Shown here: piece by piece, positions 1 through 64,000 of the stretch
Layout of the letters: each line of letters opens with the position of its first letter
How positions within the stretch are numbered: the first letter of the stretch is position 1
DNA from: Bacteroidota bacterium
GTDB lineage: Bacteria > Bacteroidota > Bacteroidia > Chitinophagales > Saprospiraceae
Reading direction: 5' to 3'
Assembly: GCA_018222965.1 (NCBI GenBank)
Contig: JAAEZH010000009.1
Coordinates: forward strand, 1-64,000
DNA: 64,000 nucleotides
Made by a program: the position numbers and the translations under genes
The notes under the pieces: model-generated
What the model saw: only the letters and a program-made list of their open reading frames with translations
Database searches by the model: none
Told to the model about the DNA's origin: nothing

Positions 1-317
1 TGATCTTTGCTTCATTTGCATCAAGGCAAAGAAGCCGCCGGAGGCAAATACAATTAAGTCAGAACGGGGGTTCTCCCCCTCAGCCCGCTAAAAGCGGACA
101 GCTCCCCCTCAGAGGTGGAGCAGAGTACTATGAGCAAATAGTGGTACAGGATTATACTAATTATCAATATTAAGAGTGCCCTGAAGTTTGAGTGACAGTA
201 CAGCTAGCCAGGTAGTGTTTTGCAAAAAGATTCAGTCATTTTATAATGAATAATTTGAACACTTACCTTGAAAGACCTAATTTAACTTTGAAGTTGTTAC
301 ACCCAAATAAATCAGTA
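1..317. other. Intergenic left edge of window
   Basis: No convincing gene. Short open frames run in from the left edge, but none has recognisable protein character. The stretch contains a Gly/Ala-codon-like GC-rich segment around 30-45 and three consecutive small hairpins at 61-121 (listed separately). The remaining part up to 317 is AT-rich and would hold the promoter of the lipoprotein gene that starts at 318; no clear TAnnTTTG box was found. Confidence 0.5.
61..121. repeat. Cluster of three small hairpins (REP-like)
   Basis: Three inverted repeats follow one another: GGGGG/CCCCC (66-79), CCGCT/AGCGG (85-97) and GCTCC-CCTC/AGG-GGAGC (101-121). The hairpins are seen directly. That this is a dispersed intergenic repeat of Bacteroidota is an inference from its look (GC-rich stems in AT-rich surroundings); no second copy lies in this window. 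Confidence 0.45.
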
Positions 318-1064
318 ATGGTCAACAGGCTGCTCCCGCTGTTCCTCCTTCCAATCTTTCTTTTTTCCTGTGGTTCCCCCGAAACGGATACTCCGGAACA
401 AGATCCACCTGTTCCCGAAACCCGGGAAGTCAATCTGCCCAATCAGGATCTCTCCGAAGATATTCTCGATAAGTTTCCACAAATTGAAGGCAGTAAACAA
501 TTGATTGTAGTAGCCGCAGCAACCACTACTTCCACTACCGCAAAAATGTCCGCTTACGAAAAACAGGAAGGCAGTTGGGTCGTGCTCCGGGAGAATATCC
601 CGGTCAATATTGGCAAGGCTGGTTTTGCGCCTTTCGGCGAAAAGCGAGAAGGGGACGGCAAAGCACCTTCCGGCTTGTTCCTGCTCGGACCTGCATTTGG
701 ATATACAAACGATTTAAAAACCAGCATGGAATTTATCACACTCGATGATTCACACTACTGGATGAGTGACCCGGATTCCAGCAATTACAACCAGCTAATT
801 CGCTACAAGCCGGGGACCAAAGAGATGGAGAAAATGCGGCGTGCAGATGACCTTTACAGCTACGGACTCATCGTTCAATACAATACCGATCCTGTTGTTC
901 CCGGCGCTGGCAGTGCCATTTTTATGCATGTTGAACGCGGTCCTGGGAAACCGACACTGGGTTGCGTTTCGATGGAGCCAAAAGAGATGAAAGCCCTGAT
1001 CGAATGGCTCGACCCCAACGCCTATCCCCTTATTCTGATGGGTACAGAATCTTACATACATTAA
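318..1064 (+). CDS. L,D-transpeptidase (YkuD)-like lipoprotein
   Basis: About 248 residues from the ATG at 318, which gives a clean lipoprotein signal (MVNRLLPLF..., lipobox LFSC, Cys at about 18). An upstream in-frame ATG at 246 would put 24 extra polar residues before the signal and is less likely. The C-terminal part has the YkuD-type catalytic signature: a His in FMHVERG followed about 10 residues later by TLGCVSM, with the Cys as presumed nucleophile. The family cross-links peptidoglycan or hydrolyses related bonds; this member belongs to the COG3786-like branch where the SHGC motif is T-x-G-C. Likely anchored in the periplasm. The following gene starts 23 bases downstream. Confidence 0.75.
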   Translation: MVNRLLPLFLLPIFLFSCGSPETDTPEQDPPVPETREVNLPNQDLSEDILDKFPQIEGSKQLIVVAAATTTSTTAKMSAYEKQEGSWVVLRENIPVNIGKAGFAPFGEKREGDGKAPSGLFLLGPAFGYTNDLKTSMEFITLDDSHYWMSDPDSSNYNQLIRYKPGTKEMEKMRRADDLYSYGLIVQYNTDPVVPGAGSAIFMHVERGPGKPTLGCVSMEPKEMKALIEWLDPNAYPLILMGTESYIH

Positions 1065-1087
1065 TTATATAATCAATTACCAACTCC

Positions 1088-2134
1088 ATGATGCGAAATT
1101 TTTACACCTTTTTATTCCTGCTGACCTTGTTTGCCGGACCTCTTCAGGCACAGCTTTCGATCCTGTTTGTAGATGACTCGGCCGACAATTATGCAAACTC
1201 GATGTTCCTTACCGATGCTTTTGATGCAGAAGGAATTTCCTACACCTTATTTGACGCTCAAACTGAAGGCTTCTCCCCGGAGCTGGCCACACTGGAACAG
1301 TATGATCTGGTCGTTTGGCACACCTCTTCCTGGGGAGACGGATTGTACCTTTGGTACGGCAACGATGAGATCAACACAGACCTTGCTGCCTATCTTTCCG
1401 GAGGAGGCAACCTTTGGCTCATCGGGCATGACTTCTTCTTCGACCGCTATGGCAGTCCGCCAGTAGATTTTGCAGCCGGCGATTTTGAATACGACTATCT
1501 CGGGGTAGAATCATTCGCGGTGGAGTCTTATACCGACGATGGTGAAACAGGTGTACCTTTTGTTACCCCTGCAACCGACCAGCCCATTCCCGGCCTAAAT
1601 GACGTTAATTTCATTTTTAGCACCCTGTGGTATGCCGATGGCGTTACGCCACGCACCGAAACCGTGCCGATCTATGAATTTGCCGGCAGCGGTTATGCGT
1701 TGGAAGGCGAAGTGTGTGGCACCTGGTATGACGATGGCACCTCCATTGCCCTCACCTACTACTTCGATCTTTCCCTGGCTTCCACCTCGGAGGTTGCCCA
1801 GACCAACATTGCGGCTGTAATCGACTTTTTCTCCAGTCAAATCACCACCGGAACGGCTGAGCAGCTTTCGCTGAATGATCTTTCCATTTCTCCGGTACCG
1901 GCTTCGGATGTGGCCGACATCTCTTTTAACCTGGCTGAAACCCAGGATTTGAGTATCACGGTATTCGACCTGACCGGAAAAGCAGTTGCCGTTCTGGCAG
2001 ACCAGCAGCGCTTTGATGCCGGGCAGCAGCAATTGACCTGGAGCATTCCGACCGAACTCTCAAGCGGTTTGTACTTTGTTCAGTTCCGCAGTCAGACAGC
2101 TTCTCATAGTGAGCGGATCGAAGTAATTCGATAA
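1088..2134 (+). CDS. T9SS-exported protein with GATase/ThuA-like domain
   Basis: 348 residues; two adjacent ATGs (1088, 1091) are equally possible starts. It has a signal peptide ending near LQAQ (residue 22), then an alpha/beta domain beginning ILFVDDSADNYANS with LVVWHTSSWGDG and GGGNLWLIGHD, which resembles the class I glutamine-amidotransferase/ThuA-like fold. No catalytic Cys-His pair was identified. The last 80 residues (LSISPVPASDVADISF ... ERIEVIR) are a T9SS type A sorting domain with the usual ISPVP, V/L-x-D-x-T-G-K and GLYFV elements. Expected to be secreted or surface-attached. Substrate unknown. Confidence 0.7.
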   Translation: MMRNFYTFLFLLTLFAGPLQAQLSILFVDDSADNYANSMFLTDAFDAEGISYTLFDAQTEGFSPELATLEQYDLVVWHTSSWGDGLYLWYGNDEINTDLAAYLSGGGNLWLIGHDFFFDRYGSPPVDFAAGDFEYDYLGVESFAVESYTDDGETGVPFVTPATDQPIPGLNDVNFIFSTLWYADGVTPRTETVPIYEFAGSGYALEGEVCGTWYDDGTSIALTYYFDLSLASTSEVAQTNIAAVIDFFSSQITTGTAEQLSLNDLSISPVPASDVADISFNLAETQDLSITVFDLTGKAVAVLADQQRFDAGQQQLTWSIPTELSSGLYFVQFRSQTASHSERIEVIR

Positions 2135-2140
2135 GCTTTT

Positions 2141-2182
2141 GCATTCGCCGGTTGCTGCGCTTTTTTGCCTTCCGGCGAATGC
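2141..2182. terminator. Stem-loop with GCATTCGCCGG arms
   Basis: Perfect 11-bp inverted repeat GCATTCGCCGG (2141-2151) and CCGGCGAATGC (2172-2182), with a 20-base loop containing TTTTTT. It sits 7 bases after the stop at 2134, so it may end that transcript. The arms are related to the TTCGGCGAA motif scattered through the window. No T-run follows the stem, so termination is only a guess. Confidence 0.4.
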
Positions 2183-2227
2183 TTTCCTAAAATGCCGTAT
2201 CTTCATGGTGTAAGGAAAAACCATGTC

Positions 2228-2716
2228 ATGGAAGAACCAATCTACAGGGAAGTACAAAAATTCAACCAACCCTGGATCTGGATCATTTTGATCGGGCTTC
2301 AACTGCTCTTTCTGTGGGGAATTGTACAGCAAGTTATCCTCGGAAAGCCCTTTGGCACGAATCCGGCTCCAGACCTCCTGCTTATCTTCTTTGCTCTTTT
2401 TCCCTTTGCGCTGATTATCCTGTTTCGGAATATGACCCTGACTACTTCTGTTGAAAAAGATCAGGTCGTTGTCGAATTTGCGCCATTCACTACCCGGATC
2501 ATCTCAGAAGTTGAAATCTCAAAGTATTACATTCGGGAATACAAGCCCATTAAAGAGTATGGTGGCTGGGGTCTTCGATTTGGCAAGGGAAGAGCTTTTA
2601 CTGCTACCGGTCACAAAGGCCTCCAACTCGAATTAAGCGATGGGGACCGCATACTAATTGGCACTCAAAATCCCGAAGAACTGGAGAAAGCCATTGTCAG
2701 AATGTTTATTGTTTAA
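2228..2716 (+). CDS. Small membrane protein, two TM segments, unknown function
   Basis: About 162 residues from the ATG at 2228, which is preceded by an AAGGA ribosome-binding site; an in-frame start 63 bases upstream gives a less plausible leader. Two hydrophobic segments (about residues 15-35 and 47-66) are followed by a soluble beta-rich C-terminal domain with KYYIREYKPIKEYGGWG and ILIGTQNPEELEKAI. This resembles the PH-like/DUF6141-type membrane proteins in which a two-helix hairpin carries a cytoplasmic PH-like domain. That assignment is tentative. It lies 9 bases before the next gene, so co-transcription is likely. Confidence 0.6.
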   Translation: MEEPIYREVQKFNQPWIWIILIGLQLLFLWGIVQQVILGKPFGTNPAPDLLLIFFALFPFALIILFRNMTLTTSVEKDQVVVEFAPFTTRIISEVEISKYYIREYKPIKEYGGWGLRFGKGRAFTATGHKGLQLELSDGDRILIGTQNPEELEKAIVRMFIV

Positions 2717-2725
2717 ACTATCCCT

Positions 2726-3712
2726 ATGAGAATTTTTGCCTGCCTCTTTTTTGCATTTTTTAGCCTCCAAACATTACAAGCACAGGATACATACTCCATT
2801 GTTGCCGTTGATGCAGAGACCGAAGAAGTCGGCAGCGCGGGAGCTTCCTGCGTTGATCTCGGCAACTTTGGATTAGATGCCGATTTTCTGGGAGAGCTCT
2901 TTCCCGCTCTGGGAGCCATCAATACACAAGCCTGGTATCTGCCCGGCAATCAGGCTTCCGCACGAAACCGTATGGAAGCGGGAGACACGCCACAGCAAAT
3001 CATCGACTATGTTATTGCCAATGATGTGCAGGGAGATTCCACTTTGCGGCAATACGGTGTGGTCGGGCTTGTAGACGGCATGGCACAGGCAGCTGCGCAT
3101 ACAGGCTCCAATACCGATGATTACAAAAGCCACCGGGTAGGCGATAATTATTCCATCCAGGGAAACATCCTGCTTGGAGATTTCATTCTGGACGCCATGG
3201 AAGATAATTTCAACAATACAGACGGGATGCTGGCGGAAAAACTCATGGCGGCGCTGCAGGGCGCAAATGTCATAGGCGCCGATACCCGCTGTGCAAGCAA
3301 TGGAACTTCAGCCCTTTTTTCTTTTCTCAAAGTTGCTCAGCCTGCCGACGAATTTGGAAGTCCTTCTCTGGTGCTGGGAGTAATCACGGAAGATGGAGAC
3401 GGTATAGAACCCGTAGACTCCCTGCAAACACTTTTTAACGAATGGCTCGGAACTACTTCATCCACTTCGGAGGTTCAGAATCAAAAGTTGAAAGTATTTC
3501 CCAATCCGACGACAAACAACCTGGAAATTTCACTAAACCTGGAAGAAGCTGCTAATCTAAATCTATTCTCCATTTCCGGAGAACTGCTTTACTCGCAGCC
3601 ATTTTCCGGTCAGGAAAATATAGACCTCAGCTCCTACCCGGCCGGTGTTTACGTCCTACAATTGCGAACCAAATCGGGACGCGTCATGCTGGCACGTGTT
3701 GTGAAAGATTAA
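2726..3712 (+). CDS. DUF1028 family protein with T9SS sorting domain
   Basis: 328 residues. Signal peptide 1-19 (LQTLQAQ), then a DUF1028 domain (about 20-235): DTYSIVAVDAETEEVGSAGAS, LGAINTQAWYLPGNQ, GNILLGDFILDAMED and GADTRCASNGTSALFS are typical of this Ntn-hydrolase-like family of unknown activity. The C-terminal 75 residues (KVFPNPTTNNLEISLN ... RVMLARVVKD) are a T9SS type A sorting domain, so the protein is exported across the outer membrane. Its stop lies 7 bases from the convergent stop of glyA. Family assignment is strong; biochemical role is not known for the family. Confidence 0.82.
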   Translation: MRIFACLFFAFFSLQTLQAQDTYSIVAVDAETEEVGSAGASCVDLGNFGLDADFLGELFPALGAINTQAWYLPGNQASARNRMEAGDTPQQIIDYVIANDVQGDSTLRQYGVVGLVDGMAQAAAHTGSNTDDYKSHRVGDNYSIQGNILLGDFILDAMEDNFNNTDGMLAEKLMAALQGANVIGADTRCASNGTSALFSFLKVAQPADEFGSPSLVLGVITEDGDGIEPVDSLQTLFNEWLGTTSSTSEVQNQKLKVFPNPTTNNLEISLNLEEAANLNLFSISGELLYSQPFSGQENIDLSSYPAGVYVLQLRTKSGRVMLARVVKD

Positions 3713-3719
3713 AGCCTTA

Positions 3720-5012
3720 TCAGGCAGACACCTGACCGGCTTCAGCATAGAGCGGGAATCGCTCCATGTATTGATTTACAGCCTCTCTGACACTTTTGAT
3801 GGTTGAATCATGCTCCAAATCGGTGATGACGTGATCCATCCAGTCAACCACCTGGCGGCAGTCATCCTCATTGAACCCCCGGGTAGTTATCGCAGCTGTT
3901 CCTACCCGTATTCCGGAAGTTACAAAGGGCGACTTATCGTCGAATGGCACCATGTTTTTATTGACCGTAATATCAGCACGAACCAGTGCTTCTTCAGCCT
4001 GTTTGCCGCTTACGCCTTTGGAGCGCAGGTCAATCAACATCAAATGATTGTCGGTTCCTCCGGAGATGATTTTGTAGCCTTTCTGTACAAAAGCATCGGC
4101 CATGGCCTGAGCGTTTTTGATTACCTGCTCTCCATAGGTTTTGAAAGCCGGTTGGAGGGCTTCTCCAAAAGCTACGGCTTTGGCAGCGATCACATGCTCT
4201 AATGGTCCGCCTTGCATGCCTGGAAACACTCCGCTATTGAGAATGGCAGACATCTTAATGGGATTGCCCTTCTTGGTGGTACGGCCCCAGGGGTTGTCAA
4301 AATTCTCTCCCATCATGATAATACCTCCACGCGGTCCGCGGAGGGTCTTGTGGGTGGTAGAAGTTACAATATGGCAATGCTTGATCGGATCTTTCAACAA
4401 GCCGGTAGCGATCAGGCCGGCCGGATGTGCAATATCTGCCAACAGCAAAGCGCCAACCTCATCGGCAATTTCGCGGAAGCGGGCATAATCCCAGTCGCGA
4501 GAGTAAGCAGAAGCACCACAAATGATCAATTTTGGTTGCTCCCGCCGGGCTGTTTCAGCCACTTTGTCCATATCGATCGTGCCGGTATCCGGTTCAACTC
4601 CGTAGAAAGAGGGGTTGTACACTTTACCGGAAAAATTTACCGGTGAGCCGTGCGACAGATGGCCTCCGTGCGAAAGATCAAATCCCAGGATCTTATCGCC
4701 TGGCTGCAAAACGGCCAGAAAAACAGCGGCATTTGCCTGAGCGCCGGAGTGCGGTTGTACATTCGCGTAAGCGGCACCAAAAAGTTCTTTTAAGCGGTCT
4801 ATAGCCAGTTGTTCTACCTGATCTACTACCTCACAGCCGCCATAATATCGTTTCCCGGGGTAACCTTCGGCGTATTTGTTCGTCAAACAAGAACCCATGG
4901 CTTCCATAACGGAAGAACTGGTAAAGTTTTCACTGGCAATTAATTCGACGCCATGACGCTGGCGGTCGAGTTCTTTGTTGATCAGTTGGGCAATAGTAGT
5001 ATCCTTGATCAT
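3720..5012 (-). CDS. glyA: Serine hydroxymethyltransferase
   Basis: 430 residues, close to the bacterial norm (about 415-430). It interconverts serine and glycine while charging tetrahydrofolate with a one-carbon unit; PLP-dependent, cytosolic. Seen: [10 protein letters not shown] near the N-terminus, [15 protein letters not shown], and the PLP-lysine motif [14 protein letters not shown] with Lys at about 222. Monocistronic by context: it converges on the DUF1028 gene and diverges from the phosphatase gene across a 337-base intergenic region. Confidence 0.97.
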
Positions 5013-5349
5013 TTTAAACAGACATTTTGGTGCAAATCCCGCACTTTAATAATATGCTAACAAAATAGTGGGTCTAAGGTACAATATTTAGTACTTCTGA
5101 TACTTTATAAAGACCGCAAAACGAACAGAACAAATCCGGCAGCGACTTTCGCCTTAACCAACTATGTCAATCGCGAATTCAGGGCCGAGGATGAATAGCA
5201 ACCTATTTTTCCTCTGAAACAAACTCAAAAAATTCGCCGAAAGGCATCAGAATAAAACAATAGTTCTTTACGCTACATTTACCCTATTGATATTCTTAAC
5301 TTTGTTGGGCAGGCTCAAAAGAGCTACTGCCATAATAGCGACGAACGAT
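5013..5349. other. Divergent intergenic region between glyA and phosphatase gene
   Basis: 337 bases with no credible gene. It must contain the promoters of both divergent genes. On the + strand TAACTTTG (5297-5304) fits the Bacteroidota -7 box TAnnTTTG, 46 bases before the ATG at 5350, but no clear -33 TTG lies at the right distance. One copy of the over-represented 9-mer (TTCGCCGAA) is at 5233-5241. No strong hairpin terminator. Confidence 0.5.
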
Positions 5350-7251
5350 ATGAAGACCCCTGCTTTTATAATAACACTGTTGATCATATGTGGGAGTTTC
5401 GGCCAGATGGAGGCCGCTACGGGTAAATACCGATTGAGTTACAACAACGATCCCTCTACTTCAATTGTCATCGGCTGGGATCAGCTCTCAGGCGATTATC
5501 CGGTCGTTTGGTATGATGAGGTCGACCATGGACGCCAGGTAAATGAATACCGCTTTTCAGCGAAGCCTTCTGAATTTAACCAGGAGAAGCAGATGAAGAA
5601 CTTCTTTGCTTTCATCAGCGGTTTGAAACCGGGTACTACCTATTACTTTGTGATTAAAGACAATGAGGGGGTCAGCGATCGCTATTATTTCCAAACCATT
5701 CCAAACGATTCCAATACGCGTCTTTCCATCATTGCCGGAGGAGACTCCCGCAACAATCGGGAAGCACGACGCAGTGCAAACCTGATGGTTTCAAAGCTGC
5801 GCCCGCACTTTGTAATGTTTGGGGGCGACATGACTGAATTGAGTACGGCACCACAATGGCAGAGCTGGTTTGATGACTGGCAATTAACTATTTCACCAGA
5901 TGGCCGTATCACTCCTATTGTTGTAACCCGGGGAAATCACGAAGCCAGCAATCAGGAATTGGTAGATCTGTTTCAGATCCCTTCCAACCAGGCTTATTAT
6001 GCCCTCAATTTTGGCGGCAACCTCTTGCGTCTTTACACGCTAAACTCCCTGATGCCTTCTGGTGGTGTACAACGCGACTGGCTCGAAAGAGACCTTCGAA
6101 ACAACGCAGGCGTGATCTGGAAATTTGCCCAGTATCACCATACTATTCGTCCGCACACAACGAAGAAACAGAATCAAAACGACCAATACGAACATTGGGC
6201 AAAACTCTTTTACCAGTACGGACTCGACCTCGTTGTTGAATCAGACGCCCACGTGGTAAAGACAACCTGGCCTATCAGTCCAAGCACTGACAGCGATAGC
6301 TATGAAGGCTTTATTCGCGATGAAGACCGTGGCACTGTCTATCTGGGGGAAGGATGTTGGGGTGCACCAATCAGGTCTAATAACGACGATAAACCCTGGA
6401 CCCGAAACAGTGGCAGTTTTAATCAGTTTAAGTGGATTTTTGTTGATCACGAAGGGGTAGAAATCCGTACCATCATGACCGACAATTCAGAAGATATTGC
6501 CAGCGTGGATCCCAATGATATATTCACGCCTCCTTTTGGACTGCCGATCTGGAATCCAAGTAATGGCCCAATGGTAAAGATTGATCGCTACCGGGATATT
6601 ATTCAGGATACAGAAGAAGTTTTCGTTGCTCGTGATATGCCGGAGTCTATGAAAGTAGATCAGGAGCCTGGTTCCGTATCTACCGGATTTGAGCTACGTG
6701 ATTTCTCTGCCAGCCGATTTGGACAAAACATTGCGATCCAATGGACCGTAATCAACGAGCCAAACAATGCTGATTATGAAGTACAACGATCTGTTGATGG
6801 CGGCATCAGCTTTGAGACTATCCATAAGCTAAAAGCGGCCGGTCGCGACAGATGTACTTATGAAAAATACGATGATGGTCTGGCGTTGAGTCCCGGCCAA
6901 TCGCTGCAGTACCGCCTGGTAAAGATCAATGCCCGGGGTGAAAAGGAGATATACAATCCATCCTCAACGGGTAAAGATGATCCTTCCAATTGGGAAGCCT
7001 TTCCAAAACTGGTTCCTGACCAAGCCTCAAAGGGTGTCCAGGTAGCCTATCAACTGGATGAACCCGGCACGGTATCCTTCAAACTGATGAATCCCCGTAT
7101 GCGGGAGACCAGCCGATTGGAGTTTACCAACCAGGCCCCGGGAAGGTATATGAAAACCATGGACCTTTCGATGGTACCAGCAGGCAGATACCTGCTTGTT
7201 ATCCGTACAGAGGATGTGATCCTGAGAAGGTATCGGGTGAACCTTAGGTAG
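5350..7251 (+). CDS. Exported purple-acid-phosphatase-like metallophosphoesterase
   Basis: About 633 residues from the ATG at 5350, chosen because it starts a good signal peptide (MKTPAFIITLLIICGSF); an in-frame ATG at 5287 would add 21 residues. An N-terminal fibronectin/PAP-N-like beta domain (about 25-115, with LKPGTTYYFVI) is followed by a calcineurin-like phosphoesterase domain: AGGDSRNN, MFGGDMTE, TRGNHEAS, QYHHTIRPH and ESDAHVV match the five metal-ligand blocks. After a linker there is another FnIII-like segment (VQRSVDGG) and a divergent T9SS-type tail (PAGRYLLVIRTEDV). Probably a secreted phosphatase for organic phosphate. Confidence 0.8.
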   Translation: MKTPAFIITLLIICGSFGQMEAATGKYRLSYNNDPSTSIVIGWDQLSGDYPVVWYDEVDHGRQVNEYRFSAKPSEFNQEKQMKNFFAFISGLKPGTTYYFVIKDNEGVSDRYYFQTIPNDSNTRLSIIAGGDSRNNREARRSANLMVSKLRPHFVMFGGDMTELSTAPQWQSWFDDWQLTISPDGRITPIVVTRGNHEASNQELVDLFQIPSNQAYYALNFGGNLLRLYTLNSLMPSGGVQRDWLERDLRNNAGVIWKFAQYHHTIRPHTTKKQNQNDQYEHWAKLFYQYGLDLVVESDAHVVKTTWPISPSTDSDSYEGFIRDEDRGTVYLGEGCWGAPIRSNNDDKPWTRNSGSFNQFKWIFVDHEGVEIRTIMTDNSEDIASVDPNDIFTPPFGLPIWNPSNGPMVKIDRYRDIIQDTEEVFVARDMPESMKVDQEPGSVSTGFELRDFSASRFGQNIAIQWTVINEPNNADYEVQRSVDGGISFETIHKLKAAGRDRCTYEKYDDGLALSPGQSLQYRLVKINARGEKEIYNPSSTGKDDPSNWEAFPKLVPDQASKGVQVAYQLDEPGTVSFKLMNPRMRETSRLEFTNQAPGRYMKTMDLSMVPAGRYLLVIRTEDVILRRYRVNLR

Positions 7252-7335
7252 GTTTTAATGACCAACACGGGAGAAACGGAACGAACGGAATCAACGGGAA
7301 AGATTACACCGTGTTACACCTTTTCACTTTTCACG

Positions 7336-9411
7336 CTACCGCACAAGCGTAATATCTCCCTTATATATTCCTTCTACTCCATCGAGAAACAGGATTTCTG
7401 CGTAATACGCAAACACGCCTGAATTCATAGGTTTTCCCCGGAAAGTGCCATCCCAGCCTAATTTGGGATCGTTTAGCGGAATATTGGTTGCTTCATACAA
7501 GAGCTCTCCCCATCGGCTGAAAATTCTAAATTCATTGATCTGCACCGCAGCCGGATTGCCGAAAATGGAGAAGAAATCGTTTACGCCATCGTTATTTGGT
7601 GAAAAGGCATTCGGTATATAGATCGGCCGGATAGGATCCACGAAAATAGTTACCGAATCAATAGCCCGACATCCTAAATCGTCTTCAACTTCAATGTAAT
7701 AGGTAGTGGTCCCCGGTGGAAAGGCCGTTGGGTCGGGGCAATCAATACAATCCAGCGAGTTCGCAGGCATCCAGAAGTATTGCACCAAAGATCCAATGGG
7801 AGTAACGGTAGCCAGGAGGTCTGCATCAAAGCCGAGCTGCACCGTTTGATCCTCACCCGCATCAACCAATAAAGGCACGGGGTCCACTAATTCTACTTCC
7901 AGGGAATCCCTACAACCTTTTATATCCTGCAGATAGACTGTATACAAGCCCGCCGATTGCTGATTAAACACACCGCTGCTCTGATAAACATTATTGTCTA
8001 CACTAAACAGGTAAGTCGGTGTTCCACCACTGGCAGCCACTTCAAAAAAGCCGGTTGGGTCACCAAAGCAAATCGGGTTGATCAGGTCTTCGAGATTGAT
8101 CATTAGTTCGGTATCCGGATCGCAGCATTCTTCGATAAACAGTTCCTGAACATCGTTTACAATACAACCCTCTTCGGTAACGATCTGCAGCAGCACTCCT
8201 TTGTCTCCAAAGCTGTTATATACCACATCATGAGGTCCGGGACCGGTAGCTGTTTGCGGGCTTGCACCTTCCCCAAAAGACCACTCATAGCTTGCGGTAA
8301 ATCCGGGAGGGATTATAGAATTATTGGTAAATGTTATAACGTCGTTGTCGCATTCTGTGCCTGTCGGCGGATCAAATGTAAAATCGGGGCTTGGGCCCAG
8401 GAAGGTACCTGTTCCTCCAAACTCAATGGAAAATCCAAAGCCGGTATTACTGAAATTATTGACAACCAGGAGGTAGGTTTTTCCGCTTACCATATCCAGG
8501 GCATCAACGAAGTTGTTGTCTCCGTTTTGGCAACCAGCTATTTCTTCAACATCCGGATCCCCAAGAGCCAGTCCGGTCTCGCCGGTACAGGGCTCCCAGT
8601 CGGGAAAGGGCGCTCCCACATTCTCGCCAGAGGCCATACAACGCAAAAGAGTCAGGTCAGAGCAATCGTCAATGCCGTTATTCATTTCAAAAACGGCAAA
8701 GTCCAGGTCATCTGTCGGATTATCCGGAGTGAGCGTAAAGGTCAGGCTGCCGGGGTCGTCGCAGGTCCATTTATACCACACAGAGCTAAACTCCTGGCCT
8801 ATACAGGTTCCGTCTACTTCATTGGTTAGCTGTCCGGCACCTTCCAACTGACTTACATTAAAGGAAGATTTATCACAAAGAACCACTCCGTCCGGGCAAT
8901 CAGATTCCGGATCCGGGATCAGGTTGTAGTTGTTGACACAAAGCTGAAAGGTCCCTTCATCCTCGTCTCGCGCAGCCACTCTTAAATAGTAGTTAGAGCC
9001 TGGCAAAAGGCCAGACACCAGGGTACCGGCTACATTATTACCAAAGGCATCCGAAAAACACTGTATCTCTGTAAGAGCCCCACAATCTCCCGAATAAATA
9101 GCTACTTCCGGGAAAGTGAGCGTTCCGCCCGGGGCATTGATCACGTCCCCAATAACCGTAACATTCAAATCGGTAGCCTGGGCTGTAAACCGAAACCAGA
9201 CATCTTTAAAATCTTCTATTGGAAAACAGCTGGGAATGGGTTCCGGGGAGAGCGTAGCATCCTGTGTGGTAAATTCACCTACCGGGGAACACCAATTGTC
9301 CAGGTCATTGAGCTCTATGGCATCCAGGCATTTATCATTTATTGGCTGTGCCAAAAGGGTGGATAATGCCAGAAGACTTATTAACAGGCTAAAAGTAAAT
9401 CTGATTCTCAT
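7336..9411 (-). CDS. T9SS type B (gliding-motility C-terminal) surface protein
   Basis: About 691 residues from the ATG at 9409-9411, which has a strong GGAGGGA ribosome-binding site and opens a signal peptide (MRIRFTFSLLISLLALST...LAQ); an upstream extension of 36 residues is possible but unlikely. In order: an N-terminal pre-peptidase-like beta domain (NDKCLDAIEL, YLRVAARDEDEGTF), a second similar domain, a PKD-like domain (YEWSFGEGASPQ), a SprB-type repeat (GGTPTYLFSVDNNVYQ, GLYTVYLQDIKGC), then the type B sorting domain: PNAFSPNNDGVNDFF, FSRWGELLYE, WDGTFRGKPMNSGVFAYY. Type B cargo are typically large adhesins or matrix proteins at the surface of gliding bacteria. Confidence 0.88.
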   Translation of the reverse strand: MRIRFTFSLLISLLALSTLLAQPINDKCLDAIELNDLDNWCSPVGEFTTQDATLSPEPIPSCFPIEDFKDVWFRFTAQATDLNVTVIGDVINAPGGTLTFPEVAIYSGDCGALTEIQCFSDAFGNNVAGTLVSGLLPGSNYYLRVAARDEDEGTFQLCVNNYNLIPDPESDCPDGVVLCDKSSFNVSQLEGAGQLTNEVDGTCIGQEFSSVWYKWTCDDPGSLTFTLTPDNPTDDLDFAVFEMNNGIDDCSDLTLLRCMASGENVGAPFPDWEPCTGETGLALGDPDVEEIAGCQNGDNNFVDALDMVSGKTYLLVVNNFSNTGFGFSIEFGGTGTFLGPSPDFTFDPPTGTECDNDVITFTNNSIIPPGFTASYEWSFGEGASPQTATGPGPHDVVYNSFGDKGVLLQIVTEEGCIVNDVQELFIEECCDPDTELMINLEDLINPICFGDPTGFFEVAASGGTPTYLFSVDNNVYQSSGVFNQQSAGLYTVYLQDIKGCRDSLEVELVDPVPLLVDAGEDQTVQLGFDADLLATVTPIGSLVQYFWMPANSLDCIDCPDPTAFPPGTTTYYIEVEDDLGCRAIDSVTIFVDPIRPIYIPNAFSPNNDGVNDFFSIFGNPAAVQINEFRIFSRWGELLYEATNIPLNDPKLGWDGTFRGKPMNSGVFAYYAEILFLDGVEGIYKGDITLVR

Positions 9412-9536
9412 TCCCTCCGTGATTATTGATTTATTTGCTCTCTTACTTATGTTTCTCACTAAAAAACGGCAAACGCCCTTTAAAAGTACAGGCAGGCTGC
9501 GTTTGAACTGACAAAACAACTACATTTGAGATCTAT

Positions 9537-10250
9537 ATGCAACATTTGCCTAATAGCATCACCTTACTCAACGCACTGGCTGGCTGTTGTGCTTCCATTT
9601 GCCTGTATGAAGGAGCCTGGATCTGGGCAATTGGCTGTATAGCCATCTCCGGATTCGCAGATTTTGCCGACGGCCTTGTCGCTCGTGCCTTGCGGGTTAG
9701 TTCTCCTGTAGGCAAAGAACTCGATTCCATGGCCGATATGGTCTCCTTCGGTTTTGTTCCGGGGCTCATCGCATACTGCCTGTTAAATGAAGCACTTCCT
9801 CCTTCTGAAGGTCCGATAAACTGGCTGGCACTTCCAGGCTTTCTCTTAACGCTGTTTGCGGCATTAAGGTTGGCAAAATTTAATCTTGATGAACGTCAAA
9901 CGCAGGATTTTATCGGATTACCTACTCCTTCCTGTACGCTTTTTTTTACCGGATTGCTCGCTGTGTTTGTCACCAATAAATTCGGATTGGGTGAAGTAAT
10001 AACCATTCCCTGGATTCTATACCTGTTTATCCTTCTTTTCAGTCTGCTTATGGTTGCCGAGCTGCCTATGTTCAGCTTCAAATTTAAGCAATGGAGCTGG
10101 AAGGGAAATGAGATGCGTTACACCTTTGCGTTGGCAACCATCATCCTGTTGATTTTGCTCCGGGAAGCTGCATTTTCAATTATTATTCTTTTTTATATAC
10201 TGCTGGCCTCCTTGCGATTCTTCACTGATCGGGGCAAACCAGACTACTAG
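9537..10250 (+). CDS. pssA: CDP-diacylglycerol-serine O-phosphatidyltransferase
   Basis: 237 residues, usual size for the type found in Bacteroidota. It transfers phosphatidyl from CDP-diacylglycerol to serine, the first committed step to phosphatidylethanolamine, in the inner membrane. The CDP-alcohol phosphotransferase signature D-x2-D-G-x2-A-R-x8-G-x3-D-x3-D is seen as DFADGLVARALRVSSPVGKE followed by LDSMAD (about residues 41-66). About six to seven hydrophobic segments follow. A TACATTTG box at 9521-9528 looks like a promoter element but is only 8 bases before the ATG, so its role is uncertain. Confidence 0.93.
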   Translation: MQHLPNSITLLNALAGCCASICLYEGAWIWAIGCIAISGFADFADGLVARALRVSSPVGKELDSMADMVSFGFVPGLIAYCLLNEALPPSEGPINWLALPGFLLTLFAALRLAKFNLDERQTQDFIGLPTPSCTLFFTGLLAVFVTNKFGLGEVITIPWILYLFILLFSLLMVAELPMFSFKFKQWSWKGNEMRYTFALATIILLILLREAAFSIIILFYILLASLRFFTDRGKPDY

Positions 10251-10298
10251 ATTACCAAACTATATCTACCTTTAAGTAAGAGAGCAAATCTCATTCTG

Positions 10299-11399
10299 AT
10301 GTCCATTGTAATTCGTTCATCCAGACTCCTGCCTTTCCTTCTGCTTACCGGGCTATTTTTCTTCGGGGGCTGTAAAGCTATTGAAACAGCTGTAGAACGG
10401 GGAATTCGTCAGGCGGGCGAAAGTCTGCAAGAGGAAGAAGCCGGGCTTTCGGAAATCAGTCAATCTATATCGGAGGCAGCCGTGCGTTCGGCAATGGCAA
10501 CTCTGGCCAACGACAGCTTAAATACGGCTATTCGGGAAGAGTGGGAAGCAACTCTCGACAGCTTACTAAAACATTTCGGCGACAGCCTGCAAACAAACGG
10601 AAGTCAACTCATCAGCGAGTTGCTCGGACAAAAAACCGACTCCCTGCTTCAGGCACGTATTCAAACGCTGGGAACCTCGTTTATTGAATCCTATGCCCGG
10701 CTGGAGCCGGAAATTCGCGCAAGCTTAAACCGAATCATTCAACAGGATATCAATCAGGGCTTGCAACAGATCCTCGCAAATCTCCGAAATCAGCTCAACA
10801 GCGATGAGACCTATGGCAGCCTGGAGCTATTCCGGCAAGAGCTGGCCAGACAAATTGATTCTTTGCTCTATTCCAGTATCAATGCGACCTCTCAGTACAC
10901 CGAGGTATTAATTGTTCCACAAGTGGATGATATTGCCAGCCGGGTAGAGGGGGTTGGAACTACTACCCAGAAGAAAGCATCTAACATCATTTGGCTTATC
11001 GTTCTTGGAGGAGCGGCCTTGCTCTTTTTAGGCGGATTAATCAGGCTCTACCTACAGCAGCAGAAGTACCGCGAAATGGTCAAAGTATTTACTGCGAAAA
11101 TTGATTCTATCGAGCAACAACCTGTTTACGATAAGCTGGTCGGAAGGATCACCAACGAAATGAAAAACAAAGACCTCGAAGATAATCTGCGGGAGATACT
11201 AGAGGAGCAGGATTTAATTATTCAACCGGAATGGGAGGACAAGGACTACCAGGTAAACAGATTGCTTCTTTCTCAACTAAAAGATGCTGCCGAAGGCGAA
11301 GCTGTGGATCGGGAAACATGGATTAAAGCCCTGTTCCAAAAAGCCCGCGAATTGGACCTGGAGGATCATTTAAAAAGTGTAATCAACCGGAAAGAATAA
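10299..11399 (+). CDS. Coiled-coil lipoprotein with internal TM helix, unknown
   Basis: 366 residues, not recognised. The N-terminus is a lipoprotein signal (FFFGGC, Cys about 25). Residues about 30-220 are charged and helical with repeated Ser-Leu/Leu-Gln heptads (for example LQTNGSQLISELLGQKTDSL), suggesting a long coiled coil. A single membrane helix (IIWLIVLGGAALLFLGGLI, about 229-248) follows, then a basic-acidic helical tail (KVFTAKIDSIEQQPVYDK). A lipid anchor plus a membrane helix would make a periplasm-spanning loop or clamp. It follows pssA by 48 bases and may be co-transcribed; its stop is 3 bases from the convergent neighbour. Confidence 0.55.
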   Translation: MSIVIRSSRLLPFLLLTGLFFFGGCKAIETAVERGIRQAGESLQEEEAGLSEISQSISEAAVRSAMATLANDSLNTAIREEWEATLDSLLKHFGDSLQTNGSQLISELLGQKTDSLLQARIQTLGTSFIESYARLEPEIRASLNRIIQQDINQGLQQILANLRNQLNSDETYGSLELFRQELARQIDSLLYSSINATSQYTEVLIVPQVDDIASRVEGVGTTTQKKASNIIWLIVLGGAALLFLGGLIRLYLQQQKYREMVKVFTAKIDSIEQQPVYDKLVGRITNEMKNKDLEDNLREILEEQDLIIQPEWEDKDYQVNRLLLSQLKDAAEGEAVDRETWIKALFQKARELDLEDHLKSVINRKE

Positions 11400-11402
11400 G
11401 GT

Positions 11403-13679
11403 TTATTCTATGACCAGGCGCTTTACGGAACGGCCTTCATCTGTTGTAACTTCTACCGTATACACCCCGGCTGCCAAAGAACCGGTATCAAGCTCCAACA
11501 CCTTACTGCCTGACAGTTGAACATCCCGATACAACATACCGGTAATGTTTTGAACCCGTACGCGGTTTGGATTTAGGGTTCCGAAGTTCAGATAGACAAC
11601 ATCTTCTGCCGGATTTGGGTAGAGCATCCATTGCCTATCCAATGCCTGTTCAGACACATCTGATGTAGTCAGGTTATTGATGATATAAAGAACGGCGGGT
11701 TCAACCGCTAAGTCGTAATCCAGTGGATTGCCTTCGCCATCAATAATGCGTAGCCCTTCAATTTGCAGAACAAACGGAATGGTGTTTTCAGATCGTCCGC
11801 CAATGATATCACTAACAACGATAAAGTTTGTTTGTCCTACCGGACCATGCCCACTAACGGGCGCATCAGACTTACGACTAAAAACCGCATCAATGCGTTT
11901 GTATGAATAGAGATCATGATCTAACACCAGCAACTGTTCTTCCATTCCCAGGAAGCTTTCAGAGTAAGTTACCTCTGCAGAGTGCGGTAAGATAACATCC
12001 TGTTGGGGATACATAATCTGGAAAGCCATGCCGTGCATGCCCGAAACAGGAACATCCGTAGATCCAACCATGATACGGGCTGAAACGGCTACTTGTTCCG
12101 GAGAATTTTCATCAATGATCAGCGAATCCTGATCAAATTCGAGATATACTTTGGGTTGCCCGGCAACAGGCGGTTGATTTTGCTGTAGCGAAGGAATATA
12201 ATTGAGAGAAACGGCATCCATATCTCCCGAACTCAATTGTCCGTCACCATTGTAGTCAAGGTGTTTGAAGTCGTTGCCGATCGTAGTGGAAATTCCCCAA
12301 TCGGGAGAAAACTGTCCCTGCCATTGAATGCTTGCACCCTGGCGGAGGATTCCTGCAGAGCCTATTCCAAGTCCCAGTTCGAGCAGGTCATAGTTATTGG
12401 CTTTGCCATTGGCGTCACTGTCGCCCGGCCAAACACAATCGGTGTATTCGCACAAATTAGCCGGCACCCCGATATACACCTTGCGGCAATACTGGGAGGA
12501 GCAGGAGGTTGTTTCGTCTTCAACCGTCAAGCAGATCTCATAGATGCCTTCAGTCAGGTTTTCCAACTGCAGTTCTTCTGCATATCCCATTTGCAATCCG
12601 TCTACCTCCCAGTTAAAGCTCGTGATATTCCCCTGTGAGAAGTCGGTGCAAAGGGCGGTATAATTACTGGTCTGAGCAAACTCAAAAAAGGCCAGACATT
12701 CAACGGGGCCATTACCCGGAGGACAGGGGCCCTGAGAATATGAAGAAACTCCATAGCCATAGAGGGCTTCACAGGCATTGTTGTAGGTAACACCATCACA
12801 ACCACAAACCGGAGAGTTAACCTCCGGACATTCAATATCCGGATTAATAAGAGTCAGATCGGTACATATGCCTGTTGGCTGCACTTCACGGCAAATTTCA
12901 CCGCTGCAAATAGAGCCATCATCCATACTTACGAAATAGGAAACACAAATCTGGTCAGCGACCACATCCGGGCTCAATGAAACAGCCAGATTGCTCCCGG
13001 TTCCCAGTTCCACATCTTCCGGATAAGCTTTCCAGCTCACGGATTCAAAGGACTGTCCGGGGTTAAGGATATTGTATAATTGGCCGGTAGCTATTCCATT
13101 ATTAATTTCTGCCTGGGCATTGACGCCACATTTTTGTTGGGAGTTTTGGGTATCGATCGATTTACAAAACTGTGATTCACAGCCGGAAGGGGTTGTTATG
13201 GTCAGGCAAACTTCCTGCAGACCGGGTTCGGAAAAAGTATATACCGGATTGGCGGCAGTCGTATTGTTGGTGTCCTCAAAATCCCAGGAATAACTATATA
13301 AACCTTCAAACTGAAATTTTGGAAACAGGAGTACGGTATTGGATGTTGCGGAGATTACACTATAATCAAAATCGGCATCGCAGGGATTTCCATTTCCTGC
13401 GACTACTTTTTCCATGCAATTTAAATCTACCAGCGTGCCGAGGCAACCGGAACCACTTGCTGATTCCTCAAAATTAAAGCGAATCTGATCTCCTGCCTCC
13501 AGGTCATAGGGGTTTGTTGACATTTCATAAACAATACCACCGGGGGTAAGAATAGCTATTTCACAGGTTCCGTAGGCTGATACATCAACCACTGTACCCT
13601 GGTAAACACACTGCCCCAGCAGAGATGAAATGCTTAATAAGCAAAAGGCTCCAACCAGAAATATATAAATACTGCGCAT
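11403..13679 (-). CDS. T9SS type A protein with PKD, Kazal and dockerin-like segments
   Basis: 758 residues; signal peptide 1-22. Domains in order: a Cys-containing beta segment (24-100), a PKD domain (about 101-175, YSWDFEDTNNTT), a small Cys-rich domain (184-270), a Kazal-type segment (about 272-319: CPEVNSPVCGCDGVTYNNAC with spaced Cys to GPCPPG), a second PKD-like domain (327-402), two EF-hand/dockerin-like loops (GDSDANGKANNYDL and DYNGDGQLSSGD, about 418-487), a cohesin-like beta region, and a type A sorting domain (MLYPNPAEDVVYLNFG ... KRLVIE). Extracellular or surface role; a Kazal domain suggests inhibition of serine proteases, which is an inference. Confidence 0.82.
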   Translation of the reverse strand: MRSIYIFLVGAFCLLSISSLLGQCVYQGTVVDVSAYGTCEIAILTPGGIVYEMSTNPYDLEAGDQIRFNFEESASGSGCLGTLVDLNCMEKVVAGNGNPCDADFDYSVISATSNTVLLFPKFQFEGLYSYSWDFEDTNNTTAANPVYTFSEPGLQEVCLTITTPSGCESQFCKSIDTQNSQQKCGVNAQAEINNGIATGQLYNILNPGQSFESVSWKAYPEDVELGTGSNLAVSLSPDVVADQICVSYFVSMDDGSICSGEICREVQPTGICTDLTLINPDIECPEVNSPVCGCDGVTYNNACEALYGYGVSSYSQGPCPPGNGPVECLAFFEFAQTSNYTALCTDFSQGNITSFNWEVDGLQMGYAEELQLENLTEGIYEICLTVEDETTSCSSQYCRKVYIGVPANLCEYTDCVWPGDSDANGKANNYDLLELGLGIGSAGILRQGASIQWQGQFSPDWGISTTIGNDFKHLDYNGDGQLSSGDMDAVSLNYIPSLQQNQPPVAGQPKVYLEFDQDSLIIDENSPEQVAVSARIMVGSTDVPVSGMHGMAFQIMYPQQDVILPHSAEVTYSESFLGMEEQLLVLDHDLYSYKRIDAVFSRKSDAPVSGHGPVGQTNFIVVSDIIGGRSENTIPFVLQIEGLRIIDGEGNPLDYDLAVEPAVLYIINNLTTSDVSEQALDRQWMLYPNPAEDVVYLNFGTLNPNRVRVQNITGMLYRDVQLSGSKVLELDTGSLAAGVYTVEVTTDEGRSVKRLVIE

Positions 13680-13923
13680 CGCTCTCCGTTTGAGATATAG
13701 TTAAGGACGCTACTAAATTGCAAAGATTGCATCAGTTAAATAAGTACAAAAAATCAATTTTGTAGTTTAATTCTGTAAAGCAACAAACACAAAAACAATT
13801 GATTATCAGCAAAAAAGCTTTATTTTTTTAGCAATTTTGTCGAAAATCTGTTTCTTTTACCAGATACTTGTTACTTACTTAGACCCCCTAAAGGGGAAAA
13901 ACGTTGGGTCCTATTTAGCGGAG
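13680..13923. other. Divergent intergenic region with short GC hairpin
   Basis: About 244 AT-rich bases between two divergent genes. It holds a small inverted repeat CCCCT/AGGGG (13885-13896) in an otherwise AT-rich run, just upstream of the ATG at 13924. An in-frame TTG at 13837 could extend the downstream gene through this hairpin, but GCGGAG just before the ATG at 13924 makes the latter the better start. No clear TAnnTTTG promoter box was found. Confidence 0.45.
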
Positions 13924-15345
13924 ATGAAAAAAAGCAAGGTCATATTACTTCTCCGACAGATCGATTCCCGAGATCGAAGTCGCCTCAGAAAGTTTCTTCA
14001 TTCGTCTTTTTTTAACGAAAATGAAGACATCTGTAAGTTATATGATTTTTTGGAATCAAACGCTGCATCTACCCCTGACAAAAAGACTTGCTGGCAACAT
14101 TTATTCCCAAAAACGCCTTTCAGCGATCAAACATTGCGGCACTTAATGTCGGATCTGCACTTGCTCCTGCAATACTTTCTAACCATAAAGCAGCTTCAGG
14201 AAAATCCGATTTACGCTCAAAGCCTCTTGCTCGAATCCCTGAATAAAGTAGAATTACACAAGCATTTTCAGGGTGTTGTACGCAATATCAATCGGATCAG
14301 CGAGGATATTGATCCGCAGCACCATTATCATCTTTCCAGAGTGGAGACCATTCGTCACCAACATTTGGAGTTGTCTGAAAAGCGGGTACGCACCTTCAAA
14401 CACCTGGACGAAGCCGATAAGCAACTCGACTGTTTTTACACGGCTCAAAAACTCAAAAACTATTGCGAATTTCTGGGTTACAGCAAAACGCTTTCCCACG
14501 AAGCCAGTATCCGACTACCCGGCGGGTTTATGGATTATGTCAAATCATCCGGGTTTATGGAAGTGGACATTGTAAGGGCCTATTACCTGGCCGCCAACAT
14601 GATGCTTTACCCGGATCAGGAAGATCACTACCAGCAGTTGCGAAAGCTGCTGATACAGGAAGGAAAGAACTTTAGCAAAAAAGAACAGGAGGTTTTATTT
14701 ATCCACCTGATCAATTACTGTATTGATACCAAGATCAACCTGGGACGCTCTGATTATTTCCAGGAGTTATTTGTGCTTTACAAAGACGGCCTGGCTCAGC
14801 GGATCATTTACAACGAAAACGTTCTCGATCCACAACACTACAAAAACATCATTACGGTAGGCCTCTACGCCAAAGCTTTTGACTGGATTGAGCACTTCAT
14901 TCAAAACTATACCGCTTCCCTGCCCGAGGGCAACCAGAAAAATGCCTACAACTACAACTTAGCAAAAGTGTATTTCCAGCAGGGGGAACACGAAAAGGTT
15001 ATCGAACAATTGCGGGAGGTTGAATATGAGAATATCACCTATGCTTTGGGCAGCAAATTACTTCTATTGAAAACCTACTTTGAACTGGGTGAATTTTTAC
15101 CGCTCGATTCGCTCTCGGAAAGCTTTCGAATTTACCTTCGCCGAAACAAGCTCATCAGTAAGACTTTAAAACAACAATACCTGAATGTTATTCGCTTTGT
15201 TCGAAAACTGTCAACCGTAGCGCCTTATGATTCGAAATCGCTCGAGCGCATTAGGATACAAATAGAAGAATGCAAGGCACTGGCAGATAAGGCCTGGATT
15301 TTGGCAAAGCTGGACGAACTGCAGGGGTCACCGGCCGGGAGCTGA
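13924..15345 (+). CDS. Large helical cytoplasmic protein, unknown
   Basis: About 473 residues from the ATG at 13924 (GCGGAG upstream). No signal peptide or membrane segment. It is rich in Leu, Gln, His and Tyr, and looks all-helical, with TPR-like stretches in the second half (YNYNLAKVYFQQGEHEKVIE, ALGSKLLLLKTYFELGEF). The N-terminal LLLRQIDSRDRSRLRKFLHS block is distinctive. I do not recognise a named family; long helical proteins of this kind are frequent in Saprospiria. Its 3' end overlaps the convergent metallophosphoesterase gene by 18 bases. Confidence 0.6.
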   Translation: MKKSKVILLLRQIDSRDRSRLRKFLHSSFFNENEDICKLYDFLESNAASTPDKKTCWQHLFPKTPFSDQTLRHLMSDLHLLLQYFLTIKQLQENPIYAQSLLLESLNKVELHKHFQGVVRNINRISEDIDPQHHYHLSRVETIRHQHLELSEKRVRTFKHLDEADKQLDCFYTAQKLKNYCEFLGYSKTLSHEASIRLPGGFMDYVKSSGFMEVDIVRAYYLAANMMLYPDQEDHYQQLRKLLIQEGKNFSKKEQEVLFIHLINYCIDTKINLGRSDYFQELFVLYKDGLAQRIIYNENVLDPQHYKNIITVGLYAKAFDWIEHFIQNYTASLPEGNQKNAYNYNLAKVYFQQGEHEKVIEQLREVEYENITYALGSKLLLLKTYFELGEFLPLDSLSESFRIYLRRNKLISKTLKQQYLNVIRFVRKLSTVAPYDSKSLERIRIQIEECKALADKAWILAKLDELQGSPAGS

Positions 15346-16152
15346 CTCAAACGACCAGCTTAGCACATCAGCCTGAAGGTCATGTCGAAACCGGATCCAT
15401 TTATCGGATGGGGAATCATCTCCCCATCCAGTAGCCAGGTAGTGAAAGTTTGGATTTACTTCCCATTCAAAAGTCTTGGAATATTTACCGATATCCCCGG
15501 CAACACACAACACCTGAATGCCATTCAGCGAAAGCTGTTCTAAAAGGGGAAATACCTGGTCATAGAAGTTGTTCCGGTACAGGCAATAGTTTTTATCGCA
15601 AATACCAATATTAGAAATTGCTTTTATCCGGGGCTCCAGCTTTGGATGATCCGGCAGCCAAATCAATTTATGGTGCAGCAGGACGAGGTGTTTGCTTTCG
15701 CGAATGGTATCCGCTACCGCCTGGACCATTTCCAATTGCCCGCCACTAATATTGCAATCATCCAACTGTGTATCAAGCACCAGAAAAACGATGCCATTGT
15801 GCGTAAAACTGTAAAAAGAAGATCTGCCGGTCCATGCATCCAGTCTATCCGGACGCTGGACATCGTGATTACCACGTGCCAACAGGGTGTGCGGACTGGA
15901 CAAATCCAGCACGGAGTCGACTAATTGGAGGGTTTCTTCTTTGCGGGAAGTGCCGCAGGCTACATCGCCCAATACAAGACGCAGATCAAAAGAATCCGGC
16001 CTTAAAAGCGGTAGACGGGGGTCTGGAAAATCAGGCGGTTGCCCGTCGCAAATACGTGTGTGAGCAACCGCCAGATAATAAGCCGTTTTCCCGGCTTTGT
16101 TTCCACAAGCCAAAACGGCAAAAATCATTAGAAGGAAAACAACAGGCCGCAT
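15328..16152 (-). CDS. Metallophosphoesterase lipoprotein
   Basis: 274 residues with a lipoprotein signal (MRPVVFLLMIFAVLAC, Cys 16). Calcineurin-like blocks: AHTRICDG at the place of the usual D-x-H, VLGDVACG, LLARGNHDV, VLLHHKLIW and VAGDIGKYS. The first and last blocks deviate from the textbook D-x-H and G-x-H, as in a subfamily where AHTR and GD-L/I-G are the norm, so it is probably active rather than decayed. Its ATG overlaps the lpdA stop by one base (TAATG), implying translational coupling. Substrate unknown. Confidence 0.72.
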   Translation of the reverse strand: MRPVVFLLMIFAVLACGNKAGKTAYYLAVAHTRICDGQPPDFPDPRLPLLRPDSFDLRLVLGDVACGTSRKEETLQLVDSVLDLSSPHTLLARGNHDVQRPDRLDAWTGRSSFYSFTHNGIVFLVLDTQLDDCNISGGQLEMVQAVADTIRESKHLVLLHHKLIWLPDHPKLEPRIKAISNIGICDKNYCLYRNNFYDQVFPLLEQLSLNGIQVLCVAGDIGKYSKTFEWEVNPNFHYLATGWGDDSPSDKWIRFRHDLQADVLSWSFESAPGR

Positions 16153-17555
16153 TAGATATGCAGGGCTCGATTATCCGTAGCTGCCAGGGCAGCCTCTTTC
16201 ATAGCTTCTGTATACGTCGGGTGTGCGTGACTCATCCGGGCAGCATCTTCTGCCGAAGCCCGGAATTCCATCAGGGTGACAGCCTCTGCGATCATATCGG
16301 CGGTCCGTGCACCAACCATGTGTACACCCAGAATTTCGTCGGTTTCTTTGTGTGCCAGCACTTTTACCATACCATCAACATCCATGCTCGCTCTGGCCCG
16401 GCCCAGTGCCTTAAATGGAAACTTACCCACTTTATACGGGGTGCCGGCTTCCTTGAGTTGCTCTTCTGTCTGACCCACTGCCGCAACTTCCGGCCAGGTA
16501 TAAACGACACCAGGAATGAGGTTGTAATTGATATGCGGCTTTTGTCCGGCCATTATTTCGGCCACCAAAACGCCTTCTTCTTCCGCCTTGTGCGCAAGCA
16601 TAGCACCTCGAACCACATCTCCGATGGCATAAATGCCGGAGACGCTTGTTTCGAGCTGGTCATTTACATCAATGCGTCCTCTGTCATCGGTTTTAATCCC
16701 AACGTTTTCGAGGCCCAAATTATCGGTATATGCCCGTCGGCCGATTGCTACCAGGCAGTAATCGGCATCCATCACAAAAGTATCTTCAGAATCGCGCTTT
16801 TGCACTTCTACCTTTACCTTTGTCTTTAGCGCTTCCACCGTATTAACTTTATGCTTCAGGTGGAACTTCATACCCAGCTTTTTGAGGGACCGCTGAAGCT
16901 CCCTGGCACAATCCTTATCCATGGTTGGCAGAATACGCTCCTGAAACTCTATCACCTCTACCTCTGTTCCGAGGCGGGCATAGACAGAGCCAAGCTCCAG
17001 TCCAATTACGCCTCCGCCGATAACAACCATGCGATCCGGCACTTTATCAATATTTAGTGCTTCGGTAGAAGTTATCACGCGCTTTTTATCGTAATTGAAA
17101 GCTTCGGGAACAATGGGCTTAGACCCGGTAGCGATGATCACCTTTTCGGTTTCAATCGTCTTTGTTTTGCCATCGTCTCCTTTTACAGAAATTTTGTGTG
17201 CATTCTCAAAGGATCCATGCCCGTGAAAGACATCGATCTTGTTCTTTTTCATCAGGAAGCTGATACCACTTACATTTTGCTCCACTACTTCATTCTTCCG
17301 CTTGATCATTTGTGGCATATTCACCTTGAGATCTTTCAGTTGGATCCCATGCTCTTCGAAGCGGTGATGCGCTGCGTGGTAGTGTTCTGAGGAATCTAAA
17401 AGGGCTTTGGAAGGGATACAGCCCACATTGAGGCAGGTTCCACCAAGCGTTGGATAGCGTTCTACGATTGCCGTTTTCATCCCTAGTTGTGCACAACGAA
17501 TGGCTGCCACATAACCACCAGGACCTGAACCGATTACCGTTACATCATATTTCAT
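16152..17555 (-). CDS. lpdA: Dihydrolipoyl dehydrogenase (E3)
   Basis: 467 residues, standard length. This flavoprotein re-oxidises dihydrolipoamide of the 2-oxoacid dehydrogenase and glycine cleavage complexes with NAD+. Seen: FAD-binding GSGPGGYVAA (9-18), redox disulfide GGTCLNVGCIPSK (Cys 41 and 46), NAD-binding GGGVIGLELGS, second FAD motif IYAIGDVV, and the C-terminal HAHPTYTE with the catalytic His-Glu pair. E1/E2 genes are not adjacent. It is translationally coupled to the following lipoprotein gene by a one-base overlap. Confidence 0.96.
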   Translation of the reverse strand: MKYDVTVIGSGPGGYVAAIRCAQLGMKTAIVERYPTLGGTCLNVGCIPSKALLDSSEHYHAAHHRFEEHGIQLKDLKVNMPQMIKRKNEVVEQNVSGISFLMKKNKIDVFHGHGSFENAHKISVKGDDGKTKTIETEKVIIATGSKPIVPEAFNYDKKRVITSTEALNIDKVPDRMVVIGGGVIGLELGSVYARLGTEVEVIEFQERILPTMDKDCARELQRSLKKLGMKFHLKHKVNTVEALKTKVKVEVQKRDSEDTFVMDADYCLVAIGRRAYTDNLGLENVGIKTDDRGRIDVNDQLETSVSGIYAIGDVVRGAMLAHKAEEEGVLVAEIMAGQKPHINYNLIPGVVYTWPEVAAVGQTEEQLKEAGTPYKVGKFPFKALGRARASMDVDGMVKVLAHKETDEILGVHMVGARTADMIAEAVTLMEFRASAEDAARMSHAHPTYTEAMKEAALAATDNRALHI

Positions 17556-17606
17556 AAGCTGAAGAGATCTCGAGATTTATTGTCAAATATTGGGAAGTAA
17601 AACAAG

Positions 17607-18908
17607 TTACTTCTTGTCGGAGTTGTCCTTACCTCCCTGATTTTTATTTTGCTTGTTGTTCCTGCGGGGTTTATTCCGCCTTTTGTTCCGTCCGCTCTTT
17701 TCGCCGCCATCTTTATTATTGTTGGAGCTACTATTTTTCGGACCATTATTACTTTGCCGGCTTCCGCCACCTTTCTTGTTTCTATTCCCTCCGCGTTTCT
17801 TGCGCCGTTTTTTGCGCTCTTCAGGCGGCAGTTCAATCACATCGTTCACACTTTCATAATCGATCTTTGGAGCTTCTGCTTCCAGCATGTGCAAAGCTAC
17901 CAAATCTGTCGGTTTTTCGCCTTTGGTATTCATTGCCTTTATCTCCTTCACCCTTTCCAGATCGAGTGGGTATGCTTTCCCTCTGCCTCCATCCCGCTCA
18001 TACGCATAATACATGATGCCTTTAAAGATATCGGTTTTTACCAGTCGGGCTCTTCCGGCCTCCGAAACCAGGACATCCACATCTTCCGGAAACTGTTCCA
18101 GTGCATCCATATAAGTGTCGAGCTCGTAGTTGAGACAGCACTTTAAACGGCCGCACTGTCCGGACAATTTAGCCTGATTGATAGCCAGATTCTGGTAGCG
18201 GGCTGCCGTTGTTGAAACTGACTTAAAATCAGTCAACCAGGTAGAGCAGCACAACTCCCTGCCGCAGGACCCCATGCCCCCTATCCGGGCAGATTCCTGA
18301 CGAGCACCGATCTGTCGCATTTCAATTTTTACGCGAAATTCTCTGGCGTAATGGCGGATCAGCTCCCGAAAGTCAACCCGGCCATCGGCGGTATAATAGA
18401 ATGTAGCTTTTCGTTTATCGGCCTGGTATTCCACATCTCCGATCTTCATATCCAGATCCAGGTTTCGGGCAATGACCCTGGAACGGACCATGGTTTCCAT
18501 TTCTATACTGCGTGCTTCGCGATGCCGTTCCAAATCCCGCTCATTGGCTTTACGCAACACGGAAAGGTTTACGGAATCCTGCCGTACTTTCTTCTTTTTC
18601 ATTTGGAGGCGCACCAATTCTCCCGAAAGCGTGATAACGCCGACATCATAACCACTGCCGGTTTCAACAGCAACGGTATCACCCGTGGTGGTTCGCGTAT
18701 GGTGTGGATTGTGGAAGAAGCCTTTACTGGCTCCGTTTTTAAAACTCACCTCTACAACATCATAACCATCCACATCCTGAACATCCATGACTGTAAGCCA
18801 GTCGTATGTATTGAGTCTATTGCAGCCACCGGTCGAACAATTGCCGTTGTTTCGGCAACCCAGGGGCTCTCCGTCTTTAAGTTTGACTGTACATCCTGCG
18901 CAACTCAT
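17607..18908 (-). CDS. ricT: PSP1-domain protein, RicT-like
   Basis: 433 residues. A Cys-rich N-terminus (Cys 3, 6, 18, 24, 29) precedes a PSP1 domain (about 45-310) with VDFRELIRHYAREF, GGMGSCGRELCCSTWL and GQCGRLKCCLNYE; these Cys pairs are the hallmark of the RicT (YaaT) family, which binds Fe-S clusters with RicA/RicF in Bacillus and influences RNA processing. The last 70 residues are a very basic, Asn/Gly/Lys/Arg-rich low-complexity tail that may bind RNA. Its ATG lies inside the 3' end of holB (32-base overlap), so the two are translated together; this pairing is common in Bacteroidota. Confidence 0.85.
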   Translation of the reverse strand: MSCAGCTVKLKDGEPLGCRNNGNCSTGGCNRLNTYDWLTVMDVQDVDGYDVVEVSFKNGASKGFFHNPHHTRTTTGDTVAVETGSGYDVGVITLSGELVRLQMKKKKVRQDSVNLSVLRKANERDLERHREARSIEMETMVRSRVIARNLDLDMKIGDVEYQADKRKATFYYTADGRVDFRELIRHYAREFRVKIEMRQIGARQESARIGGMGSCGRELCCSTWLTDFKSVSTTAARYQNLAINQAKLSGQCGRLKCCLNYELDTYMDALEQFPEDVDVLVSEAGRARLVKTDIFKGIMYYAYERDGGRGKAYPLDLERVKEIKAMNTKGEKPTDLVALHMLEAEAPKIDYESVNDVIELPPEERKKRRKKRGGNRNKKGGGSRQSNNGPKNSSSNNNKDGGEKSGRNKRRNKPRRNNKQNKNQGGKDNSDKK

Positions 18909-20019
18909 GATCCTCTAATTTAAAAATTTGACAGATACGTATACCCGCATCCAGAAATTGTAATCTGGCATGGGCATTACGCTCAATATGATAGATATTA
19001 TCGGTAAACAGCACACTCAGGGCTTCCAGTCTTCCCCAGCTTATCACTCTGTCCATTTTTGTGGCTGTTTCCAATTCTGATTGTTGCAATCTGACTGCAT
19101 CTGCACCACGGGTTTTTAAACTCATCAATTCCCGTAAAAAGTGTAGCCCGTATTGCAATAGTTGTTTTTGATTTTCTCTTCCGAGTCCTCCAATCTTATC
19201 GGCCCATTCTGTTAATTCAGCTGGCTTGCCCAGGTAACAGGCCCTCAACCAATCCAAAAACAGACCGGCATTATCGTTTACGCCTTCCTGGAGCATAGAG
19301 AGGGCTTCATTTAGATTCCCGTCTGCCAAAAAGGCCAGTGCTTTGGCTTTTTCAGCATCCAGGTTTTGTCTTTCGACTAATGCGGCCTCGACTTCCGAAT
19401 CCTGAAATCCTTCCACCTGCACCAACTGACAACGCGAAAGAATCGTATTAAGAATCTTATCGGCATCCTCAGCTACCAGAATAAATACCGTTTTCTCGGG
19501 TGGTTCCTCAATCAGTTTTAGAAGGCGATTGCCTTCATTTCCCAGGTATTCCGGCAGCCAGATGATCATCACCTTATGGGTGCCTTCAAATACCTTTAAT
19601 CCGATCTTATGAATAATTCGGCTGCATTCTTCCCGGGTAATATTCCCTTGCCGATTCTCTGCACCAATTAGTTGCAGCCAGTCGAAGGCTGTCATATAGG
19701 GGTTTTCAGCCAGTGCTTCCCGCCATTGCGGCAGAAAGGTATCACTGGTAGCTTTAGAACCAACAGTAGGAAAGGAAAAGTGCAGATCGGGATGTATCCA
19801 GCGGGAAGATTTGATGCATTGAGAACAGGTACCACAGGAATCTTCACCTGATTTACGGTTGGTACAAAGGACTGCCTGGGCAAAAGCCAGCGCAAGGGAA
19901 AGTTTTCCCGAACCCTCCGGCCCCAGAAAAAGCAGCGCATGAGGCATGCGTTCACTGTCCAGCATTTGCCGAACCTGCTTTTGGGTATTTTCCTGTCCTA
20001 TTAATTCACTAAAGCGCAT
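18877..20019 (-). CDS. holB: DNA polymerase III subunit delta'
   Basis: About 380 residues from the ATG at 20017-20019 (MRFSELIGQENTQKQVRQ); an in-frame start 30 bases upstream adds a poor leader. It is the clamp-loader subunit of the replicative polymerase. Seen: P-loop-like LGPEGSGKLSLALAF (about 33-46), four zinc-site cysteines (about 52, 62, 65, 68), and the LSRCQLVQVEGF block that follows sensor 1. The P-loop has KL instead of KT/KS, as is usual for delta', which does not hydrolyse ATP in many species. Overlaps ricT. Confidence 0.9.
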   Translation of the reverse strand: MRFSELIGQENTQKQVRQMLDSERMPHALLFLGPEGSGKLSLALAFAQAVLCTNRKSGEDSCGTCSQCIKSSRWIHPDLHFSFPTVGSKATSDTFLPQWREALAENPYMTAFDWLQLIGAENRQGNITREECSRIIHKIGLKVFEGTHKVMIIWLPEYLGNEGNRLLKLIEEPPEKTVFILVAEDADKILNTILSRCQLVQVEGFQDSEVEAALVERQNLDAEKAKALAFLADGNLNEALSMLQEGVNDNAGLFLDWLRACYLGKPAELTEWADKIGGLGRENQKQLLQYGLHFLRELMSLKTRGADAVRLQQSELETATKMDRVISWGRLEALSVLFTDNIYHIERNAHARLQFLDAGIRICQIFKLEDHELRRMYSQT

Positions 20020-20059
20020 CGCAGCTTTCTGGCTGTATATAGCGCACACAATCGAGGTT

Positions 20060-20527
20060 TTAAGCTCCCAACCAATCTAATACGGAATCATCCAAAGGAT
20101 CAACGGAGGAGGGAATCATTTTGACCAATTGCCCGGCTTCATCCAGAAGATACTTCTGGAAATTCCAGCTAAGCTCACTATCGAGCACGCCGTTTTCAGA
20201 GGCATTGGTAAGCCAGTGGTAGACCGGATGTTCATTTACATCAATCTTGGCCGCCATGGGAAACCCCACACCGAACCGGGTCTGGCAAAAATGCTGTATT
20301 TCATCATCAGAGCCGGGTTCTTGGCCGCCAAAATTATTGGCCGGAAATCCGACTATGACCAGTTTATCAGAAAATGTCTGATACAACTCCTGGAGTTGTT
20401 TGTATTGTGGTGTAAAACCGCACTCTGAGGCTACATTGACCACTATTATCTTCTTTCCTTCAAAAGCTTTGAAATCTATCTCTCCGCCCTTAATATCCGT
20501 AACTTTAAATTGGTGTATTGATTGCAC
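20060..20527 (-). CDS. Glutathione/thioredoxin peroxidase (GPx family)
   Basis: 155 residues, typical of bacterial Cys-type GPx. It reduces hydroperoxides, usually with thioredoxin in bacteria. The catalytic tetrad is visible: Cys 36 in NVASECGFTP, Gln 69 in FPANNFGGQEPGS, Trp 121 and Asn 122 in LSWNFQKYL. Codon 36 is Cys, not a UGA selenocysteine. No signal peptide, so cytoplasmic. Stop lies 40 bases upstream of holB on the same strand, so it may share that transcript. Confidence 0.93.
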   Translation of the reverse strand: MQSIHQFKVTDIKGGEIDFKAFEGKKIIVVNVASECGFTPQYKQLQELYQTFSDKLVIVGFPANNFGGQEPGSDDEIQHFCQTRFGVGFPMAAKIDVNEHPVYHWLTNASENGVLDSELSWNFQKYLLDEAGQLVKMIPSSVDPLDDSVLDWLGA

Positions 20528-20773
20528 GCTTGTTACTGAAATTATACATTATCCCCAAGTCATCCCGGGGGATGTTTCGGGCATATTCTCAGCTAATGTA
20601 CGGATTTCAATAGTACTCCCTTGCAATTATTTGTCTAAATTCCCATTCGCGGAAGCGGAAAACTTAAACAAAGAGATTCCGGCTGCGTCTCTTCTATTTC
20701 CATGATAATCGCCGGCAGGTTAAACAATGGCCGGAGTATTCAGGTTTTCCTGTAAACAACTACCAAAGATCAA

Positions 20774-21196
20774 ATGCGTATTTCCATATACAGACGAGCT
20801 CATTTTAACGCAGCACACCGCTTAAACAACCCCAATTGGTCAGCCGAAAAGAACAAGAAGATTTTTGGGGTCTGCAACAATGACAATTACCACGGCCACA
20901 ATTACGAGTTGGAGGTTCGGCTCACAGGCGAGGTGGATCCGGAAACCGGCTACCTGATAGACCTAAAGGACTTGAAAGAACTGATCGAAGTTCAGATCGA
21001 ACAACGATTTGATCACAAAAACCTGAACCTGGATACTGAAGAGTTTAAAACCCTCAATCCAACTGCCGAGCACATCTGCTTTGTCATTTGGAAGATCCTG
21101 CGCAAACATCTCGATGCCGAGAAGTATGATATTGGCGTAAAATTGTGGGAAACCCCTCGTAATTATGTGGAGTTTCCGGCACCGCCCAGGTTGTAA
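20774..21196 (+). CDS. queD: 6-carboxy-5,6,7,8-tetrahydropterin synthase
   Basis: 140 residues. It converts 7,8-dihydroneopterin triphosphate to 6-carboxytetrahydropterin in the queuosine and preQ0 pathway (the same fold serves pyruvoyl-tetrahydropterin synthase). Zinc ligands His 15 (FNAAHRLNN), His 40 and His 42 (YHGHNYELEV), the catalytic Cys 34 (FGVCNNDN) and the terminal substrate-binding Glu (KLWETPRNY) are present. The other queuosine genes are not in the window. A bidirectional terminator follows. Confidence 0.9.
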   Translation: MRISIYRRAHFNAAHRLNNPNWSAEKNKKIFGVCNNDNYHGHNYELEVRLTGEVDPETGYLIDLKDLKELIEVQIEQRFDHKNLNLDTEEFKTLNPTAEHICFVIWKILRKHLDAEKYDIGVKLWETPRNYVEFPAPPRL

Positions 21197-21216
21197 TCAG
21201 GAAAAATCTGCTAAAT

Positions 21217-21252
21217 AAAAAGCCCGAAGCGCTTCCACGCTTCGGGCTTTTT
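21217..21252. terminator. Bidirectional intrinsic terminator
   Basis: Perfect 15-bp inverted repeat: AAAAAGCCCGAAGCG (21217-21231), loop CTTCCA, CGCTTCGGGCTTTTT (21238-21252). It separates queD (+) from the convergent T9SS gene (-) and ends in T-runs on both strands. Confidence 0.9.
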
Positions 21253-21276
21253 CCTGCACAAAAAACAATCAATTTC

Positions 21277-22023
21277 TTATGGATTGAAACTGCGTTTGCT
21301 CAAACGTACAGTTTTCAATGTGCCGGCATCTTCGTTTTGCAAGCCAATCAGGTAAAACCCATCAGGCAAACCAGCCATATCGTATCGGGCACCTTCCTGA
21401 GCACGGAAATAACGCACCGGACGACCCAGCAGGTTATAAACCACGATCTGATCAACTACCTGATCACCATCCAACATAAAGAAGTCAGTTGCCGGATTTG
21501 GGAAGAGCTGAATATCAGCAATATCCTGGTCAGACACAGAATTATAAGTAGAAACCGCTACTTCATAATCAACCACAACAATCGGATTGTCCAGATCATC
21601 CAGATCGTAAATGGACAAGCGAACGGTGCCTACTCCGGGTACATGGCGTGGCAGCACATGCATATCCAGCAGACTTTCTTCGCCTGGCGCTAAAACAACC
21701 AGATCTTCAAGTACTGTTTGTGGTGGATTGTGATTGGTATCCATAAAAGTGGGATAGCACTGTGTATTATCACAGGTTCTGTATTCCCATTCTACGGGAG
21801 CGTCAATTACTTCGCGCACCCAAACCATGGTAAAGGTCGCATCATCAGAAGTATTGGTGATTGTTGCGTGTGCAACTGGCTCGATATAGTAATCGTTGGC
21901 AAGCTCGTTGTTGCCATATTCAAACTCGTAGGACGTCGGGTCCGGCGAGATTTCTACTTCGATCTGAGCGATCGCAAATAGGGGTAAAACAATAGCGGAA
22001 AAAAGGAGTACAATTTGCTTCAT
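21277..22023 (-). CDS. T9SS type A secreted protein
   Basis: About 248 residues from the ATG at 22021-22023 (MKQIVLLFSAIVLPLFAIAQ signal peptide); the longer in-frame start at 22053 lacks signal character at its N-terminus. Residues about 20-150 form a beta-sandwich with TNTSDDATFTMVWVREV, resembling a CARDB/invasin-like fold; a C-T-C motif (CDNTQC) is present. The C-terminus (IQLFPNPATDFFMLDG ... LLGRPVRYF ... GLPDGFYLIGL) is a type A sorting domain. Function unknown; extracellular. Confidence 0.72.
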   Translation of the reverse strand: MKQIVLLFSAIVLPLFAIAQIEVEISPDPTSYEFEYGNNELANDYYIEPVAHATITNTSDDATFTMVWVREVIDAPVEWEYRTCDNTQCYPTFMDTNHNPPQTVLEDLVVLAPGEESLLDMHVLPRHVPGVGTVRLSIYDLDDLDNPIVVVDYEVAVSTYNSVSDQDIADIQLFPNPATDFFMLDGDQVVDQIVVYNLLGRPVRYFRAQEGARYDMAGLPDGFYLIGLQNEDAGTLKTVRLSKRSFNP

Positions 22024-22050
22024 GTGCAGGATTTTTCGATTGATTTTGAT

Positions 22051-22058
22051 CAAAAGTA
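22051..22058 (-). promoter_or_regulatory. -7 box TACTTTTG of the T9SS gene at 22023
   Basis: On the minus strand TACTTTTG fits the Bacteroidota TAnnTTTG -7 element and lies 28 bases before the ATG. No good -33 TTG is seen about 20 bases upstream of it. Confidence 0.4.
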
Positions 22059-22216
22059 CGTAATTCGGGCTAATTTCTGGAATTATATACTTGCAATATA
22101 CATATCTGTCGCCTTGATAGCATGACTTTATCAGTTTCTTAACAAGCTAAAGGCAATTTCAGTTTTCATTCCGACGTAAAAGAGGGTTAAATCTTCCAAC
22201 GGGTTGCATAAACAAC

Positions 22217-22247
22217 AAAGCCGTTGCAGAAAATCTGCAACGGCTTT
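22217..22247 (-). terminator. Hairpin terminator of the thioredoxin-like T9SS gene
   Basis: 13-bp perfect inverted repeat: AAAGCCGTTGCAG (22217-22229), loop AAAAT, CTGCAACGGCTTT (22235-22247), lying 30 bases past the minus-strand stop at 22278. Only a short T-rich run follows (CTTTGTTGTTT). Confidence 0.75.
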
Positions 22248-22277
22248 GAAGATTAGCGATCAATTGATCGCGGGATA

Positions 22278-24197
22278 TTAGCGCTGAAGAATCAGACGCT
22301 CTGTGTGGATTTGACCGTCAACCACTACGCGTACGTGGTAAACACCAGAAGCCTGATTGCTCAGGTCGAGCTGGTAGTTTCCACCAACAGTATTGTTATA
22401 CTGTGCCGTGTAAACAGTTTGTCCAACATTGTTCAGCACGTCGATGTTTACGTCAACAGCCTCTGTGAAATTCATAGAGAGCTCAGCCAGTCCCTGAGTT
22501 GGGTTAGGCATAACGCGAACGTCAGTAAGTGCATCAATATCTTCAACTGCAGAAGGCTCACCAACCAGTTTGTCGTCAGCATTCAGGATTTGACCATTAG
22601 TAGCGTCAACCACAAAGAATACAACGTACAGATTGGTTTCGTCCCACTCAGCAGGAACATCGTAAGTACCTTCCCAAACAACTGTCTGGTCAGCAACTAC
22701 GTCTTCAGTACCTGCATAACCATTCCATCCGTTCAGGATGTCACGAGCAACATCGTCATAAACCATATCAGCAGCAGGAACTACGTCAGGAAGGGTTTCC
22801 CATCCACCCATAGTACCGGCACCACCACCTGCGTAGTAGTTAGCCTGGTTGTATCCGCTACCTGTACCTGTAACACCGTTCTCTTCGAGAACAATTACAA
22901 GGTTGTAGTCAGAAGCAGCCATTTCAGTAGCAAAAGTAGCTTTTGCATTGATAGACAACTCCCGTGTTCCAGCATCGAAGTCAGCTACAGATACAGTAGC
23001 AGCAACAGGAACAGTACGTGTGATGTAGTTGTCATAAGCAGCAGGCATAGCAGAAGGATCAATTACTTCAGCACGCTCAAATACCACTGATGGGAAACCA
23101 GTGAAACCCGGGAAGCTTGTCAGACCGTTGTCATAAGCAGTAACTGCCATTGGGTCACCATTGTGAACACCAAGTCCGATGAAGTCGTCACCGTGCTCAT
23201 CTTCCAGTTGCTCCATGAATACGAAACCACGTGGACACCATCCACACCAGGTACCAGTTGCTTCCTCAGCAACTACTTTCTTAGCAGGAACGAAGCTGAT
23301 ACCAGATACAGACAAAGAAGCATCGTTGTTGCTCATGTCAGGATCATCTGTGCCGTTTACGTTTTCAGCAGTAATGTCAATTACATACTTAACGGCTTCA
23401 GAAACAGTTACAGGTGTGCTGTGCGTATAGTCAGCAGATGCACCAGGAGCAATAGACAAGCCAGTAAGGTTTTCTGTGTAGCTATTGGTTCCGTCAGTCC
23501 AGGTTACATCAACAGCAGTGATGTCGTTACCACCAACGTTGGTAATGGTAAAGTTGAGGTCAACGTCATTTCCTGTTTGGTAGAACTTCTGACCACCAGC
23601 GATAGAAGCATCAAGCTTCACATCGTCACCTGGCAAAGAAGAGTACAATTTAACATTGTCAACACCCAGGCCATACAACCAACCACCATTGTCTTCATAA
23701 ACAACAGCTACCATCAGGGCTGCATTACCAGTAAGAGAAGAAAGGTCCCAACTTTGTGGGTACCAGCTAACATCACCGGATCCGGCGATCTCACCCGCAA
23801 CTTCCCAGTTAGCACCACCGTCGATAGAGTATACAACGGAAGCAACCTCAGTTGCACCACCGTAAGTAAATCCACCGAAGTTAACGTCCATATCCAGGTA
23901 CAACTCAGAAGCACCGGAAACATCAATCGAAGGGAGCATCAATACGTCGTAAGACTTATCACAATTACAAGCATCATCGTTTGTAGCTGCAAAATTGGAG
24001 CCATTGTCGTCCGGAGCCCAGAATGAACTTCCGAGATCTTCAGCATCACCAAACAACCAACCACCGTCGGATGCAAGGGATACCTGCGTCCAGCCAGCTG
24101 GCATAGATGCGTCATTAAAATCTTCATTTACATAAACCTGCGCCATCAGGCCGGCAGTCGCAAACAAAGCTAAAGTGAGCGTAAAAAGCTTTTTCAT
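22278..24197 (-). CDS. T9SS type A protein with thioredoxin-like CGWCP domain (Omp28-like)
   Basis: About 639 residues from the ATG at 24195-24197 (MKKLFTLTLALFATAGLMAQ); a 33-residue upstream extension is unlikely. First a cleaved-adhesin/jelly-roll domain (about 21-190; YVNEDFNDASMPAGW, GLGVDNVKLYS), then a CARDB-like domain (200-300), then an Omp28/thioredoxin-like domain with ATGTWCGWCPRGFVFMEQ and LGVHNGDPMAVTAYDNG, then a type A sorting domain (VMPNPTQGLAELSMNF ... TERLILQR). The CxxC suggests an extracellular thiol-disulfide role; only known as a surface-protein family. Codon choice is strongly biased, as in highly expressed genes. Confidence 0.83.
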   Translation of the reverse strand: MKKLFTLTLALFATAGLMAQVYVNEDFNDASMPAGWTQVSLASDGGWLFGDAEDLGSSFWAPDDNGSNFAATNDDACNCDKSYDVLMLPSIDVSGASELYLDMDVNFGGFTYGGATEVASVVYSIDGGANWEVAGEIAGSGDVSWYPQSWDLSSLTGNAALMVAVVYEDNGGWLYGLGVDNVKLYSSLPGDDVKLDASIAGGQKFYQTGNDVDLNFTITNVGGNDITAVDVTWTDGTNSYTENLTGLSIAPGASADYTHSTPVTVSEAVKYVIDITAENVNGTDDPDMSNNDASLSVSGISFVPAKKVVAEEATGTWCGWCPRGFVFMEQLEDEHGDDFIGLGVHNGDPMAVTAYDNGLTSFPGFTGFPSVVFERAEVIDPSAMPAAYDNYITRTVPVAATVSVADFDAGTRELSINAKATFATEMAASDYNLVIVLEENGVTGTGSGYNQANYYAGGGAGTMGGWETLPDVVPAADMVYDDVARDILNGWNGYAGTEDVVADQTVVWEGTYDVPAEWDETNLYVVFFVVDATNGQILNADDKLVGEPSAVEDIDALTDVRVMPNPTQGLAELSMNFTEAVDVNIDVLNNVGQTVYTAQYNNTVGGNYQLDLSNQASGVYHVRVVVDGQIHTERLILQR

Positions 24198-24610
24198 GTA
24201 GTTATTTTTAATTGAAACGAATATTGGCCAAATAGTCCCTAAATAAAACACAGTTTGGCAGGTCGTCCAAAGGTAAGGAAAATCATTTGATTCCAACCCC
24301 CCGGACCCAATTTATGAAACTGTCGTGCAGATGACCTAAAGCTTTACTTTATGCCCAAATTGCCCGTATTTCTGTCTTTATCGGGACAACGTACTTCTGG
24401 TTCAATTCCCACATTTGTGCAGCTTGCATTCCACCTCTGGAATTCCACCCGTATATAATCACAACAAAACCCCTGAAAAAAACAACCGGCTTCCGGCTAT
24501 CAGGCGGATAAATTTTGTGAGGAGTAGCATTCGGCGAAAGCCGGATAAAAAGAGTTCCAACAGAAAATCCTATTTTACAACATTCAACGGTACCAAGACC
24601 CAAGATTTTT
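24198..24610. other. Intergenic region upstream of the FAD oxidoreductase gene
   Basis: 413 bases between divergent genes; no credible gene. Two segments related to CCGGCTTTCGCCGAAT occur (around 24487 and, exactly, TTCGGCGAA at 24530-24538). Promoters for both genes should lie here; none is clear by eye. Confidence 0.45.
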
Positions 24611-25951
24611 ATGCACATTGTAATCATCGGAAATGGGATCAGCGGAATCACCGCAGCCCGGCACATCCGCAAACTCAGCGACCATAAAATCACTGTCATC
24701 TCCGGAGAAAGCGACTACTTTTTCTCCAGGACGGCATTGATGTACATTTATATGGGGCATATGCGCTTTGCTGACACCAAACCCTATCAGGATTTCTTCT
24801 GGGAGAAAAACCGGATAAACCTCCTCAATAATTTTGTCGAAGAAGTGAAGCCCGAGCAAAAGAGGCTACTCTTTGCCGATGGCACCGACATGGAATTTGA
24901 TAAACTCATCATAGCTGTCGGCTCAAAATCAAATAAATTTGGCTGGCCCGGCCAGGATCTCGATGGCGTTCACGGGCTTTACCACTTACAGGACCTGGAG
25001 GCCATGGAAAGGCATAGTCAAAAACTGGAACAAGCGGTAATAGTCGGTGGCGGATTAATCGGCATCGAAATGGCTGAAATGTTTCACTCCCGCCATATAC
25101 CTGTTACCTTCCTGGTACGTGAAAAAAGCTACTGGAACAATGTACTCCCCCCGGAAGAATCGGAAATGGTAAGCCGGGAAATCAGGGAAAACGGAATCGA
25201 CCTCCAGCTTGAAACAGAGTTAAAGGAGATCTGGGGAGACCGGGAAGGGCGCGTGAAAATGGTATTGACCAGCAAGGGAGAAAAAATCAAATGTGGCTTT
25301 GTAGGCCTTACCGCCGGAGTAAGTCCAAATATCGACTTTCTGCAGTTTTCGGGAATCAATCTCGAAAAAGGCGTTCTGGTCAATGCGCATCTGCAAACCA
25401 ACTTCCCCGATATCTATGCCATTGGCGATTGTGCCCAATTGCAAACCCCCAAAAAGGGTCGACGCCCTATCGAAGCTATCTGGTATACAGGCCGTATGAT
25501 GGGAGAAACCGTTGCCCATCACATTTGCGGAAATCCGGTCGAATACGATCCGGGTATCTGGTTTAACTCCGCCAAGTTTATGGATATAGAGTATATGGTA
25601 TATGGCGATGTTCCTCCCAATATGCCTGAAAATTACGACAGCCTGTACTGGGAACACCCCGATGGCAAAAAAAGTATACGCCTCGTGTGGGACCGACAGG
25701 GCGGTCATATCCTGGGCTTCAATCTGATGGGGGTCCGATTCAGACATGAAGTCTGCGAAAAATGGATTCGCGAAAAGACAAAGGTTGAAGAGGTGCTGCA
25801 GGATCTCAAGCTTGCCAACTTCGATCCGGAATTTCACCGGGAGCATGAATCGGCGGTACTCAATGCCTATGCCGACAAAACCGGTACACGTCTCCATTCG
25901 CGAAAGCGCAGAAACCTCAAACAGGTACTCAACTTTCTGCGTCCAGCCTAA
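24611..25951 (+). CDS. NAD(P)/FAD-dependent oxidoreductase
   Basis: 446 residues. Rubredoxin-reductase/nitrite-reductase-type pyridine nucleotide-disulfide oxidoreductase fold: first dinucleotide motif IIGNGISGITAARHIRKL (about 4-21), second VIVGGGLIGIEMAEM (about 145-160), FAD-contact block IYAIGDCAQL (about 270-280). No redox Cys pair near the flavin. Thirty bases before the Fe-S membrane protein gene, so a two-gene operon is very likely; together they could pass electrons from NAD(P)H to a membrane-bound Fe-S chain. The acceptor is unknown. Confidence 0.83.
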   Translation: MHIVIIGNGISGITAARHIRKLSDHKITVISGESDYFFSRTALMYIYMGHMRFADTKPYQDFFWEKNRINLLNNFVEEVKPEQKRLLFADGTDMEFDKLIIAVGSKSNKFGWPGQDLDGVHGLYHLQDLEAMERHSQKLEQAVIVGGGLIGIEMAEMFHSRHIPVTFLVREKSYWNNVLPPEESEMVSREIRENGIDLQLETELKEIWGDREGRVKMVLTSKGEKIKCGFVGLTAGVSPNIDFLQFSGINLEKGVLVNAHLQTNFPDIYAIGDCAQLQTPKKGRRPIEAIWYTGRMMGETVAHHICGNPVEYDPGIWFNSAKFMDIEYMVYGDVPPNMPENYDSLYWEHPDGKKSIRLVWDRQGGHILGFNLMGVRFRHEVCEKWIREKTKVEEVLQDLKLANFDPEFHREHESAVLNAYADKTGTRLHSRKRRNLKQVLNFLRPA

Positions 25952-25981
25952 ATCACCCATCAAACGCTAGCATCTTATATT

Positions 25982-27790
25982 ATGAACGCCAAGTCCACAA
26001 AAAAAACGCCGCTTCAAATCATTGGGATTATCCTCTTTTCCCTGGCGCTGATTGTCTTTACGGTTTCGCTGAGCCTAAGCCGGTATAAACTGGACAAAGA
26101 TGCCCTGAAAGAACAACTCGGCGACGACTATAAATACGGCTTTGTAGAACCGGAGATTGATAAAATTACCAATACGACCTACTCCAACAGTTTTGCTTTT
26201 ATGCGGGCTTACGCCGAAAGGATGGATGTGGCCCAGGAAGCAATTCTCCAGGATGTAACTGAGAATAAAGGGCTCACGACCAGCGATGGAGAATACTGGA
26301 ATACCATCCTCAAAGATGACAAGGTCAATTCGATGAAGTTTGCCGTTGCCAAAGCTTCCAGTCTGGGACCGATAAAACAAAACAGCGCGCTTCTATTCTG
26401 GGGGAGTTTCGGACTGGGCCTGTTAGGGGCATTCTTGTATATCCTTCCCAAACTCCGCCAGTCAAAAGGCATTAAGAATAATCATATTTACCACAGTTCT
26501 ATGCATTCGCTGGGATGGCTGGGTATAGCAACCGGTATTTACCTTACCGGTTTTTACGTCTTACTTTACTTCTTTCCGGAGCACATGGTCAGTTGGGTGC
26601 TGCTGGTCGATCCAATCAGCGAGGCCTTAAATGGAGGGCCTGCCTCTCAATGGTTTTTATACGGCTTCCTCTATACGCTTTGCATCATCGTAATGGGAAT
26701 CCGAATGATCATCAAGTATCGGCACAATCGCTACCAGATGATTCGCACGGGCAGTGTCATCTTTTTCCAAACCTGTTTTGCCTTCCTTCTTCCGGAGCTG
26801 ATGGCTTTTCTAAATAAACCAGCCGTCGACCTGAAAAACATCTGGCCCTTAGACTACTCTTTTTTCTTTGATTATCGGATCGACACCTTACTCGAAAATG
26901 GGACATTTGGATTATTCCTGCTTTTCTGGGGACTCATTCTGATTGCCATTGCCGTACCGGTGATCACTTACTTTTATGGCAAGCGCTGGTATTGTTCCTG
27001 GGTTTGCGGTTGCGGCGGACTTGCAGAAACACTGGGGGATCCTTATCGTCAACTATCTGACAAGCGCCTCGGTGCCTGGCAGATCGAACGCTGGCTCATT
27101 CATTTGGTGCTCGTGTTTGCCGTGGTGATGACCATGGCTGTACTATACACCTATCTGCCTGCTTCGGATGCCTTAATCACCAAAGATCGTTTCCTATGGC
27201 TGGCTGTCCTATTGCTGGTTGGAGCGACTGTGTGGATTTACTTCCAGTATCGCAAAAAGAACGGCATGCCCCTTACTGCCGTCATTGTCTCTTCAGCGGT
27301 TAGTCTTGCCCTGATTGCCGTGGCTGTCTTCAATGGCATTTTATTTGATGCCGGGAATCTGATGTTTACCGGTTCTTACCAGCTGCGTTCGTGGTATGGT
27401 TTTGGGATAGGTGCTATATTCTCCGGCGTGATAGGCGTAGGGTTTTATCCCTTTATGGGCAACCGCGTTTGGTGCCGTTTTGGCTGTCCGCTGGCAGCTT
27501 ACCTCGGACTGGTACAACGATTCAAGTCTCGATTTAGAATCACCACCAATGGCGGACAGTGTATCTCCTGCGGCAATTGCTCTACCTATTGTGAGATGGG
27601 CATTGATGTGCGGGCTTATGCGCAAAAAGGGCAGGACATCGTACGATCTTCCTGTGTGGGTTGCGGCATCTGCTCGGCTGTTTGCCCCAGAGGCGTACTC
27701 CGACTCGAAAACGGTCCGGATGTGGATGAGCGGGCACTGGAGCAAAGAGTGATTCACATTTCAGAATCGGAGGTAAAGCTTTTGGCATAA
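25982..27790 (+). CDS. NapH/CcoG-like ferredoxin-type integral membrane protein
   Basis: 602 residues. An N-terminal membrane helix (13-32), a soluble 100-residue loop (KYGFVEPEIDKITN...) and then about eight membrane helices. Two Cys motifs in the membrane part, RWYCSWVCGCGGLAET and WCRFGCPLAAYLG, match the NapH/NosR/CcoG membrane ferredoxin family. The C-terminus holds two 4Fe-4S motifs: CISCGNCSTYCEMGI and CVGCGICSAVCPRGV. Predicted to carry electrons in the inner membrane, probably from the FAD enzyme encoded just upstream. Its 3' end overlaps the convergent DUF4328 gene by 37 bases. Confidence 0.83.
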   Translation: MNAKSTKKTPLQIIGIILFSLALIVFTVSLSLSRYKLDKDALKEQLGDDYKYGFVEPEIDKITNTTYSNSFAFMRAYAERMDVAQEAILQDVTENKGLTTSDGEYWNTILKDDKVNSMKFAVAKASSLGPIKQNSALLFWGSFGLGLLGAFLYILPKLRQSKGIKNNHIYHSSMHSLGWLGIATGIYLTGFYVLLYFFPEHMVSWVLLVDPISEALNGGPASQWFLYGFLYTLCIIVMGIRMIIKYRHNRYQMIRTGSVIFFQTCFAFLLPELMAFLNKPAVDLKNIWPLDYSFFFDYRIDTLLENGTFGLFLLFWGLILIAIAVPVITYFYGKRWYCSWVCGCGGLAETLGDPYRQLSDKRLGAWQIERWLIHLVLVFAVVMTMAVLYTYLPASDALITKDRFLWLAVLLLVGATVWIYFQYRKKNGMPLTAVIVSSAVSLALIAVAVFNGILFDAGNLMFTGSYQLRSWYGFGIGAIFSGVIGVGFYPFMGNRVWCRFGCPLAAYLGLVQRFKSRFRITTNGGQCISCGNCSTYCEMGIDVRAYAQKGQDIVRSSCVGCGICSAVCPRGVLRLENGPDVDERALEQRVIHISESEVKLLA

Positions 27791-28479
27791 ATTCGCCGAA
27801 AGGCCATTTCCAAATCTGAAAACTGCCTAAAAAACACAACTGCAGACAATGTTGCAAGAAGTTTGACCAGGCCGGAAATAAGAAAAAATTGCCCCAGATC
27901 TCGTATGTCGGTGAAGCTGTTATTGCTCGCGGCTAAAACCAAAACAAAGATCACCATAAGGAAAAAGGCAGAAAACAACATCCACCAGATGAGCAGGGAG
28001 CTTTTGGAGAACCTGGTTTTTGTTCTGCCTTGTCGGCGAATAAAATCCTGCATTTCATCCCAGGATTCCGACAGGATCTGCAGGGGTATCACAAAACTGG
28101 CAAAAGGCAGCAACCATCCCAACACCGCCCAGGATTGGCCATATTTTAAATAGGGAATGTTAAGCCGGTGCACATTGGCATACATTCGATGCATCCAGGC
28201 CAGGAAGTAAACCCCTGTGACGATAAACAGCAACAGGTTTACAAGGAAGAAAATCACTCCAATCACCTCCAGGGATTCAACGCTTATCAGGGGTGGAACG
28301 TAATATTCACCATCCAATACGGCATAAACCAACTGGGTTCGGAAATAATTAACAGGGAGTGCAAGGATTGATATACCTAATTGCAAATAGAATAATACGC
28401 TAATAACCCGCCTTCGACCACTGTTATCGGTTATCAGGTTTCCGGAAAACATTTGTTCGTCAAGTACCTGCTGGTCCAT
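27754..28479 (-). CDS. DUF4328 family membrane protein
   Basis: About 241 residues from the ATG at 28477-28479, one base after the stop of the upstream nucleotidyltransferase gene; a longer start (28551) would overlap that gene. Five or six hydrophobic segments; WMHRMYANVHRLN and YGQSWAVLGWLLPFASFV are characteristic of DUF4328, a family of unknown role. It is probably expressed with the nucleotidyltransferase. Its tail overlaps the convergent ferredoxin-type gene. Confidence 0.78.
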   Translation of the reverse strand: MDQQVLDEQMFSGNLITDNSGRRRVISVLFYLQLGISILALPVNYFRTQLVYAVLDGEYYVPPLISVESLEVIGVIFFLVNLLLFIVTGVYFLAWMHRMYANVHRLNIPYLKYGQSWAVLGWLLPFASFVIPLQILSESWDEMQDFIRRQGRTKTRFSKSSLLIWWMLFSAFFLMVIFVLVLAASNNSFTDIRDLGQFFLISGLVKLLATLSAVVFFRQFSDLEMAFRRIYAKSFTSDSEM

Positions 28480-28480
28480 A

Positions 28481-29476
28481 CTATCTAAAATCGATCTCTG
28501 TATTGTCTCCGATGTTAAGTCGCTGTCCCAGTCCCGTAATACTGGTATCATTGCCTATCACAGAAGATTCAAGTACGACCTCTTTCAGTCCGGCGTAATT
28601 ACCAATAATGGAGTTCTTGATAATTGCCGATTCAATGGTTGCGCAGGCACCGATGGTCACATGCGGACCAATGATGGAGTTTTTGATCACACAATCGGCC
28701 CCAATCGTCACCGGATGTATGATGATGGTGTTTTCGTAAGTTGGCAGATCGGTCGATGCATAACCGGCTTTATCCAATAAGAGGGCATTGGTTTCCAGCA
28801 ACACTTCTTTTTGACCGCAATCAAACCAGCGATCTACACGAAGTACAGAAAGCGGGTTTCCGCGTTCTACCATACCCATCAGGCCATCGGTAAGCGGAAA
28901 TTCTCCGTCATTACGGATGTTGTTGCGAATATTGTGATCCAGGGCATCCAGCAGCACATCCGGTTTATTGATTTTATAAAAACCGACCATCGCCAAATTT
29001 GACATGGGGATTTTGGGTTTTTCTTCAGCCCGAATGACTTGTCCGGAGGCATCAATTTCTACCACCCCAAACTGTCCCGGCTCCGGGACTTCCTGCACGG
29101 CGATACAGGATTCCGGGGTATTCAGGAAGGCATCAAAATCGAGGTCGACGATGGTATCGCCAAAGAAAATGACGATTTCATCCGTTCCTCTGATCTCTTC
29201 TCTTGCAGTCCATATTGCATGGCCGGAGCCCTCCCGGACCTCCTGATTTACAAAGGTTTTTTTGAGGTCGGGATAAGCTTCTTCAACAAAGTGGCGGATT
29301 TTCTCTCCCAGATAACCGATAACAAACACAAAATCGCGGATACCGCAATCGGTCAGTTGATCGATAATAAAGGAAATAATGGGTTTGCCCGCGACCGGTA
29401 TCAGCGGCTTAGGTTGTGTATAGGTAAGGGGCCTAAGGTTTGTTCCAGCCCCGGCGACGGGAATAATAGCCTTCAT
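28481..29476 (-). CDS. Sugar-phosphate nucleotidyltransferase
   Basis: 331 residues. The N-terminal nucleotidyltransferase domain (RmlA/GlmU/ManC superfamily) has the signature AGAGTNLRPLTYTQPKPLI at 8-26 and the metal-binding FFGDTIVD. The C-terminal third is a left-handed beta-helix of hexapeptide repeats (VTIGADCVIKNSIIGPHVTI). It makes an NDP-sugar from NTP and sugar-1-phosphate; which sugar cannot be read from sequence. Likely substrates are glucose-1-P or mannose-1-P for surface polysaccharide. One base separates it from the DUF4328 gene. Confidence 0.87.
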   Translation of the reverse strand: MKAIIPVAGAGTNLRPLTYTQPKPLIPVAGKPIISFIIDQLTDCGIRDFVFVIGYLGEKIRHFVEEAYPDLKKTFVNQEVREGSGHAIWTAREEIRGTDEIVIFFGDTIVDLDFDAFLNTPESCIAVQEVPEPGQFGVVEIDASGQVIRAEEKPKIPMSNLAMVGFYKINKPDVLLDALDHNIRNNIRNDGEFPLTDGLMGMVERGNPLSVLRVDRWFDCGQKEVLLETNALLLDKAGYASTDLPTYENTIIIHPVTIGADCVIKNSIIGPHVTIGACATIESAIIKNSIIGNYAGLKEVVLESSVIGNDTSITGLGQRLNIGDNTEIDFR

Positions 29477-29571
29477 GAGGGAAAGCAGTTAAGTTGTTTC
29501 TGCAATATAGTTTAAAACTGCTTGCAAATAAAAACAGTCTGGCAAATTACAACCTGACAGTTTAGCGATAA

Positions 29572-29605
29572 AAAAAGTGCCTGTCGAAGATTCGACAGAC
29601 ACTTT
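29572..29605 (-). terminator. Terminator of the ATP synthase operon
   Basis: Imperfect inverted repeat AAAGTG(C)CTGTCGAA / TTCGACAG(A)CACTTT with loop GA, 44 bases past the atpG stop on the minus strand. T/A-rich flanks on both sides. One position in the stem is mismatched. Confidence 0.75.
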
Positions 29606-29648
29606 GGTATAAGGTAAAATGGGTGCGGCCGAAGCCGACCCTGATGTT

Positions 29649-30545
29649 TTATGCAGATTCCAGGGCAGCAGCACCACCAACGATCTCGGAGAGTTCGCGG
29701 GTAATTGCTTCCTGGCGTGCTTTATTGTAACTGATCCGAAGGTCGCGGAGCAACTCATCCGCGTTTTCAGATGCTTTATCCATCGCCGTCATCCGGGCAC
29801 CGTGCTCGGAAGCATGTGTATCCAGGTTGAATTTAAAGAAAGTAGTTTGGAGGATACTCGGTACGAGTTCTTCCAGCAATGCCTCCTGAGAGGGTTCGAA
29901 AATGTAATCTGCCTTCATCTGCTTCTCTCCTTCTGCTACCTCTACTTTTTGTACAGGCAACCAGGTTTCGCATTCCGGAAACTGCATCGCAGCATTCTTG
30001 AAGCGACCATAAGACACATCAACAGCATCATACTCCCCGCTAAGGAACTGATCCATCAACTTTTGGGATATTTCCGTTACACGCTCAAAGCTCAGATCGT
30101 TAAACAAAGCTACGTGATCAGCAATCAGGTTACAGTCAGCGTACCGCTTTTTGAAGTACTCATAGCCCTTCTTGCCAATAAACAACAAGCTCAGGTTTCC
30201 GGCAGCACGCACATCGGCATACTCTCCTTCGACTTTAGCTACTGCTGCTTTGATCACGTTTGAATTAAAGGCACCACACAATCCACGATTGGAGGTAACC
30301 ACTACGATACAGGCTTTCTCCACTTTGCGCTCTACACCGAAAGCAGAAGATGCATCGCCATCCAGATTTGACAGGATATTGCGCAGCATTTCATTTTGCT
30401 TATTTGCATAAGGGCGCATCTGAACGATTGCCTGTTGCGCTTTACGCAACTTGGCAGCCGAAACCACTTTCATGGCTTTGGTGATCTGCTGGGTGTTTTT
30501 CACCGAGTGGATCCGTTCCCGAACTTCCTTTAGATTGGCAGCCAT
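29649..30545 (-). CDS. atpG: ATP synthase F1 subunit gamma
   Basis: 298 residues, usual length. Central rotor shaft of the F1 motor. N-terminal NLKEVRERIHSVKNTQQITKAMKVV and C-terminal SYNKARQEAITRELSEIVGGAAAL are the conserved gamma ends. Last gene of the operon atpB-E-F-H-A-G, followed by a terminator. atpD and atpC are absent here. Confidence 0.97.
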   Translation of the reverse strand: MAANLKEVRERIHSVKNTQQITKAMKVVSAAKLRKAQQAIVQMRPYANKQNEMLRNILSNLDGDASSAFGVERKVEKACIVVVTSNRGLCGAFNSNVIKAAVAKVEGEYADVRAAGNLSLLFIGKKGYEYFKKRYADCNLIADHVALFNDLSFERVTEISQKLMDQFLSGEYDAVDVSYGRFKNAAMQFPECETWLPVQKVEVAEGEKQMKADYIFEPSQEALLEELVPSILQTTFFKFNLDTHASEHGARMTAMDKASENADELLRDLRISYNKARQEAITRELSEIVGGAAALESA

Positions 30546-30583
30546 TTATATCAGATTACTATTCTCTAAAAAATCTATTGCGA

Positions 30584-32188
30584 TTACTTCTTGTACTGAG
30601 AGCTAATATCCTTAGCCAGCTTGGTCATCGTATTCAATGCATCCTCAGGAAGCGTACCAGCTGCAAAGGCAGACAACACTTCAGGGTGCTTTTGCTCCAG
30701 CGTAGTAAGGAATACGTTTTCAAACTCTTTCACTTTGTTTACAGGAACATTGCTCAACAGTCCTTTCGTACCGAGATAGATCATCGCAACCTGCTTTTCA
30801 ACAGATACCGGAGAATACTGAGGTTGTTTCAGAATTTCCACGTTGCGCTTTCCTTTCTCCAGTACAGCCTGTGTAGCTGCATCCAGGTCAGAACCGAATT
30901 TCGAGAAAGCCTCGAGCTCGCGGTACTGCGCCTGATCCAGTTTCAAGGTACCGGCTACTTTCTTCATCGACTTGATCTGTGCAGCACCACCTACACGAGA
31001 TACGGAGATACCTACGTTAATCGCCGGACGAACACCTGCGTTAAAGAGGTTGGATTCGAGGAAGATCTGACCGTCGGTAATCGAAATTACGTTGGTCGGG
31101 ATATATGCAGAAACGTCACCCGCTTGTGTTTCAATGATCGGAAGCGCTGTAAGCGATCCGCCACCTTTCACGAGTGGATTTCCTTTTTCGTCTTTTGCAT
31201 TTGCCAGAGATTCCGGCAGATCGTTCATGTTGCGAGCGATACCATCGTTGGAAATGATCTTTGCCGCACGCTCAAGAAGGCGCGAGTGCAGGTAGAATAC
31301 ATCACCAGGGTATGCCTCCCGTCCCGGAGGACGACGAAGCAAGAGTGATACCTCCCGGTAAGCTACTGCCTGCTTAGACAGATCATCATAAATGATCAGC
31401 GCCGGACGGCCGGTATCGCGGAAGAACTCCCCAATTGCAGCACCTGCAAATGGTGCGTAGAACTGAAGTGGTGCAGGATCAGCAGCAGATGCCGATACGA
31501 TCACGGTGTAATCCATGGCCCCGTTTTCTTCCAGCGTACGCGCTACCTGTGCTACTGTAGAAGCTTTCTGACCGGAAGCTACGTAGATACAGTAAACAGG
31601 TTCTCCTTTTTCGTAAAATTCTTTTTGATTGATAATGGTATCAATCGCGATAGCCGTTTTACCAGTCTGGCGGTCACCAATGATAAGCTCCCGCTGACCA
31701 CGACCGATTGGAATCATCGCATCGATTGCTTTGATACCCGTTTGGAGTGGTTCGTTTACCGGCTGACGGTAGATTACACCCGGAGCTTTACGCTCGAGAG
31801 GCATCTCGTATCTGGTTCCGGTAATTTCACCCTTTCCGTCAATCGGCTGCCCCAATGGGTTAACCACACGACCAACGAAACCTTCGCCTACTTCGAGAGA
31901 AGCGATGCGACCGGTACGGGTTACTTTAGATCCTTCTTTGATTCCTTCACCGGAACCGAGGAGTACAACACCGACATTGTCTTCTTCAAGGTTCAGTACG
32001 ATGGCTTCTACGCCAGATTCAAACTGAACCAATTCACCGGCCTGAGCATTGGTGAGTCCGTATACACGGGCAATACCATCGCCCACTTGAAGTACGGTAC
32101 CCACTTCCTCCAACTCGGTTGCAGAACTAAAGCCAGAGAGTTGCTGCTTTAGTATTGCCGATATTTCATCAGGTTTTACATCAACCAT
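30584..32188 (-). CDS. atpA: ATP synthase F1 subunit alpha
   Basis: 534 residues. Non-catalytic nucleotide-binding subunit of F1. P-loop [11 protein letters not shown] (171-181), the arginine-finger region [20 protein letters not shown] and [20 protein letters not shown] are present. Codon use is strongly restricted, typical of abundant proteins, which explains long shadow frames on the other strand. Confidence 0.98.
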
Positions 32189-32265
32189 TTTACCTTGAGT
32201 TTATGGTTTAAAATTCCTAGTTGTTATCAATATAAAATCCGGTTGCCCGGAAAAGCGAAACCCTT

Positions 32266-32835
32266 TTAGCTTGCAATGATCTTAGAAACGTACAGGTTCT
32301 CGCTGAAGTCTTTTTTTAACTCATCCAGTTTTGACTTAACACTCGCATCATAACGATTGCCATCAAACTCGAGGATGATTCCGCCTATGATCTCCGGATC
32401 AACTTCGGTTATAATTTCCACATTATCATCCGTGGCTTTGCTTTGCAAGAGCTGTTTGCGGATGCTTTCAATAGAAGCATCACTCAATGGCTCTGCGGTA
32501 AGCACATGCACGGTCGAAATGTGTTTGATTTGCTTGTACTGGGCCATGAACTCCCTTGCAATCTCCGGCAGCTGCGGTTCGCGGTGCTTTACCAGCAGAA
32601 TATTCAGGAAAGCCATAGTTAACTCGTCAAACTTCCCTTCGAAGATTTCCTTCAAAATGGATTTCTTCTTGCCAGGAGGAATGATCGGGCTCTTAAGCAT
32701 CAGATAAAAATCCCGGTTTTTCGTAATGCTCTCAAAAGACTCCATATCACTCTTGATCCGTTCGAGCTTATTTTGCTCTACAGATAAGTCGATGAGACTT
32801 TTGGCATATCGGGATGCAATTCGGATTACAGACAT
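32266..32835 (-). CDS. atpH: ATP synthase subunit delta (OSCP)
   Basis: 189 residues. Peripheral stalk cap linking F1 alpha to the b subunit. RIASRYAKSLIDLS at the N-terminus and the C-terminal GGIILEFDGNRYDASVKSKL (helix-turn-beta) are family hallmarks. It sits in the standard place between atpF and atpA; its start is 20 bases after the atpF stop. Confidence 0.93.
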   Translation of the reverse strand: MSVIRIASRYAKSLIDLSVEQNKLERIKSDMESFESITKNRDFYLMLKSPIIPPGKKKSILKEIFEGKFDELTMAFLNILLVKHREPQLPEIAREFMAQYKQIKHISTVHVLTAEPLSDASIESIRKQLLQSKATDDNVEIITEVDPEIIGGIILEFDGNRYDASVKSKLDELKKDFSENLYVSKIIAS

Positions 32836-32855
32836 TCTCCGAGAATTTTAATGGT

Positions 32856-33374
32856 CTAGTTCAGATCCAGATCTTTAACCAGATCGTTTACATACTGCTC
32901 GTGCTCTGATTGGCTTTTCAGCTCACGGTCGATCACTTTCTCTGCGATTTCAAGCGCAAAGTTACCAATCTGATTTTTCAGATCTATAATAGCCGCTTTC
33001 TTCTGGTTTTCGATCTCCGCTTTTGCGTTGGTTACGATCTTCTTAGCTTCTTCCTTCGCTTTGTTTTTCGCTTCGTTGATGATCGATTCCTTAGCAGCTT
33101 TTGCTTCTTTCAGAATATTGGAACGCTCTTCCTGAGCCTGAGCCAGCAAAGCTTCGTTCTCCGATTTCAGATTAGCCATTTCCTCGCGAGCTTTCTTCGC
33201 TTCGTCGAGTGACCCCTGAATATCGTTTTCCCGTTCTTTAAGGGCTTTGGCAATCGGTTTGAATGCCAGTTTGCTCATCAAAAACCAAAAGATGGCAAAG
33301 ATGACTGTTGTCCAGAAGATCAAGCCCGGCTCCGGACGGATCACTGTAAAATCTGCTAAAAATAATGATTGCAT
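32856..33374 (-). CDS. atpF: ATP synthase Fo subunit b
   Basis: 172 residues. A single N-terminal membrane helix (about 18-38, GLIFWTTVIFAIFWFLMSKL) followed by a long coiled coil rich in Lys, Glu and Ala (ENDIQGSLDEAKKAREEMAN...). It is the peripheral stator of Fo. Position in the operon is typical. Confidence 0.94.
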   Translation of the reverse strand: MQSLFLADFTVIRPEPGLIFWTTVIFAIFWFLMSKLAFKPIAKALKERENDIQGSLDEAKKAREEMANLKSENEALLAQAQEERSNILKEAKAAKESIINEAKNKAKEEAKKIVTNAKAEIENQKKAAIIDLKNQIGNFALEIAEKVIDRELKSQSEHEQYVNDLVKDLDLN

Positions 33375-33476
33375 GAGTCAGATCGTTATATCGTCAATCT
33401 TGATTTTTTCTTTAGAAAGCCGGCCGGCAACCAACCGTTGCCGCACCGACTTTTGCTTTTCCTGTCTTAACGCAGC

Positions 33477-33692
<216 letters not shown>

Positions 33693-33771
33693 TTAGTGCA
33701 TAACCAGAGAACTTTCTCCGGAAAACACGGTTAAAAAAATCAGTTCAAAAATTCTTTATCTCCCCGCCTCC

Positions 33772-35103
33772 TTAGTGGTGGGGCTCTTCAATGGCAGCTC
33801 CAATATAGGACGCAGCCAGCAGTGTAAATACAAACGCCTGAATGAAGGCTACCAACAACTCAATGGCCATCATAAACATGGTGAGCGGTACAGAAGCCAA
33901 TACACCTACCGTTGATCCTCCAACGCTTTCGCCGGAATTTCCGAAGATGAAGATCAAACCAACGAAACTGATGATCACAATGTGACCCGCTGTAATGTTT
34001 GCAAACAAACGCAGCATGAGTGTAAATGGCTTGATAAACAATCCGAGGAATTCAACAGGTGTCAAAATCGTCTTTACCCAGGCCGGTACACCAGGCATCC
34101 AGAATACGTGCTCCCAGTAGTGCTTGTTTCCGCTGAAGTTTACCACAAAGAAGGTAAACAATGCCAGTACGAAAGTAACCCCAAGGTTACCAGTCACGTT
34201 GGCACTACCCGGAAAGAATGGTACCTGACCAATCAGGTTCAATCCCAGAATAAAGAAGAAAATGGAAAGCAGGAATGGCAGATAACGGCCGTACTTGGCA
34301 CCAAGAAATGGCTTGGCAACCTCGTCCTGAATAAACAGAATCACCGGCTCCATCAACCCCTGCATGCCGCGTGGGGCCTGCCCCCGACGCTTTTTATATG
34401 CCTTGGCAACACTGGTAAACATCCACAACAATAGGACAAATACCAGGAGCATGGTAAATACATTCTTTGTGATAGAGAAGTCGTAGTAAGAAGTAATGCC
34501 TCCTCCAAAAACACCCTGATCGAGTGTCGATTTTGATTCCAGCTGGTAACAGTTCCCGTTGTATCCTACGATCGGATGCTCGCTGCCCTCTTCATCTATT
34601 TCGTGGCCAATACATTCGATGGCGACCTCTCCCATCGGGAATGACTCATCTTCGATGCGCATTACTCCACCATGTACAATTACATACCGATCAATAGCCA
34701 ATGCTCCGTTTCCATGGCCGCCCATGTCAAACTTGCTGGCCATCATCACATTCCAACCGTGATCCGGTGCATAAAGAATACAGGGAAGCGGGATGTATAG
34801 ATCTCCCCAAACATGGAAAGCATTCGCATCGCCAATGTGGTGGAAAGCGGTTTCCGACACGATAAAACCTTCTTCAGCATGGCCCGAGTCGCAAAAGCAA
34901 TGACCATGTTCGTGGTCACCATGCTCGGCATGATCAGAATGCTCGTCGTGCGCAGCAGTTCCGTGTTCGTGATCGTCATGAGCTTCATGACTTTCCTCCT
35001 GATGCGTTGCATCATCCGAATGATCAGCATGGTCGTGATCCTGTGCAAGGAGCATTCCGCTGGTGCTGAAAATGAGGGCAAAAATGAGAAGTATGTTACG
35101 CAT
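33772..35103 (-). CDS. atpB: ATP synthase Fo subunit a with His-rich N-terminal extension
   Basis: 443 residues, far longer than the 230-280 of most bacteria. A signal-peptide-like start (1-20, LLLAQ) is followed by a His/Asp/Glu-rich segment (residues 23-75, 16 His) and a CFCDSGH motif, then a beta-rich soluble domain (80-205) and finally the canonical membrane part (210-443), with the essential Arg in FTLMLRLFANITAGH and SYIGAAIEEPHH at the end. A secreted N-terminal extension of AtpB occurs in other Bacteroidota; the His density here is striking. First gene of the operon. Confidence 0.95.
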   Translation of the reverse strand: MRNILLIFALIFSTSGMLLAQDHDHADHSDDATHQEESHEAHDDHEHGTAAHDEHSDHAEHGDHEHGHCFCDSGHAEEGFIVSETAFHHIGDANAFHVWGDLYIPLPCILYAPDHGWNVMMASKFDMGGHGNGALAIDRYVIVHGGVMRIEDESFPMGEVAIECIGHEIDEEGSEHPIVGYNGNCYQLESKSTLDQGVFGGGITSYYDFSITKNVFTMLLVFVLLLWMFTSVAKAYKKRRGQAPRGMQGLMEPVILFIQDEVAKPFLGAKYGRYLPFLLSIFFFILGLNLIGQVPFFPGSANVTGNLGVTFVLALFTFFVVNFSGNKHYWEHVFWMPGVPAWVKTILTPVEFLGLFIKPFTLMLRLFANITAGHIVIISFVGLIFIFGNSGESVGGSTVGVLASVPLTMFMMAIELLVAFIQAFVFTLLAASYIGAAIEEPHH

Positions 35104-35145
35104 ATCTTGTCGCCTGTGAAAAAGAGACCGTTTTCAAAATCGCTG

Positions 35146-35153
35146 CAAAGGTA
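35146..35153 (-). promoter_or_regulatory. -7 promoter box of the atp operon
   Basis: Minus strand TACCTTTG followed by C, a strong match to the Bacteroidota TAnnTTTG box. It lies 42 bases before the atpB ATG. A TTG (35178-35180) is 24 bases upstream, slightly wider than ideal. Confidence 0.55.
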
Positions 35154-35249
35154 TGCAATCACCCCCTTTTAAAAAAGCAATTTTGAATTTTCTATGCGCC
35201 CGAAGAAAGATTGGTTATCAACCATTTAGCCCAAACAGCCTTAAATGGC

Positions 35250-35262
35250 CTTTCGGCGAAAG
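35250..35262. repeat. Iterated palindrome CTTTCGGCGAAAG
   Basis: Exact 13-mer, odd palindrome CTTTCG-G-CGAAAG, in the intergenic region upstream of atpB. One of four exact copies in the window (others at 49532, 58054, 60060); the inner 9-mer occurs 13 times. Confidence 0.7.
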
Positions 35263-35349
35263 CCGGGACAAAAAAAATGGGAAATTTTGTTCCTGACATT
35301 TGAATCAAAAACAAATTATTATCTGCCTCCAGGATTAATAGCAATACAA

Positions 35350-37584
35350 TCAAACGAGGAGCTCATCTTCCGGTAAGCCAGACCAGGAAGGTGCCTGCTC
35401 CCCGGCAGCCGGAGAAATTTTTACAGGTATTCCTGTTAATTTTACCATACCCGACCAGGCTTCCGCATTTTCGGGTCCGTCGGCAGCTAAAATATTGACA
35501 TTTACGCCCTTCGTCTTTCGAGCGATTTGCTGATGAGTTGATTGATGTCCCCAGCCATGTGGCAAAGCAACCGTACCCGGCATAAGGTCTTCCAAAAATC
35601 GGACCGGCAAACGTACTTTTCCAGTTGCCGAACGAACATCAGCCAGCTCCTTATTTTTCAATCCCAGCTTCAAAGCATCCGCAGGATGGATGTATAAATA
35701 ATTGCTGTTTCGCTCACCAGACACAAAATCCTCCAGATTGTGCGTCCAGGAGTTGTGGGTGGTCACAGCCCGTTTCGATATCAATCGAAACTCATCGGTC
35801 CGCTCCAGTTCCTCCGCAAAAACACCTGCTAATTTTTCCGTTTGATCCATCAGAGATGCCGGAGCCAATTCCACCTTACCACTGTCGGTGAGCACCCGAT
35901 TGTCCAAAAATGAACCCGGTTCGTGCGGCGCCCGCAACTTTCCGTGTTTTTGCCTGAGCAGCTTCTTAAATCCGGGTTGTCCGGTAAGCCGAAGCAAGCC
36001 CGAAAGGATGGACTTTTGCGGAAGTGAAGGTTGCTTCCCCTTGTTTTTCCGCTTCCGCGAATGGTACCAGCGGGTACATTCAAAAAACTTCTGACCGAGC
36101 CAGGATCCGAAGAGTGGCGCTCCGGCATATTTTGCCAGATCCAGGTAGATACTGGCCTCGTCTCTTTGTTCGCCATCCGGTTCAATCAGCGCCTCCGTAG
36201 CCTGCAAATATGGCTTGGCCTGCAAACCCAGCATCAATGGGAAAATGAAAGGCAGATCGGGACGCTCCATGGGCGATGTGCAAGGCAACATATAATGTGC
36301 CAGTGCTCCCGTTTCCGTCGGAAGAATATCCAAAGTCACCAGCAATTCCAGCTTCTGAAATGCTTCCCGCAATCGATTGGAATTGGCCATAGTGATCAGC
36401 GGATTACCCCCCGTTACAAACAGGGCCCGTATCTGCTTCTCGCCCGGATTCAGTATCTCGTCTGCCAGAACAGCTCCCGGATAAGCGTCGTTTACCGAAG
36501 GAAGATTGCCAATCCGCGATCGGTCTTTTCGCATCAAAATGCCGTTCTTTCGGCCAAATTTGGGGAAGTTCATTATTCCCTTGCCAACCAGGGTCCCTCC
36601 CCGGCGATCCAGATTTCCGGAAATCGCATTTATGCATTCCTGAATCCAGAAAGCCAACAAACCGTTTCCGCCCATATTGACTCCGGTAGAGCAATAGAGA
36701 GCAGCACCATCTGATTCGGCGTAAGCCCGAACCAATTCTTTCAACTTTTCGGCAGGAATACGGGTTACAGCAGCGGTTTTCTCGGCAGGCCATGCATCTG
36801 CAAGCCCTTTCAATTCTTCATAACCCTCCATGTGGTCAGCGATGCGCGATTGATCGACGCCTCCCATTTTTATTAGCTCGTGCAGGAAGGACAAATAGAA
36901 AAACACATCGGTTCCCGGACGAATAAACACATGCTCGCCGGCTACCTTGGCACTCTCCGTTTTGCGTGGATCCACAAAAAATATCTTGCAGCCACGGCGC
37001 TCCATTTCTTTCAGGTGTAAACTCGGATTAGGGACCTGCAAAAAGCTCCACTTGGAAACAACCGGATTGGCACCTACAACTATGAGGCAGTTGGTGTTGT
37101 GTAGGTCCGGGAAAGGCTGGGTAAATGGGAAGCCATAGATCTTTTCGGCTACTGCAAATTTATTGCTGCAGTCCTGTGTGGCCGAAGCAAACATGCTTTT
37201 GGAGCCAATCCCCTGCATAAAACCCTGTGCAAAAACAGGATGCAAAACGCCAAAACCCGCAGCTGTACCTACATACATGGCAATGGCATCCGGATCAAAG
37301 TCCTTGCGAATCTTTGCTACTTTTTGTCCGATTTCTCTTAACGCCTGTTCCCAGGAAATGCGTTGCCACTCCTTGCCTGACCGTTTCATGGGGTAGCGCA
37401 ATCGGTCGGGCGAATTAAAGAGTCGATGCTGCTTCAATCCTTTGGGACAGCCAAATCCTCGTGTTGCCACATGCTCATTATCGGGCCGGATTTTTACCAC
37501 CTTGTTGCCGTCCATCGTTACTTCCAATCCGCAAAGGGATTCACAGATGCGGCAGAAGGTATGCCTGGTAGTCGTTTCATTCAT
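35350..37584 (-). CDS. Molybdopterin oxidoreductase, large subunit type
   Basis: About 744 residues from the ATG at 37582-37584, chosen because the 4Fe-4S motif then starts at residue 11; an upstream 26-residue extension is unlikely. DMSO-reductase/formate-dehydrogenase superfamily: CRICESLCGLEV with Cys 11, 14, 18 and 46 for the 4Fe-4S cluster, then bis-MGD domains (VVGANPVVSKWSF, IFFVDPRKTESAKVAG, LFVTGGNPLITMANSNRL) and a C-terminal molydopterin dinucleotide-binding domain (LALPHGWGHQSTHQ-like block). No Tat signal, so cytoplasmic. A Cys in ATQDCSNKF could be the Mo ligand. No partner subunit gene is adjacent; substrate unknown. Confidence 0.83.
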   Translation of the reverse strand: MNETTTRHTFCRICESLCGLEVTMDGNKVVKIRPDNEHVATRGFGCPKGLKQHRLFNSPDRLRYPMKRSGKEWQRISWEQALREIGQKVAKIRKDFDPDAIAMYVGTAAGFGVLHPVFAQGFMQGIGSKSMFASATQDCSNKFAVAEKIYGFPFTQPFPDLHNTNCLIVVGANPVVSKWSFLQVPNPSLHLKEMERRGCKIFFVDPRKTESAKVAGEHVFIRPGTDVFFYLSFLHELIKMGGVDQSRIADHMEGYEELKGLADAWPAEKTAAVTRIPAEKLKELVRAYAESDGAALYCSTGVNMGGNGLLAFWIQECINAISGNLDRRGGTLVGKGIMNFPKFGRKNGILMRKDRSRIGNLPSVNDAYPGAVLADEILNPGEKQIRALFVTGGNPLITMANSNRLREAFQKLELLVTLDILPTETGALAHYMLPCTSPMERPDLPFIFPLMLGLQAKPYLQATEALIEPDGEQRDEASIYLDLAKYAGAPLFGSWLGQKFFECTRWYHSRKRKNKGKQPSLPQKSILSGLLRLTGQPGFKKLLRQKHGKLRAPHEPGSFLDNRVLTDSGKVELAPASLMDQTEKLAGVFAEELERTDEFRLISKRAVTTHNSWTHNLEDFVSGERNSNYLYIHPADALKLGLKNKELADVRSATGKVRLPVRFLEDLMPGTVALPHGWGHQSTHQQIARKTKGVNVNILAADGPENAEAWSGMVKLTGIPVKISPAAGEQAPSWSGLPEDELLV

Positions 37585-37621
37585 TATCCAACGGGTCTTA
37601 TTAGCCTGTAAAAAAACGAAA

Positions 37622-37658
37622 AAGACCCGAAAGATGGGTTTCCAATCTTTCGGGTCTT
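37622..37658 (-). terminator. Terminator with AAGACCCGAAAGAT stem
   Basis: 14-bp perfect inverted repeat AAGACCCGAAAGAT (37622-37635) and ATCTTTCGGGTCTT (37645-37658). It lies past the stop of the minus-strand T9SS gene at 37718 and before the molybdopterin gene, so it separates the two. Confidence 0.75.
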
Positions 37659-37666
37659 GCATTTTG

Positions 37667-37711
37667 GACCTGACAGGTCGCCAACCTGACGGGTCGGCGA
37701 CCTGTCAGGTT
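37667..37711. repeat. Triple palindrome array, copy 1
   Basis: Three 13-bp odd palindromes of type GACCTGWCRGGTC at 16-bp spacing, separated by GCC and GGC: 37667-37679, 37683-37695, 37699-37711. It touches the stop of the T9SS gene at 37718. Four further arrays exist at 45914, 47709, 57249 and 57423. Confidence 0.9.
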
Positions 37712-37717
37712 GAAATT

Positions 37718-39946
37718 TTACCGCTGAATAACCAGCTTCTTCGTTGCCTGACGGCCTGCTACCCATACCTGGACCGTATAGAGGCCAGGGGCATAACCAC
37801 TGATATCCATCATGTGCTCACCCGATTGAAGCAATCCCTGATGCAGAACTTCCACCAATTGCCCCACGCCATTGTACAGGCGAATCTCGCCCTCAACAGC
37901 CTGGTTCAACTCTAAGGATAACCAACAAGCATCTGTTGCCGGATTCGGAAGCAATTCGATTGCCTGCAGGCCGGCAATCTCATTTACAGCTGATGGCCCG
38001 CCTACCGTGAAACTCACGGAAGTTGTACAGTTTTTCCCGTCTGTAATTACAACTGAATAGTCGCCGCCTCCAATACCACCGATGTCTTCCGTGGATTCGC
38101 CATTACTCCACTGATACGAATAGGGCGGAGTCATTCCGCTTACGGTAATATCAATCGCACCCGGATCAGACATGGTAGCATCTGTTATAGCTGCATCCAC
38201 ATTTGCTGTCGGACAACCAACCAGCAAAATATTGTCTAATCCGATATCGCAGCGGAAGGAATCTCCCTCATCGCTAATTTCACCGGTAAATTGAATCTCT
38301 ATCTCCTGACCGAAAAAATCTGCCAGGTCAACAAAAACCAGTTCCCAGTCATCATCTGCGGAGGTCTGCAATTCGCCTTCCTGTAAGTGTATATTGGTAA
38401 TATCTCCGTTCTCTTCCAGCACATCCACACTCAAAAAACCGACACCATTGCCATAAGCATGGTAGGAAAAAGCGAGCTGCAAGCTGCTGATATTAGTTAG
38501 ATCCAGGCAATTCGTCACCAAAACAGCTTGTGTTCCAGGCGTAAAACCAGATGTTTCCATGTAAATATAGCGTCCTGTACCGTCTACATCTCCCGATGGT
38601 CCGGTATTAGAAGAAGGCGTTGCACCCGTATTCACCTGAAACTCAATCTCGCCTTTATTATAGACTTCGGTGAATATGATATCTCCGTCTTCATAAAGGT
38701 TAAAGTTCTCCTCCACCGGTGGATATCCAATTTGGCGGGAAGAAATAAATCCGGCACCCGGATCGTCTGAATTATTAATATCCCCATCGACAGAGACTTC
38801 GTAGTCAATAAAATAGGTGCCCGGTTCCGACAGATCAACCGGTGTAGAGAAGGTATAATTTAGAACATCCCCGGCAGCCAGGGTAGAATTGTAGGTTTCG
38901 GTTGCGATGAACTCATCATTTACATACAGGCTCAGATCAAAATCCGTAAGATCTTCAGAACCCGTATTTTGAATTCTAACTTCCACATTTTCTGAATCGG
39001 TAAAATCACAACTGGTTTCCGGCCCCACCACTTCTATGGTACCAAGGTTAATGACCGGCCCCAACTCAAAATCCAGATCATATCCAAACAGGCGATCGGG
39101 AGTCGTTTGTAGTACGCCGCCCAGGATCAATCCGCCATCCGGATCCCAACTGTCGGTGATAAACATTCCACCGGCTAAGCCGCCTTCTGTACCCAAATCC
39201 AATTCCACATTACGGCCTACCCCTGTTGGGGTTCCCGCCGGCATTTGGAGTTGAGTGATTAGAGCGTCTGTTGGCTCTCCAGCCTGATGGAATACCCAGA
39301 GATAAGGGCCACCAGGACTCGTATGATCTATGGCAGCACCATACATACCTCCCAGGGTGTGCGTATCTGCCAGGATTTCATCAATCACATTGCCGTCCAT
39401 GTCAAAAAGGAAGATTGAAGTACTAAAATTGGCACCCCAAAATCCGCCATTACCACCATCAGCCATTGGATCAAAGGTGATGTAACGGATATCCTCCCCG
39501 GCACTTGTAAATATCTGTCCGGTAACCATCTTCGTATCAGGGTCCACCTGATACAACACATCCGTATTATTGGAAACCCAGAGACTGGTACCATCCCAGG
39601 TAATCGCCCGGGTGCCCGACAAATTGGGGATGACAAATGTCTCCAATAAGTTGCCGTCATTATCCAGTCGAATCAGGGTATCGCTACTCCATTCGGCTAT
39701 CCAGAATTCATCGTCAAAATGAATCCCGTTTGACAATCCTGCCTGAGCAGATTCCGTCGAGGCATCGTAGTCAAATTCCAGGTCCCACATGGCTAGTGTG
39801 CGCTGGTCGTTGTAATCAGGCGCCGGCACGGTGGGTTTATTTCCCTCCGGAGCTTTTTCAGCATATTTTTGAGCGTAAAGGCCATTCGCCGCAAAGGCAA
39901 AAAACAATAAGACGAATGCCTTAATGAAGGTAGAGCTACTGTTCAT
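37718..39946 (-). CDS. T9SS type A surface protein with propeller and SprB-like repeat
   Basis: 742 residues. Signal peptide 1-25 (FAANGLYAQ). Then a beta-propeller-like region (about 50-300: [38 protein letters not shown]), a CARDB-like domain (about 310-410, [17 protein letters not shown]), a MAM/jelly-roll-like domain (about 425-590), a SprB-type repeat (about 600-655, [20 protein letters not shown]) and a type A sorting domain ([16 protein letters not shown] ... KKLVIQR). A large extracellular protein; role unknown. Confidence 0.8.
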
Positions 39947-40078
39947 ATCAGGTGAGTTTGTTTATAAAATACACGTTTCACATACTGACAATCAATCAGA
40001 TACGAACAGTAAGATAAAAAATAAGCACGTGAAAATGAATATGGATCAGAATTGAAGTTTTTCCAACAGGAGATTCCC

Positions 40079-43000
40079 TTAGGATTTGTCATCCAGTTCC
40101 TCTTCGGGAGGGGCGATGCGCAGATCGGGATGCACGTGATTCTTTTCAAAAGCACACCAGCTGCATTCGGGCTTGCGACATCCGTCAAATTCATGTGCCT
40201 GAATACCTGCATACACCTGCTGAAGCAGGCTTCCAAGTTGGTCTGCAGCAGCTGTACTCAGATCAACTTCAACTTCGTGAAAATCCCCCTGCTCATCGGG
40301 CTCTAAATAGGCTATAACTCCCTTCGTAGCAACAGGTCCTAAAACCCGGTGGTTTTCAAAAAGGATCTTGTAAAACAGCAACTGCCGCCAGTAAGTGCCT
40401 CCCTGTGCATTGCGATTGCTCATCGGACGCGTTTTCCTCAAATCGTACCTGCCCGTCTTATAATCCACCAGACGCACTTCATTATCGGCGAGGTATTCCA
40501 CCTTATCAATCACCCCCTGAATAGGGACCCCGTGGTATTCAGCCTGACGAATCTCCATTTCGACCCTTACCTTCCGCCACCATTTTTTCAGTCCGCGGAA
40601 ATAATGCTTGCGGAGATATTTTTCGCCCATTTCAAGGCGCTGCTTGAAGTGAACCGGCTCAAACCAGGCCCGCAGTTTCTCCATTTCACCTTTAAAATGA
40701 CCAACCAACTCCTCTACCGGTGGGAACTCGCGTTTCTTGTGCCCGAGCATGCGCTCAAAAAGCCATTGCAGGCTATTGTGCATCGCAGTACCAAAACTCG
40801 CAGCCTCCGATTGCAGGCGGGGCACCCGCAAAACCTGTTCGTAAAAGAAGCTCAAGGGGCAACGTAAATAAGCATTCATGCCCGACACAGACAAGGAAAA
40901 ATCCTTCAGCAACTCATTGATTCGAGCCGCATCATAAACCGGATCTGCAGACACCTCGGCTTTTTGCATGAGCAAATCGCGGGCTTCTCTAACTTCGTTT
41001 TCTTCTGCTTCCGAAGGCTGATTGGCCAAACTGCTTTGAACCACGCAACCCCCTTCTGCAAGCTCATCTAAGAACACGGGCGGTTGTTGTTCTTTTCCTT
41101 TTTGATTGTACCGGGGCCAGGAAATATGCAGCCTTTCTTTCGCTCTGGTCACTGCCACATAAAACAACCGCCTGCGGGCCTCCAATGCATCTTCTTCCCC
41201 GCTAAAGGTCAGGGTGTCGGGAAAGGAAAATCGATATTGACCACCCTGACGCCGGGGCTCCCAGCTGTCTTTAACACAATCCAGAATGTATACTTCCTGA
41301 AACTCCAACCCCTTTGAAGCATGCGCGGTCATTAAATTCACCCCCGGTCCGGCAGGCAGCACTTCCCTTTGTGGCAGAGCCAGATTATTGTGATCCATGC
41401 GTTTCAGCAGATCGAGCGCGTCATCCAGGTCTATACGTGGATTTTTTGCTGCCTGTCGGCGAATGAAGTCCTGCAATGCCTGAATATTTCCCAACTCGGA
41501 GTCTCGCTCCGGCTCGGAAAACACAAAAGCCAGCAAGCCCGATTCATTGAGCAGAAATTCCAAAAACCGAAGCAGGGGCAAGTGATCCAATTCCAGCAAA
41601 CAACGATCCAGACAGTCCAGGGCAAACCGAATGCGGTCGGGAGCTTCCAGGGAAAGCGCATTCAGCACCTTTTCCTGCCCCAACCAGTTTCGCAATCCCT
41701 GTTCTCCGGCTTTGGGATCTTTATTTCGAGCAAGACTGAGTATCCCCAGGTCTTTCGGTGAAATCTTCCAATGCTTGAAATGGAGCAATCTGTACAGTTG
41801 CAAATCCCCACTACCCGGCCGGCTGCGTTCCATCGACAAATATTCCAGCAGCATCCGGACACGCTGAATGACCGGTGCATCAAGAGCATTCGGACGACGC
41901 TTCGTTTGGAATGGAATGGCCTTTCGGCGAAGGAGGTCCCGCAACAACTCACCCTGCCGGTGTTTGGCATAGATCACAGCAATTTCTTCCAGCGGGACGC
42001 CGCTGGATTGTGCCTTTTCAATAGAGGCAACAATATGAGCTACCTCCTGCAAATGATTTTGGTATTCCGTGATCTCCGGCTGCACTTTAGATTCGGCGAA
42101 AGCCCCGGAAGCTTTTAATTTCTTTTCCAGGCCCAGTTCGGAGAGTGCGGTGATGAGTCGTTTTTCATTATTCCGGATAAGCGCCCCTGCCGCATCCAGC
42201 ACCGCCGGCGTAGATCGGTAGTTTTCCTGTAATACAATGGTCTTTAAATGACCGGCATAAGCCTCATAAAAATCCGTCAAATTTTTCAGACGGGCTCCTT
42301 GAAATTCATAGATCGACTGATCGTCGTCACCCACGATGAAAACATTGGGGTTTTCCCAATATTCGATCAATGCCCGGAGTACAGAATTCTGTGCCCCATT
42401 CGTATCCTGATACTCATCGACCAGCAGATACAAATACTGCTCCTGGTATGTGCGCAGCAAGGCCGGGTATTTGCGAAAAGCATCCAGCACCCAGAGGATC
42501 ATATCCTCAAAGTCATACCGTCCACGACGCTCCAGAGCTTCCTGATATTTCTGATACAGAGGAATAGCTGCCCGGAGTCGATTCATACGGAGCTCGGCTT
42601 CCTCAAATTTTGCCGTTTTCAGGGCCCCTTTAACCATATCGCCCCGGTTTACCTTGTATTGATATTCCGGACGTTCGGGCAGGGATTCTATATACGCATC
42701 GATGCGTTCCAACATCATTTTTTCATCCCAGCCTTCGCTTTTCATGTGCTGAAAAAGATCCTGCAAATGCTGTTCGTAGACATAACTTCCAACAGCCATC
42801 CGGCGCATCAAATGATCAGCTGGCAAGTCGTGCAGAACTTCCCGCACAATTTCGATGCGCTCCAGATCGTCGAGCGGTTCCAGATAATGCCTGCCGAAGA
42901 GCGACAGATTATCCTGGATGATCTTATTGCAAAAGGAATGGAAGGTAAAAATGTGAATGCGATGGGCGGTCGGACCAATAAACTTCAATAAGCGTTCCCG

Positions 43001-43231
43001 CATGGCTACCACGCCGGCATCCGTGAACGTCAGGCAAAGAATGTTATTGGGATTCGCATCGGTTTCTCTCAGGATTTTGCCGATCCGGGCGGCCAGAATA
43101 TGCGTTTTACCGGTTCCCGGGCCGGCTACAACCAGCACAGGGCCTTCGATCTGGTCCACAGCCATACGCTGGGCCGGATTGAGGCCATCGAGGATTTCGG
43201 TAAACTGTTGTTCGTGTTTGGCTTCAGCCAT
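40079..43231 (-). CDS. UvrD/PcrA-like helicase with C-terminal PD-(D/E)XK nuclease
   Basis: 1050 residues. Superfamily 1A helicase motifs: AGPGTGKTHILAARI (37-51), LLVDEYQDTNGAQ, VGDDDQSIYEFQGA, LQENYRSTPAV, TAHASKGLEFQEVYI and RRLFYVAVTRAKERL. The last 280 residues form a RecB/AddB-type nuclease: LSVSGMNAYLRCPLSFFYEQ, GVIDKVEYLADNEVRLVDYK and a Cys cluster (RKPECSWCAFEK) that with the earlier Cys can hold a 4Fe-4S cluster. A single-chain helicase-nuclease for DNA repair or recombination. The upstream Crp-type gene ends one base before it. Confidence 0.88.
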   Translation of the reverse strand: MAEAKHEQQFTEILDGLNPAQRMAVDQIEGPVLVVAGPGTGKTHILAARIGKILRETDANPNNILCLTFTDAGVVAMRERLLKFIGPTAHRIHIFTFHSFCNKIIQDNLSLFGRHYLEPLDDLERIEIVREVLHDLPADHLMRRMAVGSYVYEQHLQDLFQHMKSEGWDEKMMLERIDAYIESLPERPEYQYKVNRGDMVKGALKTAKFEEAELRMNRLRAAIPLYQKYQEALERRGRYDFEDMILWVLDAFRKYPALLRTYQEQYLYLLVDEYQDTNGAQNSVLRALIEYWENPNVFIVGDDDQSIYEFQGARLKNLTDFYEAYAGHLKTIVLQENYRSTPAVLDAAGALIRNNEKRLITALSELGLEKKLKASGAFAESKVQPEITEYQNHLQEVAHIVASIEKAQSSGVPLEEIAVIYAKHRQGELLRDLLRRKAIPFQTKRRPNALDAPVIQRVRMLLEYLSMERSRPGSGDLQLYRLLHFKHWKISPKDLGILSLARNKDPKAGEQGLRNWLGQEKVLNALSLEAPDRIRFALDCLDRCLLELDHLPLLRFLEFLLNESGLLAFVFSEPERDSELGNIQALQDFIRRQAAKNPRIDLDDALDLLKRMDHNNLALPQREVLPAGPGVNLMTAHASKGLEFQEVYILDCVKDSWEPRRQGGQYRFSFPDTLTFSGEEDALEARRRLFYVAVTRAKERLHISWPRYNQKGKEQQPPVFLDELAEGGCVVQSSLANQPSEAEENEVREARDLLMQKAEVSADPVYDAARINELLKDFSLSVSGMNAYLRCPLSFFYEQVLRVPRLQSEAASFGTAMHNSLQWLFERMLGHKKREFPPVEELVGHFKGEMEKLRAWFEPVHFKQRLEMGEKYLRKHYFRGLKKWWRKVRVEMEIRQAEYHGVPIQGVIDKVEYLADNEVRLVDYKTGRYDLRKTRPMSNRNAQGGTYWRQLLFYKILFENHRVLGPVATKGVIAYLEPDEQGDFHEVEVDLSTAAADQLGSLLQQVYAGIQAHEFDGCRKPECSWCAFEKNHVHPDLRIAPPEEELDDKS

Positions 43232-43232
43232 A

Positions 43233-43922
43233 TCATGCGACCTCGCCTTCTTTGGCCAGTAATTCCATGTCTCTGACCAGCAGGCGTTTTCGGTTGAACG
43301 TCAAGATATTCTTATTTCTTAATTCATTCAAAACCGTTGTAACCGTTTGCCGGGATGTTGCAGTAAGATTAGCTATTTCCTGGTGGGTTAAAAACTTGCG
43401 TACCAGCATTTCGTATCCGACCCGCTGTCCGCGTTTCTGAACGAGGTTGATCAAAAACTCAATGATGCGGCTCCGACTGTCTTTAAAAACGAGCGATTCG
43501 AGGCGTTGTTCCATTTCCAGCATTCGGGAACCGAGTAATCGCATGAAGAACACGCTGAGTTGGTTGTGCTCGCGCATCATTTCTTTCATATTGTCAACAG
43601 GCACCACACAGAGCTTGGTTTTTTCCATCGCTATGGCAAAGTCCCGATGGGTATCTCCCCCCAGCATGGACATCAATCCGAATCCTTCTCCGGGGCCCAA
43701 AAGGACCTTCGTAATTTCTTTGCCCGCTTCGGAATAGTTACCAATTTTCACCCGCCCTTCAAACAGAAAATAAATCTTATCTGCCTGTTCTTCCGGCAAA
43801 TAAATGTATTCCCCTTTTTTAAAGGTCTTTTCCGAATGGAGGGCACCGTGGTCCACTTTCTTAGGACAAAAAATACCGGTGACATCAATATTTTCCAGGT
43901 ACCAATAGGTTTGTTTCTGCAT
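43233..43922 (-). CDS. Crp/Fnr-family transcriptional regulator
   Basis: 229 residues. An N-terminal cNMP-binding-like beta-roll (about 25-125: KTFKKGEYIYLPEEQADKIYFL, GPGEGFGLMSMLGG) and a C-terminal winged HTH (THQEIANLTATSRQTVTTVL, about 175-194). No clustered Fe-S cysteines of Fnr. Effector unknown. It is co-transcribed with the helicase-nuclease. A 9-bp inverted repeat 44 bases upstream of the ATG may be its own operator. Confidence 0.88.
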   Translation of the reverse strand: MQKQTYWYLENIDVTGIFCPKKVDHGALHSEKTFKKGEYIYLPEEQADKIYFLFEGRVKIGNYSEAGKEITKVLLGPGEGFGLMSMLGGDTHRDFAIAMEKTKLCVVPVDNMKEMMREHNQLSVFFMRLLGSRMLEMEQRLESLVFKDSRSRIIEFLINLVQKRGQRVGYEMLVRKFLTHQEIANLTATSRQTVTTVLNELRNKNILTFNRKRLLVRDMELLAKEGEVA

Positions 43923-43965
43923 AAAGGCCAGGTTTTAACAATTTTAGAACATACAGCGAAAGGAT

Positions 43966-43991
43966 CAGTTTGGAACAAGTACTCCAAACTG
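43966..43991. promoter_or_regulatory. Inverted repeat, candidate Crp-family operator
   Basis: CAGTTTGGA (43966-43974), 8-base spacer, TCCAAACTG (43983-43991): perfect 9-bp arms, centred about 56 bases before the ATG at 43922. Size and symmetry fit a dimeric HTH regulator; identity of the binder is inferred from position. Confidence 0.45.
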
Positions 43992-44029
43992 TCTTTCAAC
44001 TAACAAAACAGGGCCTGAGAAATCAGTGA

Positions 44030-45811
44030 TTATTCACCGTCTCTTTGTAGATCAAAGCGTTTGCCAAACTCCGAGAGCAATGGATTTTGCTCTTTCATGA
44101 GCTTGAGCTTTTCTTTATCATTAAGCAGTTTCTTAGGTTTCGGAGCCTCAACTTCCGGCGCCAGTGATTTATCTATACGGAACTCCCGGATCAGGGTAGG
44201 CAGCTTTAGTTCCTCCCGTAAAAAGTCCATCATTCCATCTGCTTGTCGAATCTGATTTTCGGAAAACTTTCGTCCGACGATCACAATCATTTTGCCATCT
44301 TCCACATCCAATTCCGTTCCCTGCATAACCGTCTTTAGCGAATCGGACTCTACCTTTTCGGCGAAAGCCTGCCAGGCAGTCTGCACCTCCTCCAATTTCA
44401 AATCGGCATGGCTCCGTACATCCGCGCCGTTATCTTTTTTTACATCCGATTCTATCGAAGTGAGATCGATCTTTGGCGTAGAGAAGCGCTTGCTTTTATT
44501 CTTTACCGGATTGGGAGCAGCAGCCTTAGATTGAACTTCCTGTTTGGGTTCTTCAACTTGCTGTGGTGTCTGGTCAGAAACCGGCAAATCCTCCGCTTCA
44601 GGAATCTGCTTTTCTTCTGTCTTATTTTCCGGCTTTGGAGTTGGATTTTGCTGTGTTACGGATTGGTCAGCCGTTTTTTTTTCCGGTGCAGGAGCTGTGC
44701 CCAGAGAAACGCGTATTGCTTTAGGCAGAAAGGCCATTTTCATAAGGCTCATTTCTACATGCAGTCGTTTATTGCGCGCCATCCGGTAATTGATATCGCA
44801 ATGGTTTGCCAGATCGAGCGCAGAAAGTAGCAAGCTCTCGGGAGCCATGGCTGCCTGGCTTTTATAGCGTTGCTTTAGCTTTTCACCGGCTTCCAGCAAA
44901 GGCCAGGTAGCCGGGTCTTTACAAACCAGCAAGTTCCGGAAGTGGGCGGCCAAACCGTTGATAAACACATCGCCTTCAAAGCCTTTGGCAATCACTTCAT
45001 CAAACAGCAACATCAGGCCGGAATGATCTTCCGAAAGCAGGAAGTCAGTCGCCCGGAAAAAGTAATCGTAATCGAGCACATTGAGGTTCTCGATCACATC
45101 GGCATAAGTCAATGCTTTTCCGGAAAAGCTAACTACCCGGTCGAATATCGACAAAGCATCCCGCAGTGCGCCATCGGCTTTTTGAGCTATTACGTGCAGG
45201 GCTTCTTTTTCGGCATTGATATTTTCTTCCGCGCAAATCCCCTCCAGGTGTGCCACCATTTGAGGCACCTGAATGCGTTTAAAATCAAATATCTGACAAC
45301 GGGAGAGGATGGTTGGAATGATCTTGTGTTTCTCGGTCGTTGCCAGGATAAAAATAGCATACGAAGGCGGCTCCTCCAGTGTTTTCAGGAAAGCATTGAA
45401 TGCCTGCTGTGAAAGCATATGCACCTCATCAATGATAAACACCTTGTATTTACCTTGTTGGGGCTGGAAACGCACTTGTTCGATCAGAGCGCGTATATGC
45501 TCTACACTGTTGTTGGAAGCGGCATCGAGTTCGGTGATATTGAAGGAAGCGTTCTGATTAAAAGCTTCGCAACTGGAGCAGGTATTACAAGGCTCGTGAT
45601 CCTCCGTCAGGTTCTGGCAGTTGAGCACTTTGGCCAGGATCCGGGCACAAGTGGTTTTACCTACCCCTCGTGGACCACAAAATAAAAAAGCATGAGCCAG
45701 GTGATCGTTTTGCAGAGCATTTTTCAGTGTCTGTGACACATGCTCCTGCCCTACCACTTCCGAGAAGCGGACAGGTCTGTACTTTCTGGCTGATACGATA
45801 AAGTTACTCAT
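44030..45811 (-). CDS. dnaX: DNA polymerase III subunits gamma/tau
   Basis: 593 residues. Clamp-loader ATPase: GPRGVGKTTCARILA (46-60), zinc-site cysteines 65, 75, 78 and 81, DEVHMLSQQAFNAFLKTLEE, and sensor block LATTEKHKIIPTILSRCQ. An acidic/Pro-Glu-rich linker (about 375-450) separates the ATPase from a C-terminal domain. I saw no frameshift signal for the short gamma form. In-frame, the codons for AFAE in the C-terminal domain contain the iterated 9-mer (44357). Confidence 0.95.
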   Translation of the reverse strand: MSNFIVSARKYRPVRFSEVVGQEHVSQTLKNALQNDHLAHAFLFCGPRGVGKTTCARILAKVLNCQNLTEDHEPCNTCSSCEAFNQNASFNITELDAASNNSVEHIRALIEQVRFQPQQGKYKVFIIDEVHMLSQQAFNAFLKTLEEPPSYAIFILATTEKHKIIPTILSRCQIFDFKRIQVPQMVAHLEGICAEENINAEKEALHVIAQKADGALRDALSIFDRVVSFSGKALTYADVIENLNVLDYDYFFRATDFLLSEDHSGLMLLFDEVIAKGFEGDVFINGLAAHFRNLLVCKDPATWPLLEAGEKLKQRYKSQAAMAPESLLLSALDLANHCDINYRMARNKRLHVEMSLMKMAFLPKAIRVSLGTAPAPEKKTADQSVTQQNPTPKPENKTEEKQIPEAEDLPVSDQTPQQVEEPKQEVQSKAAAPNPVKNKSKRFSTPKIDLTSIESDVKKDNGADVRSHADLKLEEVQTAWQAFAEKVESDSLKTVMQGTELDVEDGKMIVIVGRKFSENQIRQADGMMDFLREELKLPTLIREFRIDKSLAPEVEAPKPKKLLNDKEKLKLMKEQNPLLSEFGKRFDLQRDGE

Positions 45812-45891
45812 GCAATACCTGTTCCATTGATTCCGGGCCAGTTTAGCCCGGGAAACATAAAGGTAAACATTGCTGGATAAAATGCCGTTTT

Positions 45892-45961
45892 GAAATCGTT
45901 AAACGTTTATTTCAACCTGACAGGTCGGCGACCTGACGGGTCGCCGACCTGTCAGGTTGAA
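45892..45961. repeat. Triple palindrome array, copy 2, with 66-bp direct repeat
   Basis: Array of three 13-mers at 45914-45926, 45930-45942 and 45946-45958. The whole is a near-perfect hairpin (24-bp stem TTTCAACCTGACAGGTCGGC..., loop TGACG). The 66 bases 45892-45957 recur at 47687-47752 with 3 mismatches, in direct orientation, so the two copies flank nadE. Confidence 0.9.
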
Positions 45962-45994
45962 AAAGAAGGTACCCGCTTTTTCATTTACACGTCT

Positions 45995-46002
45995 TACCTT
46001 TG
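45995..46002 (+). promoter_or_regulatory. -7 promoter box of nadE
   Basis: TACCTTTG followed by C, matching the TAnnTTTG consensus, 21 bases before the nadE ATG. The -33 region is T-rich (TTTTT at about 45977-45981) without a clean TTG. Confidence 0.55.
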
Positions 46003-46023
46003 CACCCTCGCTAAACTCGATCT

Positions 46024-47661
46024 ATGAAAATCGCAATCGCCCAGCTTAACTTTCACATCGGAAACTTCGAAGGGAACCTCCAAAAAATGCTTCAGGCAGT
46101 AGAAGAAGCCAAAGCAAAACAAGCTGATCTGATCTGCTTCAGCGAACTATCCACTTGCGGATATCCACCCCGCGATTTCCTCGAATTTGACGACTTTATC
46201 GAACTGGCAGAACAAACAATCGCCAAACTGGCCGATGCAGCCCAGGGGATTGCCATTGTAGCCGGCTCTCCCAGCCGCAACCCGGTCGTTGAAGGCAAAG
46301 ACCTCTACAACTCTGCTTATTTTATGGCGGACGGAGAAGTCAAACAAGTGCAACACAAAGCCCTCCTGCCTACTTACGATATCTTTGATGAGTATCGCTA
46401 CTTCGAACCTGCCAACGAATTTCAGGTAGTCGAATACAAAGGCAAACGCATCGCCCTGACCGTCTGCGAAGACATCTGGAACATCGGCAACGAAAACCCG
46501 CTTTACACTATTTGCCCGCTGGATGAAATGCAAGCTCAAAACCCCGATTTCATCCTCAACCTTTCGGCCTCGCCTTTCAGCTACAAACAAGCTGAAACCC
46601 GTACCAAAATTGTCCAAACTAATGTAAAACGCTACGGCATCCCCATGTTTTATGTCAACCATGCCGGTGCGCAAACAGAGATCATTTTCGATGGAGGATC
46701 ACTGGTAGCTTCTCCCTCCGGCGACATCTTCGACGAACTGCCCTACTTTAAAGAAGACGTCCGTGTTTATGAATTGGATGCAGTAACTAAAGGCGGGCAA
46801 AACAAACTGCAAGCCCGAAATAAAATGCAGCTCATCCACGACGGGCTGGTGACCGGAATCCGCGATTACTTTGGCAAACTGGGCTTCAAAAAAGCTATTT
46901 TGGGATTATCAGGTGGAATTGATTCGGCCGTTACGGCTGTATTAGCCTGCCGGGCCCTGGGCCCCGAAAACGTGCATGCACTCCTGCTGCCGTCCCAGTT
47001 TTCTTCCGACCATTCAGTAGATGATGCCCGACAGCTCGCCGAGAACCTGGGCATGACTTACGACATCATCGCCATCAAAAACATCTACGACAGCTTTATG
47101 GGCGAGTTGGGGCCACACTTTGAAGGATTGCCGTTCAACATTGCTGAAGAAAACATCCAGGCCCGATCCAGAGGGGTTCTCCTCATGGCCTACTCCAATA
47201 AATTCGGAAACATCCTGCTCAACACCTCCAACAAAAGCGAAATGGCCGTAGGTTATGGCACGCTCTATGGAGATATGTGCGGCGGACTATCCGTCATCGG
47301 AGACGTTTACAAAACCGAAGTTTTTGAGCTCGCCAGATATATGAATAAAGACGGCGAGGTTGTACCGGAAAACACCATCACAAAACCTCCGTCAGCCGAG
47401 CTTCGCCCCAATCAAAAAGACAGCGACAGCCTGCCGGATTACGACATTCTGGATGAAATCCTTTTCCACTACATCGAAAAACGGGAAGGACCGCAGGACA
47501 TTATCGAAATGGGCTACGATGAGAAACTCGTTCGCCGCATCCTGCGCCTGGTAAACATCAACGAATTCAAGCGCCACCAAACAGCTCCTGTCCTCCGCAT
47601 CTCCCCCAAAGCCTTTGGTATGGGCCGCCGGATGCCGATTGTGGGTAAATATTTGGCTTGA
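46024..47661 (+). CDS. nadE: Glutamine-dependent NAD+ synthase
   Basis: 545 residues: an N-terminal carbon-nitrogen hydrolase (amidase) domain and a C-terminal ATP-dependent NAD synthetase. Catalytic triad Glu 41 (FSELSTCGYPP), Lys 112 (VQHKALLPTY), Cys 148 (ALTVCEDIWN); PPi-loop SGGIDS at 296-301. It amidates nicotinate adenine dinucleotide with glutamine-derived ammonia. Monocistronic between two same-oriented palindrome arrays (45892-45961 and 47687-47753), an arrangement that could reflect local duplication or cassette-like insertion. Length is normal and there is no sign of decay. Confidence 0.95.
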   Translation: MKIAIAQLNFHIGNFEGNLQKMLQAVEEAKAKQADLICFSELSTCGYPPRDFLEFDDFIELAEQTIAKLADAAQGIAIVAGSPSRNPVVEGKDLYNSAYFMADGEVKQVQHKALLPTYDIFDEYRYFEPANEFQVVEYKGKRIALTVCEDIWNIGNENPLYTICPLDEMQAQNPDFILNLSASPFSYKQAETRTKIVQTNVKRYGIPMFYVNHAGAQTEIIFDGGSLVASPSGDIFDELPYFKEDVRVYELDAVTKGGQNKLQARNKMQLIHDGLVTGIRDYFGKLGFKKAILGLSGGIDSAVTAVLACRALGPENVHALLLPSQFSSDHSVDDARQLAENLGMTYDIIAIKNIYDSFMGELGPHFEGLPFNIAEENIQARSRGVLLMAYSNKFGNILLNTSNKSEMAVGYGTLYGDMCGGLSVIGDVYKTEVFELARYMNKDGEVVPENTITKPPSAELRPNQKDSDSLPDYDILDEILFHYIEKREGPQDIIEMGYDEKLVRRILRLVNINEFKRHQTAPVLRISPKAFGMGRRMPIVGKYLA

Positions 47662-47686
47662 TCTCGCATTCCGTTTTAACCGTTTC

Positions 47687-47753
47687 GAAATTGCTAAACG
47701 TTTATTTCAACCTGACAGGTCGGCGACCTGACGGGTCGCCGACCCGTCAGGTC
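47687..47753. repeat. Triple palindrome array, copy 3, direct repeat after nadE
   Basis: 13-mers at 47709-47721, 47725-47737 and 47741-47753. The 66-bp extended copy (47687-47752) matches 45892-45957 with three differences, including the shared segment TAAACGTTTATTTCAACC. The third unit has a C instead of T (GACCCG), so the hairpin is less perfect than copy 2. Confidence 0.9.
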
Positions 47754-47837
47754 CAAATCAAAAATAGCCAGACCCCGCCAGGCCCGGCTACTACATGAAA
47801 AAACTATTTACCATTTATTTTTTGTGATAACACCCTT

Positions 47838-48647
47838 TTAGTGAACCAACCAAATTATTTCCACAGACTCCACGCCTCCATCCCCTTCGCAGATAAACAG
47901 GAATTTCCCGCCCTTTTCACCCGAAAGATCAATTTTGGCCCGTTTCCCAGGTACCTCCTCAGTCAAAAGCAATCGCCCGGATGAATCATAAACCCGAACC
48001 TTTCCGCCCGCAGCTATCGTTTCTATCCCGACAATTCCGGTACCTGAATTTGGAGCGTATTGCCAAATACTTTCTCGAAATTCATTCGCTGTCGCAGGAC
48101 TTCCCTTAATCCGAATACCATCCAAATAGTAATAATCCGCTCTCTCGGCATGAGGACCCCTGATGATACTTTGATTACTCGAATCTACCGCTATCGAGCC
48201 TCTAAAAACGTCTGCGAGATCATTAACAGACCTGCCGGGTAGTTTCGATTCATCATTTTCCGTCCTGACATCCTCCTGGTATACATGCATTTGATCATAC
48301 CCAACCACCTCAACTTCAGCCGCTTGCACCTCAGGAGTAAGAGAAACATCCAAAATGTTTTCGCCATCCGCCCGCACCTCAACCCCTTCTATACGCATTG
48401 TCCTATAACCCGTATAATTCAGCTCCAAATCGTATTCTCCCGGTTCCATAAAAGCAAACCGATACCGACCATCAAAATCACTTTGACAGCCTGTTTGAAA
48501 CACACCATTCTGAAAGAGTTTCAAATTGACAAGCAGAAGCGGTTCGCCATTTTCTGAATCGATTACCAATCCCTGCAATGTGGGCTGAGCCTGCAAGGAG
48601 CCCCATAGTCCGGCCAGTATCAGAAATAAAAAATATTTGGTTTTCAT
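47838..48647 (-). CDS. Carboxypeptidase-regulatory-like plus TonB-plug-like protein without barrel
   Basis: 269 residues. Signal peptide 1-20 (GLWGSLQAQ), a CarboxypepD_reg-like beta-sandwich (21-105: LQGLVIDSENGEPLLLVNL, SDFDGRYRFAFMEPGEYDLE), then a segment typical of the TonB-dependent-receptor plug (about 112-195: PGRSVNDLADVFRG, SIIRGPHAERADYYYLDGIR) but no beta-barrel. The tail (KVRVYDSSGRLLLTEE ... IIWLVH) resembles a shortened T9SS sorting domain. Probably exported. The plug-like block without a barrel is unusual. Confidence 0.68.
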   Translation of the reverse strand: MKTKYFLFLILAGLWGSLQAQPTLQGLVIDSENGEPLLLVNLKLFQNGVFQTGCQSDFDGRYRFAFMEPGEYDLELNYTGYRTMRIEGVEVRADGENILDVSLTPEVQAAEVEVVGYDQMHVYQEDVRTENDESKLPGRSVNDLADVFRGSIAVDSSNQSIIRGPHAERADYYYLDGIRIKGSPATANEFRESIWQYAPNSGTGIVGIETIAAGGKVRVYDSSGRLLLTEEVPGKRAKIDLSGEKGGKFLFICEGDGGVESVEIIWLVH

Positions 48648-48660
48648 GGACTGGGGTTTT

Positions 48661-48757
48661 GGGGCCTCCCTGCGGGCGCTACGCTACGTGGCTCGCTATT
48701 CGCTCGGCTGCCTGCTGGCGCAGGCATCCCCTGCGGGCCACTCCGCATCGCTAGGCC
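48661..48757. repeat. GC-rich intergenic island
   Basis: About 73 % G+C by my count over 48661-48750, against AT-rich neighbours. Contains CCCTGCGGGC twice (48668 and 48728) and a GCCTGC/GCAGGC hairpin with loop TGGC (48710-48725). It fills most of the gap between two minus-strand secreted-protein genes. No other copy is in this window; a dispersed repeat is likely but unproven. Confidence 0.6.
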
Positions 48758-48767
48758 AAATTCGTTA

Positions 48768-49499
48768 TTATATTAATTGGATCAGTCCAATGGAATCCAT
48801 CCGGTCTTTGCCTTCGTAAACCAACAGGTAGCTTCCCGAAATAAAACGGCTCAAATCCAATAAAACTTCGCTCTGGTTAATCTCTTTTTTCAGCAATAAC
48901 CGGCCTTTCAGATCATAAAGCGGGATGCTCCCTTTACGGGTTCCCACGCTTACAAAAACCTGATCTCTTGTCGGATTTGGATAATATTTCCAGGCAGGTT
49001 CTACCGCATCCAACTCCCTCTCAACGGGAGCCCGCTCATAACTGGTGTGACGTCTTACTGCACAGCCAACAACAACTTCAGGTGGATGATAGTCCAGTAC
49101 TTCAACAATCGGAAGATTTACCCCCTCTTTAAGTTGAATTTCCCGGGGCAGATCATCAAAAGAAAACGCCTGGGATTGATACCCCACATAACTCACAATC
49201 AGAGAGTCAAAATCCAATTCACAAATTGGAAACAAACCCCTTGCATCACTCTGCAACGCCTTAACAATATGACCATTAACAAACAAGCGACATATTGCAA
49301 ATTCAAGGGGCGCACCCGTAGATTCGCTTTCTACCAGAAACCAATCCCCAGGTCCGTCGACCAGCAAATTCCCACATTCCGAAATGGCTTCAATTCGATT
49401 GGCTCCTTCTATCTCGATTAACACATTGTGGCTAATGTACTGGGCTGGCAGGTTCCAAACCATGCCACCCAGCAGCAAAATGAGTATGCTTGTTTTCAT
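48768..49499 (-). CDS. T9SS type A protein with carboxypeptidase-regulatory-like domain
   Basis: 243 residues. Signal peptide 1-19. Central region (about 60-130) carries a short CarboxypepD_reg-like fold (QSDARGLFPICELDFDSL, IVSYVGYQSQAF). A Cys-containing linker VVVGCAVRRHTSYERAPV follows, then a type A sorting domain (YYPNPTRDQVFVSVGTR ... ISGSYLLVYEGK). It shares layout with the genes on either side, and the three look like related surface proteins. Confidence 0.68.
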   Translation of the reverse strand: MKTSILILLLGGMVWNLPAQYISHNVLIEIEGANRIEAISECGNLLVDGPGDWFLVESESTGAPLEFAICRLFVNGHIVKALQSDARGLFPICELDFDSLIVSYVGYQSQAFSFDDLPREIQLKEGVNLPIVEVLDYHPPEVVVGCAVRRHTSYERAPVERELDAVEPAWKYYPNPTRDQVFVSVGTRKGSIPLYDLKGRLLLKKEINQSEVLLDLSRFISGSYLLVYEGKDRMDSIGLIQLI

Positions 49500-49531
49500 T
49501 TGTTTTCATTTTCATCACGACTTCCTTCAGC

Positions 49532-49544
49532 CTTTCGGCGAAAG
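49532..49544. repeat. Iterated palindrome CTTTCGGCGAAAG
   Basis: Exact intergenic copy, with GCC flanks on both sides, 33 bases upstream of the ATG at 49499 of the minus-strand gene. Confidence 0.7.
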
Positions 49545-49692
49545 CCAAAAAACAAAGTCGGAAAAACGGGCTGCCGCAGGAATTCTCCCTGGTATTGTAA
49601 GAGAAAAAGTTTGCGGCTTTTAACAGATTATAGTCCCCCGCAGGCAACCCGTCCCAAAAATTGGCATTCGCCAATATGATCCCATGAATTTC

Positions 49693-50124
49693 TTATTGCT
49701 TTATCATTCCCTTTTTGTTCAAAGTAAATGTCATGCCACTTTCACCAGGCTCCATAGTGATAATGGGATCCCGCCAATAGCATGTGATAATCCACCCACA
49801 ACCAAATGACTCCAGCCTCTCCATAATTTGCGTTATCTCTCCATCTTTTATCACCACTCCCTCAAGTAATTGATCTATATATCCAACATAACTAAAACTC
49901 AAATCGTATTTTCCTGCTTCCAGGTTTTCAATGCTGAATGCACCATCAAAATCCGTTTGAGTACCTGCTACCAACATGCCTGATTTGAATACCTTCACAT
50001 TGGCAAACAACAAAGGCTCCTCCGTATTACCATCCATCAAACTTCCCTTCAACGAGCCCTGGCAAAACAGCACCCCAACAGACAAAACCAAAACAAAAAG
50101 ACTTATTACTTTCTTCATATCCAT
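49693..50124 (-). CDS. Small carboxypeptidase-regulatory-like secreted protein
   Basis: 143 residues (or 141 from the second Met). Signal peptide 1-22 (SVGVLFCQG). The rest is almost entirely a CarboxypepD_reg-like beta-sandwich: LKGSLMDGNTEEPLLFANV, TDFDGAFSIENLEAGKYDLS and FSYVGYIDQLLEG. After it a short tail with GCGWIITCYWRDPII and no sorting domain. Closely similar in its domain to the protein at 47838. Periplasmic or surface; function unknown. A six-base tandem repeat lies just upstream of its ATG. Confidence 0.68.
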   Translation of the reverse strand: MDMKKVISLFVLVLSVGVLFCQGSLKGSLMDGNTEEPLLFANVKVFKSGMLVAGTQTDFDGAFSIENLEAGKYDLSFSYVGYIDQLLEGVVIKDGEITQIMERLESFGCGWIITCYWRDPIITMEPGESGMTFTLNKKGMIKQ

Positions 50125-50136
50125 ATCTTTAGAACG

Positions 50137-50176
50137 CTCACACTCACACTCACACCCAAACTCAAACTCAAACTAA
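50137..50176. repeat. Hexamer tandem repeat (CTCACA/CTCAAA)
   Basis: About three units of CACTCA-type followed by three units of AAACTC-type in a row, ending 13 bases upstream of the ATG at 50124 of the minus-strand gene. Read on the minus strand it is a run of TTTGAG and GTGAGT, so unit-number change would alter promoter or 5' leader length. Confidence 0.5.
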
Positions 50177-50375
50177 AAAAAGGGCCCGCCATGCTACATG
50201 CGCTATGGCGAACCCTGGCAACCACATTGATTATGAACGCTTACACAACTTCCATAGCTTTATATTGAGGCTGTGAATTTACTTTTGTCAGCTTTTCGTT
50301 CGCCCCATCTGATTACAAACTTAGCCGCAGAATAACCACAAATCGAACCGCTTTTTAGAATAAGTCAGGTTTCTG

Positions 50376-50393
50376 AATGAGAACTTTCTCATT
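50376..50393. promoter_or_regulatory. Inverted repeat upstream of purH
   Basis: AATGAGA, 4-base spacer, TCTCATT; perfect 7-bp arms. It lies 51 bases upstream of the purH -7 box. A possible operator; no known regulator matches it with confidence. Confidence 0.25.
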
Positions 50394-50443
50394 ATCATCC
50401 TTTCTTCTTTCCTTCTCGCCTTTAATTATCATGCCATTCTGCT

Positions 50444-50451
50444 TACCTTTG
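50444..50451 (+). promoter_or_regulatory. -7 promoter box of purH
   Basis: TACCTTTG followed by C, 65 bases before the ATG at 50517, with TTTA at 50421-50424, 19 bases upstream, as a possible -33 element. Confidence 0.55.
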
Positions 50452-50516
50452 CGCTTTCTTTTGGAAAACCACAATTCTGTATTAATCAGGCCCTTACCAC
50501 AAAAAATTTCAGATAC

Positions 50517-52043
50517 ATGTCAGCCAAAAAGTTGAAGTCAGCACTGATCTCGGTATTTTACAAGGACGGACTGGAGCCGATCGTCCGCGAATTGGACCAG
50601 CTTGGAGTGAAAATTTACTCCACCGGAGGTACCCAGGCATTTATCGAAGGGCTAGGTATAGAGGTTACAGCAGTAGAGGATATTACCTCCTATCCGTCAA
50701 TTCTCGACGGACGAGTAAAAACACTGCACCCGAAAGTGTTTGGGGGCATTCTCGCACGCCGCGAGCCCGCTCACCTCAGCCAACTTACCGATTACGAAAT
50801 CCCGGAAATTGACCTGGTGATCGTCGATCTCTACCCTTTCGAAGAAACGGTGGCTAACACAAAAGACGAAGACACCATCATCGAAAAAATTGACATTGGA
50901 GGTATTGCGCTCATTCGGGCAACCGCCAAAAATTATAAAGACGTTGCAGTCGTTCCCTCCCGCAATGAGTACGATTACATCCTCAATGTCCTCAAAGACG
51001 GGAAGGGAAGCACCAGCCTCGAACAACGCAAACACCTCGCCCGCAAAGCATTCGGCGTTTCTTCCCACTACGATACGGCCATTTTCAAGCATTTCAATGG
51101 AGCCGGGGAAGAGCAAACTTTCAAGCACTCCATTCCAACAGCCCAGGTACTCCGCTATGGAGAGAATCCACATCAAGCCGGAACCTTCTACGGTAACATG
51201 GATGATATGTTTGACACCCTCGGCGGAAAAGCGCTTAGCTACAACAACCTGGTTGATGTAGACGCAGCAGTAGGTATCATGCGCGAACTCGCAGACGGAG
51301 AACCAGCCTTCGCCATCCTCAAACACACCAATGCATGTGGCGTCGCTATTCGTCCGAAACTGGTACAAGCCTGGAAGGATGCACTCGCAGGAGATCCCGT
51401 TTCCGCATTCGGAGGCATCCTGATCGCCAACAAAACGATCGATCTGGCTACCGCTCAGGAAATCGATAAAATTTTCTACGAAGTACTCATTGCTCCGGAC
51501 TTTGAAAAAGATGCCCTGGAGCTGCTTTCCAAAAAGAAAAAGCGTATCCTGCTCCGTATAAAAGACTGGTACGCAGCCCCGAAAATGTTTAAAAGCCTCC
51601 TCAATGGAGTTATCGAACAGGATACCGATCTCAAAATGGAAAAACCGGCCGACCTGGATACGGTTACCAAAAAACAACCTTCCGTTAAAGAGATCTCAGA
51701 TATGCTTTTCGCGAATGTTTGTGTAAAACACCTTAAGTCAAATACCATTGTATTGGCCAGAGACAATCAACTCCTCGGCATGGGCTGCGGACAAACAAGT
51801 CGCGTTGATGCACTAAAACAAGCTATCACAAAAGCAAAAGCCTTCGGATTTGAACTCGAAGGGGCCGTAATGGCTTCTGATGCTTTCTTTCCATTTCCCG
51901 ACTGTGTGGAAATTGCCAAAGAAGCAGGCATTACAGCCGTAATACAACCCGGTGGCTCCATCCGCGATCAGGACAGCATCGACTATTGCGATGCCAATGA
52001 CATGTCTATGGTCGTAACCGGAACACGCCACTTTAAACATTAA
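50517..52043 (+). CDS. purH: Bifunctional AICAR formyltransferase/IMP cyclohydrolase
   Basis: 508 residues, normal for the family. Catalyses the last two steps of IMP synthesis. The N-terminal MGS-like domain (1-190) has STGGTQAFIEG and the PSILDGRVKTLHPKVFGGIL block; the C-terminal AICARFT domain has KHTNACGVAIRP, GDPVSAFGGILIAN and MASDAFFPFPD (the substrate-binding region). No neighbouring purine genes. Possible purine control via the palindrome at 50376 is a guess. Confidence 0.96.
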   Translation: MSAKKLKSALISVFYKDGLEPIVRELDQLGVKIYSTGGTQAFIEGLGIEVTAVEDITSYPSILDGRVKTLHPKVFGGILARREPAHLSQLTDYEIPEIDLVIVDLYPFEETVANTKDEDTIIEKIDIGGIALIRATAKNYKDVAVVPSRNEYDYILNVLKDGKGSTSLEQRKHLARKAFGVSSHYDTAIFKHFNGAGEEQTFKHSIPTAQVLRYGENPHQAGTFYGNMDDMFDTLGGKALSYNNLVDVDAAVGIMRELADGEPAFAILKHTNACGVAIRPKLVQAWKDALAGDPVSAFGGILIANKTIDLATAQEIDKIFYEVLIAPDFEKDALELLSKKKKRILLRIKDWYAAPKMFKSLLNGVIEQDTDLKMEKPADLDTVTKKQPSVKEISDMLFANVCVKHLKSNTIVLARDNQLLGMGCGQTSRVDALKQAITKAKAFGFELEGAVMASDAFFPFPDCVEIAKEAGITAVIQPGGSIRDQDSIDYCDANDMSMVVTGTRHFKH

Positions 52044-52069
52044 AACAATGCGGAATGAAGAATTTTGAA

Positions 52070-52113
52070 TGTTGAATTTTTATACCCCCACTTACCATAA
52101 TTCAACATTCTTA
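52070..52113. repeat. AT-rich stem-loop between purH and coaX
   Basis: 12-bp inverted repeat GAATGTTGAATT (52070-52081) and AATTCAACATTC (52102-52113) with a 20-base loop, in the 92-base gap between purH and coaX. No T-run follows, so it may be a small dispersed repeat rather than a terminator. Confidence 0.45.
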
Positions 52114-52135
52114 ATGCAACATTCTACATTAACAC

Positions 52136-52867
52136 ATGGATTTGTCGAAGCAAAATATGGTCGTAGATGTAGGCAACAGTCGGATTAAATTCGGATTGTT
52201 CCAGCAGGACCAATTAATACAAACAGGCATCCTTGATAGCAGCGAAACCGATAATTTGATCGAGACCGCATACAACCATTCCGTAAAAAACATCATCATT
52301 TCTACTACCGGAGCGGAAGTGGAAAACCTGCATCGAAAATGGAAAGATGATTTTCGGGTTGTTTTACTCGACCACACAACTCCATTGCCCTTAAAAATCG
52401 ATTACAAAACTCCGGAAACCCTGGGGCGGGATCGATTGGCAGTAGTGGCTGGAGCACATCAACTCTTTCCAAACAATAACTGTATCATTGCGGATGCGGG
52501 CACCTGCATTACTTATGAACTCCTGGTAAATGGGACTTATCTTGGAGGCAATATCGCCCCCGGATTAAAAATGCGCCTGCATTCCATGAACGCTTTTACA
52601 GCCAGACTTCCCCTGGTTGAAGCCGGTGACATGGATACCCTTACAGGGAAAAGCACGGAAACAGCTATGAGAAACGGTGCCCAATGGGGCATCTTGTTTG
52701 AATTGGAAGGATATATTAAACACTGGGAAGCCGCCTATGGACCGCTGGTCGTGCTGGCGACAGGAGGCGATGCCCCCTTTTTTGAAAAAATGTTGAAAAG
52801 AGAGATATTTGTGAATCCTCATTTGGTCCTTATCGGACTAAATAAAATCTTGACCTATAATGCGTAA
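52136..52867 (+). CDS. coaX: Type III pantothenate kinase
   Basis: 243 residues. First step of coenzyme A synthesis, ATP-dependent phosphorylation of pantothenate; the CoaX form needs a monovalent cation and is not feedback inhibited. ASKHA-fold motifs: VVDVGNSRIKFG (about 9-20) and IADAGTCITYEL, plus TPETLGRDRLA. Its last 8 bases overlap the start of the outer-membrane protein gene (ATGCGTAA), so those genes are coupled. Confidence 0.92.
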   Translation: MDLSKQNMVVDVGNSRIKFGLFQQDQLIQTGILDSSETDNLIETAYNHSVKNIIISTTGAEVENLHRKWKDDFRVVLLDHTTPLPLKIDYKTPETLGRDRLAVVAGAHQLFPNNNCIIADAGTCITYELLVNGTYLGGNIAPGLKMRLHSMNAFTARLPLVEAGDMDTLTGKSTETAMRNGAQWGILFELEGYIKHWEAAYGPLVVLATGGDAPFFEKMLKREIFVNPHLVLIGLNKILTYNA

Positions 52868-54182
52868 CCTTTGGAGCAGCCTTCTCTGCAGCTTTTTCCT
52901 TTTGCTGACCTGTCAGATGATGGCACAGCCTAAAGACAACTCCCCTTATTCCCGACTCGGACTGGGAGATCCGGTGCCACAAGTTTATGCGGCAAATCAG
53001 GGAATGGCAGGCCTTTCTGCAGCCTGGCATAATCCTTACCACATGAACCTGAGCAATCCGGCTTCTCTGGGATTCTTAAATACCACCGACTTTGAAGCCG
53101 GCGTCTATGCAAAATACGCCTCCCTTAGCGGAGGCAATGAAGCAGCCGATATCTGGAGTGGTAACCTCCAGTACCTCGGTTTGGGCTTCCCAATGAGCAA
53201 TCCGATAAACGATGTACTGGAACGTCGGGATCGTGATTTCTCCTGGGGCATGGGCTTTGCACTCCAGCCTTTTTCAAGTGTCGGATATGATATCCAGACA
53301 ACCGAAGTCGTTCCCGCTTTTGATACCACGATCAACATCTTCGAAGGAACAGGAGGTACTTATCGTCTGATGTGGGGCAATGGGATTCGTTATAAAGACC
53401 TGGCAGTTGGTATTTCCGCCGGTTACTTTTTCGGGAAGCTGACCAACTCCCGCCGGGTATTTTTCCAGGATCTGGGAGTTGCCTATCAGAACGACTTTGA
53501 AGACGACATCAGCCTGCGCGGCTGGACCTGGGATCTCGGTGCTCAATACCGTTTATGGCTAAAAAAAGCAGAAGATGAGCCTGGTAGAGGGGATAAAAGC
53601 ATCACCTTTGGTATATTTGGGAATCTAGCCCATCCATTTAAGACCAATTCAAGTAAACTTTATGCAGGAGTTAACGGCTCCTACTCGGATATTGACACAA
53701 TTCTGTACGAAACGGATGCTCCAGGTACCGGTATGCTGCCTTCTTCCCTGAATGCAGGTTTTATGTACGAATCCTTTCAAAAGCTAAAAATCGGTGCAGA
53801 AATCGATTTAACGCAGTGGGAACAGTACGAAAACACCGCAAAACCTGAAACACTTAGCAATACCTGGCGTTTAGCCCTGGGTGGCGAATACATCCCGGAT
53901 ATCACTTCCTACAACAACTATGGGAAGCGTATCAGATACCGTTTTGGAGGGTTTTATGGCACCGATGCACGAAGTTTTAATTCAACCTTAACATCATATG
54001 GTGTAACATTTGGCATGGGTTTTCCTGTTATACTACAGCGAGGGCAGACTTCTTTTGTAAATGCAGCTCTCGAAGCCGGACGATTTGGATCCGAGGAATT
54101 TATTCGGGAAACCTATGTGAAATTAACGCTTGGATTTACTCTTAACGATAACGGCTGGTTCTACAAACGAAAATTCGATTAA
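52860..54182 (+). CDS. Outer-membrane beta-barrel protein (FadL/OmpP1-like)
   Basis: 440 residues. Signal peptide 1-22 (TCQMMAQ), then PYSRLGLGDPVPQVYAANQ and MAGLSAAWHNPYHMNLSNPA, a block common to FadL-like and PorV-type barrels of Bacteroidota. The remainder alternates amphipathic strands (YRLMWGNGIRYKDLAVGIS, ...SFVNAALEAGRFGSE) and ends in aromatic KRKFD. A trans-outer-membrane transporter or T9SS-associated barrel is probable. It overlaps coaX by 8 bases and is followed after one base by the next gene. Confidence 0.72.
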   Translation: MRNLWSSLLCSFFLLLTCQMMAQPKDNSPYSRLGLGDPVPQVYAANQGMAGLSAAWHNPYHMNLSNPASLGFLNTTDFEAGVYAKYASLSGGNEAADIWSGNLQYLGLGFPMSNPINDVLERRDRDFSWGMGFALQPFSSVGYDIQTTEVVPAFDTTINIFEGTGGTYRLMWGNGIRYKDLAVGISAGYFFGKLTNSRRVFFQDLGVAYQNDFEDDISLRGWTWDLGAQYRLWLKKAEDEPGRGDKSITFGIFGNLAHPFKTNSSKLYAGVNGSYSDIDTILYETDAPGTGMLPSSLNAGFMYESFQKLKIGAEIDLTQWEQYENTAKPETLSNTWRLALGGEYIPDITSYNNYGKRIRYRFGGFYGTDARSFNSTLTSYGVTFGMGFPVILQRGQTSFVNAALEAGRFGSEEFIRETYVKLTLGFTLNDNGWFYKRKFD

Positions 54183-54183
54183 A

Positions 54184-55581
54184 ATGCTTGCAAAAAAATC
54201 TCATCAGTTGAGCTTTGCGCTTTTGGCTGCAGTTTTACTCTTCTCCCAATCGCTATCTGCCCAGTGTGAAAAATGGGTAGGGGCTCCTAATGAAGAAGAA
54301 GCCAAAGAAGCGCACGTGGTTTACCGTCAATTTGTAAAAGCGGAAGATTACGATCAGGCTTTTGAATACTGGACGACAGCCTACGAGCTGGCTCCTGCAG
54401 CAGATGGAAAACGTGCCTCACACTATTCTGATGGCCGTACCATTATGATGCATTTCTACCAAAACGAAACCGACGAGGCTAAGAAAAAAGAACATGCGGA
54501 AACAATTCTGCGCCTCTACGACGAAGAAATAGAGTGTTATGGCGATAAAGCCCGACTTCTGGGCCGAAAAGCCTATGACATGTACTATACCCTGCGTTCT
54601 CCATATGGCGAATTGCTGAAAGTATTGGATGAAGCTATCAATGAAGGAGGCAACGATACCGAATATATCGTTCTCGAGCCCTACGCCAATGTAGCTGTAT
54701 ACGAATACCAGGGCGGGCGCATGGATGCAGCGAAAGTACGTGAGGTGCACGACACACTTTACGCCATCGCAAATCACAACATCGAAAACAACGAGACTTA
54801 TGGTACGTACTACGAAGCAACTAAAGCTCGTATGGATGCCGCTTTTTCTCCAATTATGTTTGAGGTGTTTGATTGCGAATACTTCAAAGGAAAATTTGAG
54901 CCTCAATTCCGCGAGAACCCGGATGATTACGAGAAGACAAAGTACTTCTACAATGTAATGATCCAGCAAGGTTGTGATCCTTCTGATCCACTCGTAAGCG
55001 AGATTAAAGCCAAATACGAGGAAGTCGTTGGAGAACTCAATGAAAAAATCCAGGACTCCCTCTTCCAAATCTATCCGGAACAAAAGGCTCGCTGGTGCTA
55101 CGAAAAAGAAGATTTTGAATGCGCCATCGAAGAATACCAAAAGGCCATCGATAAAGAATCAGCCAAAGGTGATGAGGCAGACAACGAAAAACTGGCCAAC
55201 TGGAATTTCTCTGTAGCTTCTATCCTGTTCCGTAAGCAAAAGAGATACAGCAGCGCTCGGGATTATGCGCGTCGTGCAGCAAAGATGAAACCAAACTGGG
55301 GTAAGCCTTTCATGCTGATTGGCGATATGTATGCCTCCACATCAAGCTCCTGTGGCAATGATGCCTGGGAAAAACAAATCGCTGTATTGGCAGCTCTTGA
55401 TAAATACGCTTACGCGAAATCTATCGATGGCAGTGTTGCAGAAGATGCAAACAACAAAATTGCCCGTTACAGCTCGTACAAGCCGGAAAAACAAGACGGT
55501 TTTATGCGTGGTGTCTCTGAAGGACAAACCGTTCAGGTAAATTGCTGGATCGGTGAGTCTGTAAGGGTGCGATTCAAATAA
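54184..55581 (+). CDS. Exported TPR-like protein, tandem paralog A
   Basis: About 465 residues from the ATG at 54184 (MLAKKSHQLSFALLAAVLLF signal peptide). Helical TPR-like content: DYDQAFEYWTTAYELAPAAD, DFECAIEEYQKAIDKESAKG and RYSSARDYARRAAKMKPNWG, ending in GQTVQVNCWIGESVRVRFK. No sorting domain, so periplasmic or outer-membrane associated. Starts one base after the barrel gene, suggesting a functional unit. The following lipoprotein is a paralog. Confidence 0.68.
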   Translation: MLAKKSHQLSFALLAAVLLFSQSLSAQCEKWVGAPNEEEAKEAHVVYRQFVKAEDYDQAFEYWTTAYELAPAADGKRASHYSDGRTIMMHFYQNETDEAKKKEHAETILRLYDEEIECYGDKARLLGRKAYDMYYTLRSPYGELLKVLDEAINEGGNDTEYIVLEPYANVAVYEYQGGRMDAAKVREVHDTLYAIANHNIENNETYGTYYEATKARMDAAFSPIMFEVFDCEYFKGKFEPQFRENPDDYEKTKYFYNVMIQQGCDPSDPLVSEIKAKYEEVVGELNEKIQDSLFQIYPEQKARWCYEKEDFECAIEEYQKAIDKESAKGDEADNEKLANWNFSVASILFRKQKRYSSARDYARRAAKMKPNWGKPFMLIGDMYASTSSSCGNDAWEKQIAVLAALDKYAYAKSIDGSVAEDANNKIARYSSYKPEKQDGFMRGVSEGQTVQVNCWIGESVRVRFK

Positions 55582-55625
55582 TCAACGGCAGGAACAAATG
55601 AACAACTAAAGTTCACCGTCGTTCT

Positions 55626-55663
55626 AAAAAGAGCATCGTTCCTCAAAGAACGATGCTCTTTTT
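55626..55663. terminator. Intrinsic terminator between paralogs
   Basis: Perfect 16-bp inverted repeat AAAAAGAGCATCGTTC / GAACGATGCTCTTTTT with loop CTCAAA, 45 bases past the stop at 55581, with T-run. It separates paralog A from paralog B, so they have separate transcripts or partial read-through. Confidence 0.9.
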
Positions 55664-55719
55664 CTTTCCCCACAATGCCATACCTTAGGACCAATACCAA
55701 CAATTTAAAACCAACCCCT

Positions 55720-57168
55720 ATGAATACGAATTTGAGTCTAAAAGCCTTGCTCTTTCTAAGCCTCCTGGTTTGGGCCTGTACACCAAAAACAGGATCCAAA
55801 ACTACGGAGACACAGACCGATGACCAAACCGAAACAGAAGCGCCCGTCACCGAAACAGACCCAAACCTCAGCCCCTGCCCCAACTTCGACGATTCGCCAG
55901 ACCCACAAACGACACTGGAAAATTTTGTAGTCTACCGAAACCTTATGAAAACAGGCGACTGGAATGAGTCGTTCAAATACTGGAAACAAGTCTACGAAGT
56001 CGCTCCTGCAGCTGATGGCAAACGGAATACCGTTTTGGCAGACGGAATCAAATTCTATGAGATTTTCGCTGCCAATCAATCCGACTCCCTGGTACGCGAA
56101 TCTTACATCGATCGTGTATTCGAACTCTATGACCAGATAGACCAATGTTATCCTGAAGGTGGATATATAAAAGCAAGAAAGGCTTTCGACCTGTATTACA
56201 AATACAGCTATCGTTCTACTCCGGAGGATACCTACAACATGTTCAAGGCATCTATTGATCAGGACGGGCTGGAAACGCATGACTTTGCAATCAACCCATT
56301 TACTGCGCTGCTCGTCGACCTCCATCAGGCGGAGAAAGTCTCTGATGAGGAAGCCCTGAAATATGCCACCCTCATATTAAACATAGTAGATAACGGCATT
56401 GAAAACTGCGAAGGAGAAGCATGTGATCGCTGGCTCACTATCCAGCAATATGCCCCCAGCCGCCTGGAATACTTCGAAACAGTTAAAGACTTTTATGCCT
56501 GTGAATACTACGTCGAAAAATACTATCCCGACTTTCAGGAAAACCCGGAAGATTGTGATGTAATCCGAACCGTTTACAGCCGCTTTAAATGGGGAGGTTG
56601 TCCGGAAGACAGTCCGGAATTTGCAGCTGTTATTGCCGCCGCGAAAAGCAAATGTATTGAGGAAACCGCTGTGCAATCTGCTTACAAAGCCCTACAGGAA
56701 GCAAGATATAGCGAAGCGATTGACCTCTTCAACAAAGCAGCACAAGAAGAAACAGACAACACCAAAAAGGCGAAGTACACACTTCTTATCGCCAAGATTT
56801 ATTTCAGCCACCTGAAAAACTTCAGTGCTGCTCGTAAATACGCGCGCGATGCCTCCAAGATTCGTCCAAACTGGGGAGAACCCTATCTTCTGATCGGAAG
56901 GCTTTACGCTTCCAGTGGCCCCCTTTGTGGTCCCGGCCGTGGGTGGGACAGTCAGATCGTTACCTGGCCGGCCATTGACAAATGGATCAAAGCAAAATCA
57001 GTTGATCCGTCAGTAGCTTCAGAGGCCAACAAACTGATCAACACCTATACACAGTACATGCCAAGTGTAGAGGATATTTTCCAGCGCAACCTCAAAGAAG
57101 GCCAATCTTTCTACGTAGGCTGCTGGATACAGGAATCTACAACCATCCGCGCAGCACCACGTGGATAA
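55720..57168 (+). CDS. Lipoprotein TPR-like, tandem paralog B
   Basis: About 482 residues from the ATG at 55720, giving a lipoprotein signal (LLVWACTP, Cys 20) followed by a Thr/Glu/Asp-rich spacer (20-60). Shares with paralog A the block DWNESFKYWKQVYEVAPAAD, the RKYARDASKIRPNWGEPYLL block and the terminal GCWIQESTTIRAAPRG. So both arose by duplication; A is soluble or translocated, B is lipid-anchored. A second terminator follows. Function unknown. Confidence 0.7.
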   Translation: MNTNLSLKALLFLSLLVWACTPKTGSKTTETQTDDQTETEAPVTETDPNLSPCPNFDDSPDPQTTLENFVVYRNLMKTGDWNESFKYWKQVYEVAPAADGKRNTVLADGIKFYEIFAANQSDSLVRESYIDRVFELYDQIDQCYPEGGYIKARKAFDLYYKYSYRSTPEDTYNMFKASIDQDGLETHDFAINPFTALLVDLHQAEKVSDEEALKYATLILNIVDNGIENCEGEACDRWLTIQQYAPSRLEYFETVKDFYACEYYVEKYYPDFQENPEDCDVIRTVYSRFKWGGCPEDSPEFAAVIAAAKSKCIEETAVQSAYKALQEARYSEAIDLFNKAAQEETDNTKKAKYTLLIAKIYFSHLKNFSAARKYARDASKIRPNWGEPYLLIGRLYASSGPLCGPGRGWDSQIVTWPAIDKWIKAKSVDPSVASEANKLINTYTQYMPSVEDIFQRNLKEGQSFYVGCWIQESTTIRAAPRG

Positions 57169-57187
57169 CGACTCTTTTTCAAAAATC

Positions 57188-57224
57188 AAAAAGGCCGCTT
57201 CGGGATATCCAAAGCGGCCTTTTT
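57188..57224. terminator. Intrinsic terminator of paralog B
   Basis: AAAAAGGCCGCTT (57188-57200) and AAGCGGCCTTTTT (57212-57224), 11-base loop, 20 bases after the stop at 57168; followed by T residues. Confidence 0.88.
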
Positions 57225-57248
57225 TAATTCCTGCACCTCTTTATTTCC

Positions 57249-57277
57249 GACCTGTCAGGTCGGCGACCTGACAGGTC
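57249..57277. repeat. Double palindrome array, copy 4
   Basis: Two 13-mers GACCTGTCAGGTC (57249-57261) and GACCTGACAGGTC (57265-57277), 3-base spacer GGC. Shortest array of the family and the best view of its unit. Confidence 0.9.
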
Positions 57278-57422
57278 GCTTTACGAGATTCGCTGAAAAG
57301 CAGCCTAAAAAATGACTCCCAACCCAAACAAACAACCCCATGAAAATCAAGTATTTAAAAACAATAAACAACGCATAAACACAGAAAAACAAGCTAAACC
57401 AAACAGCCCTGCCTAACAATTC

Positions 57423-57467
57423 AACCTGACAGGTCGGCGACCTGACGGGTCGCCGACCTGTCAGGTT
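57423..57467. repeat. Triple palindrome array, copy 5
   Basis: 13-mers at 57423-57435, 57439-57451 and 57455-57467; identical in sequence over these 45 bases to copy 2 (45914-45958). The upstream flank differs, so the 66-bp extension is limited to copies 2 and 3. Confidence 0.9.
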
Positions 57468-57549
57468 GAAAATTTGGGGGTTACCAAAACAAAAAAAATG
57501 CGAAACCACTCATCGCAGTTTCGCACTTATAAATTTCTTCGAAATTATA

Positions 57550-57960
57550 TTACTGACACGCGCCGCATTCCCCTTGAATAACCAAATGCGTATTGTGTAC
57601 TTTAAACCCGGCAGGCAAGCCCACCTTAGGCGCTTCTATTTCTTCAATGCAAATGGTCTTTCCACAACTTTCACAGTGAAAATGAGCATGAGAGTGATGG
57701 TGTTCGTGCTCCGGACAACCCGTCTCGCAAAGCGCATATTTTGCCGTCAAAGTACCATCCATCGCCCGATGGATGATCCCCTTTTGCTCGTAAGTCTTCA
57801 ACGTACGATAAAGGGTGATTCGATCAACATCCTCCAGATTACTCTCTAATTGCTGATGCGCCAATGCAGCATCACTGCTTAAAAACAAATCCAGCACCTG
57901 AAGACGCACATGGGTCTTCCGCAATCCGTTTTGTTTCAGTATTTCTGTGGCAGTAGACAT
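57550..57960 (-). CDS. Fur-family metal-dependent repressor
   Basis: 136 residues. N-terminal winged HTH (about 1-75: GLRKTHVRLQVLDLFLSSD, ITLYRTLKTYEQKGI) and a C-terminal metal-binding domain with EHEHHHSHAHFHCESCGKTIC and Cys 96, 99, 132 and 135. The structural-zinc Cys pairs are clear. Whether it senses Fe, Zn or peroxide cannot be decided; the many His suggest zinc or peroxide. TAAATTTG (57981-57988, minus strand) is a possible promoter box. Confidence 0.9.
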   Translation of the reverse strand: MSTATEILKQNGLRKTHVRLQVLDLFLSSDAALAHQQLESNLEDVDRITLYRTLKTYEQKGIIHRAMDGTLTAKYALCETGCPEHEHHHSHAHFHCESCGKTICIEEIEAPKVGLPAGFKVHNTHLVIQGECGACQ

Positions 57961-57980
57961 GTTTTATTTCTTTGCAATGG

Positions 57981-57988
57981 CAAATTTA
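57981..57988 (-). promoter_or_regulatory. -7 box of the Fur-family gene
   Basis: TAAATTTG on the minus strand fits TAnnTTTG, 20 bases before the ATG at 57960. The -33 TTG (about 58012-58014) is spaced 23 bases away, slightly wide. Confidence 0.4.
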
Positions 57989-58053
57989 TAACTTTTGCCA
58001 ATTCCCTTCTTCAACAGACCAGTATCACAAAAAGTTTCTGACAGCCTGAAGGG

Positions 58054-58066
58054 CTTTCGCCGAAAG
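58054..58066. repeat. Iterated palindrome CTTTCGCCGAAAG
   Basis: Exact intergenic copy (inverse strand reading), 6 bases past the minus-strand stop at 58072. Confidence 0.7.
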
Positions 58067-58071
58067 GCAAG

Positions 58072-59313
58072 TTATTGCCTGATCAATCGCTTGCTAAAGG
58101 AATCTTGCCCGTTGGTAATCGAAATGATATAAATCCCCGCATCCAGATTGCTGAAGTTTAAAACTTTCGTTGCAAAGCCTTCCCCTTCCATCAATACCCG
58201 GCCACTGATATCCACCACCTGATAATTCCAGGCACCTTCAAGTTCGGTGCTGATGCTTAGATAATCGACCACCGGATTAGGCTGGATATCAAAAGAACCG
58301 GCCAGTATTTCAGATACACTACTCGATGTTCCGATTTCAACGGTATATTCAAATGTCTCCGAACAACAGTAGTTTTCGGTAGTAAGTGTAATGGTGTAAA
58401 TGCCGTCCTCCGTATAAGTGTGTGGATCCGGATAACGCTCGTCTGATTGATAGCCATCGCCAAAATCCCAATTCCAGGAAGTTGCATAGCGCGATTCGTT
58501 GGCAACACTAACGGTATTTCCGTCCTGCTCTACCCCAAAGGAGGTTGGCGGACTCAACAACATGGGCCCACACAAACTCTGAACGCCAATAAAAACGCCC
58601 GAATCAAATACCGAATCCCCGGCATCTCCCAATGCAATTTTCACATGATACATACCGTCGCCCATAGCCGTAAAAGTAGCAGGCAAGGCCGTTGTCAATC
58701 CGTCGAGTACTATATCCTGTCCATTGGCTCCTAAGTAATCTACAAAGTAGGAAGCATTCGAATCAGCATTTACCGAATTGATAGCAACCGGCTCGGATGT
58801 CCCGGGGATCATAGCAATATTTGAAGTCCCCCCACCATCTGTGATGAAAAAACCAAATACATCATTAAACGCACTCCCAACATATTCGGGATACTCCTCC
58901 GAACCAAAGATGTAATTGAAGTTTAAGTCGCTGTCTTCTCCAACCAGAATATCAAATTCCAATGAAGCCACATCAAAGGTTCCATATGGTGCTACCAGAG
59001 GGTCCAGATCGGGATCACCTCCTGTTAAAGAATATGAGGTACTGGAAAAAGCACTGGAAACATCCGCCAGGGTAGTTACATCACCAGTCGATAATACGAT
59101 GCCGGCATCAAGGCCCAAATCTGTATTGGCTCCTTCAAAATACCCAAGGCTCACGTCCCCTCCCGTAAAGCTTACATTCGTTGGAGTAACACAGGAGTTG
59201 CTGAAAAAGTCCATAACCATCTGCTCAGCCGTATAGGAGGTATCTATAAATAACTGGCCAAAGCCCGGAAGGCTGAAGAAGATAAGGATAAGGGTGTAAA
59301 GGGTCGTTTTCAT
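58072..59313 (-). CDS. T9SS type A protein with choice-of-anchor L and PKD domains
   Basis: 413 residues. Signal peptide 1-19. The choice-of-anchor L domain (about 30-245) shows the hallmark FGSEEYPEYVGSAFNDVFGF and LDAGIVLSTGDV. Then a PKD domain (about 255-330: TSWNWDFGDGYQSDERYPDP) and a type A sorting domain (DIQPNPVVDYLSISTEL ... FSKRLIRQ). Surface-attached or secreted, probably adhesive; this domain set is common in Bacteroidota exoproteins. Confidence 0.86.
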   Translation of the reverse strand: MKTTLYTLILIFFSLPGFGQLFIDTSYTAEQMVMDFFSNSCVTPTNVSFTGGDVSLGYFEGANTDLGLDAGIVLSTGDVTTLADVSSAFSSTSYSLTGGDPDLDPLVAPYGTFDVASLEFDILVGEDSDLNFNYIFGSEEYPEYVGSAFNDVFGFFITDGGGTSNIAMIPGTSEPVAINSVNADSNASYFVDYLGANGQDIVLDGLTTALPATFTAMGDGMYHVKIALGDAGDSVFDSGVFIGVQSLCGPMLLSPPTSFGVEQDGNTVSVANESRYATSWNWDFGDGYQSDERYPDPHTYTEDGIYTITLTTENYCCSETFEYTVEIGTSSSVSEILAGSFDIQPNPVVDYLSISTELEGAWNYQVVDISGRVLMEGEGFATKVLNFSNLDAGIYIISITNGQDSFSKRLIRQ

Positions 59314-59407
59314 TGTTCTTTTTTTAAGTTGAGTTATTATTGTTTATAATATCCCGCTTTCTATTAAATAAGGCTGAAAAATATATCCTTTTGACAGCCA
59401 GAAATCA

Positions 59408-61036
59408 TTATTTGGAGAAAATCGACACAAAATCAAAGCGATTTCCATCAAAAAGCCCCTTATCGCTCAACTTCAAAGAAGGGATTACCAATAAGGCCAT
59501 AAAGGAAAGGGTCATAAAGGGTGCCCCCAAAGAAGCGCCTAACTCCTCCCGAGCCATGCGATCAATCAGGCTGTAAGCCCGTCCCACTTCATACCCATCT
59601 GTTGCTGCCATTATCCCGGCAACGGGCAAAGGCAATACCTCTTCTTTCCCGGCACCAACTGCCGATATACCACCTTTGTTTTCAACGATTAAATTTACCG
59701 CCCGACAAAGGCTTTCATCATCCACTCCCACGGCAATGATGTTGTGCGAATCGTGCCCCACGCAAGATGCAATCGCCCCCTCCTTCAATCCTACTCCGTG
59801 AATGAGTGCCACAGCCGGCGGTGCATCTGCATACCGATTCACAACGGCAATTTTTAAAATATCCCTTTCCACATCCCCTTCTACTTTTCCATTCCCCGAA
59901 AGGGGCATCATCATTTTTTGCTCGGTTATAATCTCTCCATCCAGTGCATGAATGATCCGGGCAGCTCCTTCCCCGGTCTTCAACTCAAAATCAGCAGGGG
60001 CTTTAGGGGAGGTATTAAAGTTATTGACCAGTGGAATATCAACTGATTTTATGAGTGGCCTTTCGGCGAAAGCCACCAACTCTCCGTCTATCCAGGTCTC
60101 CAACACATCAAATTCTTCCAGATCTTTTACACGAATGAGGTCAGCCGGATCTCCTGGCTGTAAGCCTCCAACATCCATGTTATAATGATCCACCGGATTC
60201 AGACAGGCAGCCTGCAATACATCAAAAAGATCATAACCATCCGCAATAGCCCGCGCCGCTAGTTTATTGATATGCCCCTGAATCAAATCATCGGGATGTT
60301 TATCGTCGCTGCAAAACATCAGGCGGGGGGCGTGCTCTTTCATCAAACCGATCAAGGCCTCGTAGTTTTTGGCAGCACTGCCTTCTCGAATCAGAATTTT
60401 CATGCCATGTGCCAATTTCCCTTCTGCCTCCTCTCGCGTAAAACACTCGTGATCGGTGCTGATTCCGGCTGCAATGTAACGCGCTGCTTCCTCTCCTTTC
60501 AAGCCGGGCGCATGACCATCTACTGGTTTTCCCGCCTTTTGGGCAGCTTCAATTTTAGCCATCACTTCCGGGTCATTCATCAGCACTCCCGGAAAGTTCA
60601 TCATCTCCGATAAATAAGTGATTTCCGGACGATCCAACAGAGCGGCCACTTCTTCTACTTCCAATCGGGCTCCGGCTGTCTCAAAGTTTGTTGCAGGTAC
60701 GCAGGAAGGTGCCCCAAAGTAAAACTTGAAAGGCACCTTTTTCCCATTTTCAATCATGTACTCAACCCCCTCCATGCCAAGTACATTGGCGATTTCATGC
60801 GGATCTGAAACCGTGCCAACGGTGCCATGAACAACCGCCAAACGGGCAAATTCGCTGGGCACCAGCATGCTGCTTTCCACATGCACATGCGCATCGACAA
60901 AGCCGGGCATTAAAAAATCGCTCCCCTCTCCTTCAAGGGGAACGATTTCAAGAATTTTTCCAGCCGCAATCCGAACGCAGCCATAATAAATGCGCCGATT
61001 GCGGATATCAACGATGTTTCCTTTAATTTCTTTCAA
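59408..61036 (-). CDS. ade: Adenine deaminase
   Basis: 542 residues. Amidohydrolase that converts adenine to hypoxanthine. Metal ligands are seen in PGFVDAHVHVESSMLVP (HxH), the lysine/Glu block and TDHECFTREEAEG, and the C-terminal half carries GHDSHNIIAVGVDDE typical of the adenine-deaminase second domain. The stop lies beyond two palindromic 9-mer motifs. It overlaps none, but lies 5 bases from the serine-hydrolase gene, so co-transcription is likely. Confidence 0.94.
   Translation of the reverse strand: MKEIKGNIVDIRNRRIYYGCVRIAAGKILEIVPLEGEGSDFLMPGFVDAHVHVESSMLVPSEFARLAVVHGTVGTVSDPHEIANVLGMEGVEYMIENGKKVPFKFYFGAPSCVPATNFETAGARLEVEEVAALLDRPEITYLSEMMNFPGVLMNDPEVMAKIEAAQKAGKPVDGHAPGLKGEEAARYIAAGISTDHECFTREEAEGKLAHGMKILIREGSAAKNYEALIGLMKEHAPRLMFCSDDKHPDDLIQGHINKLAARAIADGYDLFDVLQAACLNPVDHYNMDVGGLQPGDPADLIRVKDLEEFDVLETWIDGELVAFAERPLIKSVDIPLVNNFNTSPKAPADFELKTGEGAARIIHALDGEIITEQKMMMPLSGNGKVEGDVERDILKIAVVNRYADAPPAVALIHGVGLKEGAIASCVGHDSHNIIAVGVDDESLCRAVNLIVENKGGISAVGAGKEEVLPLPVAGIMAATDGYEVGRAYSLIDRMAREELGASLGAPFMTLSFMALLVIPSLKLSDKGLFDGNRFDFVSIFSK
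60060..60072. repeat. Iterated palindrome inside ade
   Basis: Exact CTTTCGGCGAAAG within coding sequence; on the minus strand the frame reads Ala-Phe-Ala-Glu, the same peptide as at 42092 and 44357. Confidence 0.7.
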
Positions 61037-61041
61037 CTATA

Positions 61042-62454
61042 TCAGTTTGCTTCCAGCTCAATGCCGTCGATCTGATCCTCCAAAAACCGGAGCAGGAAAG
61101 TAAGACGCGGCCCCTCAGCACCTGCTGAGGTTATAAGCTGAATATGTGTGTCGTCTTCCTGCACACCAATCAATTCCAACTTGGGATGATCGGCGTGGAT
61201 CATCTCAAAGATACCAACTAATCGTTCTTTGGTGTTGCGTTCTACTATGCCTTCCGTAAAATGAGTGTCTATAAAGCTTCCGGCTTTCGCCGAATGGGGG
61301 TCCTGCACATTTTCCAAAAATGCCTGCGCGGTTTTCTGACGCGCATCAGCCGGAAAATCCTTTAGATTAACTTCCTGGAGTTCTAAAACCCGGGGCGCTT
61401 CCCCGCTCATTACAATGCTCAACACATTCTCACTAATCTCAAACAGAGGAACCCGCGCATCATTGGAGGCAACAAATATGGCACAATCCTCAGAAGGCAA
61501 CCAGTGGAAATCTGCTCGAAAAATTCCATTCCCGCCATTGTGGGCAATGTGCTGACCGTCGTTCATTACCACCCAGCCATATCCGTAGTAGGAAAATCCA
61601 CCGCCCTCATCAACATGCGGCATAAACTGTGCTTTGGTTGCTTCGCCGCCTAGCAACAATCCGTTGCTGAGTGCCTTGTACAGCCGAAACATATCAGAGG
61701 CCGAACTCAATATGCCGCCATTGCCTCGCAAATGCCAGTAAGGCTGCTCACCGTCCCAATTTTTTTCATGGGGTTTTCCCCAATCACTGCCGTCTTCATT
61801 GACGCCGGGCGCTACCGCCATATAATCGATGCCTCTGGGATGGTATCCGGTCATTAGCATTTTGGCCGGAAAGATGACATCTTCGCGCAGGTACTGATCG
61901 TAGGATTTCCCGCTGAGATCTTCTATGATCATGGCCAACAGGCTGTAACCCACATTGGAGTAAGCATAAGAAGTACCAGGTTCAAATTCAAACTCAACTT
62001 TTGCCACCCGTTGCAAATACTCATCCCGGTCAATGGCTTCAAAGTCGGGACCAAGTGCTCCCGGCAAACCAGCCGAATGCGTAAGAAGCTGATGAATGGT
62101 GATTTTGCCTTTCTCCTCCGGCAAGCCTTCAAAATATTGAGAAAGGGGATCCTGTACCGACAACTTACCAGCTTCAGATAACTTCAGAATGGCTGTTGCG
62201 GTAAAAGGTTTGGCGATACTTCCAATATCAAATAAGGTGTTGACGTCAATGGCCAGTTCGCTTTCGGCGTCTACCATTCCATACCCTTCCATCACCAGGG
62301 GTTTACCTCCCTGAGCGACCATCACAACACCACTAAAGCCCTCTTCTCCGGCCAGGTAATCTTTTACAATTTGCCCCAGGTCAGAGTCAGGAGATTGTGC
62401 GATTGCCATAAAGGGCAGAAAAAATAATGCTAAGAATAAGTACTTCAAATCCAT
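61042..62454 (-). CDS. Beta-lactamase-family serine hydrolase (class C/DD-peptidase type)
   Basis: 470 residues with signal peptide 1-19 (LPFMAIAQ). SxxK motif GSIAKPFTATAIL, YxN motif YAYSNVGYSLL and HNGGNGIF as third motif, followed by a C-terminal lipocalin-like domain of about 100 residues. Such proteins are esterases, DD-carboxypeptidases or D-aminopeptidases rather than true beta-lactamases. Periplasmic or secreted. Confidence 0.85.
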   Translation of the reverse strand: MDLKYLFLALFFLPFMAIAQSPDSDLGQIVKDYLAGEEGFSGVVMVAQGGKPLVMEGYGMVDAESELAIDVNTLFDIGSIAKPFTATAILKLSEAGKLSVQDPLSQYFEGLPEEKGKITIHQLLTHSAGLPGALGPDFEAIDRDEYLQRVAKVEFEFEPGTSYAYSNVGYSLLAMIIEDLSGKSYDQYLREDVIFPAKMLMTGYHPRGIDYMAVAPGVNEDGSDWGKPHEKNWDGEQPYWHLRGNGGILSSASDMFRLYKALSNGLLLGGEATKAQFMPHVDEGGGFSYYGYGWVVMNDGQHIAHNGGNGIFRADFHWLPSEDCAIFVASNDARVPLFEISENVLSIVMSGEAPRVLELQEVNLKDFPADARQKTAQAFLENVQDPHSAKAGSFIDTHFTEGIVERNTKERLVGIFEMIHADHPKLELIGVQEDDTHIQLITSAGAEGPRLTFLLRFLEDQIDGIELEAN

Positions 62455-62540
62455 TGGTTCTTTTGTTTTTCTTTAAAATACGAAAACATTCGTACTTATA
62501 GAGTGTCACACAATTCAAAGGTTGCATGTAGAACGAACAA

Positions 62541-62575
62541 AGGCCTTAGTATGCACTGCATGCAAACTAAGGCCT
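62541..62575 (-). terminator. Terminator of rpsU
   Basis: AGGCCTTAGT (62541-62550) and ACTAAGGCCT (62566-62575), 15-base loop; on the minus strand followed by TTGTT. It sits 33 bases past the rpsU stop. Confidence 0.75.
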
Positions 62576-62607
62576 GACACCAAAATGGCTTGTCAAATGA
62601 GGATTGA

Positions 62608-62799
62608 CTAGCCCTGGGTGTTGTATTTTTTATTCAGGTAAACAGCCTTCAAAACTTCATGACGGCGCTTCACAGAAGGCTTCACGAAATTTTTGCGACG
62701 GTTCAACTCCTGACGAAGCTGTGTCTTCTGGTGTTTGCGTTTGTAACGCTTGAGAGCGCGATCAATGCTCTCGTCATCTTTTACATTGATAATTAACAT
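62608..62799 (-). CDS. rpsU: 30S ribosomal protein bS21
   Basis: 63 residues: MLIINVKDDESIDRALKRYK followed by a basic RRKNFVKPSVKRRHE block and AVYLNKKYN, typical of bS21 in Bacteroidota. The 5' leader has only a weak AAGAG and a small CCGGA/TCCGG hairpin (62826-62838). bS21 helps mask the anti-Shine-Dalgarno in related species, which would fit the scarcity of strong SD sites in this window. Confidence 0.95.
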   Translation of the reverse strand: MLIINVKDDESIDRALKRYKRKHQKTQLRQELNRRKNFVKPSVKRRHEVLKAVYLNKKYNTQG

Positions 62800-62879
62800 G
62801 TACTCTTATTTTGTTGATCAAAGCCCCGGAATATCCGGTATAAAAACACTCTGATCCTCGTTTTTCAATTATCGGAACG

Positions 62880-62887
62880 CAAAAATA
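62880..62887 (-). promoter_or_regulatory. -7 box of rpsU
   Basis: TATTTTTG on the minus strand fits TAnnTTTG, 80 bases before the ATG at 62799; the leader would hold the hairpin at 62826-62838. No clear -33 box. Confidence 0.35.
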
Positions 62888-62921
62888 ATACAAAAAACCG
62901 ATTCTGCCAGAAAAAATTTAA

Positions 62922-62969
62922 AAAAGCCCAACTCCTGCCTGGAGTCGGGCTTTCGGGTGGTCCCACTAG
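62922..62969 (-). repeat. Inner 48-bp direct repeat (tRNA 3' end + terminator)
   Basis: Identical to 63349-63396 over all 48 bases. It contains a copy of the tRNA-Met terminator hairpin (AAAGCCC-ACTCC / GGAGT-GGGCTTT at 62923-62953) and the first part of the tRNA 3' end. Confidence 0.95.
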
Positions 62970-62997
62970 TCCCGATAGCTATCGGGACGAACCTAGG
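62958..62997 (-). pseudogene. tRNA-Met 3' remnant with inserted 18-bp palindrome
   Basis: Matches the acceptor and T-arm part of tRNA-Met (63385-63410). Where the real tRNA has GGCT, this copy has TCCCGATAGCTATCGGGA (62970-62987), a perfect 18-bp palindrome; CGAACCTAGG then continues identically before the homology ends. It cannot form a full tRNA. Confidence 0.85.
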
Positions 62998-63025
62998 AAA
63001 TAGCCGTTGAGAATATAATTGTCTA

Positions 63026-63322
63026 TCAGGAATATCGCTCCAAGAGCTTTTCTCGCATCTCCGGGTACTTATTCAAATTCTCTATGTACTTCCGGCTTTT
63101 CATTTGCTTGATATGCTGTTCCACATCCATCGCCTGCTGCCTGCTCCCACAAGGCATTTCGACATATAACTTCCAGGGCTTCCCTCGCCTGGTATATTTC
63201 TTTTCGTAATAATCCGTGTTATGACGGTGCAGCCGGGTTTCAGCAGTCTCAGAAGTATGCCCAACGTAATACCTATCTATACTTTCACTGTAAAGGATAT
63301 ATACGCAATATGAAGCTGACAT
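63026..63322 (-). CDS. GIY-YIG endonuclease-like protein
   Basis: About 98 residues from the ATG at 63320-63322; a TTG at 63358 could extend it by 12 residues but would start inside the direct repeat. Family motifs: VYI (7-9) for GIY, YVG (19-21) for YIG, catalytic Arg 30 (RLHRHN) and Glu 68 (MDVEQHIK). These are UPF0213/UvrC-N-type single-domain nucleases, with no visible DNA-targeting domain. It is enclosed by two identical 48-bp repeats of the tRNA-Met 3' end, suggesting a mobile or homing-like element. Confidence 0.85.
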   Translation of the reverse strand: MSASYCVYILYSESIDRYYVGHTSETAETRLHRHNTDYYEKKYTRRGKPWKLYVEMPCGSRQQAMDVEQHIKQMKSRKYIENLNKYPEMREKLLERYS

Positions 63323-63348
63323 CTGTAGCACTTTGTCTACTATAAAAT

Positions 63349-63396
63349 AAAAGCCCAACTCCTGCCTGGAGTCGGGCTTTCGGGTGGTCCCACTAG
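63349..63396 (-). repeat. Outer 48-bp direct repeat at tRNA-Met 3' end
   Basis: Same 48 bases as 62922-62969, overlapping the real tRNA 3' end by 12 bases and covering its terminator (63350-63380, one mismatch in a 13-bp stem). Distance between copies is 427 bases. Confidence 0.95.
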
Positions 63397-63458
63397 GGCT
63401 CGAACCTAGGACCCACTGATTATGAGTCAGTTGCTCTAACCAACTGAGCTATGGGACC
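63385..63458 (-). tRNA. tRNA-Met (CAT anticodon)
   Basis: 74 bases on the minus strand, no encoded CCA. Acceptor 7 bp GGTCCCA/TGGGACC, D-arm GCTC/GAGC, anticodon arm ACTGA-CTCATAA-TCAGT, variable loop GGGTC, T-arm CTAGG-TTCGAGC-CCTAG, discriminator A. Anticodon CAT; probably elongator Met, though an Ile-type CAT tRNA (lysidine-modified) cannot be excluded. A TAACTTTG promoter is upstream. Confidence 0.93.
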
Positions 63459-63520
63459 TAAAACTGTAATTGGAACTATTTAACTAAAAATTCATTCCAA
63501 TGGTTCCGTTGAACCGGACG

Positions 63521-63551
63521 CAAAGTTACATCTTTGATTCTTCCTTTGCAA
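63521..63551 (-). promoter_or_regulatory. tRNA-Met promoter
   Basis: Minus strand: TTG (63549-63551), 20-base spacer, TAACTTTG (63521-63528), 63 bases before the tRNA 5' end. Both boxes and spacing fit the Bacteroidota consensus, the best-spaced pair in the window. Confidence 0.6.
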
Positions 63552-63560
63552 AAAACTTTT

Positions 63561-64000
63561 ATGCCGCTCAAAAATATCATCTTCGATCTGGGAAATGTAA
63601 TCATCGACCTCGATATCCCCGCCACTGAAAACGAACTCAGAAAACTACTGGGCCCCGCTTTCAAAGGCTCTTTTCAAAAAAATGAACAACATGGTATTTT
63701 TCGGGACTACGAACTGGGACTGATTACCGAGGATCAGTTTATCCGGGGATTCCGGGAAATACTGGGACAAAACATCCCCGCAAAAGAAATCATTCGCATC
63801 TGGAATGCCCTGCTGGCCGGCATTACCAAAGAACGTTTTGAACTACTGGAAAACCTCCGAAATGACTATCGCGTTTTCCTGCTTAGCAATACCAATTACA
63901 CCCACATACAATGGGTCTATAAGTACCTGAAAGAAACCTGGAATATCACAGACTGGGATAATCGATTCTTCGATAAGCCCTACTACTCCCACGAAATCAA
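63561..64000 (+). CDS. HAD-family phosphatase, partial (3' end outside window)
   Basis: Open from ATG 63561 to the window edge, 146 codons seen. N-terminal motif I is FDLGNVIIDLD (8-18), with the nucleophile Asp; motif II is LLSNTN (about 107-112). It resembles the YihX-type sugar-phosphate phosphatases. The rest lies beyond the window. Substrate unknown. It is divergent from tRNA-Met. Confidence 0.82.
   Translation, partial: MPLKNIIFDLGNVIIDLDIPATENELRKLLGPAFKGSFQKNEQHGIFRDYELGLITEDQFIRGFREILGQNIPAKEIIRIWNALLAGITKERFELLENLRNDYRVFLLSNTNYTHIQWVYKYLKETWNITDWDNRFFDKPYYSHEI

Follow-up and report, generated by a model that had tools for sequence, protein, structure and literature searches.

GIY-YIG nuclease genes lodged between an intact tRNA gene and its broken duplicate: a candidate family of homing-type elements in Bacteroidota

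How does a nuclease gene come to lie between two copies of the same tRNA 3' end, and does such an arrangement reflect a mobile element? The question is raised by a locus in a 64,000-nucleotide stretch of a Bacteroidota contig, the whole of which is called here the window. On the minus strand, an intact tRNA gene is followed by a terminator, a GIY-YIG nuclease gene, a palindrome-bearing tRNA remnant and an identical second terminator (Table 1). As reported in the initial annotation, two 48-bp direct repeats (62922-62969 and 63349-63396) carry the tRNA 3' end and its terminator; these repeats are 100% identical and lie 427 bp apart. The same annotation had described an intact outer tRNA and an inner T-arm remnant, and this is what we observed at 62956-62999, where, in the inner copy, the palindrome takes the place of the T-loop bases AGCC (plus-strand GGCT). 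The nuclease reading frame starts at an ATG at 63320-63322, from which 98 residues are counted; the mechanically defined ORF has 110 residues as it begins at an upstream TTG. This gene is the sole ORF of at least 60 aa between the repeats, where no integrase gene is present. As the two tails of the window are identical, a tandem duplication and a replaced tail would look the same there.

Table 1. Features of the locus, with positions counted from the first nucleotide of the window.
Feature	Position	Strand	Evidence
Intact tRNA gene, CAT anticodon	63383..63458	minus	ARAGORN; Rfam tRNA, 73.2 bits
Terminator hairpin, first copy, 3' of the intact tRNA	63349..63381	minus	14-pair stem with T tail; inside the 48-bp repeat
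GIY-YIG nuclease gene, 98 residues	63026..63322	minus	PF01541, E 5.6e-11; AlphaFold model, pLDDT 92.4; invariant residues
Pseudo-tRNA tail with a second T arm and 3' end, split by the palindrome	62956..62999	minus	Sequence; 48-bp repeat
18-bp perfect palindrome TCCCGATAGCTATCGGGA, replacing 4 nt of the T loop	62970..62987	no strand	Genome-wide family; recurs in pseudo-tRNAs of relatives
Terminator hairpin, second, identical copy, 3' of the pseudo-tRNA	62922..62954	minus	48-bp repeat; hairpin fold with 14-pair stem

The tRNA gene had been annotated as tRNA-Met. ARAGORN indeed labels it Met(CAT); however, its closest E. coli match is annotated as tRNA-Ile, and ARAGORN labels that E. coli tRNA Met(CAT) as well. 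One kind of isoleucine tRNA reads CAU, and it is essential. Given this E. coli counterpart, itself with a CAT anticodon, the window tRNA is probably this CAU-reading isoleucine tRNA. No second close copy shows in the genome, the next match being a tRNA-Lys (82% over 71 bases). The window tRNA is contiguous, and no match to group I introns (RF00028) was found at E values up to 1 within 62000-64000.

The window protein matches PF01541 with 43 bits for a cut-off of 22.6, in agreement with the annotated GIY-YIG gene between the repeats. Residues Y7, Y18, G20, R29, H33 and E67 are invariant in 34 aligned sequences, and we take this Y, Y-G, R, H, E set to be of the active-site type. AlphaFold modelled a confident GIY-YIG fold; the five best PDB matches of the model are all GIY-YIG proteins, none with an E value below 0.001. 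The nearest solved structures are the UPF0213 protein 1zg2 (E 6.7e-3; E 6e-4 in a profile search) and Slx1, a branched-DNA nuclease (6sei/6seh), so that proteins of the UPF0213 type and Slx1 are its nearest fold relatives, with modest E values. On these grounds the protein can be placed in the GIY-YIG superfamily as a predicted nuclease. Known GIY-YIG homing enzymes carry a separate DNA-binding part, for which 98 residues leave no space. We computed dN/dS for 20 pairs of nuclease genes, one of which was saturated: values were 0.05-0.09 in six between-species pairs (at the tRNA-Val site described below), 0.10-0.40 within arrays (0.40 for L073) and 0.12-0.60 in the other five pairs (0.60 for L158/L171). 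These values point to a nuclease mostly under purifying selection; some copies are dead or decaying, with in-frame stops in genome G236. A phage or plasmid origin was considered and rejected: the window protein has no tblastn match at E 1e-3 among 50,697 phage records, no relative was found in plasmids and viral contigs, no PHROGs family matches at 0.01, and no PADLOC family matches either.

The initial annotation had proposed looking for GIY-YIG paralogs next to further tRNA genes, each with the corresponding tRNA end; these exist in the source genome (G000) and in many others, and the arrangement is far more widespread than had been reported. Pfam GIY-YIG domains occur at five places in the source genome, in two long and three short proteins. 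Two of the short genes lie directly 3' of a tRNA (the window gene, and one at a tRNA-Asp, L021), and the third lies beside the Asp one, where the order is tRNA-Asp, terminator, nuclease, second tRNA-Asp 3' end with a hairpin in its T loop, terminator and second nuclease. At a tRNA-Arg(CCG) on contig C3 (L354:1050-1341), two tandem palindrome-bearing T-arm tails with repeated terminators are found with no nuclease gene; these are possible non-autonomous derivatives. A further locus of this genome (L046:1460-2250, contig C97), read by eye, holds a tRNA-like gene whose anticodon loop is split by ~270 nt. Upstream of it, its 5' flank together with its first 11 bases is repeated three times in tandem, every repeat lying next to the palindrome, and again there is no nuclease gene; ARAGORN called no tRNA there, and neither the gene nor its insert has an Rfam match (group I intron included).

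To place these loci, 71 stretches were read from 40 genomes (the source genome and 39 relatives), eight short matches being left out. Of 68 short GIY-YIG frames, 33 have a tRNA no more than 250 nt away, all 33 on the same strand as the tRNA; none of the 12 loci fetched around long GIY-YIG proteins of these genomes contains a tRNA. When named genomes were scanned with the window lineage, 297 relatives were obtained; the best 79 loci were kept and stand for relatives of this lineage. An intact tRNA lies within 250 nt in 51 of these best 79, with the nuclease 3' of the tRNA in 33, 5' in 18 and on the opposite strand in none. In 48 of the 51, a further, incomplete copy of that tRNA is found across the nuclease gene, each scoring above all 50 shuffles; the three exceptions (L137, L159 and L175) have weaker or interrupted copies with their terminators. 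Among the 28 of the best 79 with no intact tRNA within 250 nt, several read by eye are array members or contig ends. The tRNAs of the 51 are CAT (23) and Asn (25), the remainder being Thr, Phe and one without a call; further lineages of the nuclease occur at tRNA-Arg, Val, Glu, Asp, Ser, Pro and Ala. In a search of 40 genomes spread across the phylum, a unit was found beside a tRNA in 19 of 28 further loci.

The units, of about 360-430 bp, follow two layouts. In type A, the order is intact tRNA, terminator, nuclease, displaced tRNA 3' part and terminator, as in the window; in type B, the 5' flank and a tRNA 5' part precede the nuclease, which is followed by the intact tRNA. Some type B nuclease frames read into the tRNA: that of L075 ends with ...SRSSAG, encoded by the first tRNA-Arg bases. 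The hosts belong to Bacteroidota in 64 of the 66 loci, among the best 79, that are labelled with an order (Flavobacteriales, Saprospirales, Chitinophagales, Bacteroidales, Cytophagales, Sphingobacteriales and Marinilabiliales); the two others are MAGs labelled Rickettsiales and Algicola. On the nuclease tree, which is weakly resolved, tRNA type requires 29 changes over 97 rows, for a shuffle mean of 56.6; host order requires 26 over 66 rows, for a shuffle mean of 41.2. Both counts are probably too high, as the alignment has few columns. Since these counts lie below the shuffle means, nuclease lineages tend to keep their tRNA and host group and seem to switch at times. In one branch of 15 rows, presumably UPF0213-like, no row has a tRNA in range.

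We then asked whether the same site exists with and without the unit, as the initial annotation had proposed looking for. A divergent HAD gene adjoins the window tRNA, and among 23 HAD loci from 61 genomes this tRNA was found beside HAD in five. The site is occupied in G000 and G001, which belong to the same genus, and has no unit in G016 and G004, of the same family, the fifth (G194) lying at a contig end; as the HAD proteins of G016 and G004 are only 48% and 36% identical, orthology there rests on the arrangement. A better sampled site is provided by a tRNA-Val beside an ABC-transporter gene in another genus, that of G064. From 30 loci fetched, 21 have the ABC gene: units are present in 6 and absent from 13 (including L307, where 131 nt are readable 3' of the tRNA), one is masked and one ends at the tRNA (contig end). 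On the ABC tree, five occupied rows among 18 need five changes, which is the maximum (shuffle mean, 4.6); occupancy does not therefore follow descent. L295, without the unit, and L296, with it, are sisters on this tree (support 98/98). Occupied and unoccupied alleles of one site, a feature looked for in a homing-type element, were observed both at the Val site and at the window site. The unoccupied sites and the copies at other tRNAs favour the mobile mini-element proposed at the outset.

Does the unit bring a working tRNA part with it? The initial annotation had supposed that each insertion restores the tRNA, and the answer depends on the locus. In G226, the order is intact tRNA-Val, one terminator, nuclease, a displaced tRNA-Val starting at about nucleotide 8 and a different, outer terminator. 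This outer terminator is of the native type, which follows tRNA-Val in 6 of the 13 loci that lack a unit. Because the displaced copy keeps the native-type terminator, the element appears, from this comparison of sequences, to have supplied the working tRNA 3' part and its terminator at the G226 site. The G226-type inner terminator lies beside the nuclease in 4 of the 6 occupied Val loci and resembles the terminator 3' of tRNA-Tyr in G270. At the other sites the picture is mixed: both tails share a terminator in L313 (native type) and in L297 (another type), the inner type is found in L292 and L308, both nuclease-less and either relics or natives, and the native outer terminator is clearly readable in G226 only, G236 being masked and decayed. 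The intact tRNA-Val is identical in occupied and unoccupied genomes; the displaced copy is truncated and bears the palindrome.

The palindrome, which had been treated as a local oddity, is instead genome-wide and recurring, and is the most regular part of the system. In the source genome it occurs at 63 places with up to two mismatches, 32 of them exact, compared with 0 for the reversed pattern, which argues against chance. Apart from the window, 39 palindrome-holding stretches were read, two of which have an ARAGORN tRNA (L031 and L060). In these stretches (L022-L060) the palindrome often stands amid GAGTTTG/GAGTGTG repeats, and in G115 amid repeats of the CAGTAGG type. Its place within the tRNA was mapped in 60 loci, and in 58 once L209 and L299, where the T arm itself had been caught, were left out. 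The palindrome replaces 3 to 6 tRNA bases in 46 of these 58 loci, mostly in the D arm after nucleotide 12, 14 or 22 (type B), in the anticodon loop after nucleotide 35, or from the variable loop to the T loop after nucleotide 45, 52 or 57-59. In three loci (L242:751-831, L286 and L288) it stands in place of the anticodon arm, and ARAGORN labels these pseudo-tRNAs tRNA-Lys.

Both the place and the family of the palindrome go with the nuclease lineage. On the tree, place requires 19 changes over 49 rows; shuffles give 32.9, and shuffles within layout type and tRNA give 26.3 with a minimum of 21, so that 0 of 300 reached 19. Family requires 3 changes over 104 rows, for a shuffle mean of 9.9 and a minimum of 8: CCGA/TCGG palindromes belong to the window and Val lineages, TCCGCC/GGCGGA palindromes to another CAT-tRNA lineage and CCTGCC/GGCAGG palindromes to an Arg lineage. 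In two congeners the palindrome lies at different places of the tRNA and the nucleases are 55% identical; a test for separate insertions gave an AU p value of 0.43 on a weakly resolved tree. The palindrome can also land in coding DNA: on contig C44 of G103 (L241:1349-2453), each of three tandem nuclease genes has its GIY-YIG domain broken by the palindrome, beyond which the coding sequence resumes in a different frame.

Taken together, we consider it rather probable that the unit belongs to a family of homing-type nuclease elements, found across Bacteroidota, which reside in tRNA genes and bring a substitute tRNA piece with them. In such a cycle, the nuclease would cut an unoccupied tRNA gene; the break would be repaired from an element-bearing copy, bringing in the nuclease and the spare tRNA part; this part would rebuild the tRNA gene while the old part is displaced, and the host would survive. 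The palindrome would mark the place in the displaced copy where the nuclease lineage acts, and would block cleavage there. The homing reading is supported by the adjacency to same-strand tRNAs, the second tRNA copies, the patchy occupancy of sites, the mostly purifying selection on the nuclease, the terminators of G226 and the fit of the palindrome to the nuclease tree. Several observations speak against it: the intact tRNA-Val is the same as the unoccupied sequence, nuclease-less tails and dead copies exist, dN/dS is not uniformly low, 28 of the best 79 relatives have no near tRNA, and the tree is poorly resolved. The mixed terminators at the Val site weaken it as well, to the benefit of an amplification scenario considered below. 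A bolder version, which we put forward tentatively as a possibility, is that nuclease and palindrome make up a single genetic system, analogous to RAYT/REP but based on GIY-YIG, in which each nuclease lineage would write or protect its own palindrome at a fixed place of the tRNA gene; the scar would provide immunity, the nuclease-less tails would be non-autonomous members and the spare tRNA part would save the host.

A first rival explanation is tandem segmental amplification, in which a tRNA-adjacent nuclease would have been duplicated repeatedly with the tRNA tail, in the manner of SegB, and the pseudo-tRNA would be the leftover end of the array. Arrays of two to eight units do exist: eight tandem units of ~365 bp, at least one with an internal stop, are found in G092, three in G238 and two in several loci. 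Consistent with amplification are also the identical tails in the window, the terminator shared by both tails in L313 and L297, and a short identity, read by eye, that the last bases of the nuclease gene share with the 5' region of the tRNA (GATTA in G226 and G278, GATT in G238); SegB itself offers a precedent in the parts of PMC13096335 that deal with it. However, simple duplication would not leave two unlike terminators, the outer being native in type, as seen in G226, and the variety of tRNA types and the unoccupied sister sites do not fit either. We regard amplification as a somewhat unlikely account of the family.

In a second rival, the palindrome is the driving part: the nuclease would partner the palindrome as RAYT proteins partner REP, tRNA genes would be preferred landing sites and the genomic palindromes would be its products. 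The palindrome was found within -250 to +300 in 66 of 69 window-type units (those of the 79 with enough flank) and in 15 of 751 background windows of the same loci, a contrast that is not blind since the five palindrome classes were drawn up after the loci had been inspected. The clade-specific families and the 32 exact genomic copies, with none for the reversed control, also favour a palindrome-driven system, as does the finding that 0 of 16 fetched loci of the Y1 transposase (Y1_Tnp; 32 matches in 7 genomes) hold the palindrome; a RAYT origin of the palindrome was rejected from these 16 loci. A search of 148 genomes of the phylum detected the window palindrome in 13 of 37 genomes of the class and, at one mismatch, in 3 of 111 others, with 0 for the reversed control. 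Against this rival, G142 has 13 palindromes (at most one mismatch) and only four weak GIY-YIG matches, the best of which falls in a tRNA-free branch, and G068 and G046 have strong nuclease matches and lack this palindrome; a simple per-genome link between palindrome number and nuclease presence was not seen. Moreover, palindromes elsewhere stand outside a hairpin-loop setting: a flanking stem of at least 6 bp was found in 0 of 37 places in G000, 1 of 13 in G064, 2 of 7 in G142 and 0 of 13 others. As these counts are not clearly above shuffles, a general preference for hairpin loops was dropped. We hold a palindrome-driven system to be unlikely.

It appears very unlikely that the unit is a domesticated one, with the hairpin-bearing pseudo-tRNA serving the nuclease as a structured RNA partner, be it a guide, a decoy or a regulator. 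The stretch 3' of the nuclease gene is strongly structured (z -4.4), mainly through the terminator and the palindrome, and the protein is mostly under purifying selection; but the second copy is truncated at its 5' or its 3' side, the place of the palindrome varies, and presence is patchy between sisters. Finally, duplicated tRNA 3' ends are a typical feature of att sites, a link drawn in the initial annotation. That the unit is an ordinary remnant of an old tRNA array or of the att site of an integrase is highly improbable, with no other ORF of at least 60 aa between the repeats. As a general account this reading is contradicted by the recurrence of the arrangement at many tRNAs, with tRNA 3' parts in some loci and 5' parts in others.

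If the homing reading is true, a unit of ~400 bp would be among the smallest parasitic units with an enzyme of their own. Fungal mitochondria already harbour selfish elements that disrupt a gene and restore its working end; the bacterial tRNA version would be phylum-wide, would put many small Bacteroidota GIY-YIG genes into context, and would offer a simple test bed for the start of homing, the survival of the host and the origin of short genomic palindromes. It also calls for caution in tRNA annotation: ARAGORN labels pseudo-copies as Lys, Glu or unknown tRNAs, and such calls in Bacteroidota may be false. In the literature searched, we found no description of tRNA-nested GIY-YIG units in Bacteroidota or of this palindrome.

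Among known systems, group I introns with homing endonucleases in tRNA genes are parasitic DNA of comparable habit. Matches to RF00028 were obtained in L091:1642-1902 (77.7 bits; G001, a congener) and L132:2909-3121 (63.7 bits), and read by eye both introns split the anticodon loop of a unit-bearing CAT tRNA. The likeness lies in the parasitism of the same tRNA, as in the congener's copy; unlike in such introns, the nuclease gene lies outside the intron, and the window tRNA is intron-free. A group I intron and a nuclease unit in one tRNA gene are possibly two kinds of parasite collaborating; collaborative homing is described in PMC3984707. With RAYT/REP, the units have in common palindromes that are specific to a clade, go with one protein family and are scattered over the genome; they differ in the type of nuclease, and their palindrome is absent from the 16 fetched Y1 loci of seven genomes, several of which have other palindromes.

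Two systems come closer. T-even SegB is a free-standing GIY-YIG enzyme encoded beside tRNA genes and thought to amplify its segment by recombination between the tRNA 5' and segB 3' regions, and phage free-standing GIY-YIG enzymes cut their own allele poorly, according to the passages on these enzymes in PMC13096335. As far as those passages go, the units resemble SegB in that a GIY-YIG gene adjoins a tRNA gene and the tRNA-nuclease segment is amplified; they differ in that the window protein has no match in the phage records at E 1e-3 or in PHROGs at 0.01, and in that a minimal GIY-YIG domain on bacterial chromosomes comes with a broken second tRNA copy. Fungal mitochondrial mobile ORFs (Allomyces atp6; Glomus atp6, atp9, cox2 and nad3) carry a replacement C-terminus and displace the native end, and that of Glomus atp9 encodes a GIY-YIG enzyme, as set out in the relevant sections of PMC3630166. 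Within what these sections describe, the parallel lies in a homing-type nuclease gene in a host gene and, as the G226 site suggests amid mixed terminators elsewhere, in a replacement 3' part with the native 3' part beyond the nuclease. The differences are the bacterial hosts, the tRNA targets, the size of ~360-430 bp, the tandem arrays and the palindrome in the displaced copy. By analogy, the Bacteroidota units seem to work like the fungal mobile ORFs and to grow like the SegB segment. The principle of breaking and restoring a gene is known already; the palindrome is the part that may prove new in kind.
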